DNA of 53,553 nucleotides from Synergistaceae bacterium (GTDB lineage Bacteria > Synergistota > Synergistia > Synergistales > Aminobacteriaceae), in NCBI GenBank assembly GCA_017439345.1, contig JAFSJJ010000026.1:1-53553 (forward strand), in the 5' to 3' direction. Of this stretch, positions 1 through 53,553 are shown piece after piece. The notes under the pieces are model-generated. The model had not been told where the DNA came from, did not search any database, and was given only the letters and a program-made list of their open reading frames with translations. Position 1 is the stretch's first letter. The number at the start of each line of letters is the position of its first letter. Position numbers and translations under genes: made by a program.

Positions 1-45
1 ACCTTATCCACGTTAATTAGTCTCAATGCGGAGCTTGCTGCTTAG
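1..45 (+). CDS. tnpB: TnpB-like protein, C-terminal fragment (partial, runs in from the left)
   Basis: The frame reads TLSTLISLNAELAA and stops at TAG 43-45. The same 14 residues end the longer fragment on the minus strand at 53444-53551. Only the extreme C-terminus is present, so no catalytic RuvC residue can be checked. The assignment rests on the adjoining IS right end and on the position of tnpB in this family, where it ends just before the right-end hairpin. TnpB is an RNA-guided nuclease that helps retain the element. Confidence 0.5.
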   Translation, partial: TLSTLISLNAELAA

Positions 46-140
46 GCTGTAAAGTTCTGAGTTCTGACCGTATGGCGGAGAGGAAGTCCGGACGATTAAG
101 AAATTCGGAAGCACGCGACTTTAGTCGTGTGAGGATTCAC
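46..140 (+). ncRNA. Probable TnpB guide RNA (reRNA/omega-RNA) 3' scaffold, copy A
   Basis: In IS200/IS605 elements the right end is transcribed as the TnpB guide RNA and the host bases just outside the element act as the guide. Here the noncoding tail between the tnpB stop and 140 can fold: a 9-bp stem with one G-U pair sits at 112-131, and a possible upstream fold involves gtccggac near 87-94. The guide would begin at 141 (TGATTGAAGC...), toward cbiQ. Function is inferred from the family; transcription is not shown by the sequence. Confidence 0.4.
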
Positions 141-158
141 TGATTGAAGCTGTAAATA

Positions 159-803
159 TTATACATGATTCATGATTATAATCACTAACGAATAAGACGC
201 GAATAACGAAAGATTAATAACGTCATGAAGAGTCAATCTCATTGAGTCAGTCTGTCTGAAGCCGTCAAAGCCTCCCCTGCAAATTATTGCTCTGGTCATA
301 CGCTCTGAATGTGAAGCACTCTGAAGCAAAACTGAAGCCGTTATATATGCAAATGTCTTGAGTCTCATCATAACGCCCAAATCAGGAGCCCTAAGCCTCA
401 ATGATATTAACGCAGAGTCAAGCCTCTCACGCATGATATTTATTCCCCTGAACGTCAATAATAATAATATGCATAACTTCTCAGGAACTCTCAAGAATAC
501 AAGCGAATCATAAAGTTTTGACTCACTCTGAGTGAAAATTAATTCAGCAAAGATTATATATATCATGTTGACTCTTAACGCTATTATTATTCCCGTGATA
601 AAGCCCTCGCGAATATCAGGCCAAGTTAATGCAAGAGTGATAATCATAATCAGGTTGAACGCATTTATTTTCACGAGAGATTTAATTATTTCAGGACGCT
701 TTATAACTAGAGTCAAAGGCAGCATAGACGCAATTATCAACGCATAGGACTTCACGCTTAACGATACACTTAACGCATAGAGCATCGCACATACTATAAT
801 CAT
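159..803 (-). CDS. cbiQ: ECF transporter transmembrane (T) component, CbiQ/NikQ-like
   Basis: This is a 214-residue membrane protein with several hydrophobic segments. A cytoplasmic region carries Arg-rich elements (SLRLRAPDL, then TRAIICRGGFDG near residue 174) resembling the coupling motifs through which EcfT proteins contact the ATPases. I start at ATG 803: it forms an ATGA overlap with the cbiM stop and has GGAG 8 bases upstream. A GTG at 836 would lengthen it by 11 residues. It acts with CbiM as the membrane core of a nickel/cobalt importer. The cognate ATPase (CbiO/NikO), which normally follows, is absent because the IS end begins 18 bases after the stop. Confidence 0.85.
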   Translation of the reverse strand: MIIVCAMLYALSVSLSVKSYALIIASMLPLTLVIKRPEIIKSLVKINAFNLIMIITLALTWPDIREGFITGIIIALRVNMIYIIFAELIFTQSESKLYDSLVFLRVPEKLCILLLLTFRGINIMRERLDSALISLRLRAPDLGVMMRLKTFAYITASVLLQSASHSERMTRAIICRGGFDGFRQTDSMRLTLHDVINLSLFASYSLVIIIMNHV

Positions 804-1399
804 GACAGGAACTCCGGCGCAGACTTCTTCAGCCACGCAATAATAAAACTTGTAACGAGTCCTTCAATCAACGCCAGGGGAACATGAGCAATGACTATTA
901 ACTTTGCAGCATTAATAAAATTAGAGTCGCTCAGAGTCAGAAATAATCCGACTAAGAACGCTGCTATAATCACGGCTAAAGCTCCTGAGATAAAAGCTAG
1001 AGTCGTAACGAGAATTTTATTGCTGGAATCACGAATTAATCTGCCGAATAAAATATATATAATCAGAGAAGATATGCTCATGATAAAGTTATTTGCGCCG
1101 AGAACTAGAAGCCCTCCGAAGTGAAATAACAGAGCCTGAAGCAATAACGCAATGAATACAGCAGGAAAGACTCCCCAGCCCAGAATTAAGCCCATAGGTG
1201 CAAGAAGAGATAAATGAGTCGATGACGGCCCGAGCTTTATATTCACCAGTGAAGCAAGAAAGAATCCTGATGATAATAACGCAGTCCGTGTGATTTTATT
1301 CATGTCTGTCTTCTTGAGTCCTATTGCAAGTCCTGCGCAACTTCCTGCCCAGCCGGTGATTAACATGCCCCCTGATAAAATGCCCTCGCTAATGTGCAT
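800..1399 (-). CDS. cbiM: ECF transporter metal-binding (S) component, CbiM/NikM family
   Basis: The protein has 199 residues and begins with MHISEG. In CbiM/NikM the N-terminal Met-His pair coordinates the metal together with a later His, here His62 in GPSSTHLSL. Six or seven hydrophobic segments fill the rest. The start at 1399 has CAGGAG six bases upstream and lies inside the 3' end of the preceding NikL-like gene. The NikK- and NikL-like partners favour nickel over cobalt, since the NikKMLQO arrangement is a described nickel type, but sequence alone does not settle the metal. Confidence 0.92.
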   Translation of the reverse strand: MHISEGILSGGMLITGWAGSCAGLAIGLKKTDMNKITRTALLSSGFFLASLVNIKLGPSSTHLSLLAPMGLILGWGVFPAVFIALLLQALLFHFGGLLVLGANNFIMSISSLIIYILFGRLIRDSSNKILVTTLAFISGALAVIIAAFLVGLFLTLSDSNFINAAKLIVIAHVPLALIEGLVTSFIIAWLKKSAPEFLS

Positions 1400-1844
1400 G
1401 ATGTCTCCTGATTATTAATGCAAGATTAAATATTAAGCTCACTCCGAGTAATGCCCTGATGAATAATTCTAGTCCTTCAGGTGAGTCGCTCTGAGCGTTA
1501 ATAATATTTTTCCCGTGATTTGCAAGCTGTTCTTCAGTGATATTAATTTCTGCCGTGCATTGATGTCCTTCTTCATCACGAACTATGACGCGCCACTGTC
1601 CGATTGAGTCAGGAGTGAAAGCAAATCTCCCGTTTTCATCAGTACGTCCTGATTGAATCGCAAATTTTGAATCTTTAGGCGAGAAGACTTTAGCTTCACG
1701 ATAGCTCATTTTTTCACCGGTTGAGTAAAAGAATTCAAGACTCACAGCTTTTAATTCAGATACTTTGAAACCTGTCCCATGTGCAAAGAGTTCACCAGCT
1801 GCGAATAGAATCACAGCCAGTGCTATAAAAATTTTGGATCGCAT
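1389..1844 (-). CDS. NikL/CbiL-like accessory protein of the nickel ECF transporter
   Basis: A 151-residue protein with a signal peptide (about residues 1-21), then FAHGTGF, a small beta-rich domain (about 25-105) and one C-terminal transmembrane helix (about 127-144), ending in the His-rich tail RRHHAH. This architecture matches NikL/CbiL, which replaces the small N subunit in some nickel ECF systems. The HG motif at the mature N-terminus and the His tail could bind metal; that is inference. Its start shares one base with the preceding stop (TAATG) and its end overlaps cbiM by 11 bases, so translation is probably coupled. Confidence 0.75.
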   Translation of the reverse strand: MRSKIFIALAVILFAAGELFAHGTGFKVSELKAVSLEFFYSTGEKMSYREAKVFSPKDSKFAIQSGRTDENGRFAFTPDSIGQWRVIVRDEEGHQCTAEINITEEQLANHGKNIINAQSDSPEGLELFIRALLGVSLIFNLALIIRRHHAH

Positions 1845-2626
1845 TATTTGACTTCGAATAATAAGAATGCCCTTAAGTTTACGCTGTCATAGTCGCCTGA
1901 TTTGCCGGGTAAGCCTCCCTGTGAAGCGCGGACTCCCCACCAGCCTGAATGAGTTATCTTGATGTGAGCTTCTCCGTTCTCTGCCTCTGTGTAATAAGCG
2001 TATGTGTTCTCGTACTCAGTAACGAAGCCGTCATAGCTCGCCCATACAGGCCCGGTGTAAGGCTGACCGTTGAGCATGATCTTGACGTGAAAATATTCGC
2101 CTGATTTTACATCAGCAGGGTTAGTTACGGGAATGATCTCTAACGGATGATTCAAGACTTGAGCAAAAGTTTTGTCATCGTGTGAAGCGTTGAATATTGC
2201 CTTTGCGTACTTGTCGTATTTATTCGCTGAGATAACCTTCAAGCCTTGAGCCTCTAATTCAGTTCGAGATCCAGACTTGCCGCCCTCGTTCGTAACGCAC
2301 CATGACTCGCCGTCTTTGATTGCTGCAAGAATGAACGTACCTTCAGGAGGAGTAACAGTGAAATCAATGCATAAGCCCTTCTCGTTAGCCCTGAGTTCAG
2401 ACTCTATTAATTTGCCGTCTTGAATAATACCTGCTTTGACTCGTGAAAGAATCTCTACTTCTTCAGGAACGATAAATCTATGAGCCGATTGAACCTCAGC
2501 ATTGAACTTTTCGCCGGCAGGAATGTTTGAATACTTCGCTGCTTTAATCGTGAGTTCGTGAGCTGCTGCCGTGTTGACAAGAAGAGCGAGAATAAATAAA
2601 GCTGTGAAAAATTTTGTGTAGCGCAT
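1844..2626 (-). CDS. DUF4198-type (NikK-like) periplasmic metal-uptake protein
   Basis: The product has 260 residues. It starts with MRYTKFF, a signal peptide ends near TAAAHEL, and two beta-rich halves follow. The mature protein begins with His-Glu, as in other DUF4198/NikK proteins that deliver nickel to the ECF importer. I use ATG 2626 because GGAGGA lies 7 bases upstream; an upstream in-frame start at 2677 lacks a ribosome site. It is the first gene of the nik/cbi block and is separated from lpxB by 76 bases that include a weak inverted repeat (TAACAC/GTGTTA). Confidence 0.75.
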   Translation of the reverse strand: MRYTKFFTALFILALLVNTAAAHELTIKAAKYSNIPAGEKFNAEVQSAHRFIVPEEVEILSRVKAGIIQDGKLIESELRANEKGLCIDFTVTPPEGTFILAAIKDGESWCVTNEGGKSGSRTELEAQGLKVISANKYDKYAKAIFNASHDDKTFAQVLNHPLEIIPVTNPADVKSGEYFHVKIMLNGQPYTGPVWASYDGFVTEYENTYAYYTEAENGEAHIKITHSGWWGVRASQGGLPGKSGDYDSVNLRAFLLFEVK

Positions 2627-2702
2627 AAAAAATTCCTCCGTCTTGAATAAATTTTTTAACGGGGGAAATAATAACACAACTAGTTATAAAAGTGTTACCG
2701 GT

Positions 2703-3821
2703 TTAATTACGCAAAATATTATTCACTGACTCTGCCCAGAACTTGAATGCGTCATCATTACCCATTAAGACTCTTGCTTCTTTGAGTCTTGAGTCAATCT
2801 CGCGCTTGTTGTCATCATCGCACAAATAATTTTCGAGTTCATGAACTATTCGTGACGGGTCAGCTTCTTTACACAATAACTCAGGGTAAACGGGCTTTGA
2901 TGTCAAGTAATTAGGGATCGAAATTTTTTTCACGTGAACAAGACGCTTCAATATCTCGTAAGTGAGTCTCTTCATGTTGTAGATAACGACCATATAACGG
3001 CCAAGCAGCATAGCTTCAACCGCAACAGTTCCCGAGACTCCTGTTACAGCAAGAGAACCTGCCATTAATTCGCGTCCACTGCCCTCCCAAGTGTCAAAGC
3101 CTCTGACTCTATCACGCAATAAATCAGCAAGATCAGCACTCAGACCCGGAGCAATCGAGAACACAGGACAGTAATCTTTATCACGCAAAATTTTCGCTGT
3201 CTCGAGCAATATATCAATGTGAAAGTTTATATCGTATTTACGGCTTCCGGGCATTAAAGCAATGACTCTCTTACCTGCAAATTTATTCGCGAACTCTTGA
3301 GAGACTCTGACATCACGAAGCTCATTAACTAGGGGGTGAGCCTTCCAGAGTGAATTAACTTGATGATCTAACAAAAATTTATGCTCGAAATAAAATAACG
3401 GCAGGCATAAATCATAATCGCGCTTGAGGTTCTTGACGCGTCCCGGTCTCCATGCCCACACTGTAGGAGGAATCAACGAGATAATTTTATTTTCATAACC
3501 TGCTTTTCTGAGTGAACGTGCAAGCATTAAGTTAAAGTCAGGGCTGTCGATTAATATTGCTGCGTCAGGATTAACTCGAATCACTTCGCGGACTATAGAA
3601 TTTTTGAGCTTGAATATTCTGGGTAAAGCCGGAATCACTTCAAGGAATCCCATGAGCTTTAACTCTTCGTAGCTCCAGACTTCACGGCCTCCGGACTTGA
3701 CTGACTCACTGCCCATTAAGCCCCATATATCTGCGTCAGGGTTCATGTTAAGGAACTCTCGAATGAAGCCCCCTGCGTAAATATCTCCGCTGACTTCGCC
3801 GCAGGATAAAAATATATTCAT
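2703..3821 (-). CDS. lpxB: Lipid-A-disaccharide synthase
   Basis: A 372-residue GT19 enzyme that joins UDP-2,3-diacylglucosamine and lipid X to form lipid A disaccharide phosphate on the inner face of the membrane. The N-terminus MNIFLSCGEVSGDIYAG is the family signature. A middle PPTVWAWRPGRVK and a UDP-binding LMPGSRK are also characteristic. Length is normal. The start overlaps the upstream symporter gene as ATGA (3818-3821), indicating translational coupling. The product acts directly on LpxI output, yet a transporter gene separates the two. Confidence 0.95.
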   Translation of the reverse strand: MNIFLSCGEVSGDIYAGGFIREFLNMNPDADIWGLMGSESVKSGGREVWSYEELKLMGFLEVIPALPRIFKLKNSIVREVIRVNPDAAILIDSPDFNLMLARSLRKAGYENKIISLIPPTVWAWRPGRVKNLKRDYDLCLPLFYFEHKFLLDHQVNSLWKAHPLVNELRDVRVSQEFANKFAGKRVIALMPGSRKYDINFHIDILLETAKILRDKDYCPVFSIAPGLSADLADLLRDRVRGFDTWEGSGRELMAGSLAVTGVSGTVAVEAMLLGRYMVVIYNMKRLTYEILKRLVHVKKISIPNYLTSKPVYPELLCKEADPSRIVHELENYLCDDDNKREIDSRLKEARVLMGNDDAFKFWAESVNNILRN

Positions 3822-5200
3822 GGCTTGTTATACTCCTTAAGGTCAATAAGATTTTCACTCTTGGCAGCGAGGGTCATAGCTGTAATATTACCCATACAGT
3901 TCGCAGGAGTCTCGAACATGTCCTCAATTGAAGTTAGAGCCATAAGAGCTCCCATCAGGTCAAGGGGCAGGCCGATCTGCATGAATAAGACTGATAAACG
4001 GGCAATCCCTGCACACGGCATACTCGGAGAGACAGAGAGAAGAATTATTATTGATACAGCTAGAGAAATTATCTGCGGGAAAGAAATATTAAATCCGTAT
4101 ATATTCATAACTGACAAAAGTATAACTGACAGATAAATACATCCGCCCTCTTTGTTAAGTGATGTCCCTATTGAGACTGCGAACGGATAAAATTTTTGAG
4201 AGATTCCCATTTTGTTAGCTGCTGTCATAGCGTCAGGAATAGCTGCGTTGCTTGAACACGTGCTGAAGGCTGTTATTATCACGCTGAGACATTTTTTATA
4301 AATCAATGCAGGATTGAGTCCGGCGCAAAACTTTATAAGCAGAGAGTAAATTATATTCATCAGGGCATGACCTAATAAAATAGTTAATAATATTCCCAGA
4401 AACGAAGCTATTATGTCAAAGCCCATAGTAATTATCGTTGACGATATAGAACAGAATACGACCAGAGGCACGAACTTGACCAGAATTTTTGTTATCCCGA
4501 TAAAAGTTGCGTTTAAGTCATGGCAGGCTCTCAGAATTGATTTTGCTCCTGATGTACCTGCTTTCTTGATTCCGCTGAGATTTCCCACGTCTGCAAAACA
4601 TAATATAATCGAGAAAAATACAATAGGAACAGCACACATCTTGAGACCGTTTAGAAATACAGCAGAGACGACTCTGAAAATGTCATTGTTAATAGTCATG
4701 CATAAATCTTCAGGCAGAAACGCACGCATTGTTAATCCTGTTATTATCGCGAGAATTAATGCACTCAAGACTTTATATAATCCCGAATAATTAGAAGTCA
4801 GGGCAGTAATAGTTATCGTGTTAAAATCTCTCAAATGTTTGAAAGATATATTGCTTGTGAACGAACGTAATATTAAATTCTGTATAGCTTCTTGAGATTC
4901 CGGTGAAAATTCGCTGTCGTCAGGAATGTCAATAAATCCCGAAAAATTAAACTCTTTGCCCGGTACTGATAAATCAATTAAGATATTGCCGAAACTCTTT
5001 CTGACTCTTATCATGAAATATTTTTTCCTGCAAAAGTCAGCATGTTTCATCAAGCGCAGTAAAGACTCTTCGCATACAAGATCAGCACGCGACAAATCTT
5101 TATGAACGAGTTTCAAGGCTTCAAGATTCTCATGAATAAAGCTCAAGGTTGAATGTATATCACCCTCGTGAAAATTCTTTTGCAACGTTACAACCCCCAT
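3818..5200 (-). CDS. Dicarboxylate/amino acid:cation symporter (DAACS) with an extra N-terminal domain
   Basis: The protein has 460 residues. From about residue 135 on it is a sodium/dicarboxylate-type (SDF) symporter: many membrane helices, the serine-rich re-entrant motif STCSSNAAIPDAM and a later NKEGGC where the family usually has NMDGT. Residues 1 to about 130 are soluble and not part of standard symporters. The segment LVCEESLLRLMKHA followed by IRVRKSFGNILIDLSVPG resembles the start of a HATPase_c (anti-sigma/kinase) fold, without clear nucleotide-binding boxes. The start ATG 5200 lies 13 bases inside lpxI with no clear ribosome site; a TTG a few codons later is possible. Substrate unknown. 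Confidence 0.8.
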   Translation of the reverse strand: MGVVTLQKNFHEGDIHSTLSFIHENLEALKLVHKDLSRADLVCEESLLRLMKHADFCRKKYFMIRVRKSFGNILIDLSVPGKEFNFSGFIDIPDDSEFSPESQEAIQNLILRSFTSNISFKHLRDFNTITITALTSNYSGLYKVLSALILAIITGLTMRAFLPEDLCMTINNDIFRVVSAVFLNGLKMCAVPIVFFSIILCFADVGNLSGIKKAGTSGAKSILRACHDLNATFIGITKILVKFVPLVVFCSISSTIITMGFDIIASFLGILLTILLGHALMNIIYSLLIKFCAGLNPALIYKKCLSVIITAFSTCSSNAAIPDAMTAANKMGISQKFYPFAVSIGTSLNKEGGCIYLSVILLSVMNIYGFNISFPQIISLAVSIIILLSVSPSMPCAGIARLSVLFMQIGLPLDLMGALMALTSIEDMFETPANCMGNITAMTLAAKSENLIDLKEYNKP

Positions 5201-5979
5201 ACAGCGATATTATATTTTTCGGCAAGGGCAAAGAATTTCTCAGGTTCAAGAATCAGAGTCCTTGATGACTCGACAGCCAAACACGTTAAGCCTGACTGGT
5301 GCATGTTCTCAAGCGTTATAGTTCCTACTGTAGGCAAATCGTAGCGCAAGTCCTGATCTTCACGCATCATCTTGACGACGACTCCCCGTCCTGCAAGAGT
5401 CCCTGCCCTCTTGATCATCATGTCAGTGCCTTCCATAGCTTCGACTGCAACTACTGCACCTCCTGCGACGCATACAGCTTGACCGAACGAACACGGTAAT
5501 GTTACGCGCAGGACTTTGACTCCGTAATTAATATCTGCAAATTCGCTTTCATCAGGCTCACGACTCGTTAATTTCCCGGCAGACGCAATGAACTCCGGCA
5601 AAATCTGCCAATACGGAATAACTTGAATATTTTCTGACTCAAAGACTTTAACGACAGCTCCTAATAAAGAATGATCATCGCGCAAAGATTTTTTCAGGAC
5701 AGAACGACTCAGAGAGTCAAATAACAACGGCAGACAGTAAATTATTTTCTTGGGAATCCTGCCTGCCATGATTAATTTGTCAGCTCCGAAAGTTTTTAAC
5801 TCCTTCAAGCCCCGGCCGAGATTAGGGGTTCTCATCTTGATTAACTTTGCTGCATAAGGCTCTAACTTTTCAGGATCATCACGAAGGGTAAATATGAGCG
5901 TCTTATCCTGAACAGTGTTTAATTTCTTTGCTATCTCAATTGGTAAAATGCCCTCGCCTGCTATTAATGCGATATTCAT
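5188..5979 (-). CDS. lpxI: UDP-2,3-diacylglucosamine pyrophosphatase LpxI (DUF1009)
   Basis: This enzyme hydrolyses UDP-2,3-diacylglucosamine to lipid X, the step before LpxB. LpxI replaces LpxH in many bacteria. The N-terminus MNIALIAGEGILP and the C-terminal portion with VVKMMREDQDLRYDLPTVG are family features. I start at ATG 5979 (263 residues) to match the usual LpxI N-terminus; an ATG nine codons upstream lies inside the permease gene. The order is permease, lpxI, symporter, lpxB with overlapping or near-touching ends, so lipid A synthesis and lipopolysaccharide export appear co-transcribed. Confidence 0.92.
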   Translation of the reverse strand: MNIALIAGEGILPIEIAKKLNTVQDKTLIFTLRDDPEKLEPYAAKLIKMRTPNLGRGLKELKTFGADKLIMAGRIPKKIIYCLPLLFDSLSRSVLKKSLRDDHSLLGAVVKVFESENIQVIPYWQILPEFIASAGKLTSREPDESEFADINYGVKVLRVTLPCSFGQAVCVAGGAVVAVEAMEGTDMMIKRAGTLAGRGVVVKMMREDQDLRYDLPTVGTITLENMHQSGLTCLAVESSRTLILEPEKFFALAEKYNIAVWGL

Positions 5980-5980
5980 G

Positions 5981-7081
5981 TTAAAGTCTGTCAACCCTCC
6001 ATGCAAAGAATACGGCTATAAAGAAAAATACGATATTAGGCCCCCAGCCTGCTATTGCCGCGTGAAGATTGCCTGACTCGCCGAGTGCCCTGCATAATGA
6101 CATGACGACATAATACGCGAACACGAACACTACACTTATTCCGAAGCCTACGCCTCCCCCTGAACGCCCGCGCCTTGAAGCTCCGAAGCCTGCCCCAAGT
6201 ACTGCCATGATGACACATGCCCAGGGGACAGCAAGTTTCAAGTGAAACATTACCCATAATTTAGATAAATCAGTGCCTATGCTCTCAGCTTGATTGATAT
6301 AGCTCCAGAGTTCATGTGCGCTCATGTCCGAAGGTCTCCGTGTACTTCTCTGCAATTGAGCCGGTGATAATTTAATTGCGAGTCTCTGTCTTTGGAAGCG
6401 TAATAATAAACTTATCTCGCCTTCACGTGATACGCTGTAAATTCTGCCGTCCTCTATCCACCATTGGGAATTCATCCACATTCCTTTACGTGCATTAAGG
6501 GTGCTGGTGAGTCTGCCGTCTTCAAATTCATGCATCATGATTCCTGACATTGTGCCTTTGTCGGGGTCGAGTTCGTCGATATAGAGCACTCGTTTTAACT
6601 GTCCGTTCTCCTCTTCTCTCAAGAAGACTTTCTGTTGGACTGCGCTGGCTTGGTTCTTCATGATCTCATACTTCATAAGTCTATCAGCTGCAATCGAAGC
6701 AAACGGTACGATCGTCTCATTGAAGGACAACGCTATAACAGAGATCAACACGGACGCTAATATTATCGGCCTTAATATTCTCCTGAACGGAATTCCCAAA
6801 GACTTCAACGCAATTAACTCACTGGCAGAGTTAAGGCTTGACATTCCCAGCAGAGTCGATAAAAGCGAACTCATAGGGACGGTCATAATGACGACTTCAG
6901 GAAGCCTGTAAAAGAACAAACGGGTAACGACTCCGAAAGCTACTCCGCGTTCAATTATTAATCTTGCAGCCTGAAAGAGTAAATCACCTGCAACGAATAT
7001 CAGCACAAATATCAATATACCGAACATGAAAGGCCCGGCACATGCTCCGAGTATTAATTTGTTGAGTAGTCCGCGTCTCAT
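5981..7081 (-). CDS. LptF/LptG family lipopolysaccharide export permease (YjgP/YjgQ)
   Basis: The 366-residue protein has the family layout: an N-terminal helix, two more helices by about residue 115, a large periplasmic beta domain (about 125-265) and three C-terminal helices. The segments LPEVVIMTVPMSSLLSTL and ELIALKSLGIP are typical of LptF/LptG. With LptB and a second permease it extracts lipopolysaccharide from the inner membrane. Only one permease gene is in the window, and I cannot separate F from G with confidence. It overlaps the preceding sensor gene by four bases (ATGA). Confidence 0.88.
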   Translation of the reverse strand: MRRGLLNKLILGACAGPFMFGILIFVLIFVAGDLLFQAARLIIERGVAFGVVTRLFFYRLPEVVIMTVPMSSLLSTLLGMSSLNSASELIALKSLGIPFRRILRPIILASVLISVIALSFNETIVPFASIAADRLMKYEIMKNQASAVQQKVFLREEENGQLKRVLYIDELDPDKGTMSGIMMHEFEDGRLTSTLNARKGMWMNSQWWIEDGRIYSVSREGEISLLLRFQRQRLAIKLSPAQLQRSTRRPSDMSAHELWSYINQAESIGTDLSKLWVMFHLKLAVPWACVIMAVLGAGFGASRRGRSGGGVGFGISVVFVFAYYVVMSLCRALGESGNLHAAIAGWGPNIVFFFIAVFFAWRVDRL

Positions 7082-8244
7082 TGTGTCAGTGCAGTCGCTG
7101 AATATTTTCTGGTCATTGCGTGAGTCATCCTGTCAATAAGTTCCTGAGCCTGAGGAATATTATTAGGATCTTCTATGCTTTCCATGACGTTAAGGACGGT
7201 TACGCGCAAAAATTCTTCAAACGTAGGGCACAAAGCATTAACTAAAGAAATGAATCTCTCAACAGCTGTCTCTGCGTCTCGTGCCTGACATTCTGATAAC
7301 ACGATTAATAACTGGAATTCGCCGGTCTGAATAACTGTATCAGTCTGTCTTGTCTCTTTCTTGACTCTTTCACAGTAAGCTCTAAACGGTCTTATATACT
7401 TTTCCATGTCCTCATCGGGTAAAAGCTGAGGGAACACTATGCGAATCATTATTGCGCTGACCGGATGACCGTAACGCCCTGCCCTGTAGAGTTCATCTGA
7501 TATTCTTGCAAAGCCGTAATTGTACGTGTGCAGTTTAGTATCAGGGTCAATGAATTGAATATCATGTCCTGCTTCTGTGCCTTCTGCTTCTGGAGTCTCT
7601 GCACCTTCTGAGCCTACAGGAAGTCCTTTAGGGTTAAGCTCGAAATAGAATCTATGACCGTTATCAATGCTTTTGCGTTCGATGTCCCAGATCTTCTCGT
7701 TAATTTCTGCTGTCTTGGCCACAGGACTGAACCATTCTGAAATATTTTTTCCCATGATGTCGGCTAACTCGATATTCAGAAGGCTTAGCATGTCCTCAGA
7801 GAAATTTAATATTGCTCCGGTCTCGTCAGTTATAACGAAATTTAACGGGAGTCTTCTCATGTCGTTTTCTACTTCTTTGACGACTACTTTATATTTATCG
7901 AGCTGAGTCTGATTATATGCAACTACAAGAGCCGCCGCCCCGCAAACTGCTAATAACACTCCCAGCCATTGGAACATTCTAGCCCCGTAAACTATAGCCA
8001 TAGGACATAAGATAATTCCCTGTGCCACTGCCTGAAGTGATGGAAGTCCGACAGTGAAGCCGTTAGTGATAAACATTCCGTAGAGAAAGCTCAAGATGAT
8101 AAACAACAGCCATACGAGTCCCCATATCGCTAAGTCAACCTCGCCTACGATAGAACCTGCACCCATTGAGCGGGCAAGCATTATCGTCAATATCGAGACT
8201 ACAGGGGGAAGAGTTACCCATTTGAGAAAGTTATTTTGTCCCAT
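7078..8244 (-). CDS. Membrane PAS protein with degenerate GGDEF domain
   Basis: The 388 residues hold about four membrane helices (12-110), a PAS-like domain (about 133-215; NFVITDETGAILNFSEDM), a short Glu/Ala-rich linker and a C-terminal domain laid out like GGDEF (about 235-385). In the expected catalytic position the sequence is TVIQTGEFQLLIVL (residues 303-316), so GGDEF is reduced to QTGEF. Diguanylate cyclase activity is therefore unlikely; a binding or signalling role is inferred. It overlaps the permease gene (ATGA) and the DUF4139 gene (14 bases), placing it in the envelope operon. Domain calls are by eye. Confidence 0.7.
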   Translation of the reverse strand: MGQNNFLKWVTLPPVVSILTIMLARSMGAGSIVGEVDLAIWGLVWLLFIILSFLYGMFITNGFTVGLPSLQAVAQGIILCPMAIVYGARMFQWLGVLLAVCGAAALVVAYNQTQLDKYKVVVKEVENDMRRLPLNFVITDETGAILNFSEDMLSLLNIELADIMGKNISEWFSPVAKTAEINEKIWDIERKSIDNGHRFYFELNPKGLPVGSEGAETPEAEGTEAGHDIQFIDPDTKLHTYNYGFARISDELYRAGRYGHPVSAIMIRIVFPQLLPDEDMEKYIRPFRAYCERVKKETRQTDTVIQTGEFQLLIVLSECQARDAETAVERFISLVNALCPTFEEFLRVTVLNVMESIEDPNNIPQAQELIDRMTHAMTRKYSATALTQ

Positions 8245-9841
8245 AACTCAGTTCTTCTCCTGAAGGGTAGCTCAAGACATAGTCAACGATGATATTAACT
8301 GTCTCTCCTGATGGTACTTCAACTTTCCAGGTGTATCTATTCTCGTTGTCTTTCTCTTTCTGGACAGGTTCAATGCGCTTGACTTCTAGCTTGATTTTCT
8401 CATCTGTAGGAATTGGCAGCCTGTCTCTGACTGTGATTAATCTTGACTCGCTAGTCCCGTTAGTGATTTCGAGTTTATAGCCGCTGGTCTGGACTCCGCT
8501 GAACCATGAGACTCCTGTCTTGCCTATGAGAGATTCTTTCTTAATCGTAATTTGTTCGATATATCCGAATGGAATTCTGCGCTGGCCTTCTCCGTATTCT
8601 CTGAGATAGATTTTCCCTGAAGCGTGATTGTCTACTCTGAGTTCGCAGTCTCCTGGTATTAAGTGCTCGTTGTCGTCTGCCATGTTAGCGATGATCCATG
8701 CGTTATTTCTCTGTTCTGGAATTAACACGATGTCAGGGGAACTCTTGAGGATTAATGCTTCTTTCCTGATGACTTCAAACTCTGACTCTTTGCCGTCTCC
8801 TGTAATTAAGCCTTTGATAGTGATGCTTCTGTCTGAAAGGGTCTCGGTCATCGTTGCAATTTCCGGAGCTTCAGGAGCTTCTTCCATCATCATAGTATCT
8901 TCGTCAGCTTCTTCCGTTGGAACTGGAACTGCCCTATCAGCATACATAGCGGCTTCTTTGCGTGCTGATCTGTACATGTTGTTATTGCGCGAATATCTAA
9001 CGTTAGGAAGTGAACCCACTGCCTGCTCTTTTGGTTTAATGCCTACTGTTAGAGCCTTTAATTCAGGAGTCGTAATGCTCTCATCTGGAGTCTTTGTGTG
9101 AAGAGTTATCGTGCCGTCATATTCGAGTCCTGTTTTCTGAGAAGCCCGAATGTACATTTTTACGTCAATATTTCCCGTCTTGCTGTCAAGGTTCATGATA
9201 TAGCCAGGCTTCCATGCTGCTGAAGTTGTGAATGCCTCGAACGTTACAGGTTTATCTGCCTTGCCCGATATGACTAGATAACTTGTTTCGCCTCTAGGTC
9301 TTCTTGATGTAAGCTCATTGCGCAGCATAGTTAATTTCTCTTTCTCTCTGTTAATCTGAATCTTTATGTCTGCAAGTTCATTCTCAGTGCTGAGTCTGAT
9401 CTCCTGAGCCTCCCTGATAAATCTTAATAACTCTTCAGGCTTTGACTTATCGGGAACGCTTTTATTGAGCAGTTCAAGGGTCTGTTCAAGTGAAATTTTT
9501 CTTGCGTTGAGTTCGTCAACTATTTTTGCCTGAACTTCTACTTGATTATTGAGTTCTTGAAGACCTTCCGGAATCCATCGAGTTCGTGAAAGACTCTCAA
9601 CTTTTATATTTCCCCTGACTGCTTCAGGATTGATTAACCTGATCGAGTCAGCTTTGAAAGCTCCGGGTAATACTGTCTCGAAAGTGTTATCTTCGTCCGG
9701 CTTGACTGTGAAGAAAAATTTTGCCCCCGAAGGAAAGAATTCAAGACCTGTTATATTGGCCGCGTAGTTGTCGGGAAGCTCAAACGCAAACGATGAGCCT
9801 GCAAATGCTATAGTGAACAACAATGCTAACAACGTCTTCAT
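8231..9841 (-). CDS. Secreted DUF4139 domain protein (mucoidy inhibitor A-like)
   Basis: A 536-residue exported protein with a signal peptide (about 1-19, ending FAGSSFAFELP). An N-terminal domain is followed by a long coiled coil (about 75-170, rich in Glu, Lys, Leu), then a DUF4139 beta domain that includes a YLVISGKADKP segment and the closing VPSGETVNIIVDYVLSYP. An acidic Met/Glu insert (TMMMEEAPEAPE) sits near residue 315. Proteins of this family are periplasmic or surface-associated with no agreed function. It is the first gene of the long minus-strand operon and its promoter should lie in the gap before fliE. Confidence 0.75.
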   Translation of the reverse strand: MKTLLALLFTIAFAGSSFAFELPDNYAANITGLEFFPSGAKFFFTVKPDEDNTFETVLPGAFKADSIRLINPEAVRGNIKVESLSRTRWIPEGLQELNNQVEVQAKIVDELNARKISLEQTLELLNKSVPDKSKPEELLRFIREAQEIRLSTENELADIKIQINREKEKLTMLRNELTSRRPRGETSYLVISGKADKPVTFEAFTTSAAWKPGYIMNLDSKTGNIDVKMYIRASQKTGLEYDGTITLHTKTPDESITTPELKALTVGIKPKEQAVGSLPNVRYSRNNNMYRSARKEAAMYADRAVPVPTEEADEDTMMMEEAPEAPEIATMTETLSDRSITIKGLITGDGKESEFEVIRKEALILKSSPDIVLIPEQRNNAWIIANMADDNEHLIPGDCELRVDNHASGKIYLREYGEGQRRIPFGYIEQITIKKESLIGKTGVSWFSGVQTSGYKLEITNGTSESRLITVRDRLPIPTDEKIKLEVKRIEPVQKEKDNENRYTWKVEVPSGETVNIIVDYVLSYPSGEELSYGTK

Positions 9842-10018
9842 AATTAATAAATCTCCTCTCGTAAAATATCGCGATATTAATATTATCTACAGAGTTTGCC
9901 TAAAAGTTGCAAGCTGCAAAGAAGTCCGGGTCCGTAATATTATTTGCGTATTTCTCCGGATTTAATGCAGGTTTCCTGTTATGTAATGCTGCCATGTATA
10001 ACTAAGACTCCTTTCAAG

Positions 10019-10032
10019 TTATAACGTTATAA
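10019..10032. promoter_or_regulatory. Perfect 14-base palindrome, candidate operator upstream of the flagellar operon
   Basis: TTATAACGTTATAA is an exact palindrome in the divergent gap. It overlaps TAAAGTTT (10030-10037), which equals the -35 half of the classical flagellar sigma-28 consensus. The matching -10 half is poor: GCCTCGTAA begins at 10053, about four bases too far. A regulator-binding site is possible but unproven; chance is not excluded in AT-rich DNA. Confidence 0.3.
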
Positions 10033-10257
10033 AGTTTGTGTGTATAAAGAACGCCTCGTAAATTTTGAAATATTATAGTGTATAATGAAAAATATTTTGC
10101 GCGCCTGCTTTATTATTTTGCACGAAAAATTTTTGTGATATTTATTTATAGCCTGTAAAAATTAAAGCATTATGGGTGTAAAATTAGCGTATTAAACGTG
10201 AAAAAATTATAAAGGGCGAAAGATTTTACAACTGGGACATGAAAGCAGGAGGCATTA

Positions 10258-10299
10258 ATGAACCGGCTTCCCTCGCACTATTATCAAGATATAAATTAA
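10258..10299 (+). CDS. Possible leader peptide upstream of fliE (13 residues)
   Basis: AGGAGG at 10247-10252 stands five bases before ATG 10258, which opens MNRLPSHYYQDIN and a TAA stop. The ribosome site is better than that of most annotated genes here. It ends 64 bases before the fliE ATG. A similar short ORF (MNRTPAGVI) precedes flgE at 19767. It may be a leader peptide, a remnant or chance. Confidence 0.3.
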   Translation: MNRLPSHYYQDIN

Positions 10300-10363
10300 A
10301 TAAAGCATATCGACGGAGCGAAAATTATAAATAAATTATCTGACCGGGAGGACTTTGTTATTT

Positions 10364-10705
10364 ATGGATCGCAGTCTATTAATAAATTTATCTCAAGTAT
10401 ACGGGCAAAACGGAACTCATGAACTGACCCGCAGTGTATATAATACTCATACAACACCCCCTAAAGAAAATCATAATGCTCTGGGCTTATCATTTGAAGA
10501 TATGCTGAACGACTCGCTTAAAAAAGTAAATAATCTTCAGCTCGATGCAGAAAAGAAAATTCGTGATTTGGCAATCGGCGACGTTGATGACATTTCCGAA
10601 GTCGTGCTTGCTACGTCAAGGGCAGATACAGCTTTGAGACTCGTTATGGAACTGCGCAACAAATTTCTTGATGCTTATCAGGCTTTATCAAGAATTACGG
10701 GTTAA
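10364..10705 (+). CDS. fliE: Flagellar hook-basal body protein FliE
   Basis: FliE links the MS ring to the proximal rod. The 113-residue protein has the typical C-terminal half: SFEDMLNDSLKKVNNLQ, then DVDDISEVVLATSRADTALR and a closing ELRNKFLDAYQALSRI. I start at ATG 10364, 11 bases after GGGAGGA. A TTG at 10355 would be only two bases from that site. It is the first gene of the flagellar operon, followed 13 bases later by fliF. flgB and flgC, which often precede fliE, are not in the window. Confidence 0.93.
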   Translation: MDRSLLINLSQVYGQNGTHELTRSVYNTHTTPPKENHNALGLSFEDMLNDSLKKVNNLQLDAEKKIRDLAIGDVDDISEVVLATSRADTALRLVMELRNKFLDAYQALSRITG

Positions 10706-10718
10706 TAAATAAATCATC

Positions 10719-12296
10719 ATGGATACTTTAAGACGCTGGGGAGCCTCGTTTTTAACCTTCTGGGCCGCGCTGAAACTCTGGCAGAGAGCGTCAATACTCT
10801 TAGCAATCTTAGTAGTTCTCGGAGGTCTTGGAGCGTTAATCTTCATGACCGGCAAGACTAATTACGAGCCGTTATATGCAGGCCTCGAAGTCGAAGATCA
10901 GGCCGCTATAGTTGATTATCTGCGTGAACATAATATCTCATACAGATTAGATCCCAAATCGAACGCTATATTAATGCCCGGAAATGCAGTTTACGAGACT
11001 AGATTAACACTTGCTCAAATGGGTTTGCCAAAGGGAGGCACTACAGGCTTTGAAGTGTTTGATAAAAGCGAAATGGGAATGAGCGAATTTCAGCAGAGAA
11101 TAGCCTACATGAGAGCCATTGAAGGTGAACTCGCACGCACGATTTCACAGATGGCTCAAGTAGAGAATGCAAGAGTCAGCGTCGTAATTCCCGAGCAGAG
11201 ATTATTTCTCGAACAGCAGAAGCCTTCTACAGCTTCAGTATTATTAAGACTAAGACAGGGAACTACATTAGGGCCGACTCAGGTTAAATCTATAATTCAC
11301 TTAGTCGCACACAGCGTTGACGGTCTTGAACCTGATTCAGTAACTGTTGTAGATACTAACGGCAGAATTTTATCTGATATGGTCTCGGACAGCATGATTA
11401 TGTACAATCCCGACGGCTCTAATGTCGTAACGAGTGTTCAAAGAGAGTTAGAACGCCAGCACGAACGCGAACTTGAGAATAAAGTCCGAATGATGTTAGA
11501 GCAGGTATTCGGCCCCGGCAGTGCAGTTGTAAGAGTCAAAGTTGATCTTGATTTCGACAAGAAGACAAGCTCATACGTTGAATATAGTCCCAATCCTGAG
11601 ACAGGCACAGGAGTCCCCAGAAGCAATGAACGCATGGAAGAGAGCTATACAGGTCAGGGGAATCCAGTCAACGGCAACCCAGGAACTACGACTAACATAC
11701 CCGGTTACGCTATAAATTCTACGACGATAGAGAGCGAATATAATAAATCGAACTCGACGACAAATTACGAGATTACGACAAGGAAGGGCGATCAGGTCGT
11801 AACGCCCGGAGGCATAAAGAGATTAACGGCTTCAGTATTAATCGATGACAGAAATAATAATATTACCAGTGAGAGACTCGAGGCATTAGAAGAGATAATT
11901 CAATCTGCAATAGGCTTTAGTTCTCAAAGGGGCGACAGTCTTGTTGTAAGGGCTATGAGGTTCTCGACTACATTTGCTGACAATATGGCAGAGCAGCTCA
12001 GGCAGGAGAGAATGTGGAAGATTATTTCAGGTTCGATAGCAGCATTCTTTGTGTTGTTGTTATTGCTTGGCGGGTTGTTCTGGTGGTGGAGAATGAAGAA
12101 GGCAAGACTCGCAGTTCAGGAGATCGAAGCAGAGGGGCGAAAAGTTCCTACGATTCAGGAAATGCTGACTTCTCCGGATTTATTAGCGTTTCAGGGTGAA
12201 ATGGCAGTGTTAGAAGAGCAGCTCAAGGCATACGCTAAGAATCACCCGGACGAGATTGCGACTCTCGTTAATGAATGGCTCTCAATGGATAATTAA
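10719..12296 (+). CDS. fliF: Flagellar MS-ring protein FliF
   Basis: The 525-residue protein builds the membrane ring on which the export apparatus and switch assemble. It has a transmembrane helix at about 24-44, the ring-building motifs (YEPLYAGLEVEDQAAIVDYL and VSVVIPEQRLF), a Ser/Asn/Thr-rich disordered stretch near 300-350, a second helix near 438-458 and a C-terminal tail that binds FliG. Length and order agree with the family. The next gene, fliG, starts 24 bases later, as expected for stoichiometric partners. Confidence 0.97.
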   Translation: MDTLRRWGASFLTFWAALKLWQRASILLAILVVLGGLGALIFMTGKTNYEPLYAGLEVEDQAAIVDYLREHNISYRLDPKSNAILMPGNAVYETRLTLAQMGLPKGGTTGFEVFDKSEMGMSEFQQRIAYMRAIEGELARTISQMAQVENARVSVVIPEQRLFLEQQKPSTASVLLRLRQGTTLGPTQVKSIIHLVAHSVDGLEPDSVTVVDTNGRILSDMVSDSMIMYNPDGSNVVTSVQRELERQHERELENKVRMMLEQVFGPGSAVVRVKVDLDFDKKTSSYVEYSPNPETGTGVPRSNERMEESYTGQGNPVNGNPGTTTNIPGYAINSTTIESEYNKSNSTTNYEITTRKGDQVVTPGGIKRLTASVLIDDRNNNITSERLEALEEIIQSAIGFSSQRGDSLVVRAMRFSTTFADNMAEQLRQERMWKIISGSIAAFFVLLLLLGGLFWWWRMKKARLAVQEIEAEGRKVPTIQEMLTSPDLLAFQGEMAVLEEQLKAYAKNHPDEIATLVNEWLSMDN

Positions 12297-12320
12297 TTAA
12301 TAAGCAGAGGAGTTAATAAC

Positions 12321-13358
12321 ATGCCCAAAGAAGAAGGCGGCGGCAGTTCAGGAGCAGCAAAGGGACTTACAGGACGTGAGAAAATAGCGGTCTTGATGGT
12401 CTCGCTTGGGAGTGAAATAGCTCCTGAAGTATATAAAAAGCTCGATGATGCTACGATTGAGCTTATTACACTTGAGATAGCAAACTTAAGAAAGGTAACG
12501 CCTGACGTGAAGCTGACTGTGTTGAAAGAGGCACAGGAAATCTTAATGGCTCGTGAGTTCATGGCCCGCGGAGGAGTCGAATACGCAAGAGACGTTCTCG
12601 AGAAGGCACTAGGCCCGGAGAGAGCGCAGAGTCTGTTAGCTCGAATCACAGCAAGCCTTCAGGTCAAGCCGTTTGATTTCATGAGACATACAGATGCAGG
12701 ACAGATATTAGGCTTTATTCAGAACGAACACCCGCAGACTATTGCATTAATTCTCTCGTATTTAGAGCCTACTCAGGCAGCAATGATTCTTTCAGGACTT
12801 AACCCGATTTTGCAGGCCGACGTTACTAAAAGAATCGCTAACATGGACAGAATTACTCCGGAAGTATTAAGGGAGGTTGAAAGGGTGTTAGAGCGCAAGT
12901 TAAGTACAGTAATGGGTCAGGACTTCACCGTTGCAGGAGGTATTGATGCAGTCGTTGCAATCGTAAACAGTACGGACAGAGCGACTGAACGCAACATAAT
13001 GGAATATCTTGAAGAGAATGATCCGGAATTAGCAGAAGAAATCAAGAAAAGATTATTCGTGTTTGAAGACAGCATGAGACTTGATGATAGATCCTTGCAG
13101 AGAGTGTTACGCGAAGTTGACCTTAAGGAGCTTAGTTTGGCACTCAAGGGAGCAACAGAAGACCTCAAGACGAAATACTTCAAGAACATGTCAAAGCGTG
13201 CAGCCGAAATGTTACAGGAAGATATGGACTTCATGGGACCTGTACGTGTCAAGGACGTAGAAGAAGCTCAGCAGAAAGTCGTCAACGTAATCCGCAGCTT
13301 GGAAGAGCAGGGCGAAATAGTCATTGCGTCCGGCGGAGGAGACGATATGATTGTCTAA
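12321..13358 (+). CDS. fliG: Flagellar motor switch protein FliG
   Basis: FliG couples the stator to the rotor and sets rotation direction. The 345 residues include the N-terminal FliF-binding domain (KIAVLMVSLGSE at about 21-32), the middle domain with the conserved EHPQT (136-140) and the C-terminal charged-ridge domain (about 240-330, EVDLKELSLALKGA). A Gly/Ser-rich extension precedes the first helix. Its end overlaps the fliH start. Confidence 0.97.
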   Translation: MPKEEGGGSSGAAKGLTGREKIAVLMVSLGSEIAPEVYKKLDDATIELITLEIANLRKVTPDVKLTVLKEAQEILMAREFMARGGVEYARDVLEKALGPERAQSLLARITASLQVKPFDFMRHTDAGQILGFIQNEHPQTIALILSYLEPTQAAMILSGLNPILQADVTKRIANMDRITPEVLREVERVLERKLSTVMGQDFTVAGGIDAVVAIVNSTDRATERNIMEYLEENDPELAEEIKKRLFVFEDSMRLDDRSLQRVLREVDLKELSLALKGATEDLKTKYFKNMSKRAAEMLQEDMDFMGPVRVKDVEEAQQKVVNVIRSLEEQGEIVIASGGGDDMIV

Positions 13359-14295
13359 TAATCTTGCTCATCAGCGGGTCTTGAGGACAGTTAGATTACT
13401 CCCTCAGGCAGTGAAAATAGGCATTCTCGAGAGCGAAATCAAGCAGGAAGGCACTAAACCCGAACTTAAGCCCGGCAGACTCGATAAATCACAAAGCGAA
13501 CGCGACAGGACTCCTGAAGTTCAAGTCCGTATGCCAGAGCCTAATCATTCTAAGGAAATCGAGGAGTTATCGGCTCAAATAGTCTCGTTGACAAATAGCT
13601 TAAGCAATGCAGAAGTCGCAAACGCTGAATTATCAGAAGCTAAGGCAAAACTTGACCGGGAAATCGGCGGCATTAAATCAGACTATGAGAATCGCAAACG
13701 AACTCTTGAGGCTGAAGCAAATTCAAACGCTCAGAGAATCGCTGACGAAGCAAGAGAAAAGGCCAAGAAAGACGGCTTTACTCAGGGCTATAGTGAAGGC
13801 ATGACTCAGGCACGGCAGGAAGTCGAACAGGAATATTTAACGAAATTTTCAGGTCTTGCAGGAGTAATTGACACACTAGGCAAAAATTTAGAAGCAAACT
13901 TTGCTGAACTCGTGAAGTTAAATCAACCCAGATTAATACGCGTCTGGACTGAAATGCTAAAACGAATGCTTCACAGGCAGGTAGAGCTTAACCCGGACAC
14001 TATAGACTCAGTACTGAATGATTTATTAGCTATGTTGAGCGACAAGAATCAAGTCTTAATATACGTCTCACCTGATGATCTAAAGCAGCTAGAGGGCAAA
14101 ATGGACACGAAATTTCAGGAGGCTTTGCGCGGAGTCAAGCGTCTTGAGTTGAAATCTGATCCAAATGTTGAGAAGGGCAGCTGCATTATCGAAACAGGAC
14201 TCGGAGTCTATGACGCACGGTGGCGGACTCAAATGAGCCAGGTTGAATCAGTCGTCAATGAAATATTCCAGCAGGTCGGGAAAGAAGATAAGTAA
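13351..14295 (+). CDS. fliH: Flagellar assembly protein FliH
   Basis: FliH regulates the export ATPase FliI. The 314-residue protein shows a charged N-terminal part, a long coiled coil (about 65-160) and a C-terminal FliH/YscL domain (RVWTEMLKRMLHRQVELNP onward). The start is TTG 13351, eight bases inside fliG, supported by GGAGGA ten bases upstream. The gene ends four bases before fliI. Length is above average because of the coiled-coil segment. Confidence 0.88.
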   Translation: MSNNLAHQRVLRTVRLLPQAVKIGILESEIKQEGTKPELKPGRLDKSQSERDRTPEVQVRMPEPNHSKEIEELSAQIVSLTNSLSNAEVANAELSEAKAKLDREIGGIKSDYENRKRTLEAEANSNAQRIADEAREKAKKDGFTQGYSEGMTQARQEVEQEYLTKFSGLAGVIDTLGKNLEANFAELVKLNQPRLIRVWTEMLKRMLHRQVELNPDTIDSVLNDLLAMLSDKNQVLIYVSPDDLKQLEGKMDTKFQEALRGVKRLELKSDPNVEKGSCIIETGLGVYDARWRTQMSQVESVVNEIFQQVGKEDK

Positions 14296-14298
14296 ATC

Positions 14299-15723
14299 AT
14301 GAGCAATATAGATTTAGAGCTTGCAGAACCGAATTTATTTCAGTTATTCAGCGTAGACTTATTGCAGAAGCCATTGATAAAAATTAACGGCCGAATTGTT
14401 CAGGTCGTGGGACTCGTTGCAGAGTCTCAAGGCCCGGACGTGAGAGTCGGTGATTTGTGTCATATTTGCTTTAGAGACGGCTCTCACGAACTCGACGCAG
14501 AAGTTGTAGGCTTTCGAGGCGACAGAGTTTTATTAATGCCCTTAGGAGCTTTGCAGGAAGTCGGTCCAGGCTGTGATGTTGTATCGACGAATAGACCCCT
14601 TGAAGTCCCCGTAGGTGAAGCGTTATTAGGCAGGGTTCTTGACGGTCTGGGAAATCCAATCGATGACAAAGGCCCGATAGCAGCAAGTGATTTCTACCCG
14701 TTGTACGCGACTCCCCCTCATCCGTTAAGGCGCAAAATGGTAGATACTCCCCTAAGTGTCGGAGTCAGAGTCGTTGACGGAATGTTGACTCTTGGCAAGG
14801 GACAGCGTATAGGCATATTCGCAGGTTCAGGAGTCGGCAAGAGTACTTTACTGGGAATGATGGCGCGCTACACCACAGCAGACGTTAATGTTATCTCGCT
14901 TGTAGGAGAACGAGGCCGAGAAGTCAGGGAATTCATCGAGCGTGATTTAGGCCCTGAAGGTTTAAAACGTTCGGTCTTAGTAATCGCAACTTCAGATCAG
15001 CCGGCTTTAATCAGACTCAAATCTGCAATGACAGCTACAGCTATAGCCGAATATTTCAGGGATCAGGGTAAAGACGTATTGCTCATGATGGACACTGTAA
15101 CGCGTGTTGCCCGTGCCCAGCGTGAAATAGGTCTTGCAATCGGTGAACCCCCTGCGACTCGAGGCTACACCCCTTCAGTTTTCGAGATGCTGCCGAGATT
15201 ATTAGAGCGTGCCGGAGCCGGTGAAACAGGAAGCATTACAGGAATTTATACGGTCTTAGTTGACGGCGATGATATGAATGAACCTGTTGCGGATACAGTC
15301 AGGGGAATTCTTGATGGTCATATAGTCTTGTCGAGAAAGATTGCAGCTAGAAACTTTTATCCTGCTGTGAGCGTTCTTGACAGCGTGAGTCGTGTTATGC
15401 CTGCTTTAGTATCTCGTGAACATTTGGACTCAGCCGGAAGAGTACGCGATTTATTAGCAACGTATGCAGAATCAGAAGATTTAATTAATATAGGCGCGTA
15501 TAAACCGGGAAGCAACATGCGGGTTGACTGGGCATTAGCTAACATGGAGGAAGTCCGCAAATTTTTATCTCAGAGAGTAGAAGACCCTACCAGCTTTGAG
15601 GAGACTGACTCAAGACTAGCTCATTTAGCACCGTATCCCACAGCACCGGCTCAGACTCAGGAGCAGACACAGACCCAGCAGGCTCAAGCACAGACTCAGA
15701 CTCAGAGACAAGCCAGGAAGTAA
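14299..15723 (+). CDS. fliI: Flagellum-specific ATPase FliI with Gln/Thr-rich tail
   Basis: A 474-residue export ATPase related to F1-beta. The Walker A motif AGSGVGKST lies at about 175-183, Walker B LLMMDTVTR near 257-265, and GERGREV and EPPATRGYTPSVF are family signatures. From about 448 the sequence turns into an unusual tail of Gln, Thr and Ala (QTQEQTQTQQAQAQTQTQ) not found in typical FliI. The tail is encoded by imperfect cagactcag repeats that reappear at the 5' end of fliK. Confidence 0.97.
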   Translation: MSNIDLELAEPNLFQLFSVDLLQKPLIKINGRIVQVVGLVAESQGPDVRVGDLCHICFRDGSHELDAEVVGFRGDRVLLMPLGALQEVGPGCDVVSTNRPLEVPVGEALLGRVLDGLGNPIDDKGPIAASDFYPLYATPPHPLRRKMVDTPLSVGVRVVDGMLTLGKGQRIGIFAGSGVGKSTLLGMMARYTTADVNVISLVGERGREVREFIERDLGPEGLKRSVLVIATSDQPALIRLKSAMTATAIAEYFRDQGKDVLLMMDTVTRVARAQREIGLAIGEPPATRGYTPSVFEMLPRLLERAGAGETGSITGIYTVLVDGDDMNEPVADTVRGILDGHIVLSRKIAARNFYPAVSVLDSVSRVMPALVSREHLDSAGRVRDLLATYAESEDLINIGAYKPGSNMRVDWALANMEEVRKFLSQRVEDPTSFEETDSRLAHLAPYPTAPAQTQEQTQTQQAQAQTQTQRQARK

Positions 15724-15738
15724 AGGAGCAGATTTCAC

Positions 15739-16188
15739 ATGAACGAGAGAATAGCAACTTTCAACCGAATATTAAAGATTCGTGAGGACTTGCGCAAAGA
15801 TGAGCAGGCGGTCTTAGCTTCAGAACGCAATGAAGAACGCGAAGTCTTGAATCAACTCACCAGACTCGAGAACGAGAGGGCTCAGGCAATTAATGACTTC
15901 AGCAGGACAGGGACTCAGGCAGTATCAGCTAATGACTTATGGTTTCAAAGACAGTTCATTGACGCAATAAATACGGATATAATGCACGGCAATCAAGCTC
16001 TCGATGATGTCAGGGCGCGAATCGTTGATACTGAAGCGCGTTTAGTCGAGAAACATAAAGATGTCCGCATAATGGAAACTTATATTGATCACCTGAAAGA
16101 AGCAGATTTTCACGAGCAGCTCAATCTTGAACAGAATGAACTTGATGACGTTGCTACAATGCAGTATTCACGAAAGGAAGCGATTTAA
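15739..16188 (+). CDS. fliJ: Flagellar export chaperone FliJ
   Basis: The 149-residue protein is almost entirely helical and charged, as expected for the FliJ coiled coil that sits in the centre of the FliI ring. It follows fliI by 15 bases. A ribosome site (AAGGAG) lies 11 bases before the ATG. The assignment uses position and fold as much as sequence, because FliJ is poorly conserved. Confidence 0.82.
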   Translation: MNERIATFNRILKIREDLRKDEQAVLASERNEEREVLNQLTRLENERAQAINDFSRTGTQAVSANDLWFQRQFIDAINTDIMHGNQALDDVRARIVDTEARLVEKHKDVRIMETYIDHLKEADFHEQLNLEQNELDDVATMQYSRKEAI

Positions 16189-16193
16189 TAATC

Positions 16194-16772
16194 ATGGTCG
16201 GCCCGAATTATACGAATATAAGCAGGGTTCTAAGCCGCATAGAAGAAATCAACAGGCAGATGACTCCGGAGTTATTTCAGCCTCAGCCTCAGACTAATAA
16301 TAGATTCATTGACGTAATGAACGACGTAACTAGAGCAAATAATAATATTCCATCAAGAAGCGCAGCAGGCGTTACAGGCAGGACAAATTACACTGAATTA
16401 AAAGATATAATCGATTCATGTGCAGAAAAATATAATATCGACTCAGAATTAATCCGCGCAATGATTCAAGTAGAGTCAGGCTGGGACACCGGAGCAGTCT
16501 CGAACAAAGGCGCACAGGGACTAATGCAGCTCATGCCCCGAACTGCAGCAATGTTAGGCGTTAATAATCCTTTTGACCCTGCACAGAATATTGAAGGCGG
16601 CGTAAGATATATTTCTGACTTGACCGATAAATACAGAGGGGACATCGAGAAGGCTTTGGCAGCTTACAACGCAGGGCCGACTCGGGTAGATTCGGGAAAT
16701 ATTCCTGAAGTGTCAAAGCGTTACGTGAAAAATATAATGTCAATATACCGCAGACTAAGGGAGATGAGTTAA
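16194..16772 (+). CDS. Lytic transglycosylase (SLT domain), flagellar cluster
   Basis: A 192-residue protein with a C-terminal Slt70-type domain (about 70-190): catalytic Glu94 in IQVESGWD, GLMQLMP at 109-115 and AYNAGP at 157-162. It cleaves peptidoglycan glycan strands and in this position most likely opens the wall for rod passage, the job done by the FlgJ muramidase elsewhere. No signal peptide is visible, so it may leave through the flagellar export gate; that is inference. It lies five bases after fliJ. Confidence 0.9.
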   Translation: MVGPNYTNISRVLSRIEEINRQMTPELFQPQPQTNNRFIDVMNDVTRANNNIPSRSAAGVTGRTNYTELKDIIDSCAEKYNIDSELIRAMIQVESGWDTGAVSNKGAQGLMQLMPRTAAMLGVNNPFDPAQNIEGGVRYISDLTDKYRGDIEKALAAYNAGPTRVDSGNIPEVSKRYVKNIMSIYRRLREMS

Positions 16773-16775
16773 TAA

Positions 16776-17465
16776 ATGGCAGACGAGAGACCGGCAGCAC
16801 AGGATAATAATAATCAACCTAGTGAACCTGTCGTAGTCAGGAAAAAGAAAAAGAAAAAGAAGCTGGGAAAATTTACTATATTTTTATGGCTTGTCCTTCT
16901 TGCTCTGGGCACCGGAGTCGGAATGCACTTAAGCGGCATTTGGGACGGAAGGCCTTTATTCTGGAGCATAGTACCTAATATCCCTTATGTAGGCAAACAG
17001 TTAGCGGAGTTCTTTCAAGTCCCTGAGTATTATGCTCTGAGTGTCGGTGAACGCCGTGCAGTTGAGCTTGAACAGTGGCAGAGAAGACTCGATGAACGCG
17101 AAAGGCACTTACAGGACGGCGATCTTAATAGACTCGCTGACTTTGAGAATAAAGAAATAGCATTGCTTGAATTATCACGTGATATTGATCAGAAAATGCG
17201 CAGGTTAAGACGAATGGAAGTCAACGCAAACGCTAATAACAATGCTCCTTCACAAGCTGAACTTGACTTAATGAATCAGGTAGCAAGAACTTATCAGGAC
17301 ATGTCAGCACGCAACGCAGCCAAGATAGTCGAACAATTGCGCGATAATCTTGCAGTCGAGTTACTCAAGAAGCTCCCTAATGACGCAAGAGCTTCGATAT
17401 TAGGCAAGGTCAAAGCTACTAAGGCAGCGAGACTCACGGAATTAATGGCCAGTCCCCAGCAGTAA
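16776..17465 (+). CDS. MotE/FlbB-like flagellar protein (MgtE_N-like C-terminal domain)
   Basis: The 229 residues comprise an N-terminal tail with a run of seven Lys (23-29), one transmembrane helix (about 32-52), a periplasmic coiled coil (about 92-145) and a C-terminal domain KIVEQLRDNLAVELLKKLP that resembles the MgtE N-terminal repeat. MotE of alphaproteobacteria and FlbB of spirochaetes share this plan and support stator or collar assembly. The gene starts three bases after the transglycosylase stop. Confidence 0.72.
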   Translation: MADERPAAQDNNNQPSEPVVVRKKKKKKKLGKFTIFLWLVLLALGTGVGMHLSGIWDGRPLFWSIVPNIPYVGKQLAEFFQVPEYYALSVGERRAVELEQWQRRLDERERHLQDGDLNRLADFENKEIALLELSRDIDQKMRRLRRMEVNANANNNAPSQAELDLMNQVARTYQDMSARNAAKIVEQLRDNLAVELLKKLPNDARASILGKVKATKAARLTELMASPQQ

Positions 17466-17492
17466 ATAAATCATTCAGGAGGCGTAAAACTC

Positions 17493-19208
17493 ATGCCGTC
17501 AGATATATTTAATTTTATTCAGACTCAGATTCAGACTCAGACTCAAGCACAGGTTAAAGGCTCTTCGCAGAATAATAATAATTCAGGTTCTCAGCCCGGA
17601 CTCTTTGACAGCCTTATGACTGAATACGCGAATATAAATCTTGACTCAGAGCAGCAATTAAATCTTGAACTCGCTGACACAATGCAGGTTATAATGAGTT
17701 CTGCTAATAATTCTGTGCCTCAGTCTCAGTCAGTTATAGATATTCTTGCGGGAATAAACAGGAATTCAGAAGGTGCAGAAGTCTTTATCCCTGAAAGAGA
17801 TTTTATGAATCCTCAAGAGGGCATCAACGCAACTCAGGCTTTCATAGCGTCCGAAAATGATTTAGCAAATCCCGGCGGACTCGTATCACGCATTCTCAAT
17901 GATAAAAATACAGCTTCAAAGATCGCTGCTTTACCAGAGGACAAATTACAGGAACTCAGCAAGATTCTTGAGACTTTGCAGAATTCTGAATCGGACTCCG
18001 AGATTAAATCAGGACTTGAGAAATTATTTGCGCTGCTTAATGACTCTCACGAAGATAATAATTTGCCTGTTATTAACATTCCTGACGATAACGCAGACTC
18101 GGACTCAGACTCAGGAAATATAGATTTTCCACGAGATACAGCACCGAATTCAAGACCTTCACAAGAAATTATTGACGTTCCGGAAGATTTAGACTCAGAT
18201 TCAGATTCAGACTCAGAGTCAGAGTCAAATACTCCTGAAGTTCAAGACTCTTCACAGCAGGTTAACCAGTTCGCAGGATTTGTTCAGGTTCAAGGGGATA
18301 ACACAGCTCCTGAAGCAGGCACCGGCACTAAGAATGACAATGCAGTCAACAGGGACGCTCCTAAACATAGGGTAATGCGCAATGATAATAATGAAACTGT
18401 GAGGACTCCTGAAGGCAGTAACGAATCAGATTCAGCTTCAAAGATTGACGCGAAATTTAATAATGTCCTGAATGAAAACGAGAGTCAAGAGAATCAAGAA
18501 AGCAGTCAAGACTCTAATAATAACGAGTCAAGACAGAATAACAATCAAGACAGCCAGAGCCGTGAAGATTTCGCAGCATCAAGGAATTCATCACGTTCAC
18601 GAACTGAATCAAGACGACTCAATAACACTCAGACTCAGAATCAGAATCAAACAGAACGCACGAATATTCACAGGACAGAGCCGCATTCAAGTTTTCAGTC
18701 ATTCTTTGAAGGAGTCTTAACAGCTCGAAGGACATCAAGCACCCCTCAGCCTTTGAACTTGAGAGCAGCATATAATTTCAATCAAAGCGAGTCTCTAAGA
18801 GAAGGCATCGTCAATGTCGTAAGATTTATCAGGGCGGACGGAGTCCAGAAGGCTAACATGATAATTGACCCTCCTGCAATAGGCCGAATTTCAGTAGAAT
18901 TGACATCAAGCACATCTGGAGTCGAGGCTTCAATTAAAGTAGCAAGCGAACAAGTCCGACAACTAGTGCAAGATCAGCTGACTCAGCTCCGTATGAATTT
19001 ATCTCAGCAGGGCGTGCAGGTTGCAGAATTCACAGTGGACGTTCAGCAGGATAATCAACGCCAGAACCAGAATAATAATAACAATCAGGATAATTACAAT
19101 CAGGGACGCGCAGGGGCAGTCAGGGGAATAACAGCAGACGATGAACCTGAAGAGCTTTGTTTAGTCCGGGTTGACTTGCAGGAAGGTCTGCTTTACTGGG
19201 TAGCATAA
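17493..19208 (+). CDS. fliK: Flagellar hook-length control protein FliK
   Basis: A 571-residue secreted ruler. The C-terminal Flg_hook domain (about 430-535) includes IDPPAIGRISVELTSS and LRMNLSQQGVQVAEFTVDVQ, the family core. The first 400 residues are disordered and repetitive: QTQIQTQTQAQ at the start, Asp/Ser and Glu/Ser runs near 190-245 and Asn/Gln/Ser-rich stretches. ATG 17493 follows AGGAGG by about ten bases. FliK is exported and terminates hook growth. The variable N-terminal half is normal for the family, although the Asp-Ser runs are unusual. Confidence 0.9.
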   Translation: MPSDIFNFIQTQIQTQTQAQVKGSSQNNNNSGSQPGLFDSLMTEYANINLDSEQQLNLELADTMQVIMSSANNSVPQSQSVIDILAGINRNSEGAEVFIPERDFMNPQEGINATQAFIASENDLANPGGLVSRILNDKNTASKIAALPEDKLQELSKILETLQNSESDSEIKSGLEKLFALLNDSHEDNNLPVINIPDDNADSDSDSGNIDFPRDTAPNSRPSQEIIDVPEDLDSDSDSDSESESNTPEVQDSSQQVNQFAGFVQVQGDNTAPEAGTGTKNDNAVNRDAPKHRVMRNDNNETVRTPEGSNESDSASKIDAKFNNVLNENESQENQESSQDSNNNESRQNNNQDSQSREDFAASRNSSRSRTESRRLNNTQTQNQNQTERTNIHRTEPHSSFQSFFEGVLTARRTSSTPQPLNLRAAYNFNQSESLREGIVNVVRFIRADGVQKANMIIDPPAIGRISVELTSSTSGVEASIKVASEQVRQLVQDQLTQLRMNLSQQGVQVAEFTVDVQQDNQRQNQNNNNNQDNYNQGRAGAVRGITADDEPEELCLVRVDLQEGLLYWVA

Positions 19209-19238
19209 AAAATTTTTATTTAACAGGAGATAAATATT

Positions 19239-19703
19239 ATGGCAGTAACAGACGTTAATAATTATACAAATCTTGCGAATTTAGCCGCTTCAAGCACTAC
19301 AACAACGACTACTACGAATTCAACAAGTTCTGTGACTCAGGCGACAAATGACACTCTGGGCAAAGATGCATTTCTTAAATTATTAATTGCCGAACTCTCG
19401 AATCAAGACCCGCTTAATCCAATGGAAGACAGGGAATTTATTTCACAAATGGCGACGTTCTCAAGCCTCGAACAAATGCAGAACATGAACAAGACTCTTG
19501 AGACAATGGCCGAAGCTAATAAATTCTCAGCAGTAAGTTACGTAGGCAAGGCAGTAGCTTTCACCAAAGGAGAGGGCGAAGATGCAACTCAGACAGTTGC
19601 GGTTGTCCGGGCTGTATGGTTCGATAACGGCAAGACTATACTTGATACGACCGAAGGCGAAGTTGATTTAGACAAAGTTGAAGGCGTATCTGAAATAAGC
19701 TAG
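19239..19703 (+). CDS. flgD: Flagellar hook capping protein FlgD (short form)
   Basis: FlgD caps the growing hook. Residues 37-95 carry the conserved core: LGKDAFLKLLIAELSNQDP, then LNPMEDREFISQMATFSSLEQ. A Thr/Ser-rich linker precedes it. At 154 residues the protein keeps only a short domain after the core, where longer FlgD proteins have tudor and Ig-like domains. It begins 30 bases after fliK, with AGGAG upstream. Confidence 0.93.
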   Translation: MAVTDVNNYTNLANLAASSTTTTTTTNSTSSVTQATNDTLGKDAFLKLLIAELSNQDPLNPMEDREFISQMATFSSLEQMQNMNKTLETMAEANKFSAVSYVGKAVAFTKGEGEDATQTVAVVRAVWFDNGKTILDTTEGEVDLDKVEGVSEIS

Positions 19704-19829
19704 AATTTAACGCACATTAACTCGCAAAATTGCTCTCACGGATGAGACATGGCAGGACTAATCAGGATGAATAGAACGCCCGCCGGAGTAATATAATAAA
19801 TAAATAATTCAAGAAGGAGAAAAAATAAC
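19704..19829 (+). other. Gap between flgD and flgE with a short ORF
   Basis: The 126 bases contain ATG 19767 opening MNRTPAGVI (stop 19794-19796), with GGCAGGA nine bases upstream. An in-frame ATG at 19749 would extend it to MAGLIRMNRTPAGVI. In other flagellar operons a small flbD-type or TIGR02530 gene sits near here; this may be a remnant, a leader or chance. The rest is A/T-rich sequence leading to AAGGAG before flgE. Confidence 0.35.
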
Positions 19830-21935
19830 ATGCTAAGATCATTATTCACAGCTGTAACGGGTGTTCGCGCTCACCAGACCATGCTCGACGTTACGGGCAA
19901 TAATATATCGAACGCTAACACAGTAGGCTTCAAGAAGGACTTCACGATTTTTGCAGACATGATGTATCAGTCAAATAAATACGCATCAGGAGCAGGCGAA
20001 ACTCGAGGCGGAGTCAACCCTGCGCAGGTAGGTCTTGGAGTCAGTGTCTCAGCAATCGAGACGATACACACTCAGGGTTCAGCACAGTACACAGGCAACC
20101 CTTCAGACATGATGATTCAGGGCAACGGCTTTCTTGTTTATAAGAACGGCAATGTGAATTTATACAGCAGATCAGGTGCTACAGTCAGAGATGCAAACAG
20201 CGATTTAGTCATGTCCGGTACAGGCTATTACTTGCAGGGCTACGAGATCACAGAAGGAGTCGACGGTTACGAGAGAGCTTCTGACTTGAGCAACGTTAAT
20301 ATACCATTGGGCAAAAAGATAGAACCTAAGGCAACGAGTGAAGTAATGTTTCAGTGCAACCTGAACAGCAACAGCAAGGCATATTTACCCTATGGATACC
20401 CTGATTTGCCGTTCAATACACGAGCAGGCTGGGTAGGTGAGACGGACGACAGCCCCACGGGACTCGCGAAAGTTAATATTAATGATATTGACTGCGACCT
20501 GAGCTTTGTTACTAATACATCATCAGCTACAGGCTATCTGACTATTACATTTGATGATAATATCGCTGTTCCCCCTCCTACGATAGTATTTGACATGACA
20601 GGAGTTAGAACCGACGGCACACCGGCATTAACTACTAATCCCAACCCCGCAACTTTGACAATCGGCCCTGCAGCAAGTCCCAAGACAATGAATGTCTCTT
20701 ACGATGATAACACGGGAATGCTCAAACTTATTGACGCTACGACAAGTGAAGTAGTCTTTCAGAATAACTTGAAGCAGAAAATGAATTATACGTCATTCCA
20801 GCTCGAGGACACTTCAACTTCACCGACTACATATATTCCTGTAATTGCAGAGTTCGATGAGAGCGTTGTTACTATGGGTTCAGGCTCAGATTTATCGCAG
20901 ACCGGAGCAGTTCTCAAAATGTGGTATCAGGATACGAGCGGAGCAGTTGCCCAGATGACAGCGCAGGTATACTTCAACGCTGACGGAACATTCTCAACCG
21001 TTAACCCTGTCGTAGGCGGTGTATCTCCATTCACTAACCCTGTATTCACGATTACTCCTTCAGATGACGGGACATATCTTAATATTCAGCAGGACAAGAA
21101 CCCTTCAAGTCCCAGCGGCAGCTACAAGAGCATTTCGCAAATCAACATAGGCGCACATCACTCAACGAAGCAGACTATTTATGACGCTCTGGGCAATGAG
21201 CATACACTTGAGCTTAACTTCAAGAAACTCACCGAAGACCGCTGGAGATGGGAAGCATTCCTCGTTAATGATGACGGCGGAATTGAATACAACGTAGGAG
21301 TCCCGAATCCATGTTCAGGCGAAATAGAATTTACAGGCAACGGAACAGTAAGCAACGTAGTAGACAGCAACGGCACTAGACACGGGCCTTCAGTCGACAA
21401 CAGCAACGTTTATGTTGAAATAGATGTACCCTTCAGCCTTGACGGTACGGGCAACAGCACCATAAAACTTAATTTCGGAGGCGGTAACGGCACTCAGCCC
21501 GGCGATGTCTTAATGGGAGTAACTCAGTTTGCTTCAGAGACAACAACAAAGGCAGTCTATCAGGACGGTTATCCTATGGGAGTACTCGAAAATTACTCAA
21601 TCGGCCAGGACGGAACTATAACAGGAGCTTACTCAAACGGTAAGAATATCCCATTATATCGAGTCGCTATTGCAACATTTGCTAACGAACAGGGACTCGA
21701 CAAAGTAGGCGATACAATGTTCAGGGAGACCGTGAACTCAGGCTATGCGAACATCGACCCGGCACAGGTCAACGGCAAGGGAACTATAGTAGCTCAGACG
21801 CTCGAAATGTCTAACGTTGACTTAACAGAAGAGTTTACTCACTTGATTATTTCACAGAGAGGCTTCCAGGCTAACACGAGAGTTATTACAACAAGCGATC
21901 AGATTCTTGAAGAAGTCGTGAACTTGAAGAGATAA
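19830..21935 (+). CDS. flgE: Flagellar hook protein FlgE
   Basis: The 701-residue hook subunit has the rod-type N-terminus (MLRSLFTAVTGVRAHQTML, then GNNISNANTVGFKKDF) and the C-terminus that pairs with it (HLIISQRGFQANTRVITTSD, then QILEEVVNLKR). Middle domains are beta-rich and variable, which explains a length above the classic 400-residue FlgE and similar to the long hooks of Gram-positive and Synergistota-type flagella. It is the last gene of the operon, followed 35 bases later by a strong terminator. Confidence 0.95.
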   Translation: MLRSLFTAVTGVRAHQTMLDVTGNNISNANTVGFKKDFTIFADMMYQSNKYASGAGETRGGVNPAQVGLGVSVSAIETIHTQGSAQYTGNPSDMMIQGNGFLVYKNGNVNLYSRSGATVRDANSDLVMSGTGYYLQGYEITEGVDGYERASDLSNVNIPLGKKIEPKATSEVMFQCNLNSNSKAYLPYGYPDLPFNTRAGWVGETDDSPTGLAKVNINDIDCDLSFVTNTSSATGYLTITFDDNIAVPPPTIVFDMTGVRTDGTPALTTNPNPATLTIGPAASPKTMNVSYDDNTGMLKLIDATTSEVVFQNNLKQKMNYTSFQLEDTSTSPTTYIPVIAEFDESVVTMGSGSDLSQTGAVLKMWYQDTSGAVAQMTAQVYFNADGTFSTVNPVVGGVSPFTNPVFTITPSDDGTYLNIQQDKNPSSPSGSYKSISQINIGAHHSTKQTIYDALGNEHTLELNFKKLTEDRWRWEAFLVNDDGGIEYNVGVPNPCSGEIEFTGNGTVSNVVDSNGTRHGPSVDNSNVYVEIDVPFSLDGTGNSTIKLNFGGGNGTQPGDVLMGVTQFASETTTKAVYQDGYPMGVLENYSIGQDGTITGAYSNGKNIPLYRVAIATFANEQGLDKVGDTMFRETVNSGYANIDPAQVNGKGTIVAQTLEMSNVDLTEEFTHLIISQRGFQANTRVITTSDQILEEVVNLKR

Positions 21936-21970
21936 AATATAAATTTCGTAACGAACATAAAAACTTTTTC

Positions 21971-22010
21971 CCCTGTTGTGATTAAGATTTTCATTATTCA
22001 TAGCAGGGGA
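21971..22010 (+). terminator. Rho-independent terminator of the flagellar operon
   Basis: CCCCTGTTGTG (21971-21981) pairs with CATAGCAGGGG (22000-22010) in an 11-bp stem with two G-U pairs and an 18-base loop. ATTTTGTTATA follows. It lies 35 bases after the flgE stop. Confidence 0.85.
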
Positions 22011-22073
22011 TTTTGTTATATACTTTCACTAATAATTTTTCAAAATTTTTTTCACAGGAGAATAATTTAACTC

Positions 22074-23927
22074 ATGAACAGCTCTAACCCTTTTGAAAGC
22101 CGCCTCGCTAGTTATTATGACGAGCTTAAATGGCTTTACTACGAACTCTACGGCAGCGATAAACAGGCATTCGATTACTTCTGCGACATGCTCAAGAAAT
22201 GCTGGCTCGAACGTCCCGACTACTTAAAGCATGACCTTGACGAAGCCCGCGAACACGTTCCGGACTGGTACTCAGGCAATGACATTCTAGGCATGATGTT
22301 ATACACCGAATGCTTTGCGAAGAACTTACAGGGCGTTAAATCTCACCTTGATTATATTCAGGAGTGCGGAGTCAGTTACCTTCACTTGATGCCGTTGCTT
22401 GACAGCCCCGAAGGACGCTCTGACGGAGGCTATGCAGTGTCGGACTTCAGAAAAGTACGCCCGGACTTGGGAACTATTCAGGACTTGGCCGACTTATCGA
22501 AAGAATGTCACTCGCGGGGAATAAGCGTATGTCTTGATTTCGTCATGAATCACACCAGCGAAGACCACGAATGGGCTAAACGCGCTCGAAAAGGCGAGAA
22601 AGAATTTCAGGATCGTTATTTCTTCTTTGACAATTGGGAGATTCCTAATCAGTTCGAGAAAAATTTACCTGAAGTGTTCCCTACGACAGCACCGGGAAAT
22701 TTCACGTTCTGCGAAGAGGCAGGCAAGGTCGTTATGACTACGTTCTATCCCTATCAGTGGGACTTGAATTATAGAAATCCTACAGTCTTTAACGATATGA
22801 CAGAGAACATGCTTTTCTTGTGCAATCAGGGCGTTGACATAATAAGACTCGATGCTGTGCCTTATATCTGGAAGACTCTGGGTACTAACTGCCGTAATCT
22901 GCCTCAGGTTCATACGCTTGTGAGAATAATGCGAATGGCCGCTGAAATAGTCTGTCCCGGAACTTTATTACTTGGCGAAGTTGTCATGGAGCCTTCTAAA
23001 GTCGTCCCATATTTCGGAACTGTCGACAAGCCCGAATGCAACATGTTATACAACGTTACGACAATGGCAAGCACCTGGCACACTGTAGCGACTCAAGACA
23101 CGAGATTAATGAAGCACCAGTTAGCGAGCGTGTTTGCGTTACCAAAGCAATATGTTTTCTTGAACTACCTGCGCTGTCATGACGACATAGGCTGGGGACT
23201 CGATTATGACTTCTTGAGAAATTTCGGAGTTGATGAAGTTGCTCACAAGAAATTTTTGAACGACTACTTCAAGGGCGACTTTGAGAACTCTCCGTCAAGG
23301 GGCGAGACATATAACGATGCTCCCGAACTCGGCGATGCAAGAATGTGCGGAACTACTGCTTCACTCTGCGGACTCGAGTCACATGATAAAGACTCAGCTA
23401 TAAAACTTGACGTAATGCTTCATGCGTTCTTGTTGACTCAAAGCGGAATCCCGGTCTTATACAGCGGCGATGAGATAGGACAGCTCAATGACTACACATA
23501 TCATGACGACTCTAAGAAAGCTGCTGACAGCCGATATATTCACAGGGGAGCTTTCAACTGGTCTGACGCTTCAAAACGCAATGACTCAAGCACTCCTGAA
23601 GGCAGGATATTCAGCGCGGTTAAGACTCTTACAAGCCTTAGAGACTCTCTAGCTGTGTTCTCGAACTCTGCTGATACGTGGCTGATTGAAACTAATAATG
23701 ATCATGTCTTAGGCATCGGCAGATATTACGGCGAGAAGACCAAGAAAGAAAAAATGCTCGCACTCTTTAACTTCAGCGGCAAAGAGCAGATTATCACAAC
23801 AAGCGAAAATCTTTCAGGGACATTCAAATATAAGAACATGCTCACCGGCGAGAGCTTTATTACATCTTCAACAGGAGAAATCAAACTTGAGGCTTATGGA
23901 TTCTTGTGGCTTCTGGCTGAGTTATAG
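22074..23927 (+). CDS. Amylosucrase-like GH13 glycosyl hydrolase/transferase
   Basis: The 617-residue enzyme matches the amylosucrase subfamily (GH13_4): CLDFVMNHTSEDHEWA, FPTTAPGNFTF, YQWDLNYRNP and GVDIIRLDAVPYIWK. The predicted catalytic residues are Asp260 (RLDAVP), Glu302 (LLLGEVV) and Asp370 (CHDDIG), in the same order and nearly the same spacing as in characterised amylosucrase. Such enzymes split sucrose and extend alpha-glucan; hydrolysis or phosphorolysis cannot be excluded. No signal peptide is seen, so it is cytoplasmic. It has its own ribosome site (CAGGAG) and terminator; no sugar transporter lies next to it. Confidence 0.85.
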   Translation: MNSSNPFESRLASYYDELKWLYYELYGSDKQAFDYFCDMLKKCWLERPDYLKHDLDEAREHVPDWYSGNDILGMMLYTECFAKNLQGVKSHLDYIQECGVSYLHLMPLLDSPEGRSDGGYAVSDFRKVRPDLGTIQDLADLSKECHSRGISVCLDFVMNHTSEDHEWAKRARKGEKEFQDRYFFFDNWEIPNQFEKNLPEVFPTTAPGNFTFCEEAGKVVMTTFYPYQWDLNYRNPTVFNDMTENMLFLCNQGVDIIRLDAVPYIWKTLGTNCRNLPQVHTLVRIMRMAAEIVCPGTLLLGEVVMEPSKVVPYFGTVDKPECNMLYNVTTMASTWHTVATQDTRLMKHQLASVFALPKQYVFLNYLRCHDDIGWGLDYDFLRNFGVDEVAHKKFLNDYFKGDFENSPSRGETYNDAPELGDARMCGTTASLCGLESHDKDSAIKLDVMLHAFLLTQSGIPVLYSGDEIGQLNDYTYHDDSKKAADSRYIHRGAFNWSDASKRNDSSTPEGRIFSAVKTLTSLRDSLAVFSNSADTWLIETNNDHVLGIGRYYGEKTKKEKMLALFNFSGKEQIITTSENLSGTFKYKNMLTGESFITSSTGEIKLEAYGFLWLLAEL

Positions 23928-23943
23928 ACAATAAAAAAATTTT

Positions 23944-23973
23944 CCCCCTGACGTAAATAATTCTATCGGGGGG
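23944..23973. terminator. Bidirectional terminator between convergent genes
   Basis: CCCCCTGA (23944-23951) pairs with TCGGGGGG (23966-23973), eight pairs including one G-U, with a 14-base loop. A-rich sequence on the left and T-rich sequence on the right serve both strands. It separates the GH13 gene from the acidic-protein gene. Confidence 0.85.
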
Positions 23974-23994
23974 ATTTAATTTTCTCTCACAGCA

Positions 23995-25266
23995 TTAAAT
24001 TATTGGTATGTCTACTTCCTTTAAGTCTTTGAGTTCGTCTTCATCGTCCTCGTCGTCTTTGTTTCCTTCAGATTTATCATCACTGTCTCCGATGTCTTCT
24101 TCAGGATGTCCTGAATCCAATGCATTCCCGTCTTCAGTGATCTCGTTAGAGTCTGCCTGATCTGATTCTGATAGGGGAAACCCGGCATCAGGCTCCTCCG
24201 TTTCTTGCACTTCTTGCAGCGCAACAGCTTCAACAGGCTCTTCGGGTGCAGCGAGTTCTATTAACGGCTCGTCAGAAGGCGAATCAAGTTCCGGAATATC
24301 AGAAAGTTCTGACTCTGACTCTGAGTCTTGGCCGTCGGACTCTACTGACTCCATAATTTCACCGTCATCAATTATTTCTTCGGTCTCAGGGTCATCCGGC
24401 AGCGAATATTCCGGCTCGTCAATAACTGGAGTCTCATGAGTCTCTTCAGGCTCTGCAGGTTCTACAGGATTGACAGCTTCAACACGATTTACTGCTTCGC
24501 TTTCTTGAGGCTCTTCAACAGGAGCTTCAACGGGTTCACCCGGCAATTCTCCGGACTCTAAAGACTCTTCGCTTTCGTCAGGAGCTTCCATCATTAGACC
24601 TGACTGCGACTCAGACTCAGGCTCTGACTCTGAATGTTCGGGTTCAGGCTGCGAGTCTGCGTTAGATTCAAGATTCTCTTCTATAGTCTGAAATGCTTCT
24701 GTCAAAACGGGGTCTGCTTCTACATTAGTCGGCGGTATTAAATCTTCAACGATATTAGCGTTATTTACTTGAGATTCAGACTCAGACTCAGAGATTAAAG
24801 GCTTTACATCGTGAACGTCATCTTCATTAACAGCTGAAGACACAGTTACAGTTTCGTCTGCCGGGAAGTTGTCAAATTCCTTGCTGTTCTGAATGACGGG
24901 GATAAACACAGCGACTATTTTAACGTTTTTATTGCCGTCCGCAGCGTCATTAATTGCCTTCATGACCTCTTTATACAGCCATGAATGATGTTCGCCGTCT
25001 CCCTGTTCGATTACGTTAATTGCTTTGACCTGAGGTTCTGCACTCTTAGAGAATCTTTCGGGGTCAAGTTTAATTTTCTCGCTCTCTTGTCTCTCTGGTG
25101 ATAAAGACTCTGAATAACGCTCTACTACTTGACGTTCGATATTTTTTGCCCGCGCTCTGACTCTGGGTCTAGGCTGCAAAGGTTCTTGACCGTTTTCCCG
25201 TCTCCATTCTGCCTCGTGCTGATCGATAATAGCATGAACGTTTTCGAGTCCCTTAAATATTCTCAT
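23995..25266 (-). CDS. Highly acidic, disordered protein paired with a ParA-like ATPase
   Basis: I do not recognise a family. The first 130 residues look ordered and basic (MRIFKGLENVHAIIDQHEAE, several Arg-rich helices, then KIVAVFIPVIQN). Residues from about 135 to 405 are almost entirely Glu, Asp, Ser and Pro, with runs such as SESESES and SEPESESQS. The end DLKEVDIPII is hydrophobic and could be a short docking motif. The start lies 14 bases inside the ParA-like gene, so the two are translationally coupled and probably act together. No membrane segment is seen. An acidic tail on a ParA partner suggests a scaffold or cargo adaptor, but this is speculation. Confidence 0.75.
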   Translation of the reverse strand: MRIFKGLENVHAIIDQHEAEWRRENGQEPLQPRPRVRARAKNIERQVVERYSESLSPERQESEKIKLDPERFSKSAEPQVKAINVIEQGDGEHHSWLYKEVMKAINDAADGNKNVKIVAVFIPVIQNSKEFDNFPADETVTVSSAVNEDDVHDVKPLISESESESQVNNANIVEDLIPPTNVEADPVLTEAFQTIEENLESNADSQPEPEHSESEPESESQSGLMMEAPDESEESLESGELPGEPVEAPVEEPQESEAVNRVEAVNPVEPAEPEETHETPVIDEPEYSLPDDPETEEIIDDGEIMESVESDGQDSESESELSDIPELDSPSDEPLIELAAPEEPVEAVALQEVQETEEPDAGFPLSESDQADSNEITEDGNALDSGHPEEDIGDSDDKSEGNKDDEDDEDELKDLKEVDIPII

Positions 25267-25942
25267 CGCCGTTCTCTTCCTCTTTTCTATCCGTCCAGAC
25301 TTCGTTAATATCCGAAATTCCGGAACTCATTTTATCTGCTGCTGCAAGAATCTTCTCATAGAGTCTCTCGAAAGGCTGCCTTGATGCTGCTGTCAGTCCT
25401 GTTGACCATACGCGCCCTGAAGTTATGTTATACGGAATGCGTTTATGCAGCGGCAAATCTTCTGCAACCGGATAATCACGCTCTGATATAATCTGATTGG
25501 CTATTTTCGTCATCACTGCGTTGTCATAGCCGACTTTCACCAGGGGGAGCTGAGCCTTGCCTTTGCCGAATTTCTCTGCTGTAGAGTACATGACTCCCAG
25601 ATTAGAAAGCGAGAAGAAATCAGGCCTTACCGGTACAATCGTAATATCAGCGAATTCAATTGCCTTTCTTGAAACGTCCTCTAAACTCGGCGGACAGTCA
25701 ATAACAATCCATTCTTCGGGAGCGTCTGCGTCAGAGTCCTCTAATTCAGATTTAATGCGCAATGACTCATGAAAATAATTCTTCATGAAACCCAGTGCAT
25801 CCGAAAAGTTTCGCGACGGGTCTAAATCAACTGCAAGAACTTTATTATGTCTGACAAGGGCTATCTGAGCAAGAATAACTGCAAGAGTTGTCTTACCGAC
25901 TCCGCCCTTACGATTCAAAACAGCGACTGCAATTTTTGACAT
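25253..25942 (-). CDS. ParA/MinD-type P-loop ATPase
   Basis: A 229-residue protein with a deviant Walker A KGGVGKTT at 12-19, VDLDPSRN at about 38-45 and Walker B IDCPP at 81-85. These place it among ParA/Soj/MinD-like ATPases that position cargo such as plasmids, chromosome origins or protein clusters. It lacks an N-terminal DNA-binding domain and a clear amphipathic membrane tail. No parB lies nearby, which argues against ordinary chromosome partition; its partner is the acidic protein overlapping its 3' end. A DMT transporter and trpF lie just upstream on the same strand. Confidence 0.85.
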   Translation of the reverse strand: MSKIAVAVLNRKGGVGKTTLAVILAQIALVRHNKVLAVDLDPSRNFSDALGFMKNYFHESLRIKSELEDSDADAPEEWIVIDCPPSLEDVSRKAIEFADITIVPVRPDFFSLSNLGVMYSTAEKFGKGKAQLPLVKVGYDNAVMTKIANQIISERDYPVAEDLPLHKRIPYNITSGRVWSTGLTAASRQPFERLYEKILAAADKMSSGISDINEVWTDRKEEENGDENI

Positions 25943-25978
25943 TTTATTTAATCACCTTTTTATATACGTATAAAATTT

Positions 25979-26836
25979 TTACTGCGCTCTGATTATTATA
26001 ATAATCGATAATAGCACAATTGCAAAACCTGTGAAATTTATTACGTGTACTGCTTCATTATATATTATTAACCCTACAAGGACTGCTGTAACCGGCTCAA
26101 TCGAAGCTATGACAGGTGCGAGACTCGTGTTATTTATTTTTCTCAATCCGTTATAATACAACAAATATGCTAACGATGTCGGGATTAGTCCATAAAGAAA
26201 GCTCAAGCCCAAAATTTTTATATTACTTAAAGCATAACTTACAGGGGGAACCGTGAATATTCCCAAGAATAATAATGCTGCTAAATAACTATATGCACTG
26301 ATTATAATCGAGTCAATTTTCTCTCCTGCGAGTTTGCCGAACACTGCCGACATTCCATAGCCGAAGCCTGAGCCTAGACCGTAAAGAATTCCTGCAAGTG
26401 ATATATTATCAGAGTCAAATTTTCCTCCTGTTACGGTCAAGATACAGCCCAGAATATTTAACGCTAATGCAAAGAGCTTAAGACTCGAAAACTTCTCGTG
26501 AAAAATTATCCTGCTGGCTATTCCAGTGAAGACAGGCGCACTGTACATTAAGACCGCTGCGACTCCGACTCCGTTGAGCTTGATTGAATTGCTGTAGAAT
26601 ATATTAAATGCTCCCTGTGAGACAAGGCCAAGCAATGCACATGTTAATAAAGTCTTTGAGTCAATCATAAAAACTTTTCTGCCGTGTTTTATCAACGCAA
26701 GGGCTGACATAATTACGAATGCGAATAACATTCTAAGAAAGCTCATTAACTGGACGCTGACTCCCAAAGAGCTTAACTCATTAACGAATATTCCGATTAT
26801 GCCCCATAAAATTCCGGATATAAATATATAGAGCAA
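25979..26836 (-). CDS. EamA/DMT family transporter
   Basis: The 285-residue protein is made of about ten hydrophobic helices arranged as two EamA repeats, with internal similarity such as ILWGIIGIFVNELSS in the first half. Substrate cannot be told from sequence; family members export amino acids, sugars or metabolites. It starts five bases after the trpF stop and probably shares its transcript. Confidence 0.85.
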   Translation of the reverse strand: MLYIFISGILWGIIGIFVNELSSLGVSVQLMSFLRMLFAFVIMSALALIKHGRKVFMIDSKTLLTCALLGLVSQGAFNIFYSNSIKLNGVGVAAVLMYSAPVFTGIASRIIFHEKFSSLKLFALALNILGCILTVTGGKFDSDNISLAGILYGLGSGFGYGMSAVFGKLAGEKIDSIIISAYSYLAALLFLGIFTVPPVSYALSNIKILGLSFLYGLIPTSLAYLLYYNGLRKINNTSLAPVIASIEPVTAVLVGLIIYNEAVHVINFTGFAIVLLSIIIIIRAQ

Positions 26837-26840
26837 TTAA

Positions 26841-27461
26841 TTATTTTCTCCCTTGATTAGCTTCACGGACAGCGAGAATGAATTTCATGACCTTCCTGTA
26901 ATCTTTCACTTTATTTGACTCGACTCCTGAGCTGACGTTCAAAGCAAAAGGTTTTGGATTTACCTGCAATGCATCGTGAATATTTTCCGGAGTCAATCCT
27001 CCTGAGAGAAAGAAATTGCGCCTGACATTGCCTAACAACGACCAGTCGAAAGACTTCCCAGAACCTGCGATGCCTCCGTCCAGCATGACATAATCAGCCG
27101 TTGTGTACATTGCTTTGTCTGCATCGATAGGCTTTGCAACTTTTACAACTTTCATAATCGGACAGCGTATATATTCTCTTAGAGCTGCTATGTATTCCGC
27201 TGTCTCGTCGCCGTGAAGCTGAACCATGTCAAGCCCGGCCGTTTCCATCGTGATAGCTACGTTTCTCAGTGAAGCATTTGCGAAGACTCCTACTGTCTTA
27301 ATTCCCTTTCTCAATTTAGAACGTAAAAGCCCAGCATGTTCAGGAGCTATGAAGTGCCTGCTCTTGGTCGCGAATACGAAGCCTACGAAATCCGGGACAA
27401 GTTCGTTCATTATGCCTATTTCTACTTCGTGTGTTATTCCGCAGATTTTTACTTTTGTCAT
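26841..27461 (-). CDS. trpF: Phosphoribosylanthranilate isomerase
   Basis: The 206-residue TIM-barrel enzyme of tryptophan synthesis shows catalytic Cys7 (VKICGIT) and Asp128 (VMLDGG), plus QLHGDE near 81 and the phosphate-binding FFLSGGLTPENI. It is complete. No other trp gene lies in the window, so trpF is detached from a trp operon. Its upstream gap shows no obvious attenuator or T-box. Confidence 0.95.
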   Translation of the reverse strand: MTKVKICGITHEVEIGIMNELVPDFVGFVFATKSRHFIAPEHAGLLRSKLRKGIKTVGVFANASLRNVAITMETAGLDMVQLHGDETAEYIAALREYIRCPIMKVVKVAKPIDADKAMYTTADYVMLDGGIAGSGKSFDWSLLGNVRRNFFLSGGLTPENIHDALQVNPKPFALNVSSGVESNKVKDYRKVMKFILAVREANQGRK

Positions 27462-27533
27462 GATTAACTCCCTTCATTTATATTTATATTTATTATATTA
27501 TTAGGGCTGTTGGGACTCTGCAATTTATTTGCT

Positions 27534-27668
27534 TTATGCTTTAGTCTGTGCTGTCTTCAGTGATGAAGCTATTGCACTCGATATAGTCTCTAACGGCAAA
27601 CCTGCTGCCTCTTCACGAGCATCCTCAAGTTTGGAACTCTCAAATATCCAGTCTATATCATCGTACAT
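27534..27668 (-). pseudogene. Short ORF duplicating the C-terminal part of the neighbouring Rpn-type gene
   Basis: A 44-residue frame starts at ATG 27668 behind GGAGGAAATC and reads MYDDIDWIFESSKLEDAREE before diverging. The Rpn gene next door carries MYDWIFESSKLEDAREEAA at about 27846-27902. DNA identity between the two covers roughly 27600-27685 and 27840-27920, including the GGAGGA before the ATG. It looks like a tandem partial duplication with a different tail. Expression is possible because of the ribosome site. Confidence 0.6.
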
Positions 27669-27686
27669 AATGAGATTTCCTCCATA

Positions 27687-28605
27687 TTATGCGCCTGTAG
27701 TGCTTTGACTCTGAAGTTTAATGTTTACAGAAGCTGCGAGATTTGCAATTACGTCTTCTGCAAGTCCTAAATTCTTCAGACTTTCAATCCATATAGCCGA
27801 AGATCTGTCCGTTGCCTCAGCCGTTGCTTCAGCCCTTGCCTTAGCTGCTGCCTCTTCGCGAGCGTCCTCAAGTTTGGAACTTTCAAATATCCAATCGTAC
27901 ATATAAATTCTCCTCCATTCTATGCTTGCCTTTGATATTGCTAATCGTCTGGCAAGTTCGTTAATATACTCATCGCCCGGAGTCTCTTTGCCTGTCAGGA
28001 AATCAAGAAATGCCCTTAACTTCGGGTTTACGTCATCAGCTTTACCCTTAGCGTTCAGGAAAATAGTAAATGCCCCGTCATCAAGCGCAAGACTCTTTGC
28101 TTCAGTGCAAATATTCTTGAACGTGTAAATTATGTCTGCCCATCTTAAACGGATCGAACATGCATATAAATATCACATATGAATCAGGAATATTCTTATA
28201 GTGCTTCAGATCCTTTCTGCTCCTGCTCCTGTCCCTGTTCAGGACATCTAGTCCCATTGAAAGCTGATACGCCCTCGAACGTCTTGCAAGGTCTTTATTG
28301 TCCGTCGTCTGAATCTCTATGTCGTAAATTTTCCCGTTGTCTGACTTAGCATATAAATCAAATCGAACTCCGCGCGTTCCTAATGTCTCCTTAATACTCT
28401 TCTGAGCTTCAGGAATGCTGATATAATTTATCTCTATATCAGGCAGAATTCTTCTCATCATTTCAGTGCATAATTTCTCATCGCTCATCACTGCACGAAA
28501 CATGAAATCATTTGCAAGAGTCAAATTCTCCCAGCGTTCTTCAATCGGGATTAGGGCTTCTATGTCCTGTAATATTTTATTTTCAAGTATTTTATCGAGA
28601 GCCAT
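27687..28605 (-). pseudogene. Rpn/YhgA-like PD-(D/E)XK nuclease (putative transposase family), frameshifted
   Basis: The first frame (28605-28102) encodes 167 residues: IPIEERWENLTLANDFMFR, RFDLYAKSDNGKIYDIEIQT (the D...E-x-Q nuclease core) and FICMFDPFKMGRH. There the frame breaks. Removing one of the two A bases of the coding strand at 28130-28131 restores IYTFKNICTEAKSLALDDG and the frame then runs to the stop at 27687, including FLNAKGKADDV and an Ala/Glu-rich helix. The repaired product would have about 305 residues, the usual length for this family. The family cuts DNA and is linked to RecA-independent recombination. One indel may also be an assembly error. Confidence 0.85.
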
Positions 28606-28634
28606 ATATTTTTCACCGTGAATGCAAAATAAAA

Positions 28635-28664
28635 CAGCAGAGCCGACAAACTCAAGCCCTGCTG
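28635..28664 (-). terminator. Terminator after the NhaC-type antiporter gene
   Basis: On the minus strand CAGCAGGGC pairs with GCTCTGCTG (nine pairs, one G-U) around a 12-base loop, followed by TTTTATTTTG (28634 downward). It lies 26 bases beyond the antiporter stop. Confidence 0.85.
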
Positions 28665-28689
28665 AAAATTATATCAGTCAGCAAATAAA

Positions 28690-30156
28690 TTACTCTTTCA
28701 CTAACTGCGCTTTCACCAACTGGACTTCAGGTTCTCCCGGCAGCCTGAACAACGGAATGAATCTATCAAGCCCCGTGAACGTCAATATTAACATCGAGAG
28801 TACTGCAATCCACGCAAGATAATTATGCATGATAATATCAAATATACTGACAGTGCCTTCTGCTACAGGGTACACAGCGTAAGTTATGCCTACAAAGAAT
28901 GCTAAATACACGTGCCACGGAATTAACTGAGAGCCGAACACTCCCATAGCATCAGCAAACGTAGCGTTTCTCAGCGCAAGTTTGTACATAGCTTTATCAT
29001 CGCCTTTAACGTTCTTGTCTGTCAAGTCTTTTATAATCGGACTTATCGTAACTATCTGAGCCATCTCATCAGCAAGGGCAGCGTTGCCTATCAAGCATAA
29101 TAAAGCATTAGCAAACATTAAGTGTCTGACTTTGTGAACGCAATTCATGACGAGTTTTGCTATCGAGTCAAATGCTTCCATCCTGCGCATTACGCCTCCG
29201 AAAGCTCCTATCCAGAGCATCATGACTATAACCCAGCTTCCTGCTTCTGCAAACGATGACTGCACCATCTCTAAGAATTTCATTAAGTCCGTAACTGTCC
29301 CTGCGAAATAACCGCATATTAACGAGCCAAGAATACCTGAGCCGAGACACACAAGGGTATTTGTTCCCATTCCTGCGAGTACAAGCACTATAATTAACGG
29401 TATTACCATATAATAAGGCACTCCTGCTTGAACTTGATTCAATAACGTAACTGCTGCCGGCCTCTTGTCTTTAAGAGCGTCCCATACACTTTGAGGAATC
29501 TGAGCTATTGCTTCGTTAGCACTTCCTGCTGTATCAGGAATACCCATATTTACTGCCGCAAAGTAAAAAGCTATGGCACCGCACACTAGACACAAAAACG
29601 ACCATACGCCCTGATGTCTGACTCTGTCGACTATTGCAACTCCCTGAAGGCTTGAACTTACGACCGTAGTATCAGATATTAAGCCTATATTATCTCCAAA
29701 GCATGAACCGCCGGCTATTGCTGCTATAGTCAAGACCTGACTGCCTCCGACAATGTGATTCAGCCATAAGAATATCGGCGCACAGGCTGCGAACGTTCCC
29801 CATGATGTTCCTGTTGCTATTGAGAGAATTGCTGTAACTAGTAATGCTGTCATCGCTACAAGTTTTGCTGTTAATCCAAGTGAGAGAGCCATATTGATTA
29901 TCGAAGCTGCGACTCCTGTTTCCATGAAGCACGTTGCAACAGCGTAGGCCATCTGCAATATCAGGAAGACCACGAGAATATGCTTTAAATTTTCGATTGC
30001 TGCGTCCATCAAGTCATTGAATCTTAATTTGCCTATTATCATTCCGATTAGAATCGCATAGACAAGGGCTAAGGGTGCTGCTAAGAGAATATCAAGCCCA
30101 AGCCTCATTAAGACACCAAGAACCAGCACAGGGCTTAATTTTAGTAAAGCTATCAT
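28690..30156 (-). CDS. Na+/H+ antiporter NhaC family protein
   Basis: A 488-residue membrane protein with about 11-12 helices. Family landmarks are ATGTSWGTFAACAPIF near 113 and GGSCFGDNIGLISDTTVVSSS near 149. It exchanges sodium for protons, or may exchange organic anions such as malate/lactate, as some NhaC homologues do. A charged tail ends in VQLVKAQLVKE. The start ATG 30156 is preceded by CAGGAGTG. The 83-base gap upstream of it holds only AT-rich sequence. Confidence 0.88.
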   Translation of the reverse strand: MIALLKLSPVLVLGVLMRLGLDILLAAPLALVYAILIGMIIGKLRFNDLMDAAIENLKHILVVFLILQMAYAVATCFMETGVAASIINMALSLGLTAKLVAMTALLVTAILSIATGTSWGTFAACAPIFLWLNHIVGGSQVLTIAAIAGGSCFGDNIGLISDTTVVSSSLQGVAIVDRVRHQGVWSFLCLVCGAIAFYFAAVNMGIPDTAGSANEAIAQIPQSVWDALKDKRPAAVTLLNQVQAGVPYYMVIPLIIVLVLAGMGTNTLVCLGSGILGSLICGYFAGTVTDLMKFLEMVQSSFAEAGSWVIVMMLWIGAFGGVMRRMEAFDSIAKLVMNCVHKVRHLMFANALLCLIGNAALADEMAQIVTISPIIKDLTDKNVKGDDKAMYKLALRNATFADAMGVFGSQLIPWHVYLAFFVGITYAVYPVAEGTVSIFDIIMHNYLAWIAVLSMLILTFTGLDRFIPLFRLPGEPEVQLVKAQLVKE

Positions 30157-30239
30157 GATTTAGTTTTCACTCCTGAAAGAAAATTTTTATTATTATAATA
30201 CCTGATTTTATAATTCACAGGGTGCACAAAGTTATTACA

Positions 30240-32222
30240 TCATTTCTCAAGTTTTGCTATGATGTCGCGGATCATTGCTGCCTTCTCAAAGTCAAGAGAA
30301 CTTACAGCGTCCCACATTAATTCTTCAAGGGTCTTAACGTCAAGTCTTTCGAGATAATTTTTGCTCTTGGCCTGAGTCCTTGCTCCTGATTTATTCTTCT
30401 CGTCAAATGCTCCTGCCAGCTCCGGAGGCAGTAAATCAGCTACGTCTTTAATTATGCTCTGAGGAGTAATATTATTTGCTTTATTATAGGCAATTTGTTT
30501 CTCACGTCTTCTCTTGGTCTCACCAACTGCTTTGCTGATGCTCTCTGTGATATTATCTGCGTATAAAATTATTTTGCTGTCGATATTTCTTGCTGCACGT
30601 CCCATTATCTGAATTAATGAACGATACGAACGCAAATAGCCTTCTCTGTCAGCGTCAAGAATTGCAACAAGAGTAACTTCAGGCAAGTCCATCCCTTCAC
30701 GCAATAAATTTATTCCTACAAGAACGTCAACATTTCCTGCTCTCAAATCGCGTATTAACTCTGCACGCTCGAAAGTATTTAACTCAGAGTGAATATATTT
30801 GACCTTAAACTTTAACTCAGTGAGATAGTCTGCTAAGTCCTCAGAAGCCCTCTTTGTCAGAGTCAGAACTAATGCGCGCTGATTCTTAGCTGCTGTATCT
30901 CGTAACTTGTCGATTAAGTCATCAATTTGATTCACTGCCGGCAAAATTTCTACTTCAGGGTCAGGGATCCCTGTTGGTCTGATAATTTGCTCTATGACTC
31001 TTGACGATGCTTTAAGCTCATAATCTCCAGGAGTTGCCGAGACAAATATTGCCTGATTAATTTTCCCCTCGAACTCGTGCCACTCTAAAGGCCTGTTATC
31101 TAAACATGAAGGGAGTCTGAAGCCATTCTCAACTAAAACTTTTTTGCGGGCTCTGTCTCCGTTGAACATTCCCCGAACTTGAGGCAAAGTGATATGAGAC
31201 TCATCTACTATCATGATAAAGTCATCAGGAAAGAAATCTATTAACGTTCCTGGAGCTTCACCGTGTTTGCGTCCGTCAAGATACACCGAATAATTCTCGA
31301 TTCCTGAGCAGTAACCGGCCTCATTAAGCATTTCGAGATCATAAAGAGTCCGCATCTTGATTCTCTGAGCTTCTATATGCTTGCCTTGTGAAATAAATTC
31401 TTGTTCAGCCTTTGCGAGTTCGTCTTGAATCATCGGTGCTGCCTTCTCGATTGCATCTCTTTGAGTCACGTAATGCTGGGCAGGAAATATTGAAGCCTGT
31501 GAAACTTTTTCGATTATGCGTCCTGTTAAAGGGTTAGTGATGTCAATGCGTTCAATTTCGTCATCAAAGAAAGTGACTCGAATGCACCTGTCCTCTTCGT
31601 AAGCCGGGAATATCTCGACAGTGTCGCCCCTGACTCTGAACTTGCCTGCCTCAAGATTATAATCATTGCGTTCGTAATAATTATTTACAAGACTCGATAA
31701 GAATTCGTGCTGATCGACTTTGTCATTGACTCGAAAATAAATTATTGCATCTTCGTAATTTTCGCGTTTGCCCAGTCCGTAAATGCATGAGACACTCGCA
31801 ACAACGATAACATCATGACGTTCGATTAATGCCTTAGTAGCTGCTAATCTCAATCTTTCGATTCTGTCATTAACGCTTGCATCTTTCTCTATATAAGTAT
31901 CGCTTGAAGGGATATATGCTTCAGGCTGGTAATAGTCATAATAGCTCACGAAATAACGAACTGCATTCTCAGGGAAAAAATTTTTGAACTCGCTGTATAA
32001 CTGGGCTGCCAGAGTCTTATTATGAGCAAGGACTAACGCAGGACGATTCAAATTTGTAATTACATTTGCAACTGTGAAAGTCTTTCCGCTGCCTGTAACT
32101 CCCATTAGGGTCTGGAATCTGCTGCCTGATTTAATGCTCTGAGTCAATGCTTCGATTGCTTGATCTTGATCTCCTGAGGGCGCAAAGTGTGAATGAAGCA
32201 CAAAATGTTTTGATTTATCCAT
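30240..32222 (-). CDS. uvrB: Excinuclease ABC subunit B
   Basis: The 660-residue damage-recognition helicase of nucleotide excision repair. Walker A GVTGSGKT is at 41-48, the beta-hairpin YYDYYQPEAYIP near 93-104, and helicase motifs VDESHITLPQVRGM and ILDADREGYLRSYRSLIQI follow. A C-terminal UVR motif (DFEKAAMIRDII) binds UvrC. Length is normal. It is divergent from the GmrSD-like gene across an 82-base shared promoter region. Confidence 0.98.
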   Translation of the reverse strand: MDKSKHFVLHSHFAPSGDQDQAIEALTQSIKSGSRFQTLMGVTGSGKTFTVANVITNLNRPALVLAHNKTLAAQLYSEFKNFFPENAVRYFVSYYDYYQPEAYIPSSDTYIEKDASVNDRIERLRLAATKALIERHDVIVVASVSCIYGLGKRENYEDAIIYFRVNDKVDQHEFLSSLVNNYYERNDYNLEAGKFRVRGDTVEIFPAYEEDRCIRVTFFDDEIERIDITNPLTGRIIEKVSQASIFPAQHYVTQRDAIEKAAPMIQDELAKAEQEFISQGKHIEAQRIKMRTLYDLEMLNEAGYCSGIENYSVYLDGRKHGEAPGTLIDFFPDDFIMIVDESHITLPQVRGMFNGDRARKKVLVENGFRLPSCLDNRPLEWHEFEGKINQAIFVSATPGDYELKASSRVIEQIIRPTGIPDPEVEILPAVNQIDDLIDKLRDTAAKNQRALVLTLTKRASEDLADYLTELKFKVKYIHSELNTFERAELIRDLRAGNVDVLVGINLLREGMDLPEVTLVAILDADREGYLRSYRSLIQIMGRAARNIDSKIILYADNITESISKAVGETKRRREKQIAYNKANNITPQSIIKDVADLLPPELAGAFDEKNKSGARTQAKSKNYLERLDVKTLEELMWDAVSSLDFEKAAMIRDIIAKLEK

Positions 32223-32304
32223 AAGAAATTATTATTCTCCCGTGAAAAATTTAGCATATTATAATATTAATATAATTTATTCACCGGAGGCAGAATTTTT
32301 TATC
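32223..32304. promoter_or_regulatory. Divergent promoter region between uvrB and the GmrSD-like gene
   Basis: The gap contains TATAAT at 32260-32265 and again at 32271-32276 on the plus strand, in very AT-rich DNA. Matching -35 boxes are poor. It must serve uvrB leftward and the restriction gene rightward. No LexA-like palindrome was recognised. Confidence 0.35.
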
Positions 32305-34395
32305 ATGAAAGCTGAATCTATATATCTTCTTGTGCATATAATTAACCCCAACGGAAGACTATTCAGGATACCTGTTTATCAGCGAAATTACGACTGGAGC
32401 GAAGATCACTGCAAGAGGCTGCTTGATGACATCGAACGCATTATTAACGGACACCAGCAAAAACACTTTCTCGGCTCTATGGTCTACCTTGCTTCAAATG
32501 ACGGCGGAATGTTCCAGAATTTTATCGTCATTGACGGCCAGCAGAGACTTACTACTGTTATGATTATCTTGAAGGCTCTGTGTGAATGCGCAAAGAAACT
32601 TGATGATATAAACACATTAAATCTTATAACGGGTATTCTTTACAACAGCAACTTTTCTGAATCAAGGCTCAAGTTAAAGGCTTCCATGTCAGACGACAAA
32701 AATTTTGCAGCTCTTCTTGAAGACAGACTTGATGACATCGACAAGGACAGCAGGATACTTATTAATCACGAATTATGCCTTAACCGAATAGAAAAATGGA
32801 CAGCTTCAGGAATTACGACAGGGGAAATTTTGAACGCCCTTCACTTTCTGCAAGTTGTATCGATTACATTGACCGAAGGCGAGGACGACCCTCAAATGAT
32901 ATTCGAGAGCATTAACTCAACCGGACTCGATTTGTCGAACGCTGACTTGATACGCAACTTCTTACTCATGAGCGACCCTGATCAAGAAAGATTATTCAAA
33001 GATTACTGGCTTCCGATTGAACGCAATCTCAAAGAAGTAAATGATTATACGAATCTTAATAACTTTTTCGCGCATTACATGATATTCAAGACAAATTCAC
33101 CTGTTGACAACAATAAATATTTATATCGAAACTTTACGGACTTCTTCAGAAAACAGAATTACACTCACGAGCAGATATTAAGAGAGCTGAAGCCTTTATC
33201 AGAAATATATATGTCATTCGTCAGGCCGCTTAGTAAAGAACAGCAGAAATATCCTTCTGAAGTAATCAAATCTCTTGACGGACTCAGAGTCCTTAAGCAG
33301 ACTACGTTTTATCCGTTTATGCTTCATGTCTTCGATGATTATGAACACGGCGTTATTAATTCTGAAACTCTCTCAAAAGTTATGAAATTTATTCTGTCTT
33401 ATATCCTCCGCAGGGTAGTTTGCAGGGTTACGAGCAATTCATTACGAGGGTTTGCAGCCTCATTGTATTCAAGGGTCTTCAAGGTCGAAGCTAACAAGGC
33501 AAAATATTATGAAGCAGTGAATAAATTTATCTCTACACTTCAGACCAAAGACGCTATGCCGCCGTATGATGACTTAAGGAACGCATTAATCAACGAAGAT
33601 TTGTACTCGCAAAAGGCTCTGTGCAGATTCATTCTGAATGAGATTGAGAACGGGGACTCTAAAGAAATATTAAGCTCTGATAATCTTACAATTGAACATA
33701 TTATGCCTCAGAACTTGAATCCCGAATGGAAGAGAATAATTACAGAAGACGAGCATCAACACTGGCTGCATACTTTGGGAAATCTGACTCTCAGCGGCAG
33801 TAACTCTAGACTCTCGAATAAAAGTTTTCGTGAGAAGCAAATTACATTGCGCGAATCAAAAGCAGTGAAGCTCAATTCGGACGTTATTAATCAAAGTACT
33901 TGGACTTCAAGAGAGATTCAAAACAGGGGCAGGAGACTTGCTAAGATCATAACAGACAGATTCAATACAGAAAAAATCAGTGACCCTGACTTAGCCTTTG
34001 AAGCTATTACGAAAATTACACTTGATGATGACTTTGACAGCGTAATGAGTTCACATCTTGAAGCGTTCGTGTTCGATGATGAGGATTACGTACAGAAATA
34101 TTTTGCGTTAATGCTCGTTGACATAACAAAGCTGCTTGACGAGATAAAGCCCGGTGTACTTGAAACACTTGCTCAGGAAAATTATTCATTCAGGACGGGC
34201 AGCAGAGTCTTTATCACATATGAACCTGCGGCAAACAAACTCAGGACTCCCCGTGAAATCAGAGACGGAATATTTATAGATATAGGCTCGATAGCTGCAA
34301 ATGACATCATGAAATTTATTAGCTCATTATTCGAGAAGTTCGAGGTCAGCAAGTCAAGATTCTATATCCTGATAAATGATAAGACTCACAAATAA
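32305..34395 (+). CDS. GmrSD-like type IV restriction protein (DUF262 + DUF1524)
   Basis: The 696-residue protein joins an N-terminal DUF262 domain (FRIPVYQRNYDW near 20-31; the ParB-like DGQQRLTT at about 77-84; FESINSTGLDLSNADLIRNF) to a DUF1524 HNH nuclease domain (EHIMPQNL near 465; LGNLTLSGSNSRLSNKSF near 490). GmrSD enzymes use NTP to cut DNA with modified bases. About 130 residues after the nuclease form a further domain (KTHK end) that I cannot name with certainty; it may be DUF5655-like. I chose ATG 32305, after CGGAGG, over an ORF start at 32242 that overlaps a -10-like box. No methyltransferase lies nearby, consistent with a stand-alone type IV system. Confidence 0.85.
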   Translation: MKAESIYLLVHIINPNGRLFRIPVYQRNYDWSEDHCKRLLDDIERIINGHQQKHFLGSMVYLASNDGGMFQNFIVIDGQQRLTTVMIILKALCECAKKLDDINTLNLITGILYNSNFSESRLKLKASMSDDKNFAALLEDRLDDIDKDSRILINHELCLNRIEKWTASGITTGEILNALHFLQVVSITLTEGEDDPQMIFESINSTGLDLSNADLIRNFLLMSDPDQERLFKDYWLPIERNLKEVNDYTNLNNFFAHYMIFKTNSPVDNNKYLYRNFTDFFRKQNYTHEQILRELKPLSEIYMSFVRPLSKEQQKYPSEVIKSLDGLRVLKQTTFYPFMLHVFDDYEHGVINSETLSKVMKFILSYILRRVVCRVTSNSLRGFAASLYSRVFKVEANKAKYYEAVNKFISTLQTKDAMPPYDDLRNALINEDLYSQKALCRFILNEIENGDSKEILSSDNLTIEHIMPQNLNPEWKRIITEDEHQHWLHTLGNLTLSGSNSRLSNKSFREKQITLRESKAVKLNSDVINQSTWTSREIQNRGRRLAKIITDRFNTEKISDPDLAFEAITKITLDDDFDSVMSSHLEAFVFDDEDYVQKYFALMLVDITKLLDEIKPGVLETLAQENYSFRTGSRVFITYEPAANKLRTPREIRDGIFIDIGSIAANDIMKFISSLFEKFEVSKSRFYILINDKTHK

Positions 34396-34399
34396 TTTA

Positions 34400-34414
34400 C
34401 ATACGTGATATAAT
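34400..34414 (+). promoter_or_regulatory. Candidate extended -10 promoter for the HIT gene
   Basis: TGATATAAT ends at 34414, giving TGn-TATAAT. No good -35 box is seen at the usual distance, which extended -10 promoters tolerate. It starts 5 bases after the GmrSD stop and 133 bases before the HIT ATG. Confidence 0.35.
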
Positions 34415-34547
34415 CTTACGCTATGAATCATAAATCAAGATTTTCCGCGAATATAAAATTTACGTATAATTTTAATTGTGAACAATATGAATATGTTATA
34501 AAATTGCTCTGTGTTATTCCCAGACAGAATAAGGGGTCTTAAATTTT

Positions 34548-34886
34548 ATGAATGATTGTATTTTTTGCAAGATAGCTAACGGAGAAATTCCGGCAGAAAT
34601 TATATACACTGACGATAATATTACAGTGTTCAAAGATGCAAATCCCCAAGCACCAGTTCATGTACTTGTTATCCCGAAACAGCATTATGACTCTGCAATC
34701 GCTGTGAAAGATAATTCAGTATTCGCAAATCTCGTTGCAGGTGCTGTGAAAGCTGCCCATGATCTCGGCCTTGATGAGAAAGGCTACAGAATGGTAATTA
34801 ATACAGGTGAACAGGGCGGTCAAACTGTCAATCACATTCACTTGCATTTACTCGCAGGACGTAATCTCGGCTGGCCTCCAGGCTAG
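34548..34886 (+). CDS. HIT family (HinT-like) nucleotide hydrolase
   Basis: A 112-residue histidine-triad protein: N-terminal CIFCKIANGEIPA with the paired Cys often seen in bacterial HinT, VHVLVIPKQHYDS in the middle and the catalytic HIHLH triad at 96-100. It hydrolyses purine nucleoside phosphoramidates. Complete and of normal length. rpsU follows 71 bases later. Confidence 0.95.
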   Translation: MNDCIFCKIANGEIPAEIIYTDDNITVFKDANPQAPVHVLVIPKQHYDSAIAVKDNSVFANLVAGAVKAAHDLGLDEKGYRMVINTGEQGGQTVNHIHLHLLAGRNLGWPPG

Positions 34887-34957
34887 GGAATTATTAATCA
34901 CTGTGTTTATTTCACCGTGTTAGTGTTTAGAGAGAAGTCTGAAGGGAGGGAATTAAC

Positions 34958-35155
34958 ATGACTACCGTAACCCGTAAGGAAGGCGAATCGCTCGAAGATG
35001 CCTTAAGGCGTTTCAAGAGGGAAGTTGCCAGAGTCGGAACACTCAGAGAAGCACGCAGGCGGGAACATTATGAGAAGCCCAGCGATGCAAAGAAGATCAA
35101 GCGCGCCGAAGCAGCCCGCAAACGCAAATCAATGCGTCACAGGAATCCAGGCTAA
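34958..35155 (+). CDS. rpsU: 30S ribosomal protein S21
   Basis: The 65-residue basic protein reads [16 protein letters not shown] and ends in an Arg/Lys-rich helix, as S21 does. A strong GGAGGG ribosome site stands nine bases before the ATG. A terminator follows directly, yet yqeY, the usual rpsU neighbour, is still close downstream. Confidence 0.95.
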
Positions 35156-35173
35156 TTAAGAACTGAACTTTAC

Positions 35174-35203
35174 AGGGGGTCTGAAACACGGCTCCCTTTT
35201 TTA
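35174..35203 (+). terminator. Terminator after rpsU
   Basis: AGGGGGTC (35174-35181) pairs with GGCTCCCT (35190-35197) in eight pairs with two G-U, an eight-base loop and a run of T at 35197-35202. Confidence 0.88.
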
Positions 35204-35309
35204 TTTGCACTTGCACACATTCATAATTTATATTTTGTTATATACTAAACTTCATGGCATAATAATTACTCACAAAATTTTTTATTTTCACAGGAGGTAA
35301 GTTTTTATC

Positions 35310-36122
35310 ATGCCGGTAAAAAATTATTTCAAGCGTGTATTATTATTACTCGTTGTGATTGTTCTTGTCATGAGTGCAGATTACAGCGAGGCAGCATCTC
35401 GAAGACGCAGAAACCGCGCTCCCAGACATGAAGACAAAGTCGAGAGACTCACCCGTGAAGCTAACAGCGGCAACGTAGCCTCACAGTTTGAACTCGCCAG
35501 AATGTATTACACTGGTGACGGAGTCAGAACTAATTATCCCGAAGCCTTCAAATGGTACAGCAGGGCAGCTGATCACGGAGACGCAAACGCACAGTACAGA
35601 GTCGCAGAAATGTATTATTACGGACGCGGTGTCAAGCAGAGTTATTCTGAGTCAGCTCAATGGTTCAGAAAAGCCTGCATAACTTCTCATCACGATGACA
35701 GAACAAAAGGTTCAGCGTTCCAGAAAGCAAATGACTCTTACAGAGAAGGCAGATACAAGCTCGCAGCCGAACAGTTTCAAGCAGCCTGGAGTCGTCCTGT
35801 CGTAAAGCATCAGCCCAAGCCCGAACCCCCGAAGCCTGCTCCTAAACCAGCGCCGAAACCTGAACCCCCGAAGCCGGAGCCAAAGCCAACGCCTAAACCT
35901 GCTCCCAAAGTCGAACCCAAGCCGGAACTTAAACCAGAGCCTAAACCAGTTTCAAGACCAGAGCCGCCTAAGCATGAGCCTAAGCCTGTCCCAGAGCTAA
36001 AGACTGAGCCTGTAAGACCTGAACCCCCGAAACCTGCTCCCAAAGTTGAGCCTAAGCCGGAAGCTCCAAGACCTGAGAGACATGAAAGACATGAAAGACC
36101 TGAAGGGAGAAATGAGAACTAA
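35310..36122 (+). CDS. Sel1-repeat envelope protein with Pro/Lys-rich tail
   Basis: The 270-residue protein has a signal peptide (about 1-29, ending YSEAAS), two Sel1-type repeats (about 50-120; SQFELARMYYTGDGV and AQYRVAEMYYYGRGV) and then 110 residues of Pro, Lys and Glu (PKPEPPKPAPKP pattern). Such tails, as in TonB, span the periplasm or bind the wall. Function is unknown; Sel1 domains mediate protein contacts. Its stop overlaps the yqeY start by one base (TAATG). Confidence 0.75.
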   Translation: MPVKNYFKRVLLLLVVIVLVMSADYSEAASRRRRNRAPRHEDKVERLTREANSGNVASQFELARMYYTGDGVRTNYPEAFKWYSRAADHGDANAQYRVAEMYYYGRGVKQSYSESAQWFRKACITSHHDDRTKGSAFQKANDSYREGRYKLAAEQFQAAWSRPVVKHQPKPEPPKPAPKPAPKPEPPKPEPKPTPKPAPKVEPKPELKPEPKPVSRPEPPKHEPKPVPELKTEPVRPEPPKPAPKVEPKPEAPRPERHERHERPEGRNEN

Positions 36123-36574
36123 TGCCGTTAGTTCAAGATATAGCTCATGATTTGACCCAAGCAATGAAGGCGCGTGAAGAACCTAGACTCTCGACTCTGA
36201 GAATGCTCAAGTCAGAATTACAGAAATTACAGGCTGACAAAGGACGCGGAGTCGAAATCACTGACGATGACGTTCACGCAGTTATTAAACGCCTCATTAA
36301 ACAGAGAAAGGACGCTGCAGAACAGTACAAAGCAGGCGGTGCAGATGACAGGGCAGAGTCAGAACTCGCAGAGATAACTATTCTTGAGCCGTATTTACCC
36401 AAGCAGCTCGATGACTCTGAACTTGACAAGATAATTGCAGAGTCAGCAAGTGAGATTAATGCAAGCTCACCAAAAGATATGGGTAAGTTAATGAAAGCCG
36501 TTATGAAGAAGGCAGCAGGTTTCGCGGACGGTTCACGGGTTAAAGACAAGGTTAATGCGTTTCTCAATAAGTAA
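36122..36574 (+). CDS. YqeY/GatB-like domain protein
   Basis: The 150-residue protein begins LVQDIAHDLTQAMKARE and contains EITILEPYLPKQL, the signature of the YqeY family, related to the tail domain of GatB. Its role is unclear; it is often next to rpsU, as here with one gene between them. The start is coupled to the Sel1 gene. A terminator hairpin follows. Confidence 0.92.
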   Translation: MPLVQDIAHDLTQAMKAREEPRLSTLRMLKSELQKLQADKGRGVEITDDDVHAVIKRLIKQRKDAAEQYKAGGADDRAESELAEITILEPYLPKQLDDSELDKIIAESASEINASSPKDMGKLMKAVMKKAAGFADGSRVKDKVNAFLNK

Positions 36575-36596
36575 TAAGTAATATAAGTAAATTTCA

Positions 36597-36623
36597 AGCC
36601 GGGCCTCTTGACTTCTCCCGGCT
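36597..36623 (+). terminator. Terminator after yqeY
   Basis: AGCCGGG (36597-36603) pairs with CCCGGCT (36617-36623), seven perfect pairs with a 13-base loop. The following T-run is weak (gttgtatatt). The remaining 230 bases to the next gene are AT-rich and hold no further gene that I can see. Confidence 0.7.
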
Positions 36624-36853
36624 GTTGTATATTCTGAAAGGTAATTCCGAAAAGATATTGTTTACATGTTCATTACATAATTCGCAATATTTCTTTGACT
36701 GAGTTGATTTGAGCCGAAATTTTATACCCGCTTTTAAAATCTGTCAAATTTCCCGCATAAAAATACATAAATTCACCCTGAAAAAATTATAGATTCTGTG
36801 CTAATGATTCATGAATCATGATTTAAATTTAATTCAGAGAGGAATGAATCACT

Positions 36854-37675
36854 TTGACCCTTAACGCCCTTAACTTCCCTGCGATAGGTTTCGGAACTTA
36901 CAAGGCAGCCTCAAGCGAAGTAATCTCACGTGCAATAGAGGCAGGCTATAGATATTTCGATACAGCTTCTTTCTATGAGACTGAAAGATTTATAGCTCAA
37001 GCGATCTCTCAAAGCAGCATGAAACGCGAAGACTTTATTATCGCCTCAAAACTCTGGAAAGCTGACATGGGTTATAAACAGGCTCTCGAGGCATTCAATA
37101 AGACACTTGACAACTTGAATACTAATTATCTTGATGTCTATATGATTCACTGGCCAAGACCCGATTTAGAGCTTCAAGACTGGAAGGCATTAGACCTCGA
37201 AACATGGCAGGCTCTCGAGGAGTTATATTCTCAGGGGAAAATTAAGGCACTTGGACTCAGTAATTTTTTACCCTATCACGCTGAAAATATTATGACTCAC
37301 TGCAATATAAAGCCTTTGATCGCACAATTTGAATTTCACCCGGGATACACTCAAGCATTCGCGTTAAATTATTATCGTGAAAGAAATATTCTAGTTCAGG
37401 CATGGAGTCCTACAGGCCGGGGCAGAGTCTTTAATGACGAGTTAATTACAGAGCTTGCAGAGAAATATAATATAAGCCCTTCGCAATTATGTTTAGCGTT
37501 CTGTCTGAGTGAAAACGTTATGCCCATTCCCAAAGCATCGAGTCTTGAGCACATGAAGGCAAATCTTGAGAGCGTTAATATTGTTCTCGAACCTGAAGAC
37601 ATCTCCCGACTCGAGAACATGCCTCCTGCAGGCTGGAGCGGTGAACATCCTGACAGAGTCAGAATAAAAATTTAA
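36854..37675 (+). CDS. Aldo/keto reductase
   Basis: A 273-residue NAD(P)H-dependent reductase with the complete catalytic tetrad: Asp36 (RYFDTASF), Tyr41, Lys66 (ASKLW) and His99 (MIHWPRP). The cofactor-phosphate segment PIPKASSLEHMKANL is near the C-terminus. The start is TTG 36854, ten bases after GAGAGGA. It resembles 2,5-diketo-gluconate/glyoxal-type reductases, but the substrate is not readable. A membrane subunit gene follows after 25 bases. Confidence 0.92.
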   Translation: MTLNALNFPAIGFGTYKAASSEVISRAIEAGYRYFDTASFYETERFIAQAISQSSMKREDFIIASKLWKADMGYKQALEAFNKTLDNLNTNYLDVYMIHWPRPDLELQDWKALDLETWQALEELYSQGKIKALGLSNFLPYHAENIMTHCNIKPLIAQFEFHPGYTQAFALNYYRERNILVQAWSPTGRGRVFNDELITELAEKYNISPSQLCLAFCLSENVMPIPKASSLEHMKANLESVNIVLEPEDISRLENMPPAGWSGEHPDRVRIKI

Positions 37676-37700
37676 TATTTAATATGGAGCGTGTTATATC

Positions 37701-39173
37701 ATGAATGAAAAAATTTTGCTGCTTCCGATTATAATTCCTGCAATTGCTGCTGCGTTGATATTCACACTTAAATTCAAGTCCAGAACTTCACGGAATATCT
37801 TTATTGAATGCGCTGTACTTCTCAACACGTTAATAATATTGCTTCTGGTCATGTATCCGCCTGTGAATACTTTGACCCTGTTTAGACTTTCTGAACGTGC
37901 AGGGTTTGCCTTGAGACTTGATGGACTGGGAATGGTCTTCGCTGTATTAATTGCGTTATTGTGGCCCTTGACTAGCTTATATGCTTTCGAGTACATGAGC
38001 CATGAACACAGGGAGTCTACATTCTTCGGCTGGTTCGTTCTGACTTACGGAGTCGTTGCGGGTATAGCGTTATCTTCTGACTTGCTGACTCTATATTTAT
38101 TCTATGAAGTTATGACTCTGACTACTTTACCACTTGTGATGCACGAGATGGACGGCCGGGCGAGATATGCAGGACGCAAATATTTGATTTACTCGGTCGG
38201 CGGGGCTGCATGTGCGTTTATTGCGTTGACTTATGCGATGTCTCAAGGAGGAGGCGAATTTTTCAGACTCGGCGGAACGTTCGGGGTCTGGCCTAACAAA
38301 CCTGATAACATGCTTTTAACTGCGTGGTTCTTGGGATTCTTAGGCTTCGGAGTCAAGGCTGCTGTATTTCCGTTTCATGGCTGGCTGCCTTCTGCTTCAG
38401 TAGCTCCTACTCCTGTAACTGCTTTATTACATGCTGTAGCGGTCGTTAAAGCCGGGATATTTGCTATAATCAGATTAACATGGTACGTATTCGAGCCTGA
38501 GTCTTTAGCGGGGTCATGGGCACAGTGGGCAGCGTTTGCTCTTGCATGTATCACGATTGTATACGGTTCATCAATGGCACTTGCGACTCAACACTTGAAG
38601 AGGCGATTTGCTTACTCGACCATAAGCCAGCTTTCATATATATTAATCGGAGTATTATTATTAACACCTGAAGGCTTGACCGGAGCATTGACTCACATGG
38701 GGGGACATGCAGTCATGAAGATAAATTTATTTTTCTGTGCAGGTGCTATCTTGTGTCAGACTGATCGGGAATATTTATTTGACATGAGGGGAATCGGAGT
38801 CGGAATGCCTAAGACTTCGTTAGCGTTATTAATATCCGGGCTTGCGTTATGCGGACTGCCTCCTTCAGCGGGCTTCATGGGGAAATGGCAGCTCGGGACA
38901 GCTTCGGCAGCAAGTTCAAATCTCGGCCACGCAGGAATAGCAATGTTGATGATCTCGGCAGTTTTGACTGTGTTATATATCTTCTCGATATTCAGTATAT
39001 TTATCATGCCGGGCAAAAATTTCGATTTCAAGACAGCTAATCAGGGCGTTAGAGATCCCGGCGTTCAAATGCTTGCACCGTTGGGAGTTCTTGCTCTGGG
39101 AGCGTTTCTCTATGGCTTATATTCAGAACCGTTGATTAATTTCTTTACGAGAATTGCTCAAGGGGTGCTATAA
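37701..39173 (+). CDS. Proton-translocating membrane subunit (NuoL/M/N, MrpD-like), solitary
   Basis: The 490-residue protein has about 14 helices and the proton-channel family core: Glu136 (LFYEVMTL), Lys219 (GFGVKAAVFPFHGWLP), Lys250 (AVAVVKAGIF) and HAVMKINLFF further on. It belongs with antiporter-like subunits of complex I, Mrp antiporters and membrane hydrogenases. The other subunits are absent on both sides, where an aldo/keto reductase and a tRNA lie. It could serve a complex encoded elsewhere. Confidence 0.85.
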   Translation: MNEKILLLPIIIPAIAAALIFTLKFKSRTSRNIFIECAVLLNTLIILLLVMYPPVNTLTLFRLSERAGFALRLDGLGMVFAVLIALLWPLTSLYAFEYMSHEHRESTFFGWFVLTYGVVAGIALSSDLLTLYLFYEVMTLTTLPLVMHEMDGRARYAGRKYLIYSVGGAACAFIALTYAMSQGGGEFFRLGGTFGVWPNKPDNMLLTAWFLGFLGFGVKAAVFPFHGWLPSASVAPTPVTALLHAVAVVKAGIFAIIRLTWYVFEPESLAGSWAQWAAFALACITIVYGSSMALATQHLKRRFAYSTISQLSYILIGVLLLTPEGLTGALTHMGGHAVMKINLFFCAGAILCQTDREYLFDMRGIGVGMPKTSLALLISGLALCGLPPSAGFMGKWQLGTASAASSNLGHAGIAMLMISAVLTVLYIFSIFSIFIMPGKNFDFKTANQGVRDPGVQMLAPLGVLALGAFLYGLYSEPLINFFTRIAQGVL

Positions 39174-39186
39174 TTTGCGGGTTGAT

Positions 39187-39259
<73 letters not shown>

Positions 39260-39311
39260 CTGCGTTACCTTTCACACAAATATAATTCACACAGGAGGAA
39301 AATTTAATATT

Positions 39312-40286
39312 ATGGACGGAAGTATTTATTTACCCTATGAGAAGCGTTCAGGCAATGAGTCAATCGTATATTTCACCCGCGATTTATCATCTGAAGGACT
39401 GCGGAAAATCTATTCACGAGTCAACCAGCACATGACAGGCAAAGTTGCAGTCAAGTTACACACTGGAGAACCTCACGGCCCTAATATTATCCCAAGAACA
39501 TGGGTGAAAGATTTGCTTGCTCAGGAACTTCCGGGAGCTAATATAGTCGAGACAAATTCATATTATGAAGGCGCACGCTACACAACTGAACAGCACAGAG
39601 AGACTCTGAAAATCAACGGCTGGGACTTCGCTCACGTTGACATAATGGACGACATGGGAACTGCTTTATTACCGGTTAAGGGCGGCAAATGGTTTCATGA
39701 TATGTCAGTAGGAGTAAGTCTTCTCAATTATGACTCGTTATTAGCATTGACTCACTTTAAAGGCCACGTTCAAGGAGGCTTCGGAGGCTCGAATAAAAAT
39801 ATCGGCATAGGCTGTGCTGATGGAAGAATCGGCAAGGCATGGATTCACACTACACCGGGTCAGCCTAATCAATGGGACATAGCAAAAGAAGAGTTCATGG
39901 AAAGAATCAGCGAGTCAACTAAAGCAACTATTAACTATTTCGGTAAGCATGTAGCTTATATAAACGTTATGCGCAATATGTCGGTTTCCTGCGACTGTGA
40001 AGGCGTTGAAGCTGAACCCGTCGTAACTCCTAATGTAGGCATTCTCGCTTCACTTGATATTCTTGCAGTTGATCAGGCATGTATTGATTTAGTTTACGCT
40101 ATGCCCAATAACTTTAATGCTGCCCTAATAGAAAGAATAGAGTCCCGTCACGGTCTGCGTCAATTAACTTACATGAAAGAACTTGGCATGGGAAATGATA
40201 AATATGTGTTAATCGACATTGATAATAATGACTCGAGAATTTCTCAGGCTGAAGCAGTCAAAGATGTAAAGCCTTTCGAGGGTTAA
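39312..40286 (+). CDS. DUF362 domain protein
   Basis: The 324-residue protein has the DUF362 layout: VAVKLHTGEPHGPNIIP near 45, a central VSLLNYDSLLALTHFKGHVQGGFGG and the closing YVLIDIDN. Such proteins often carry an iron-sulphur module; here no clear ferredoxin Cys cluster is seen, only single Cys residues and CDC. Function unknown. ATG 39312 is chosen behind AGGAGG; a longer frame starting inside the tRNA at 39213 is not credible. The next gene follows after six bases. Confidence 0.82.
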   Translation: MDGSIYLPYEKRSGNESIVYFTRDLSSEGLRKIYSRVNQHMTGKVAVKLHTGEPHGPNIIPRTWVKDLLAQELPGANIVETNSYYEGARYTTEQHRETLKINGWDFAHVDIMDDMGTALLPVKGGKWFHDMSVGVSLLNYDSLLALTHFKGHVQGGFGGSNKNIGIGCADGRIGKAWIHTTPGQPNQWDIAKEEFMERISESTKATINYFGKHVAYINVMRNMSVSCDCEGVEAEPVVTPNVGILASLDILAVDQACIDLVYAMPNNFNAALIERIESRHGLRQLTYMKELGMGNDKYVLIDIDNNDSRISQAEAVKDVKPFEG

Positions 40287-40292
40287 ATAATC

Positions 40293-41111
40293 ATGTTAGG
40301 TGCAATAATAGGCGATATAGCAGGCAGTTACTTCGAGTTCGACAGACACAGGAAGCTTGCACACTCTAAGCAATTCGAGCTTATATATCCGCAGTCAGAA
40401 TTTACTGATGATACAGTTTTGACTCTTGCAATAGCCAATGCAATTATTAACGCAATACCAGTGAAGGGGACTCCTGTAAGTGAAGAGAAATTTGAGTCTA
40501 GCGTAATAAAATCCATGAGAGAATTTGCTGCTAAATATCCTAATGCTGGTTACGGTTCGAGATTCATTTACTGGCTCATGAAAGGGACTCCCCAGCCTTA
40601 TGAAAGTTTCGGCAACGGTTCAGCAATGAGAGTTTCACCGGTGGCGTGGGCATTTGATACTCTCGAAGAGGTCGAAAAATTTGCGGAGATCAGCGCACGT
40701 GTCTCACATAATCACCCTGAAGGCATAAAAGGGGCTCAAGCAACAGCAGGGGCGATATTTCTTGCTCGAACAGGACATAAGAAAGACGAGATCAAGAATT
40801 ATATTATTACTCGATATAATTATGACTTGTCCCGGACTCTTGACGAGATAAGACCCAAATACAGGCACGTTGAGACATGTCAAGAGACTGTTCCGGAAGC
40901 TATAACGGCATTTCTTGAGGGCTCGAGCTTCGAAGGTGTTATGAGAGATGCTATTTCACTCAGCGGGGACTCTGACACACTGACTGCTATAGCGTGTTCG
41001 ATTGCTGAGGGCTTTTACGGGATTCCTGATGAGATTTGCGACTTATTTCTGCCTAAACTTGATGATTATTTAACTGATGCGTTACTGCGCTGGGAGTTAT
41101 GGAGGGCGTAA
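40293..41111 (+). CDS. ADP-ribosylglycohydrolase family protein
   Basis: A 272-residue helical enzyme with two signature blocks: MLGAIIGDIAGS with FTDDTVLT (residues 37-44) and SGDSDTLTAIACSIAEGFYG near the C-terminus. These Asp/Thr residues bind two magnesium ions. It removes ADP-ribose from proteins or small molecules; the substrate is unknown. It is probably co-transcribed with the DUF362 gene. Confidence 0.93.
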   Translation: MLGAIIGDIAGSYFEFDRHRKLAHSKQFELIYPQSEFTDDTVLTLAIANAIINAIPVKGTPVSEEKFESSVIKSMREFAAKYPNAGYGSRFIYWLMKGTPQPYESFGNGSAMRVSPVAWAFDTLEEVEKFAEISARVSHNHPEGIKGAQATAGAIFLARTGHKKDEIKNYIITRYNYDLSRTLDEIRPKYRHVETCQETVPEAITAFLEGSSFEGVMRDAISLSGDSDTLTAIACSIAEGFYGIPDEICDLFLPKLDDYLTDALLRWELWRA

Positions 41112-41128
41112 AATTTTTTTTTTAAAAG

Positions 41129-41153
41129 AAGGGAGACTCACACAGCCTCCCTT
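41129..41153. terminator. Bidirectional terminator between convergent genes
   Basis: AAGGGAG (41129-41135) pairs with CTCCCTT (41147-41153), with an 11-base loop. A long T-run lies on the left and TTATTATT on the right. It serves the ADP-ribosylglycohydrolase gene and the channel gene coming from the other side. Confidence 0.8.
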
Positions 41154-41161
41154 TATTATTA

Positions 41162-42235
41162 TTAATTAATATAATTATCTTTCACGATGCATACTACTTT
41201 CATTGGCAGAGTTGCAATCGTATCTAATGACGGATTAACTATAGAATTCCATTCAGAGACGGGAACTTCAGGGCCTTCAGGAGGAGTCAATATTCCAATT
41301 GGGAGGGCATCATGTTTCTTGAAATAATCAAAGAGTTCTTGAATCTTCCTGCCTGCAAATTCTTTCGGAGCGTCAAACGAAGCAAAGCTGTGTCCCTGAT
41401 CAGAAGTCGATAATATATCCCGGATAAATGCCGAAATGCCTTCATTGTGAGTACACATCGCCGTTATATCTGCAATCAAGCTGTCAGTGTACAAAATATC
41501 ATCGACATGGGCGTAACGCGCGTATCTCTCGTTTTGAGGATCATGAAGCTCTATAACCGTATACACATCCGGAGCAATTGACTCAAGAGCTAAGCCCGTC
41601 AATATAGTATGCGAGTCATCATTTCCGAAAACAGGATCACCAAGAATAATAGCCCCCTGAGCGTTCTCAACTCCGCCCTTTCTCAGAGCCTCATGTTCTG
41701 AAGGATTGCCCTGAACAAAGAATACTTCTGAATTTAAATCTTTTGGTCTCTCACTGGCTATCACTGCGACATCACGGCCTGCAGCCAGCAATTCTTTCAC
41801 CAGATAAGGCCCGCGGCCGTTCCAGCCGCAAAGAAGAACATGGCCTTCATATTTGCATGTACTTATTCCCATCATCTCCCCTAATAATGCTTTTATCCTG
41901 CTGTTTATGAGCCTCTGTAAGACTTCAGCAAAGACTACACCGAACAGCGCAACGCCGAAAATAGACAGCAGAAATACTATAATCCTTCCGCTGAAAGTTC
42001 CCGGACGTGTAGCGAACTCACCTTGACCAATTAACGTGAACAGGACGCTCCAGACTGCCTCCCAGTAAGAGCCTTTGAAATCATATTCCTGCCACCATAC
42101 GAAAAAGGCACACGAGAATAAAAGCAAAAGCAATAAAGCTAATGCCCCTGAAAGTTTGTGCCTGAGCTTTAATTTCCTAGAGAGATTTACACCTCGTTCT
42201 GCGTTCTTAACTGTCTTAGTAAATTTATTTGCCAT
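41162..42235 (-). CDS. Two-helix ion channel with RCK (TrkA-N) domain and altered filter
   Basis: The 357-residue protein resembles RCK-gated potassium channels: a basic N-terminus, helix at about 30-48, pore loop, helix at about 84-106, then a Rossmann domain (HVLLCGWNGRGPYLVKEL near 132-149) and a C-terminal part. The selectivity filter, normally TVGYGD, reads TLIGQGE (67-73), so the Tyr and Asp are replaced by Gln and Glu. Ion choice is therefore uncertain. It starts nine bases after rpoD and is likely co-transcribed. Confidence 0.82.
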   Translation of the reverse strand: MANKFTKTVKNAERGVNLSRKLKLRHKLSGALALLLLLLFSCAFFVWWQEYDFKGSYWEAVWSVLFTLIGQGEFATRPGTFSGRIIVFLLSIFGVALFGVVFAEVLQRLINSRIKALLGEMMGISTCKYEGHVLLCGWNGRGPYLVKELLAAGRDVAVIASERPKDLNSEVFFVQGNPSEHEALRKGGVENAQGAIILGDPVFGNDDSHTILTGLALESIAPDVYTVIELHDPQNERYARYAHVDDILYTDSLIADITAMCTHNEGISAFIRDILSTSDQGHSFASFDAPKEFAGRKIQELFDYFKKHDALPIGILTPPEGPEVPVSEWNSIVNPSLDTIATLPMKVVCIVKDNYIN

Positions 42236-42244
42236 GATAGTTTA

Positions 42245-43405
42245 TTAGTCCAGAAAATCTTTTAATTTCTTGCTGGGCTGACGTAATTTCCTGAGTGCCT
42301 TTGCTTCTATCTGCCTTATCCTTTCGCGGGTTACGTTGAATTTCTTGCCGACTTCCTCAAGAGTGTACGAATGCCCGTCCTCGAGCCCAAATCTGAAATG
42401 CAAAACTTCGCGTTCTCTGTCTGAAAGCGTGCTTAACATCTCTTCAATCTGTTCATGTAACAAATGTCCTGCTGCTGCTTCGTCGGGGCTTGGCAAATCG
42501 TGATCTTCTATAAAGTCCCCTAACTGCGAGTCCTCTTCTTCTCCAATCGGGGTCTCAAGTGATACGGGTAACTGCGAAATTCTGCGAATCTCCTCGACTC
42601 GTGAAGGCTCTATGTTCATTCGTTTGGCTATTTCCTCGTCAGAAGGCTCGCGTCCCAATTCCTGAACGAGTAAACGCGATATTCTCACCATTTTATTAAT
42701 CGTCTCGACCATATGAACCGGGACTCTTATAGTCCTGGCCTGGTCTGCTATAGCTCGAGTAATTGCCTGGCGAATCCACCATGTAGCATACGTGCTGAAC
42801 TTGAAGCCCCTTCTGTAATCAAATTTTTCGACTGCACGGATTAAGCCCAAATTGCCCTCCTGAATCAAATCAAGAAAAAGCATTCCCCGGCCGATATATT
42901 TTTTCGCAATACTTACGACTAATCTTAAATTTGCATCTATTAATCTCTGTTTCGCTGCAACGTCCCCTTTCTCCATTCGCTGGGCAAGTTCTACTTCTTC
43001 AGCTGCCGTTAATAATGAGACTTTACCGATCTCACGCAAATACATTCTTACGGGATCAGTCAACGGAATGTCATCGAGTTTGCCTATTTCGCTTTCAATT
43101 GCAGGGATAAACTCTTCACGCGCTTCTTGATTTGAAGGTATTTTGCTCAGTGCGGACTGATCTACTACATCAATTCCCATCTCCTGAAGGTTAGTCAGAA
43201 TGCTGTCAAGGGTATCTGCATCCCATGTTTCAACAGGAATATGACGCTCTATGTCATTATGAGTAACGTAGCCCCGTGAATGCCCCTCGCCTATAAGGTC
43301 ATCGACTCCGCCTGAACCCTTGCCGCCGTCTAAATCATCAGCTGATGAATCAAGATCGTCAAAATCTTCGTTTTCATTCATTTCTAAATCTTTATCGTCT
43401 GCCAA
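42245..43405 (-). CDS. rpoD: Primary RNA polymerase sigma factor RpoD (sigma-70)
   Basis: The 386 residues include region 1.2 ([21 protein letters not shown]), region 2 ([34 protein letters not shown]), region 3 and the region 4 helix-turn-helix ([20 protein letters not shown]). The acidic N-terminal extension is short and region 1.1 is only partial. Upstream is an unknown gene and cheV rather than the usual dnaG. Confidence 0.98.
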
Positions 43406-43465
43406 AGTTATTCAACACTCCTTTTATATTTATATTATCTTACATTATTATTCTCACTTTTTTTG

Positions 43466-44161
43466 CTATTTCATTTCCAACATGCTCACGGCAGCTCCCA
43501 TGAAGGGCGGAAAATCTACATCTGATGAGTCACCTACGATTTCTTTAGTGCCTTCAAGCTCGAACTCTGCAAGAAGCTGACTGACTCTTAAATCTATAGG
43601 ATTATCGTGTTCCCATTGAATAAAGAATCTCTCATAACCGAATTTTTCAGCATAGTAGGCAGCATTATCACCGGTCTTGAAAAATTTCTTAGAGTCGCTC
43701 AATACACCTGCAAGACCCTTGAGATACTCTGTGCAGTCATAGAAAGGCTCGTTGCTCGCTATAGCTATGACTTTTGCTGTTCCGTGAAAGACTCCCCGAC
43801 TCCAGAGCGAACATGAAGTTATGCCGGGAAAGAGTCCATGTGCTGACTCAAGCAGGCCAAGTGAGGCAATTATTGAACGTTCCATATAATCAGAGTAACC
43901 CAGAATCATCAAGAAGCCAAGATTCATTAAAGTATCAGGACCGTACTTAAAGAAATTCTCACGGGGAAGATTACCTACGCACCCGGTCTGAGGCGAGGCC
44001 ATGAAAAAAAATTCGCTGCCCAAGTCAAGACATGAAGAAGCTATCTGCTTTAACGTTGAGTCATAGAATCTATTTACTGATACAGGCTGATAATCTTTCC
44101 CAAACGGAAACCAAGGCGATATTTCTACATATAATTCGGACTTCCAAAAGGGCATATACAT
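43466..44161 (-). CDS. Conserved-looking hypothetical protein coupled to cheV
   Basis: I do not recognise this 231-residue protein. It is soluble, rich in aromatic residues and without signal peptide or membrane helix. Features include FFMASPQTGCVGNLPREN near 51, SLWSRGVFHGTAKVIAIAS near 118 and a Gly/Ser-Asp-rich end (IVGDSSDVDFPPFMGAAVS). Codon use and GAGTC content look like the core genes, so it is not obviously acquired. The start is one base after the cheV stop, indicating a coupled role, possibly in chemotaxis; this is inference. Confidence 0.75.
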   Translation of the reverse strand: MYMPFWKSELYVEISPWFPFGKDYQPVSVNRFYDSTLKQIASSCLDLGSEFFFMASPQTGCVGNLPRENFFKYGPDTLMNLGFLMILGYSDYMERSIIASLGLLESAHGLFPGITSCSLWSRGVFHGTAKVIAIASNEPFYDCTEYLKGLAGVLSDSKKFFKTGDNAAYYAEKFGYERFFIQWEHDNPIDLRVSQLLAEFELEGTKEIVGDSSDVDFPPFMGAAVSMLEMK

Positions 44162-44162
44162 A

Positions 44163-45098
44163 TTATGCTTCGTCCGATGATGATAATTTGTCCTGCTTCT
44201 CCCGGATTACTTTGACAACGCACTCAACCAATAAAGTTATTTCGGGCTTGGTAACCTGATAATTTGCTCCGACACTGGCTGCCTTGTTCTTAATATCATT
44301 TGCCATAATCGATGAGAAGACTATAACGGGAATATTCTTAGTTTCGGGATTTTCTTTTATTCTTCGAGTCAAAGTCAGTCCGTCAAGTCTTGGCATCTCA
44401 ACATCAGTAATTAATAAATCACAGCGTTCTCCGGCTCCTACGATTGCATCATAAGCTACTTTGCCGTCAGGACAGATATGCAGATCAGTGAATCCGCTTG
44501 CCATTAATGCGTCCTCAACCTGTTTGCGAATCAGCGGCGAGTCCTCTGCCACTATAATATGATAATCTCCGGGATGTCCTACGCCTTCCATCATGGTAAC
44601 TGCTTTGCCGGGGTCTCCTGAGTGCTGAATGACTAACTGCGGGCTTATGGTCTGGACGATTGCCTCATAATCTAATAATAAGACATTTCGCGAGTCTCTC
44701 TTGATGACATAAAGAATCCAGTCGCCTAAATATTTGCCGGTCATGCTTGCATCGAGATCTTCGGATTTGATTCTATATATTCTCTCGACAGCATCGACTA
44801 CAAAGCCTAATTTGACTTCATTGAACTCTGCAATAATAACTTTGCTCTGCTCCATAGGCGTAATAGGAGGAATTCCCAGAAAGATCCGCAAATCTACCAT
44901 CGGGAGAACCTCGCCCCTTACTGAAGTGATTCCGATTAAGGCAACCGGAGCATCAGGGATTGATCTCACACCAGGCCAGCGCAAAATTTCTCTGGTTTTA
45001 TCTACGTTGATAGCGAAAGACTGATCGCCGAGAACAAAGACTACTAACTGCCATTCATTTGTTCCGACCTCAGTAGTAACTTTTTTGACTTCCTGCAT
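44163..45098 (-). CDS. cheV: Chemotaxis coupling protein CheV (CheW domain + receiver)
   Basis: The 311 residues consist of a CheW domain (about 15-155; REILRWPGVRSIPDAP, VALIGITSVRGEVLPMVDLR) and a response-regulator receiver (about 178-300) with acidic pair Glu185-Asp186, phospho-acceptor Asp232 (LLITDVEMPRLDG), Ser at 257 and Lys283. CheV links chemoreceptors to CheA and adapts through phosphorylation. It may head the operon cheV, unknown gene, rpoD, channel. Confidence 0.95.
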   Translation of the reverse strand: MQEVKKVTTEVGTNEWQLVVFVLGDQSFAINVDKTREILRWPGVRSIPDAPVALIGITSVRGEVLPMVDLRIFLGIPPITPMEQSKVIIAEFNEVKLGFVVDAVERIYRIKSEDLDASMTGKYLGDWILYVIKRDSRNVLLLDYEAIVQTISPQLVIQHSGDPGKAVTMMEGVGHPGDYHIIVAEDSPLIRKQVEDALMASGFTDLHICPDGKVAYDAIVGAGERCDLLITDVEMPRLDGLTLTRRIKENPETKNIPVIVFSSIMANDIKNKAASVGANYQVTKPEITLLVECVVKVIREKQDKLSSSDEA

Positions 45099-45163
45099 TT
45101 TTTCTTTAAGGCCTCCGAATTAACAAAGCTGACATGTGCCTATAATCTTATCACATTTGGCAA

Positions 45164-46306
45164 TTACTTTGTTGAATCTATCAAGCTGCCGCCCTGAATT
45201 ACCCACTTGAGATTTAATTCTTTATCCAGTGCTGCGAGATTTGCAATTCTTCCGGACTCTATAACCCCGATTGAATCCAAAGAGTTTATGCACTTGGCCG
45301 GATTGACACTTGAACACTTTACAGCCGTCTCTAATGATATATTCATGATTTTTACGGTTGTCCTAAAGCATTCCATGAGATTGCAGGCTCCTCCAGCTAA
45401 AGTTTTGCCGTCAGTGAGAGTCGCTTTATTCCCTTTCTTGATTACGTCGAGTCCTCCGAGCTTATAAACTCCGTCCTTCATGCCTGCTGCTTCAGTCGAG
45501 TCGCTGATAAATATAACTCTGTCGTCACCGAATAATTTTAGAGTCGCTTTTACTATAGAGGGGTGAACGTGAAGACCGTCGCATATTATTTCAATCATGA
45601 CGTTTTTATTTTCAAGAGCTGCAATTACCGGGCCTGGGTCTCTGTGATTAATCGGATTCATTGCGTTGTAAGTATGAGTCAGGTGATTTGCTCCGAGAGA
45701 GAATGCTTGACTCGCGGTTTCATAATTACATGCTGTATGACCAAGTGAAATATTTGCGATATTCTTGGCTTGTGAGACAAATTCGAGTCCGTTATCAACT
45801 TCAGGGGCGACTACTGCAATTTTTATTAACCCTCCTGATGAGTCTTGCAGTCTCGTGAGCATATTTACATCAGGCTTGATTATATATTTCGGATTCTGAG
45901 CTCCAGGTTTAGCAGGCGATATGAAAGGGCCTTCAAGATTTATCCCGGCCAGGGCAGAATTTGACTCGTGAAATTTTCTAGCAGCTTTCATGACTCGTGT
46001 TAAATCTTCTTCTGATAAAGTCATCGTTGCAGGACATATGCTGGTGATTCCGTTTTGAGCTTCGTATTGAGTTATAGCTTCGAGTGATTCAAAAGTCCCA
46101 TCACAGAAATCATGACCGTTGCAGCCGTGAAAGTGAATATCAGTCAAGCCTGGAATAATATATAAATTCTCTGACTCTAATATTTGCGAGTCCCCTGCTG
46201 GTTCGTTAGAGATTACGCCGTTCGAAATATAGAGATTACCGGATTTAAATTCGCAGTCAGGCATAAAGATATTCGCGTTATTGATAATAAAATTATTGTT
46301 GTTCAT
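45164..46306 (-). CDS. nagA: N-acetylglucosamine-6-phosphate deacetylase
   Basis: The 380-residue amidohydrolase shows the DIHFHGCNGHDFCDG motif near 56-70, NLEGPFISPAKPGAQ with the metal-binding Glu near 122, the metal histidines LGHT and HTYNAM, and the catalytic Asp in FISDSTEAAGM. It converts GlcNAc-6-P to glucosamine-6-P for NagB. The start is 29 bases after the nagB stop and the pair is likely co-transcribed. Confidence 0.96.
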   Translation of the reverse strand: MNNNNFIINNANIFMPDCEFKSGNLYISNGVISNEPAGDSQILESENLYIIPGLTDIHFHGCNGHDFCDGTFESLEAITQYEAQNGITSICPATMTLSEEDLTRVMKAARKFHESNSALAGINLEGPFISPAKPGAQNPKYIIKPDVNMLTRLQDSSGGLIKIAVVAPEVDNGLEFVSQAKNIANISLGHTACNYETASQAFSLGANHLTHTYNAMNPINHRDPGPVIAALENKNVMIEIICDGLHVHPSIVKATLKLFGDDRVIFISDSTEAAGMKDGVYKLGGLDVIKKGNKATLTDGKTLAGGACNLMECFRTTVKIMNISLETAVKCSSVNPAKCINSLDSIGVIESGRIANLAALDKELNLKWVIQGGSLIDSTK

Positions 46307-46335
46307 ATTAAATTAAAACACTTCCCGTAAAATTT

Positions 46336-47064
46336 TTATTTGCACTTCGAGAACGCCCCCTCATCGCAGACGAGAATAACATCATCATGAAGCTGCAATA
46401 TAGAACCAGGCACATACGGCGTAACTTCACCGAAGAAGACTTTATTCACAGCATCGGCCTTGTCTTCACCGGAAGCAATCACCAGAATTCTTTTAGCGCG
46501 CAGTATAGATCTTATTCCCATAGTATACGCATGACTAGGAACAGATTTACCTGATGCAAAAAATTTCTTGTTAGCGTCAACAGTGCTTTGTGATAACTCG
46601 ACACAGTGAACGTCCTTAGCAAATATATCTGAAGGTTCATTGAAGCCTATATGACCGTTTCTGCCGAGTCCTAATAACTGCAAGTCCTGAATTCCTGTTT
46701 TAATCAGCAGCTCATTATACAATCTACATGCTTCTTCAGGGTTCATTATTCGTCCGTCAGGCAAGTGAGTATTTTCAGGCTTGATATTTACTTTATCAAA
46801 CAAATTCTGCTTCATGTAATATGCGTAACTCTCTTCGCAATCAGGAGCTAATCCCCTGTACTCGTCAAGATTTACTGTTATGACTTCTGAGAAATCCAAA
46901 TCTCCCTTCATGTACCATTCTGAGAGCTGCTTATATATTCCCAGAGGCGTTGACCCTGTTGCGAGACCTAACACACTGTCAGGCTTCAAGATTATCTGAG
47001 CAGAGATTATATTTGCTGCCTTCCTGCTCATTTCGTTATAGTCTTTAGTGATATATATTCTCAT
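46336..47064 (-). CDS. nagB: Glucosamine-6-phosphate deaminase
   Basis: The 242-residue enzyme shows GLATGSTPLGIYKQL (phosphate binding), VNLDEYRGLAP (catalytic Asp), LLGLGRNGHIGFNEP (catalytic His loop) and the late HAYTMGIRSILRAK. It forms fructose-6-phosphate and ammonia. The ATG has no recognisable ribosome site: only T-rich sequence and a terminator-like hairpin lie in front of it. Confidence 0.96.
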   Translation of the reverse strand: MRIYITKDYNEMSRKAANIISAQIILKPDSVLGLATGSTPLGIYKQLSEWYMKGDLDFSEVITVNLDEYRGLAPDCEESYAYYMKQNLFDKVNIKPENTHLPDGRIMNPEEACRLYNELLIKTGIQDLQLLGLGRNGHIGFNEPSDIFAKDVHCVELSQSTVDANKKFFASGKSVPSHAYTMGIRSILRAKRILVIASGEDKADAVNKVFFGEVTPYVPGSILQLHDDVILVCDEGAFSKCK

Positions 47065-47067
47065 GAT

Positions 47068-47107
47068 AAAAAAAAATTGCCCCCCTGAGTAAATTTGTCA
47101 GAGAGGC
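47068..47107 (-). terminator. Terminator-like hairpin between the PTS gene and nagB
   Basis: On the minus strand GCCTCTCTGA (47107-47098) pairs with TCAGGGGGGC (47088-47079) in ten pairs with two G-U. AA and then nine T residues follow (47076-47068), ending four bases before the nagB ATG. It can end the PTS transcript or act as an attenuator before nagB. Confidence 0.8.
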
Positions 47108-47116
47108 TTTGTATGC

Positions 47117-48568
47117 TTACTCACCGTCAATTAACCTAACAAGAGCGTCATAAACAAACTGAACTTTCAAGCCTATTACAACCTGAATAGTATTCTTTGA
47201 AGGCCTGAAGACTCCGTTTGCTCCTGATGATTTAATTTTTGCCTCGTCTATCTTGTCAGGATCATTAATAACTGCTCTGATTCTCGTTGCGCAGTAAGTG
47301 TACTCACTGATGTTGTCATGTCCTCCCATGCCTTCGAGAATTATTTTCGCCATGTCCGTAAATTTCCCGTTGGTCTTGGCCGCTGACTCGTGATGAAATT
47401 CGTTTTCGTCGTCATCTTCACGTCCTGGAGTCTTCAAGTCGAAAGTCTTAATCACGAACACGAACACGAAATAATAAATCACTGCGAATACTAATCCAAT
47501 CGGAATAATTAATAACGGATTCTGCGCCATAGGTGCCTTGAAGCTCAAGATATAGTCAACGAGTCCTGCACTGAAATTAAATCCGCATCGAACAGGCAGA
47601 TACGAACATACTGCAAGAGATAACCCGGTTAACAGCGCGTGAACGAGATATAACCCCGGAGCTAAGAACATGAACGAGAACTCTATAGGCTCAGTTATAC
47701 CCGTAAAGAATGAAGCTATTGCACCCGCAAGAAGTAAGCCTTCAACAGATTTCTTTCTCTCAGGTTTTGCAGTCTTGTACATTGCGTAGGCTCCTGCGAC
47801 AAGTCCGAACATCATAACAGGGAAAAATCCTGTCATGTACTGCCCTGTTACCCCGAGAGTCCCTGTGCCGTTCCAGAAGTTGCCCAGATCATTAATGCCT
47901 GCCGTGTCGAACCAGAATACAGCGTTCAATGCGTGATGAAGTCCCAAAGGTATTAATGCCCTGTTGAATATTGCATAGAGTCCTGCTCCGACCGGGCCGA
48001 GTTCTATTATCGCAGTTCCGAACTTGACAAGAGCTCCATAAACTACAGGCCACACGTAATAAAGAATTGCTGCTGCGATTGCAGAGACAAAAGCCGTAAC
48101 TATTGCAACACACCTGCGGCCTGAGAAAAATGCTAACCAGTCATGAAGCTGAATATCTTTAAATCGGTTATAACAGCTTGCACCGATTAAGCCCGCAAGT
48201 ATTCCCGTAAAGGCGTTCTGAATCCTTCCGAAAGCCGCCGGAACTTGAGAAGCCTCTACTTGTGTGTACGTAGCTATTGCACTGCTCGACAACAGAGTCG
48301 TAATCATCAGCCATGAAACAAGACCTGCTAAAGCCGGAGTCCCGTCCTTGTCGTCTGCCATGCCTATAGCGACTCCTAACGTGAATAAAACAGGTATCTG
48401 ATCAATTATTGCGCTCGCTGCCTTGATGCAAAATGCTGCCGTAAGACTATTTGCGCCCCAGCCTGATGGGTCAATCCAATAGCCTATGCCGTAGAGAATT
48501 CCAGCTGCAGGAAGACACGCAACCGGAAGCATTAGGGAACGTCCTATCTTCTGAAGATATTTCATCAT
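47117..48568 (-). CDS. PTS transporter, glucose/N-acetylglucosamine EIICB (NagE-like)
   Basis: The 483-residue protein has an EIIC membrane domain (about 1-365; LMLPVACLPAAGILYGIGYW, then GITEPIEFSFMFLAP with the conserved GITEP) and a C-terminal EIIB domain whose phosphorylated Cys is at about 426 (YTYCATRIRAVI). An acidic/His linker joins them. No EIIA domain is present. I start at ATG 48568, 12 bases after GGAGG; the ORF extends upstream through aromatic-rich sequence that is just AT-rich leader. Neighbouring nagB and nagA indicate N-acetylglucosamine import. Confidence 0.92.
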   Translation of the reverse strand: MMKYLQKIGRSLMLPVACLPAAGILYGIGYWIDPSGWGANSLTAAFCIKAASAIIDQIPVLFTLGVAIGMADDKDGTPALAGLVSWLMITTLLSSSAIATYTQVEASQVPAAFGRIQNAFTGILAGLIGASCYNRFKDIQLHDWLAFFSGRRCVAIVTAFVSAIAAAILYYVWPVVYGALVKFGTAIIELGPVGAGLYAIFNRALIPLGLHHALNAVFWFDTAGINDLGNFWNGTGTLGVTGQYMTGFFPVMMFGLVAGAYAMYKTAKPERKKSVEGLLLAGAIASFFTGITEPIEFSFMFLAPGLYLVHALLTGLSLAVCSYLPVRCGFNFSAGLVDYILSFKAPMAQNPLLIIPIGLVFAVIYYFVFVFVIKTFDLKTPGREDDDENEFHHESAAKTNGKFTDMAKIILEGMGGHDNISEYTYCATRIRAVINDPDKIDEAKIKSSGANGVFRPSKNTIQVVIGLKVQFVYDALVRLIDGE

Positions 48569-48649
48569 GATATAAAATTTCCTCCTTGAATATAAATAGA
48601 TAATAAAAAGAAAAAAATAATATATGTAAATAAAATATGAACGCAATGA

Positions 48650-48677
48650 ATTATATAACAAATCTGAAAAGGTGAAA
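48650..48677 (-). promoter_or_regulatory. Candidate promoter for the PTS/nag genes
   Basis: On the minus strand TATAAT (48655-48650) stands 16 bases after TTTCAC (48677-48672), a partial -35 match. It lies about 80 bases before the PTS start in a very AT-rich leader. No clear NagC/NagR operator was recognised. Confidence 0.3.
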
Positions 48678-48726
48678 TTCTGAAAAAGTTTATAAATTCG
48701 ATACAGCACGCTAATAAAAAATAAAT

Positions 48727-48754
48727 CCTCCCGCATGAATTCACACACAGGAGG
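48727..48754 (-). terminator. Terminator after the aldolase gene
   Basis: On the minus strand CCTCCTGTGTG pairs with CATGCGGGAGG (11 pairs, three of them G-U) around a six-base loop, followed by ATTTATTTTTTATT. It lies 15 bases beyond the aldolase stop. Confidence 0.88.
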
Positions 48755-48769
48755 CATAAAATATTTTAT

Positions 48770-49846
48770 TTACGCAACTGTAATATCTTTGCAGAGATAA
48801 ACGTCCTGGACAGCATTAATAATCTGAACGCCTTCACTCATAGGACGCTGGAAAGCCTTACGACCGAGAATTAAGCCCATTCCGCCGGCTCTCTTATTTA
48901 TAACAGCAGTCCTGACAGCCTCGCTCAAATCACTTGCACCGCCTGAAGCTCCGCCCGAGTTAATAAGGCCTGCACGACCCATGTAGCAATTTGCAACCTG
49001 ATAACGAGCTAAATCTATCGGGTGATCAGTCGTTAATTTCTCGTACATTTCCTTTGACGTCTTGCCGTAACCCTTGCCCATTGCAGGATAACCGCCGTTG
49101 TTCTCCGGTAACTTCTGCTTGATGATGTCCGCTTCAATCGTTACGCCTAAGTGATTCGCCTGGCCTGTTAAGTCTGCGCTTGCGTGGTAGTCCGTAACTT
49201 TGTCATCTTTCTTGACTTTGAACGCTGAATTTCTCAAGTAACACCATAAAATCGTAGCCATTCCCATTTCGTGAGCCTGATGGAATGCTTTCGAGATCTC
49301 CTGAATCTGACGGGTTGACTCGGGGCTGCCGAAATAAATAGTTGCTCCTACTGCGACCGCTCCAAGATTATATGCCTGCTCTACACTTGCAAATAAAACT
49401 TGATCGAACTGATTCGGATAAGTTAATAATTCGTTGTGATTTAACTTGAGTACAAACGGAATCTTATGAGCATATTTTCTCGATACTGCTCCCAGAACTC
49501 CGAGAGTCGTAGCTACAGCGTTGCAGCCTGCTTCCATTGCGAGCTTGATAATGTTCTCGGGGTCAAAATAAATAGGGTTAGGGCCGAATGATGCTCCTGC
49601 CGAGTGTTCGATTCCCTGATCGACTGGTAAAATCGAAATGTAGCCTGTGTTAGCGAGTCTGCCGTGGCTTAATAACGTCTGCATTGACCTTAATACAGGG
49701 ATGGGACGATCTGAAATGCTTACGACTCTGTCAACGAAATCAGGGCCGGGAAGTGAGAGCAAATCTTTCGAGATGGTTTCACACTTGTGAGTTAACAGGG
49801 ACTCTGCTTCTGAACCTAAGAGAGCTTCAATTTTTCCGAATTCCAT
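48770..49846 (-). CDS. fbaB: Class I fructose-bisphosphate aldolase, DhnA/FbaB type
   Basis: A 358-residue TIM-barrel aldolase of the archaeal/bacterial DhnA type. It shows [17 protein letters not shown] near 69, [20 protein letters not shown], and the late [15 protein letters not shown]. It splits fructose-1,6-bisphosphate in glycolysis and fits the sugar flux from the neighbouring nag genes. It is the last gene of a five-gene minus-strand run. Confidence 0.93.
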
Positions 49847-49879
49847 TTTTAAATTAATGCCTCCTTGATATTTGCATTA

Positions 49880-50374
49880 CTAAAACATTATACAACCTTC
49901 AAGAATTATGAACACTCCTGAAATTATAAGCACTCCTGACAATATGCCCATGACTGATAACGCGCTGTTAAGGGGAGATACGCACATCAAGACAGCACAC
50001 GCAATTAATAACAGTCCATTTAACAGCATGAACCGCCAGCCGGGAATATTTGCACCTCCGAGCCAGAATGAAGTACAGGTTCTAGAAACTCCGACAGTGA
50101 AGAGCCAGAAAGCTATTACGAACGGGATAATAAACGCGCTGAGTCCGGGCTGAAGCATTAGGACAACTCCCGCAATTAAGTCAAGAAGTCCCCAGACTAT
50201 GAAACGCTTTAGCCTGAAGAACGTGAAGCCTGTGAAGTAATTTATTCCTGAAGCTATGAGTCCGAGACCTATAAAGAAGCCTGCTGACATGATAGATTCA
50301 ACTGGGTAATATAGAGTTATTGCGCCTAAGATGATTAAGATTAAGCCAGTTACAAGAAAATTTATACGCGACAT
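49880..50374 (-). CDS. HdeD/DUF308-family small membrane protein
   Basis: The 164 residues form about six short helices in pairs with Gly-rich turns (GLILIILGAITLYYP, LLDLIAGVVLMLQPG), the repeat seen in HdeD/DUF308 proteins. In enterobacteria HdeD is acid-resistance related; its role here is unknown. It starts two bases after the HAD gene stop. Confidence 0.8.
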   Translation of the reverse strand: MSRINFLVTGLILIILGAITLYYPVESIMSAGFFIGLGLIASGINYFTGFTFFRLKRFIVWGLLDLIAGVVLMLQPGLSAFIIPFVIAFWLFTVGVSRTCTSFWLGGANIPGWRFMLLNGLLLIACAVLMCVSPLNSALSVMGILSGVLIISGVFIILEGCIMF

Positions 50375-50376
50375 TT

Positions 50377-50985
50377 TTATTTATCTGCCTCCAGTAAGTT
50401 ATTCAAGTCTCGTAATACCTGCTCATGAGTTATAAATTGAATCCCATGAAATCCGAAATTTTTCGCAGCTTCAATATTTCGTTCTAAGTCATCAATGAAG
50501 ACGCACTCAGAAGGCACTAGATTATATTTATTTGCTATGTACTCGTAAATTTCCCGTGAGGGCTTTATCATATGAATGTAGCACGAGAAGACTCCGCCGT
50601 CCATCAGGGGAACAAAGTCCAATGCGTCAGGGTTTGCGTTCATGACTAAATGAGAGTAATTCGAGAGATAATACACTTTATAGCCTTTAGCCTTGAGAGA
50701 TTTAATCCAGTCGTGAGAATAATCACGCTTCCTGATAGTTTCGCCGACTCTAGGGAATATGCTGCGAATTTCCTTTTCGTGTTTAGGGTCAGCGTCTACC
50801 ATGCTTTGAATAACTGCTTCAGTGTCATCGCCCATGTCGAACCTGTCCCAGCGTCCGTCGCCCCAGACTGCAACGTTAAGCTCCTGAATTAAATTCTCAT
50901 CGTCAAATAACTTGTGAATATAGCCGTCCCAGTCAAAGTCAACTAAGACATTGCCTACGTCGAATAAAATATTTTTGATGCTCAT
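50377..50985 (-). CDS. HAD-superfamily hydrolase, YihX-like
   Basis: The 202-residue phosphatase shows motif I ILFDVGNVLVDFDW (Asp9 nucleophile; the second Asp is Asn, as in YihX relatives), motif II YYLSNYS, the lysine in MIKPSREIYEYI and motif IV FIDDLERNI. It probably acts on a sugar phosphate; this is inferred from the family. It shares ATGA with pncA. Confidence 0.9.
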   Translation of the reverse strand: MSIKNILFDVGNVLVDFDWDGYIHKLFDDENLIQELNVAVWGDGRWDRFDMGDDTEAVIQSMVDADPKHEKEIRSIFPRVGETIRKRDYSHDWIKSLKAKGYKVYYLSNYSHLVMNANPDALDFVPLMDGGVFSCYIHMIKPSREIYEYIANKYNLVPSECVFIDDLERNIEAAKNFGFHGIQFITHEQVLRDLNNLLEADK

Positions 50986-51536
50986 GCGATCTTTACTCCC
51001 ATAGATTTTAACTCGTCAATATTCTTGTGGTGATTGGCTTCATCGACCCAGCCGATTAAATCTTCAGGAAGTTCAACACTGCGCCCGGAGTTCTTTAATG
51101 CAAGGATACTCTCACGAACGCAAAACTCGCTTGCAATGCCGGTAACTATAATATTTTTTCCGCATACTTCACAAATTTTCTGACCTGCTTTGTTCTTGGC
51201 CTCGAATGCTGAGTACTCTTCAAGTGAGTCATTTTCTCCCTTGTAAAAAATATTTTTCTCGTTAGGTCTCTGTTCGGGATTCTTTATGTCAGTATAAAAG
51301 CTCTCGTGAATAGCTGCCCCGTGAGTGTTTGCTTCACAGTGAACCGGCCAAGTTCCACCGTTCTGAATATAACTGCAATGTTTGGGACTGTGATTGTCAG
51401 CCGAGTAATATACTTTCATATCGGGATTAGCATTAATGAACGTGATAATATTCTTTACGGCTTCGAGTGAATGACCGCAGGCAAGAGTCCCGTCAATAAA
51501 ATCATACTGGCAATCAACGACTAATAATTCTTTCAT
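50982..51536 (-). CDS. pncA: Nicotinamidase/isochorismatase-family hydrolase (PncA)
   Basis: The 184-residue protein keeps the catalytic triad Asp8 (LLVVDCQYDF), Lys99 (IFYKGEND) and Cys139 (ASEFCVRES), and a metal site in ADNHSPKHCSY. It turns nicotinamide into nicotinate for NAD salvage. It lies between cobT and a HAD hydrolase. CobT uses nicotinate mononucleotide and releases nicotinate, so the pairing makes sense. Confidence 0.92.
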   Translation of the reverse strand: MKELLVVDCQYDFIDGTLACGHSLEAVKNIITFINANPDMKVYYSADNHSPKHCSYIQNGGTWPVHCEANTHGAAIHESFYTDIKNPEQRPNEKNIFYKGENDSLEEYSAFEAKNKAGQKICEVCGKNIIVTGIASEFCVRESILALKNSGRSVELPEDLIGWVDEANHHKNIDELKSMGVKIA

Positions 51537-51554
51537 GATTAATAATCTCCTTTC

Positions 51555-52592
51555 TTAGAGTTCGTCAAATGTTCCCATCTCGTTAATTATAGCGAGCGAG
51601 TCTCTTACAATGTGAATAAATATTGCTGCTCCTGTACCTTCACCAAGCCTCATTGAGAGGTTCAAAACCGGTCTCAGGTTCATAGAGTCAGCTGCATAAT
51701 TATACGCAGGTTCGCAGGATTTGTGAGAAGCAAACATGTAATCGCGAGTCAAATTATTTAACTTGTAAGCTAATAACGCTCCTGCAATCGAAATTACCCC
51801 GTCAATTATAACCGGAACGTGATAGACTGCTCCCCCTATGAAGAGTCCTGTTATCGCTGCAATGTCAAGACCTCCTACACATGAAAGAATATTAACAGGG
51901 TCAGTGAAATTTTTCTCGTGAAGAGTTAGTGCTTGAGTGATGACTCGAATCTTTCGCGAGTATGCTTCATTATCAAGTCCTGCGCCTCTGCCTATTAGTG
52001 AAATATCGCGGGTGTTAAGAGCTGCCATGATACAGGCTGCTGCGGTCGTTGTGTTAGCCATGCCGACTTCTCCGGTAGCAATTAAGTCAACGTGATTATT
52101 CTTTGCGTCGTGAACTAAATTAATTCCGTACTCTATAACTTCCCGTGTTAAGTCAAGAGTCATAGCGCGTTCGTGCAAGAAATTATTCGTGCCGTCTGAC
52201 ATGAATTTATGAGTAATGATTCCTTCATGAGAGTCAAGATTTTTCACGCCCAGATTATAGAGCTTTAACTCTGAATGTGATTGACGAGACAATATATTAA
52301 TTCCTGCATTTCTCTTGTCCGAGTAAGCAAGCATTAATCTTCGTGTGAAGTCTTGAGGCGATGAGCAGACTCCTTCGTTATAGATTCCGTTGTCGGCTCC
52401 GAATAAATATACCGCGCTGTGATTGATGTTATTATGCACGTGTCCTGTTATGCCTGCGAGTCTGATTGCTATTTGCTCAAGTTCTCCGAGACTGCCCAGA
52501 GGTTTTATGAATCTTGCGTGAAGTTCTCTTGCGTCATTCATTGCCTGAGAGTCCAGAGCTGTTATGCTGTGTAGTGATTGTTCGAGGTTCAT
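51555..52592 (-). CDS. cobT: Nicotinate-nucleotide-dimethylbenzimidazole phosphoribosyltransferase
   Basis: The 345-residue enzyme activates the lower ligand of cobalamin. It shows RFIKPLGSLGELEQIA near 27, LFGADNGIYNEGV, TGEVGMANTTTAAA and the catalytic Glu in RLGEGTGAAIF. I start at ATG 52592, seven bases after AGGA; an upstream frame from 52649 lacks a ribosome site. No B12 riboswitch was recognised upstream. The other B12 genes are outside the window. Confidence 0.95.
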   Translation of the reverse strand: MNLEQSLHSITALDSQAMNDARELHARFIKPLGSLGELEQIAIRLAGITGHVHNNINHSAVYLFGADNGIYNEGVCSSPQDFTRRLMLAYSDKRNAGINILSRQSHSELKLYNLGVKNLDSHEGIITHKFMSDGTNNFLHERAMTLDLTREVIEYGINLVHDAKNNHVDLIATGEVGMANTTTAAACIMAALNTRDISLIGRGAGLDNEAYSRKIRVITQALTLHEKNFTDPVNILSCVGGLDIAAITGLFIGGAVYHVPVIIDGVISIAGALLAYKLNNLTRDYMFASHKSCEPAYNYAADSMNLRPVLNLSMRLGEGTGAAIFIHIVRDSLAIINEMGTFDEL

Positions 52593-52763
52593 TGTGTCAT
52601 CCTTTGTGATTCGTGATTTATTAATGAGAGAAGATTTTATCACGTCCACAGACTTAACAAGCAGCCCGGAGAGTCTCCCAAACTTTCCGAGCTTATTTTT
52701 CCCTATGCATGAAATTTAGAACGTAAGTAATTAATTATTAGTTATGTTGATTTTTTTTTACAA

Positions 52764-53417
52764 TTACGGCAAAAATTTTGATATAAAACCAGGCATAGAT
52801 GCTTTAAAGTTAGATACATAGGTTTTAGATTCATTTTCTTTTTTCCCTTGTAAATCGTGTTGTAAATCATTCTTTTCTTCTTTTAATACTTTAATTTTAT
52901 CTACAATAGGTCCCCAGCTTAAATCATCTTTTGATTGTATTTGTTCTAATTTTAATTTAAAAAAATTAAGGGTCATGCCTAAAGCTAGGCCGCCTACTAA
53001 TTCTTCTCCTCGAGCCAGATGAGTGGATAGTTCGTCAATTTCTGTGTCAATGCTTCTTATTCTTTCTTCGATTCTTTCAGTAATTAAAGCTTTATACGTC
53101 ATGCTATTAGAGAACTCAGTTGCATACGATTCATAACTACCCAAATATACAGTTCCTCGCGACAAAACAGGTATCTTACGCCATATTGCTTTAAATAGCC
53201 TGTCATCAGAGTTGCCTACTATTTTATGAAGAAGAGACATATACAGAGCACAGACGCAGGACGAGTCAAATTCTTTTGCTTCAGTGTACAGATCAAAAGC
53301 ACTTTCCAAATGTGTAATTGCCCTGTGAATTGCATTTTTTTGATTATCGTGAATCCTCACACGACTAAAGTCGCGTGCTTCCGAATTTCTTAATCGTCCG
53401 GACTTCCTCTCCACCAT
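52764..53417 (-). CDS. AT-rich hypothetical protein, 5' end replaced by IS sequence
   Basis: The frame runs from ATG 53417, which lies inside the IS right end. The first 23 residues (MVERKSGRLRNSEARDFSRV and RIH) are translated IS noncoding tail. Host sequence begins with DNQKNAIHRAITHLESAFDL, a helix resembling a TPR unit, continues with helical and coiled-coil parts (TEIDELSTHLARGEE; DKIKVLKEEKNDLQHD) and ends SKFLP. I do not recognise the family. The original start has been lost through the insertion. Base composition is clearly more AT-rich than that of its neighbours, suggesting an acquired accessory gene. Confidence 0.6.
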   Translation of the reverse strand: MVERKSGRLRNSEARDFSRVRIHDNQKNAIHRAITHLESAFDLYTEAKEFDSSCVCALYMSLLHKIVGNSDDRLFKAIWRKIPVLSRGTVYLGSYESYATEFSNSMTYKALITERIEERIRSIDTEIDELSTHLARGEELVGGLALGMTLNFFKLKLEQIQSKDDLSWGPIVDKIKVLKEEKNDLQHDLQGKKENESKTYVSNFKASMPGFISKFLP

Positions 53418-53443
53418 ACGGTCAGAACTCAGAACTTTACAGC
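53349..53443 (-). ncRNA. Probable TnpB guide RNA 3' scaffold, copy B
   Basis: Same fold as in copy A: a 9-bp stem with one G-U pair next to the end of the element. The implied guide would start at 53348 on the minus strand (GATAATCAAA...), so it would differ from copy A, as expected when guides come from the local flank. Existence of the RNA is inferred from the family. Confidence 0.4.
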
Positions 53444-53551
53444 CTAAGCAGCAAGCTCCGCATTGAGACTAATTAACGTGGATAAGGTGCAGGTGGTTCT
53501 CTTAGAGCACGAAGGAACTTTTGCCTCCATGTCCAACCTTAACGTTACCGG
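53444..53551 (-). CDS. tnpB: TnpB-like protein, C-terminal fragment (partial, runs in from the right)
   Basis: The open frame reads PVTLRLDMEAKVPSCS and ends ISLNAELAA, stop TAG at 53446-53444. The N-terminus is beyond the window. The final 14 residues equal those of the fragment at 1-45. No nuclease residue is visible. Confidence 0.55.
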   Translation of the reverse strand, partial: PVTLRLDMEAKVPSCSKRTTCTLSTLISLNAELAA

Positions 53552-53553
53552 TA

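What the first reader, a model, noticed from the sequence alone, without database searches (positions are those of the whole stretch)
23995..25942. ParA-like ATPase coupled to an acidic disordered partner: possible undescribed positioning system
A 229-residue deviant Walker A ATPase overlaps by 14 bases with a protein having a basic ordered head, some 270 residues of Glu/Asp/Ser/Pro and a hydrophobic end. There is no parB, parS or other cargo gene. ParA-type proteins often position non-DNA cargo through a partner, and this pair resembles no named system I know.
Basis: inference. Interest (0 to 1): 0.6.

Follow-up and report, generated by a model that had tools for sequence, protein, structure and literature searches.

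The report
ParA ATPase with acidic disordered partner
A ParA-type ATPase gene and the acidic, mostly disordered protein encoded just after it form a pair kept across one genus of gut Synergistaceae; the second protein matches no known family, so the pair probably positions some still unknown cargo inside the cell.

Summary
The observation largely holds: a 229-aa deviant-Walker ParA overlaps by 14 bp a 423-aa protein with a long acidic tail. Both genes are real (dN/dS 0.0-0.3) and chromosomal, in the order trpF-EamA-ParA-partner. In the genus, 40 of 43 genomes have this ParA. In 37 the partner follows immediately; in the other 3 the ParA itself carries an acidic tail. The partner is absent from 140 other genomes of the order, from plasmids and from phages, and matches no family in Pfam, NCBIfam, PADLOC or PDB. 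On the ParA tree the pair is one clade, so the partner was probably gained once. Related genera have the same ParA alone.

Two details need correcting. The head is not a basic ordered domain: net charge 0, and AlphaFold shows separate helices (pTM 0.27). The hydrophobic end is not conserved. The conserved parts are an N-terminal helix, an 'RFLG' motif, an 'HSWLYNEV' segment and a motif in the tail. The RFLG motif also ends the ParA of one divergent genome.

Best reading: a nucleoid-type ParA whose partner is a multivalent cargo adaptor. Cargo is unknown; microcompartments are excluded. It is a new variant of a known kind. No function was shown.

The parts
25253..25942 (-). ParA/MinD-family ATPase ('ParA1'), 229 aa
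   Evidence: Pfam AAA_31 4.5e-22, CbiA, MipZ; AlphaFold pLDDT 85, pTM 0.85; Foldseek: ParA proteins throughout the top, best TM-scores to TP228 ParF (0.73 query / 0.80 target)
25889..25912 (-). deviant Walker A (R11-K12-G-G-V-G-K17-T18), signature lysine K12
   Evidence: K12, G13, G14, V15, G16, K17 invariant in 34 relatives
25688..25708 (-). Walker B, IVIDCPP (residues 79-85)
   Evidence: D82, C83, P84, P85 invariant
25253..25266 (-). 14-bp overlap of the two reading frames; a Shine-Dalgarno-like AGAGGAAGAG lies just upstream of the partner ATG
   Evidence: same overlap in 25 of 33 loci
23995..25266 (-). acidic partner protein, 423 aa, no known family
   Evidence: no Pfam or NCBIfam hit, no PADLOC hit; one weak PHROG hit of unknown function, E 0.0015; present in 37 of 43 genus genomes, 0 of 140 others in the order
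25177..25266 (-). partner residues 1-30: conserved charged N-terminal helix, consensus MRIFKGLENIHSVID.HE.EWR.EQGE; candidate ParA-contacting peptide
   Evidence: M1, E8, N9, G26 invariant, E20 and W21 at least 90% in 28 sequences; helix 4-25, pLDDT 86-88 over residues 11-30
25045..25068 (-). partner residues 67-74: degenerate copy (LDPERFSK) of the RF motif FSADRFLG
   Evidence: R71, F72 invariant in 28; motif duplicated in L040, L042, L048; also ends the ParA of G015 (4 of 1e6 shuffles)
24856..24987 (-). partner residues 94-137: HSWLY(N/K)EV..AI.DA...K..KI.AVF.PV.QN..EF...P..E segment; helix followed by a hydrophobic stretch; duplicated in several relatives
   Evidence: H94, S95, W96, L97, Y98, E100, V101, K103, A104, P123 invariant; two copies in L039, L040, L041, L048, L061
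23998..24846 (-). partner residues 141-423: acidic low-complexity tail
   Evidence: net charge per residue -0.33, D/E 35%; -0.30 to -0.42 over 29 copies
24670..24741 (-). partner residues 176-199: conserved motif within the tail, LIPPTNVEADPVLTEAFQTIEENL
   Evidence: pattern in 23 of 29 tails, in none of the tails in 200 rounds of shuffling
25979..26836 (-). EamA-type transporter, upstream neighbour in the conserved gene order
   Evidence: conserved synteny
26841..27461 (-). trpF (PRA isomerase), upstream neighbour in the conserved gene order
   Evidence: conserved synteny

Best explanation
A two-component, nucleoid-type ParA spatial-organisation system. The ATPase forms ATP-bound dimers on nucleoid DNA (inferred). 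The downstream protein is its dedicated partner and cargo adaptor: its conserved charged N-terminal helix contacts and stimulates the ATPase (inferred), the RF and HSWLYNEV modules and the tail motif bind cargo or self-associate (inferred), and the long acidic disordered tail is a repulsive spacer like that of PopZ, making the protein a multivalent scaffold (inferred). Shown: gene pairing, a single paired clade, purifying selection, motif anatomy, ATPase fold. The cargo is unknown.
For: ParA fold and catalytic motifs intact, with no C-terminal amphipathic membrane helix seen (sequence; DSSP), which favours a nucleoid over a membrane matrix. Partner always directly downstream, usually overlapping by 14 bp. 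All 40 genus genomes with this ParA have either the partner (37) or an acidic tail on the ParA itself (3: G015, G025, G036). The partner's RF motif ends the G015 ParA, a fusion-type link between the two proteins. The paired forms are one clade (93/88, 92% of bootstraps). Known ParA partners are usually encoded immediately downstream (PMC8262871), contact the ATPase through a charged N-terminus and are otherwise extremely diverse (PMC10241942). Modules are duplicated in several relatives, which suggests multivalency.
Against: No recognisable cargo gene in the neighbourhood; trpF, EamA and an antiporter are unlikely cargo. Genera g22 and g25 keep the ParA alone, so the ATPase can work without this partner. 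The N-terminal element is a predicted helix with net charge about -2 here, unlike the positively charged disordered N-termini described for other partners (PMC10241942). No model of a ParA-partner complex could be obtained. DNA binding of this ParA is not shown.
Confidence: 0.55

Rival explanations
1. The acidic tail is a DNA-mimic or electrostatic governor of the ATPase: it competes with nucleoid DNA for the ParA surface, in cis in G015, G025 and G036 and in trans in the rest. The pair tunes how long ParA stays on DNA rather than carrying a cargo.
For: The tail sits on the ParA itself in three divergent genomes; net charge per residue is -0.30 to -0.42 in all 29 partners while length varies widely, so charge is conserved more than sequence.
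Against: Specific motifs are conserved inside head and tail, which a pure charge effect would not need; the solo ParA of related genera has no tail.
Confidence: 0.15
2. A replacement chromosome-segregation system: the genus lost canonical ParB, and this ParA-partner pair took over.
For: No canonical ParB_N match (E about 1e-27 to 1e-34 in other genera of the family) in any of 43 genus genomes; the best genus hits are 1e-16 to 1e-19 in three genomes. The partner is confined to this genus.
Against: No ParB match at 1e-15 was found in about nine other genera of the family that lack the partner, g25 among them, and G082 has both ParB and the solo ParA, so loss and gain are not coupled. The partner has no DNA-binding domain hit. 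An orphan Soj-like ParA also persists in the genus.
Confidence: 0.1
3. A non-positioning MinD/ParA-type ATPase (like BcsQ, CooC or Get3) that assembles or regulates an enzyme, envelope or flagellar complex, with the disordered protein as its scaffold or substrate.
For: Weaker BcsQ and ArsA profile hits. Flagellar genes lie near the locus in several arrangements: flgE-fliE operon in G000 and G017, fliE/F/G in G025, a FliD-like ORF in most others, a FliR-like ORF in G015.
Against: ParA, ParF and Soj are the better sequence and structure matches. Flagellated relatives outside the genus lack the partner. The flagellar genes differ between arrangements, and G000 and G017 share a clade, so the association may be chance.
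Confidence: 0.15
4. A plasmid-type (type Ib, ParF-ParG-like) partition pair that became chromosomal and may now be domesticated or vestigial.
For: Small ParA without an N-terminal HTH, best TM-scores to TP228 ParF; NCBIfam 'ParA family partition ATPase' is the best but sub-threshold hit (80 vs cut-off 180 bits).
Against: No ribbon-helix-helix or other DNA-binding domain hit in the partner; no plasmid or phage relative of the partner head; conserved chromosomal synteny; strong purifying selection.
Confidence: 0.05

Closest known systems
McdA/McdB (carboxysome and microcompartment positioning)
   Same: ParA followed directly by a partially to largely disordered partner with a charged N-terminus (PMC8262871)
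   Different: No BMC shell gene in this genome or in any partner-bearing genome searched; partner lacks the invariant C-terminal aromatic residue of McdB, is strongly acidic and has no sequence match to any named family
TP228 ParF/ParG (type Ib plasmid partition)
   Same: Small ParA without HTH; best TM-scores (0.73/0.80)
   Different: No ribbon-helix-helix domain found in the partner, no plasmid context; partner is 423 aa and acidic
ParABS (Soj/Spo0J)
   Same: ParA ATPase related to Soj
   Different: No canonical ParB in this genome or genus; partner has no ParB or HTH domain hit
PopZ (Caulobacter polar condensate scaffold)
   Same: Short N-terminal helix for client binding plus an acidic, proline-containing disordered region, net charge per residue -0.28 in PopZ (PMC9512792) against a median of -0.36 here
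   Different: No C-terminal helical oligomerisation region seen; no homology detected; encoded with its own ParA; proline about 11% here against 23-29% in PopZ

Membership tests
ParA/MinD deviant-Walker ATPase family | KGGVGKT Walker A' with signature lysine, Walker B, ParA fold | tested here: met
ParA/MinD deviant-Walker ATPase family | ATP-dependent dimer, nonspecific DNA binding | not testable with these tools
   needs biochemistry
ParABS chromosome or plasmid partition | ParB (or RHH ParG/ParR) DNA-binding partner | tested here: not met
   no such domain hit in 28 partner heads; no PDB profile hit of note; no ParB_N over cut-off in the genome
ParABS chromosome or plasmid partition | parS site near the genes | not tested
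   no parS search was run
McdAB | BMC/carboxysome shell genes in the genome | tested here: not met
   PF00936 absent from G000 and from every partner-bearing genome among the 61 searched; the one genus hit, G019, lacks the pair
McdAB | C-terminal aromatic residue of McdB | tested here: not met
   the 29 copies compared end in I, K, Q, E, D, L, N, R or S, none aromatic (a few of these copies are cut by contig ends)
PopZ | C-terminal helical oligomerisation domain after the IDR | tested here: inconclusive
   protein ends in acidic low-complexity sequence with no Pfam hit; the tail itself was not modelled
ParA cargo-partner (functional class) | encoded immediately downstream, charged N-terminal element, otherwise lineage-specific | tested here: met
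ParA cargo-partner (functional class) | binds and stimulates the ATPase | not testable with these tools

The most novel reading that the evidence does not exclude
A ParA positioning system whose cargo is a new kind of object, for instance a condensate built by the acidic partner itself, arising within one genus: an ancestral solo ParA acquired an acidic tail in cis and then a separate multivalent partner, giving a visible series for how ParA partners are born.
Probability: 0.2. Interest if true: 0.75.

Novelty: new variant of a known kind. Interest (0 to 1): 0.48.

Why it matters
ParA partners are extremely diverse and many ParA proteins remain orphans (PMC10241942). Here one genus carries a well-conserved new partner family, with relatives that show the ParA alone or with an acidic tail fused on. 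That is a natural series for testing how a partner and its cargo specificity evolve, in a lineage that also lacks the standard ParB.

Tried and rejected
1) Head as a ParB, HTH or RHH domain: no Pfam, NCBIfam or PDB profile match; Foldseek of the head model gave 0 matches at E<=10, but that model is poor, so this adds little. 2) BMC cargo: PF00936 absent. 3) Flagella as cargo: FliG is in 36 of 37 genus genomes but also in most relatives without the partner; not discriminating. 4) Replacement for ParABS: ParB loss is not coupled to the pair. 5) RF motif as a genome-wide signal: a DNA pattern hit partner genes in 4 of 12 genomes plus one chance-like site in G025; it missed several true copies, so the negative is weak. 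7) The first alignment for that chain (A3) placed head rows on ParA and was discarded. 9) The tail-motif patterns were chosen after looking at the tails and loosened once, so the shuffle comparison flatters them; the strictest early versions matched 6-12 of 29.

Full report
What is there. The two reading frames are exactly as reported: ParA 25253-25942 (-), 229 aa, and partner 23995-25266 (-), 423 aa, overlapping by 14 bp. The window is contig C21 of a 2.54-Mb genome. The nearest named records are rumen and gut Synergistaceae MAGs, some labelled Fretibacterium.

ATPase. It hits AAA_31 (4.5e-22), CbiA and MipZ in Pfam. NCBIfam's best hit is ParA_partition, below its cut-off (80 vs 180 bits). 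PDB sequence relatives are Soj and ParF. The AlphaFold model is good (pLDDT 85, pTM 0.85), and Foldseek finds Soj, TP228 ParF and other ParA proteins, with the highest TM-scores to ParF (0.73/0.80). Catalytic motifs are invariant in 34 relatives. The C-terminus shows no MinD-type amphipathic helix (sequence; DSSP), so a nucleoid matrix is more likely than a membrane (inference).

Partner. No match in Pfam, NCBIfam or PADLOC; one weak PHROG of unknown function (E 0.0015); no significant PDB relative. Alignment of 28 heads shows three conserved elements: an N-terminal helix (M1, E8, N9, G26 invariant; E20, W21 nearly so), the RF motif FSADRFLG (degenerate here: LDPERFSK), and HSWLY(N/K)EV...KIIAVFIPVVQN..EFE.LP. 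The head model has helices but no confident fold (pLDDT 62, pTM 0.27), and net charge is 0 over residues 1-130, so 'basic ordered head' is not right. With only 28 related sequences the poor model does not exclude a fold. The tail is acidic in every copy (-0.30 to -0.42 per residue) but is not only low complexity: a pattern around LIP...LAEAF..MEEKL occurs in 23 of 29 tails and in none in 200 rounds of shuffling (the pattern was tuned on these tails). RF and HSWLYNEV modules are duplicated in several relatives. The hydrophobic end is not conserved.

Real genes. dN/dS is 0.0-0.08 for ParA, 0.04-0.21 for the head and 0.17-0.34 for the tail, which also has many indels (some synonymous distances are near saturation).

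Distribution. ParA1 is in 40 of 43 genus genomes (G092's only hit is a paralog at 1e-45), the partner in 37, always directly downstream, overlapping by 14 bp in 25 of 33 loci. One copy (G028) reads with stops and may be broken or mis-assembled. The three genomes with ParA1 but no partner (G015, G025, G036) have ParA proteins with their own acidic C-terminal tails; the G015 tail ends in KFPGNRFLGK, the RF motif (4 of 1e6 shuffles). The G025 tail runs off its contig and the G036 tail has an N gap, so their ends, and whether a partner follows, are unknown. The partner is absent from 140 other genomes of the order, plasmids, phages and viral contigs. Orthologous ParA1 at 56-58% identity stands alone in genera g22 and g25.

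Evolution. On the ParA tree the paired forms are one clade (93/88, 92% of bootstraps), solo forms another (98/99); the tail-bearing forms fall near the midpoint root, and G015 is a long branch. So the partner was probably gained once; whether tail-on-ParA came first is not settled.

Context. trpF-EamA-ParA-partner is the conserved order. Flagellar genes lie nearby in several arrangements (flgE..fliE in G000 and G017; fliE/F/G in G025; a FliD-like giant in most; a FliR-like ORF in G015), a weak lead only, since the genes differ and G000 and G017 share a clade. The genus lacks canonical ParB, but so do several related genera without the partner, and G082 has ParB plus solo ParA1, so a swap is unlikely. 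BMC shell genes are absent from all partner-bearing genomes searched.

Mechanism. Published ParA partners are encoded next to the ParA, contact the ATPase dimer through a charged N-terminus and are otherwise extremely diverse (PMC10241942; PMC8262871). By that standard this protein is a good candidate partner, although its N-terminal element is a near-neutral predicted helix rather than a basic disordered one. The long acidic tail resembles PopZ's disordered spacer in charge (PMC9512792), and module duplication suggests a multivalent scaffold. Everything beyond gene pairing, selection, motif anatomy and the ATPase fold is inference.

Verdict. A real, lineage-specific ParA-partner pair with a new partner family: a new variant of a known kind, function and cargo untested.

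Noticed in passing
whole genus (G000-G036, G089-G094): Canonical ParB is missing from this genus and from several related genera, while other genera of the family have it at E about 1e-27 to 1e-34.
   Followed up: partly
L079 (G000:C39:71520-72737): Orphan Soj-like ParA, 406 aa, with a Q/T/P-rich linker and an extra C-terminal region, no parB nearby; conserved in most of the genus.
   Followed up: partly
L067-L069, L071: A second ParA-like protein (34-42% identical to ParA1), sometimes in tandem, sits next to what looks like a citX-like gene (recognised by eye, not tested).
   Followed up: no
L137-L156, cluster 5: Very large FliD-like ORFs (up to 2113 aa) upstream of the antiporter-trpF-EamA-ParA genes in many genomes (identity by eye).
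   Followed up: no
32242-34395 (+): GmrSD-type restriction endonuclease next to uvrB.
   Followed up: no
28102-28605 (-): PD-(D/E)XK transposase-family nuclease, 167 aa, matching only positions 2-118 of a 229-position profile, likely truncated.
   Followed up: no
L062 (G028): Partner gene of G028 is interrupted: its head profile match carries six stops and the long acidic ORF starts inside the HSWLYNEV segment.
   Followed up: partly
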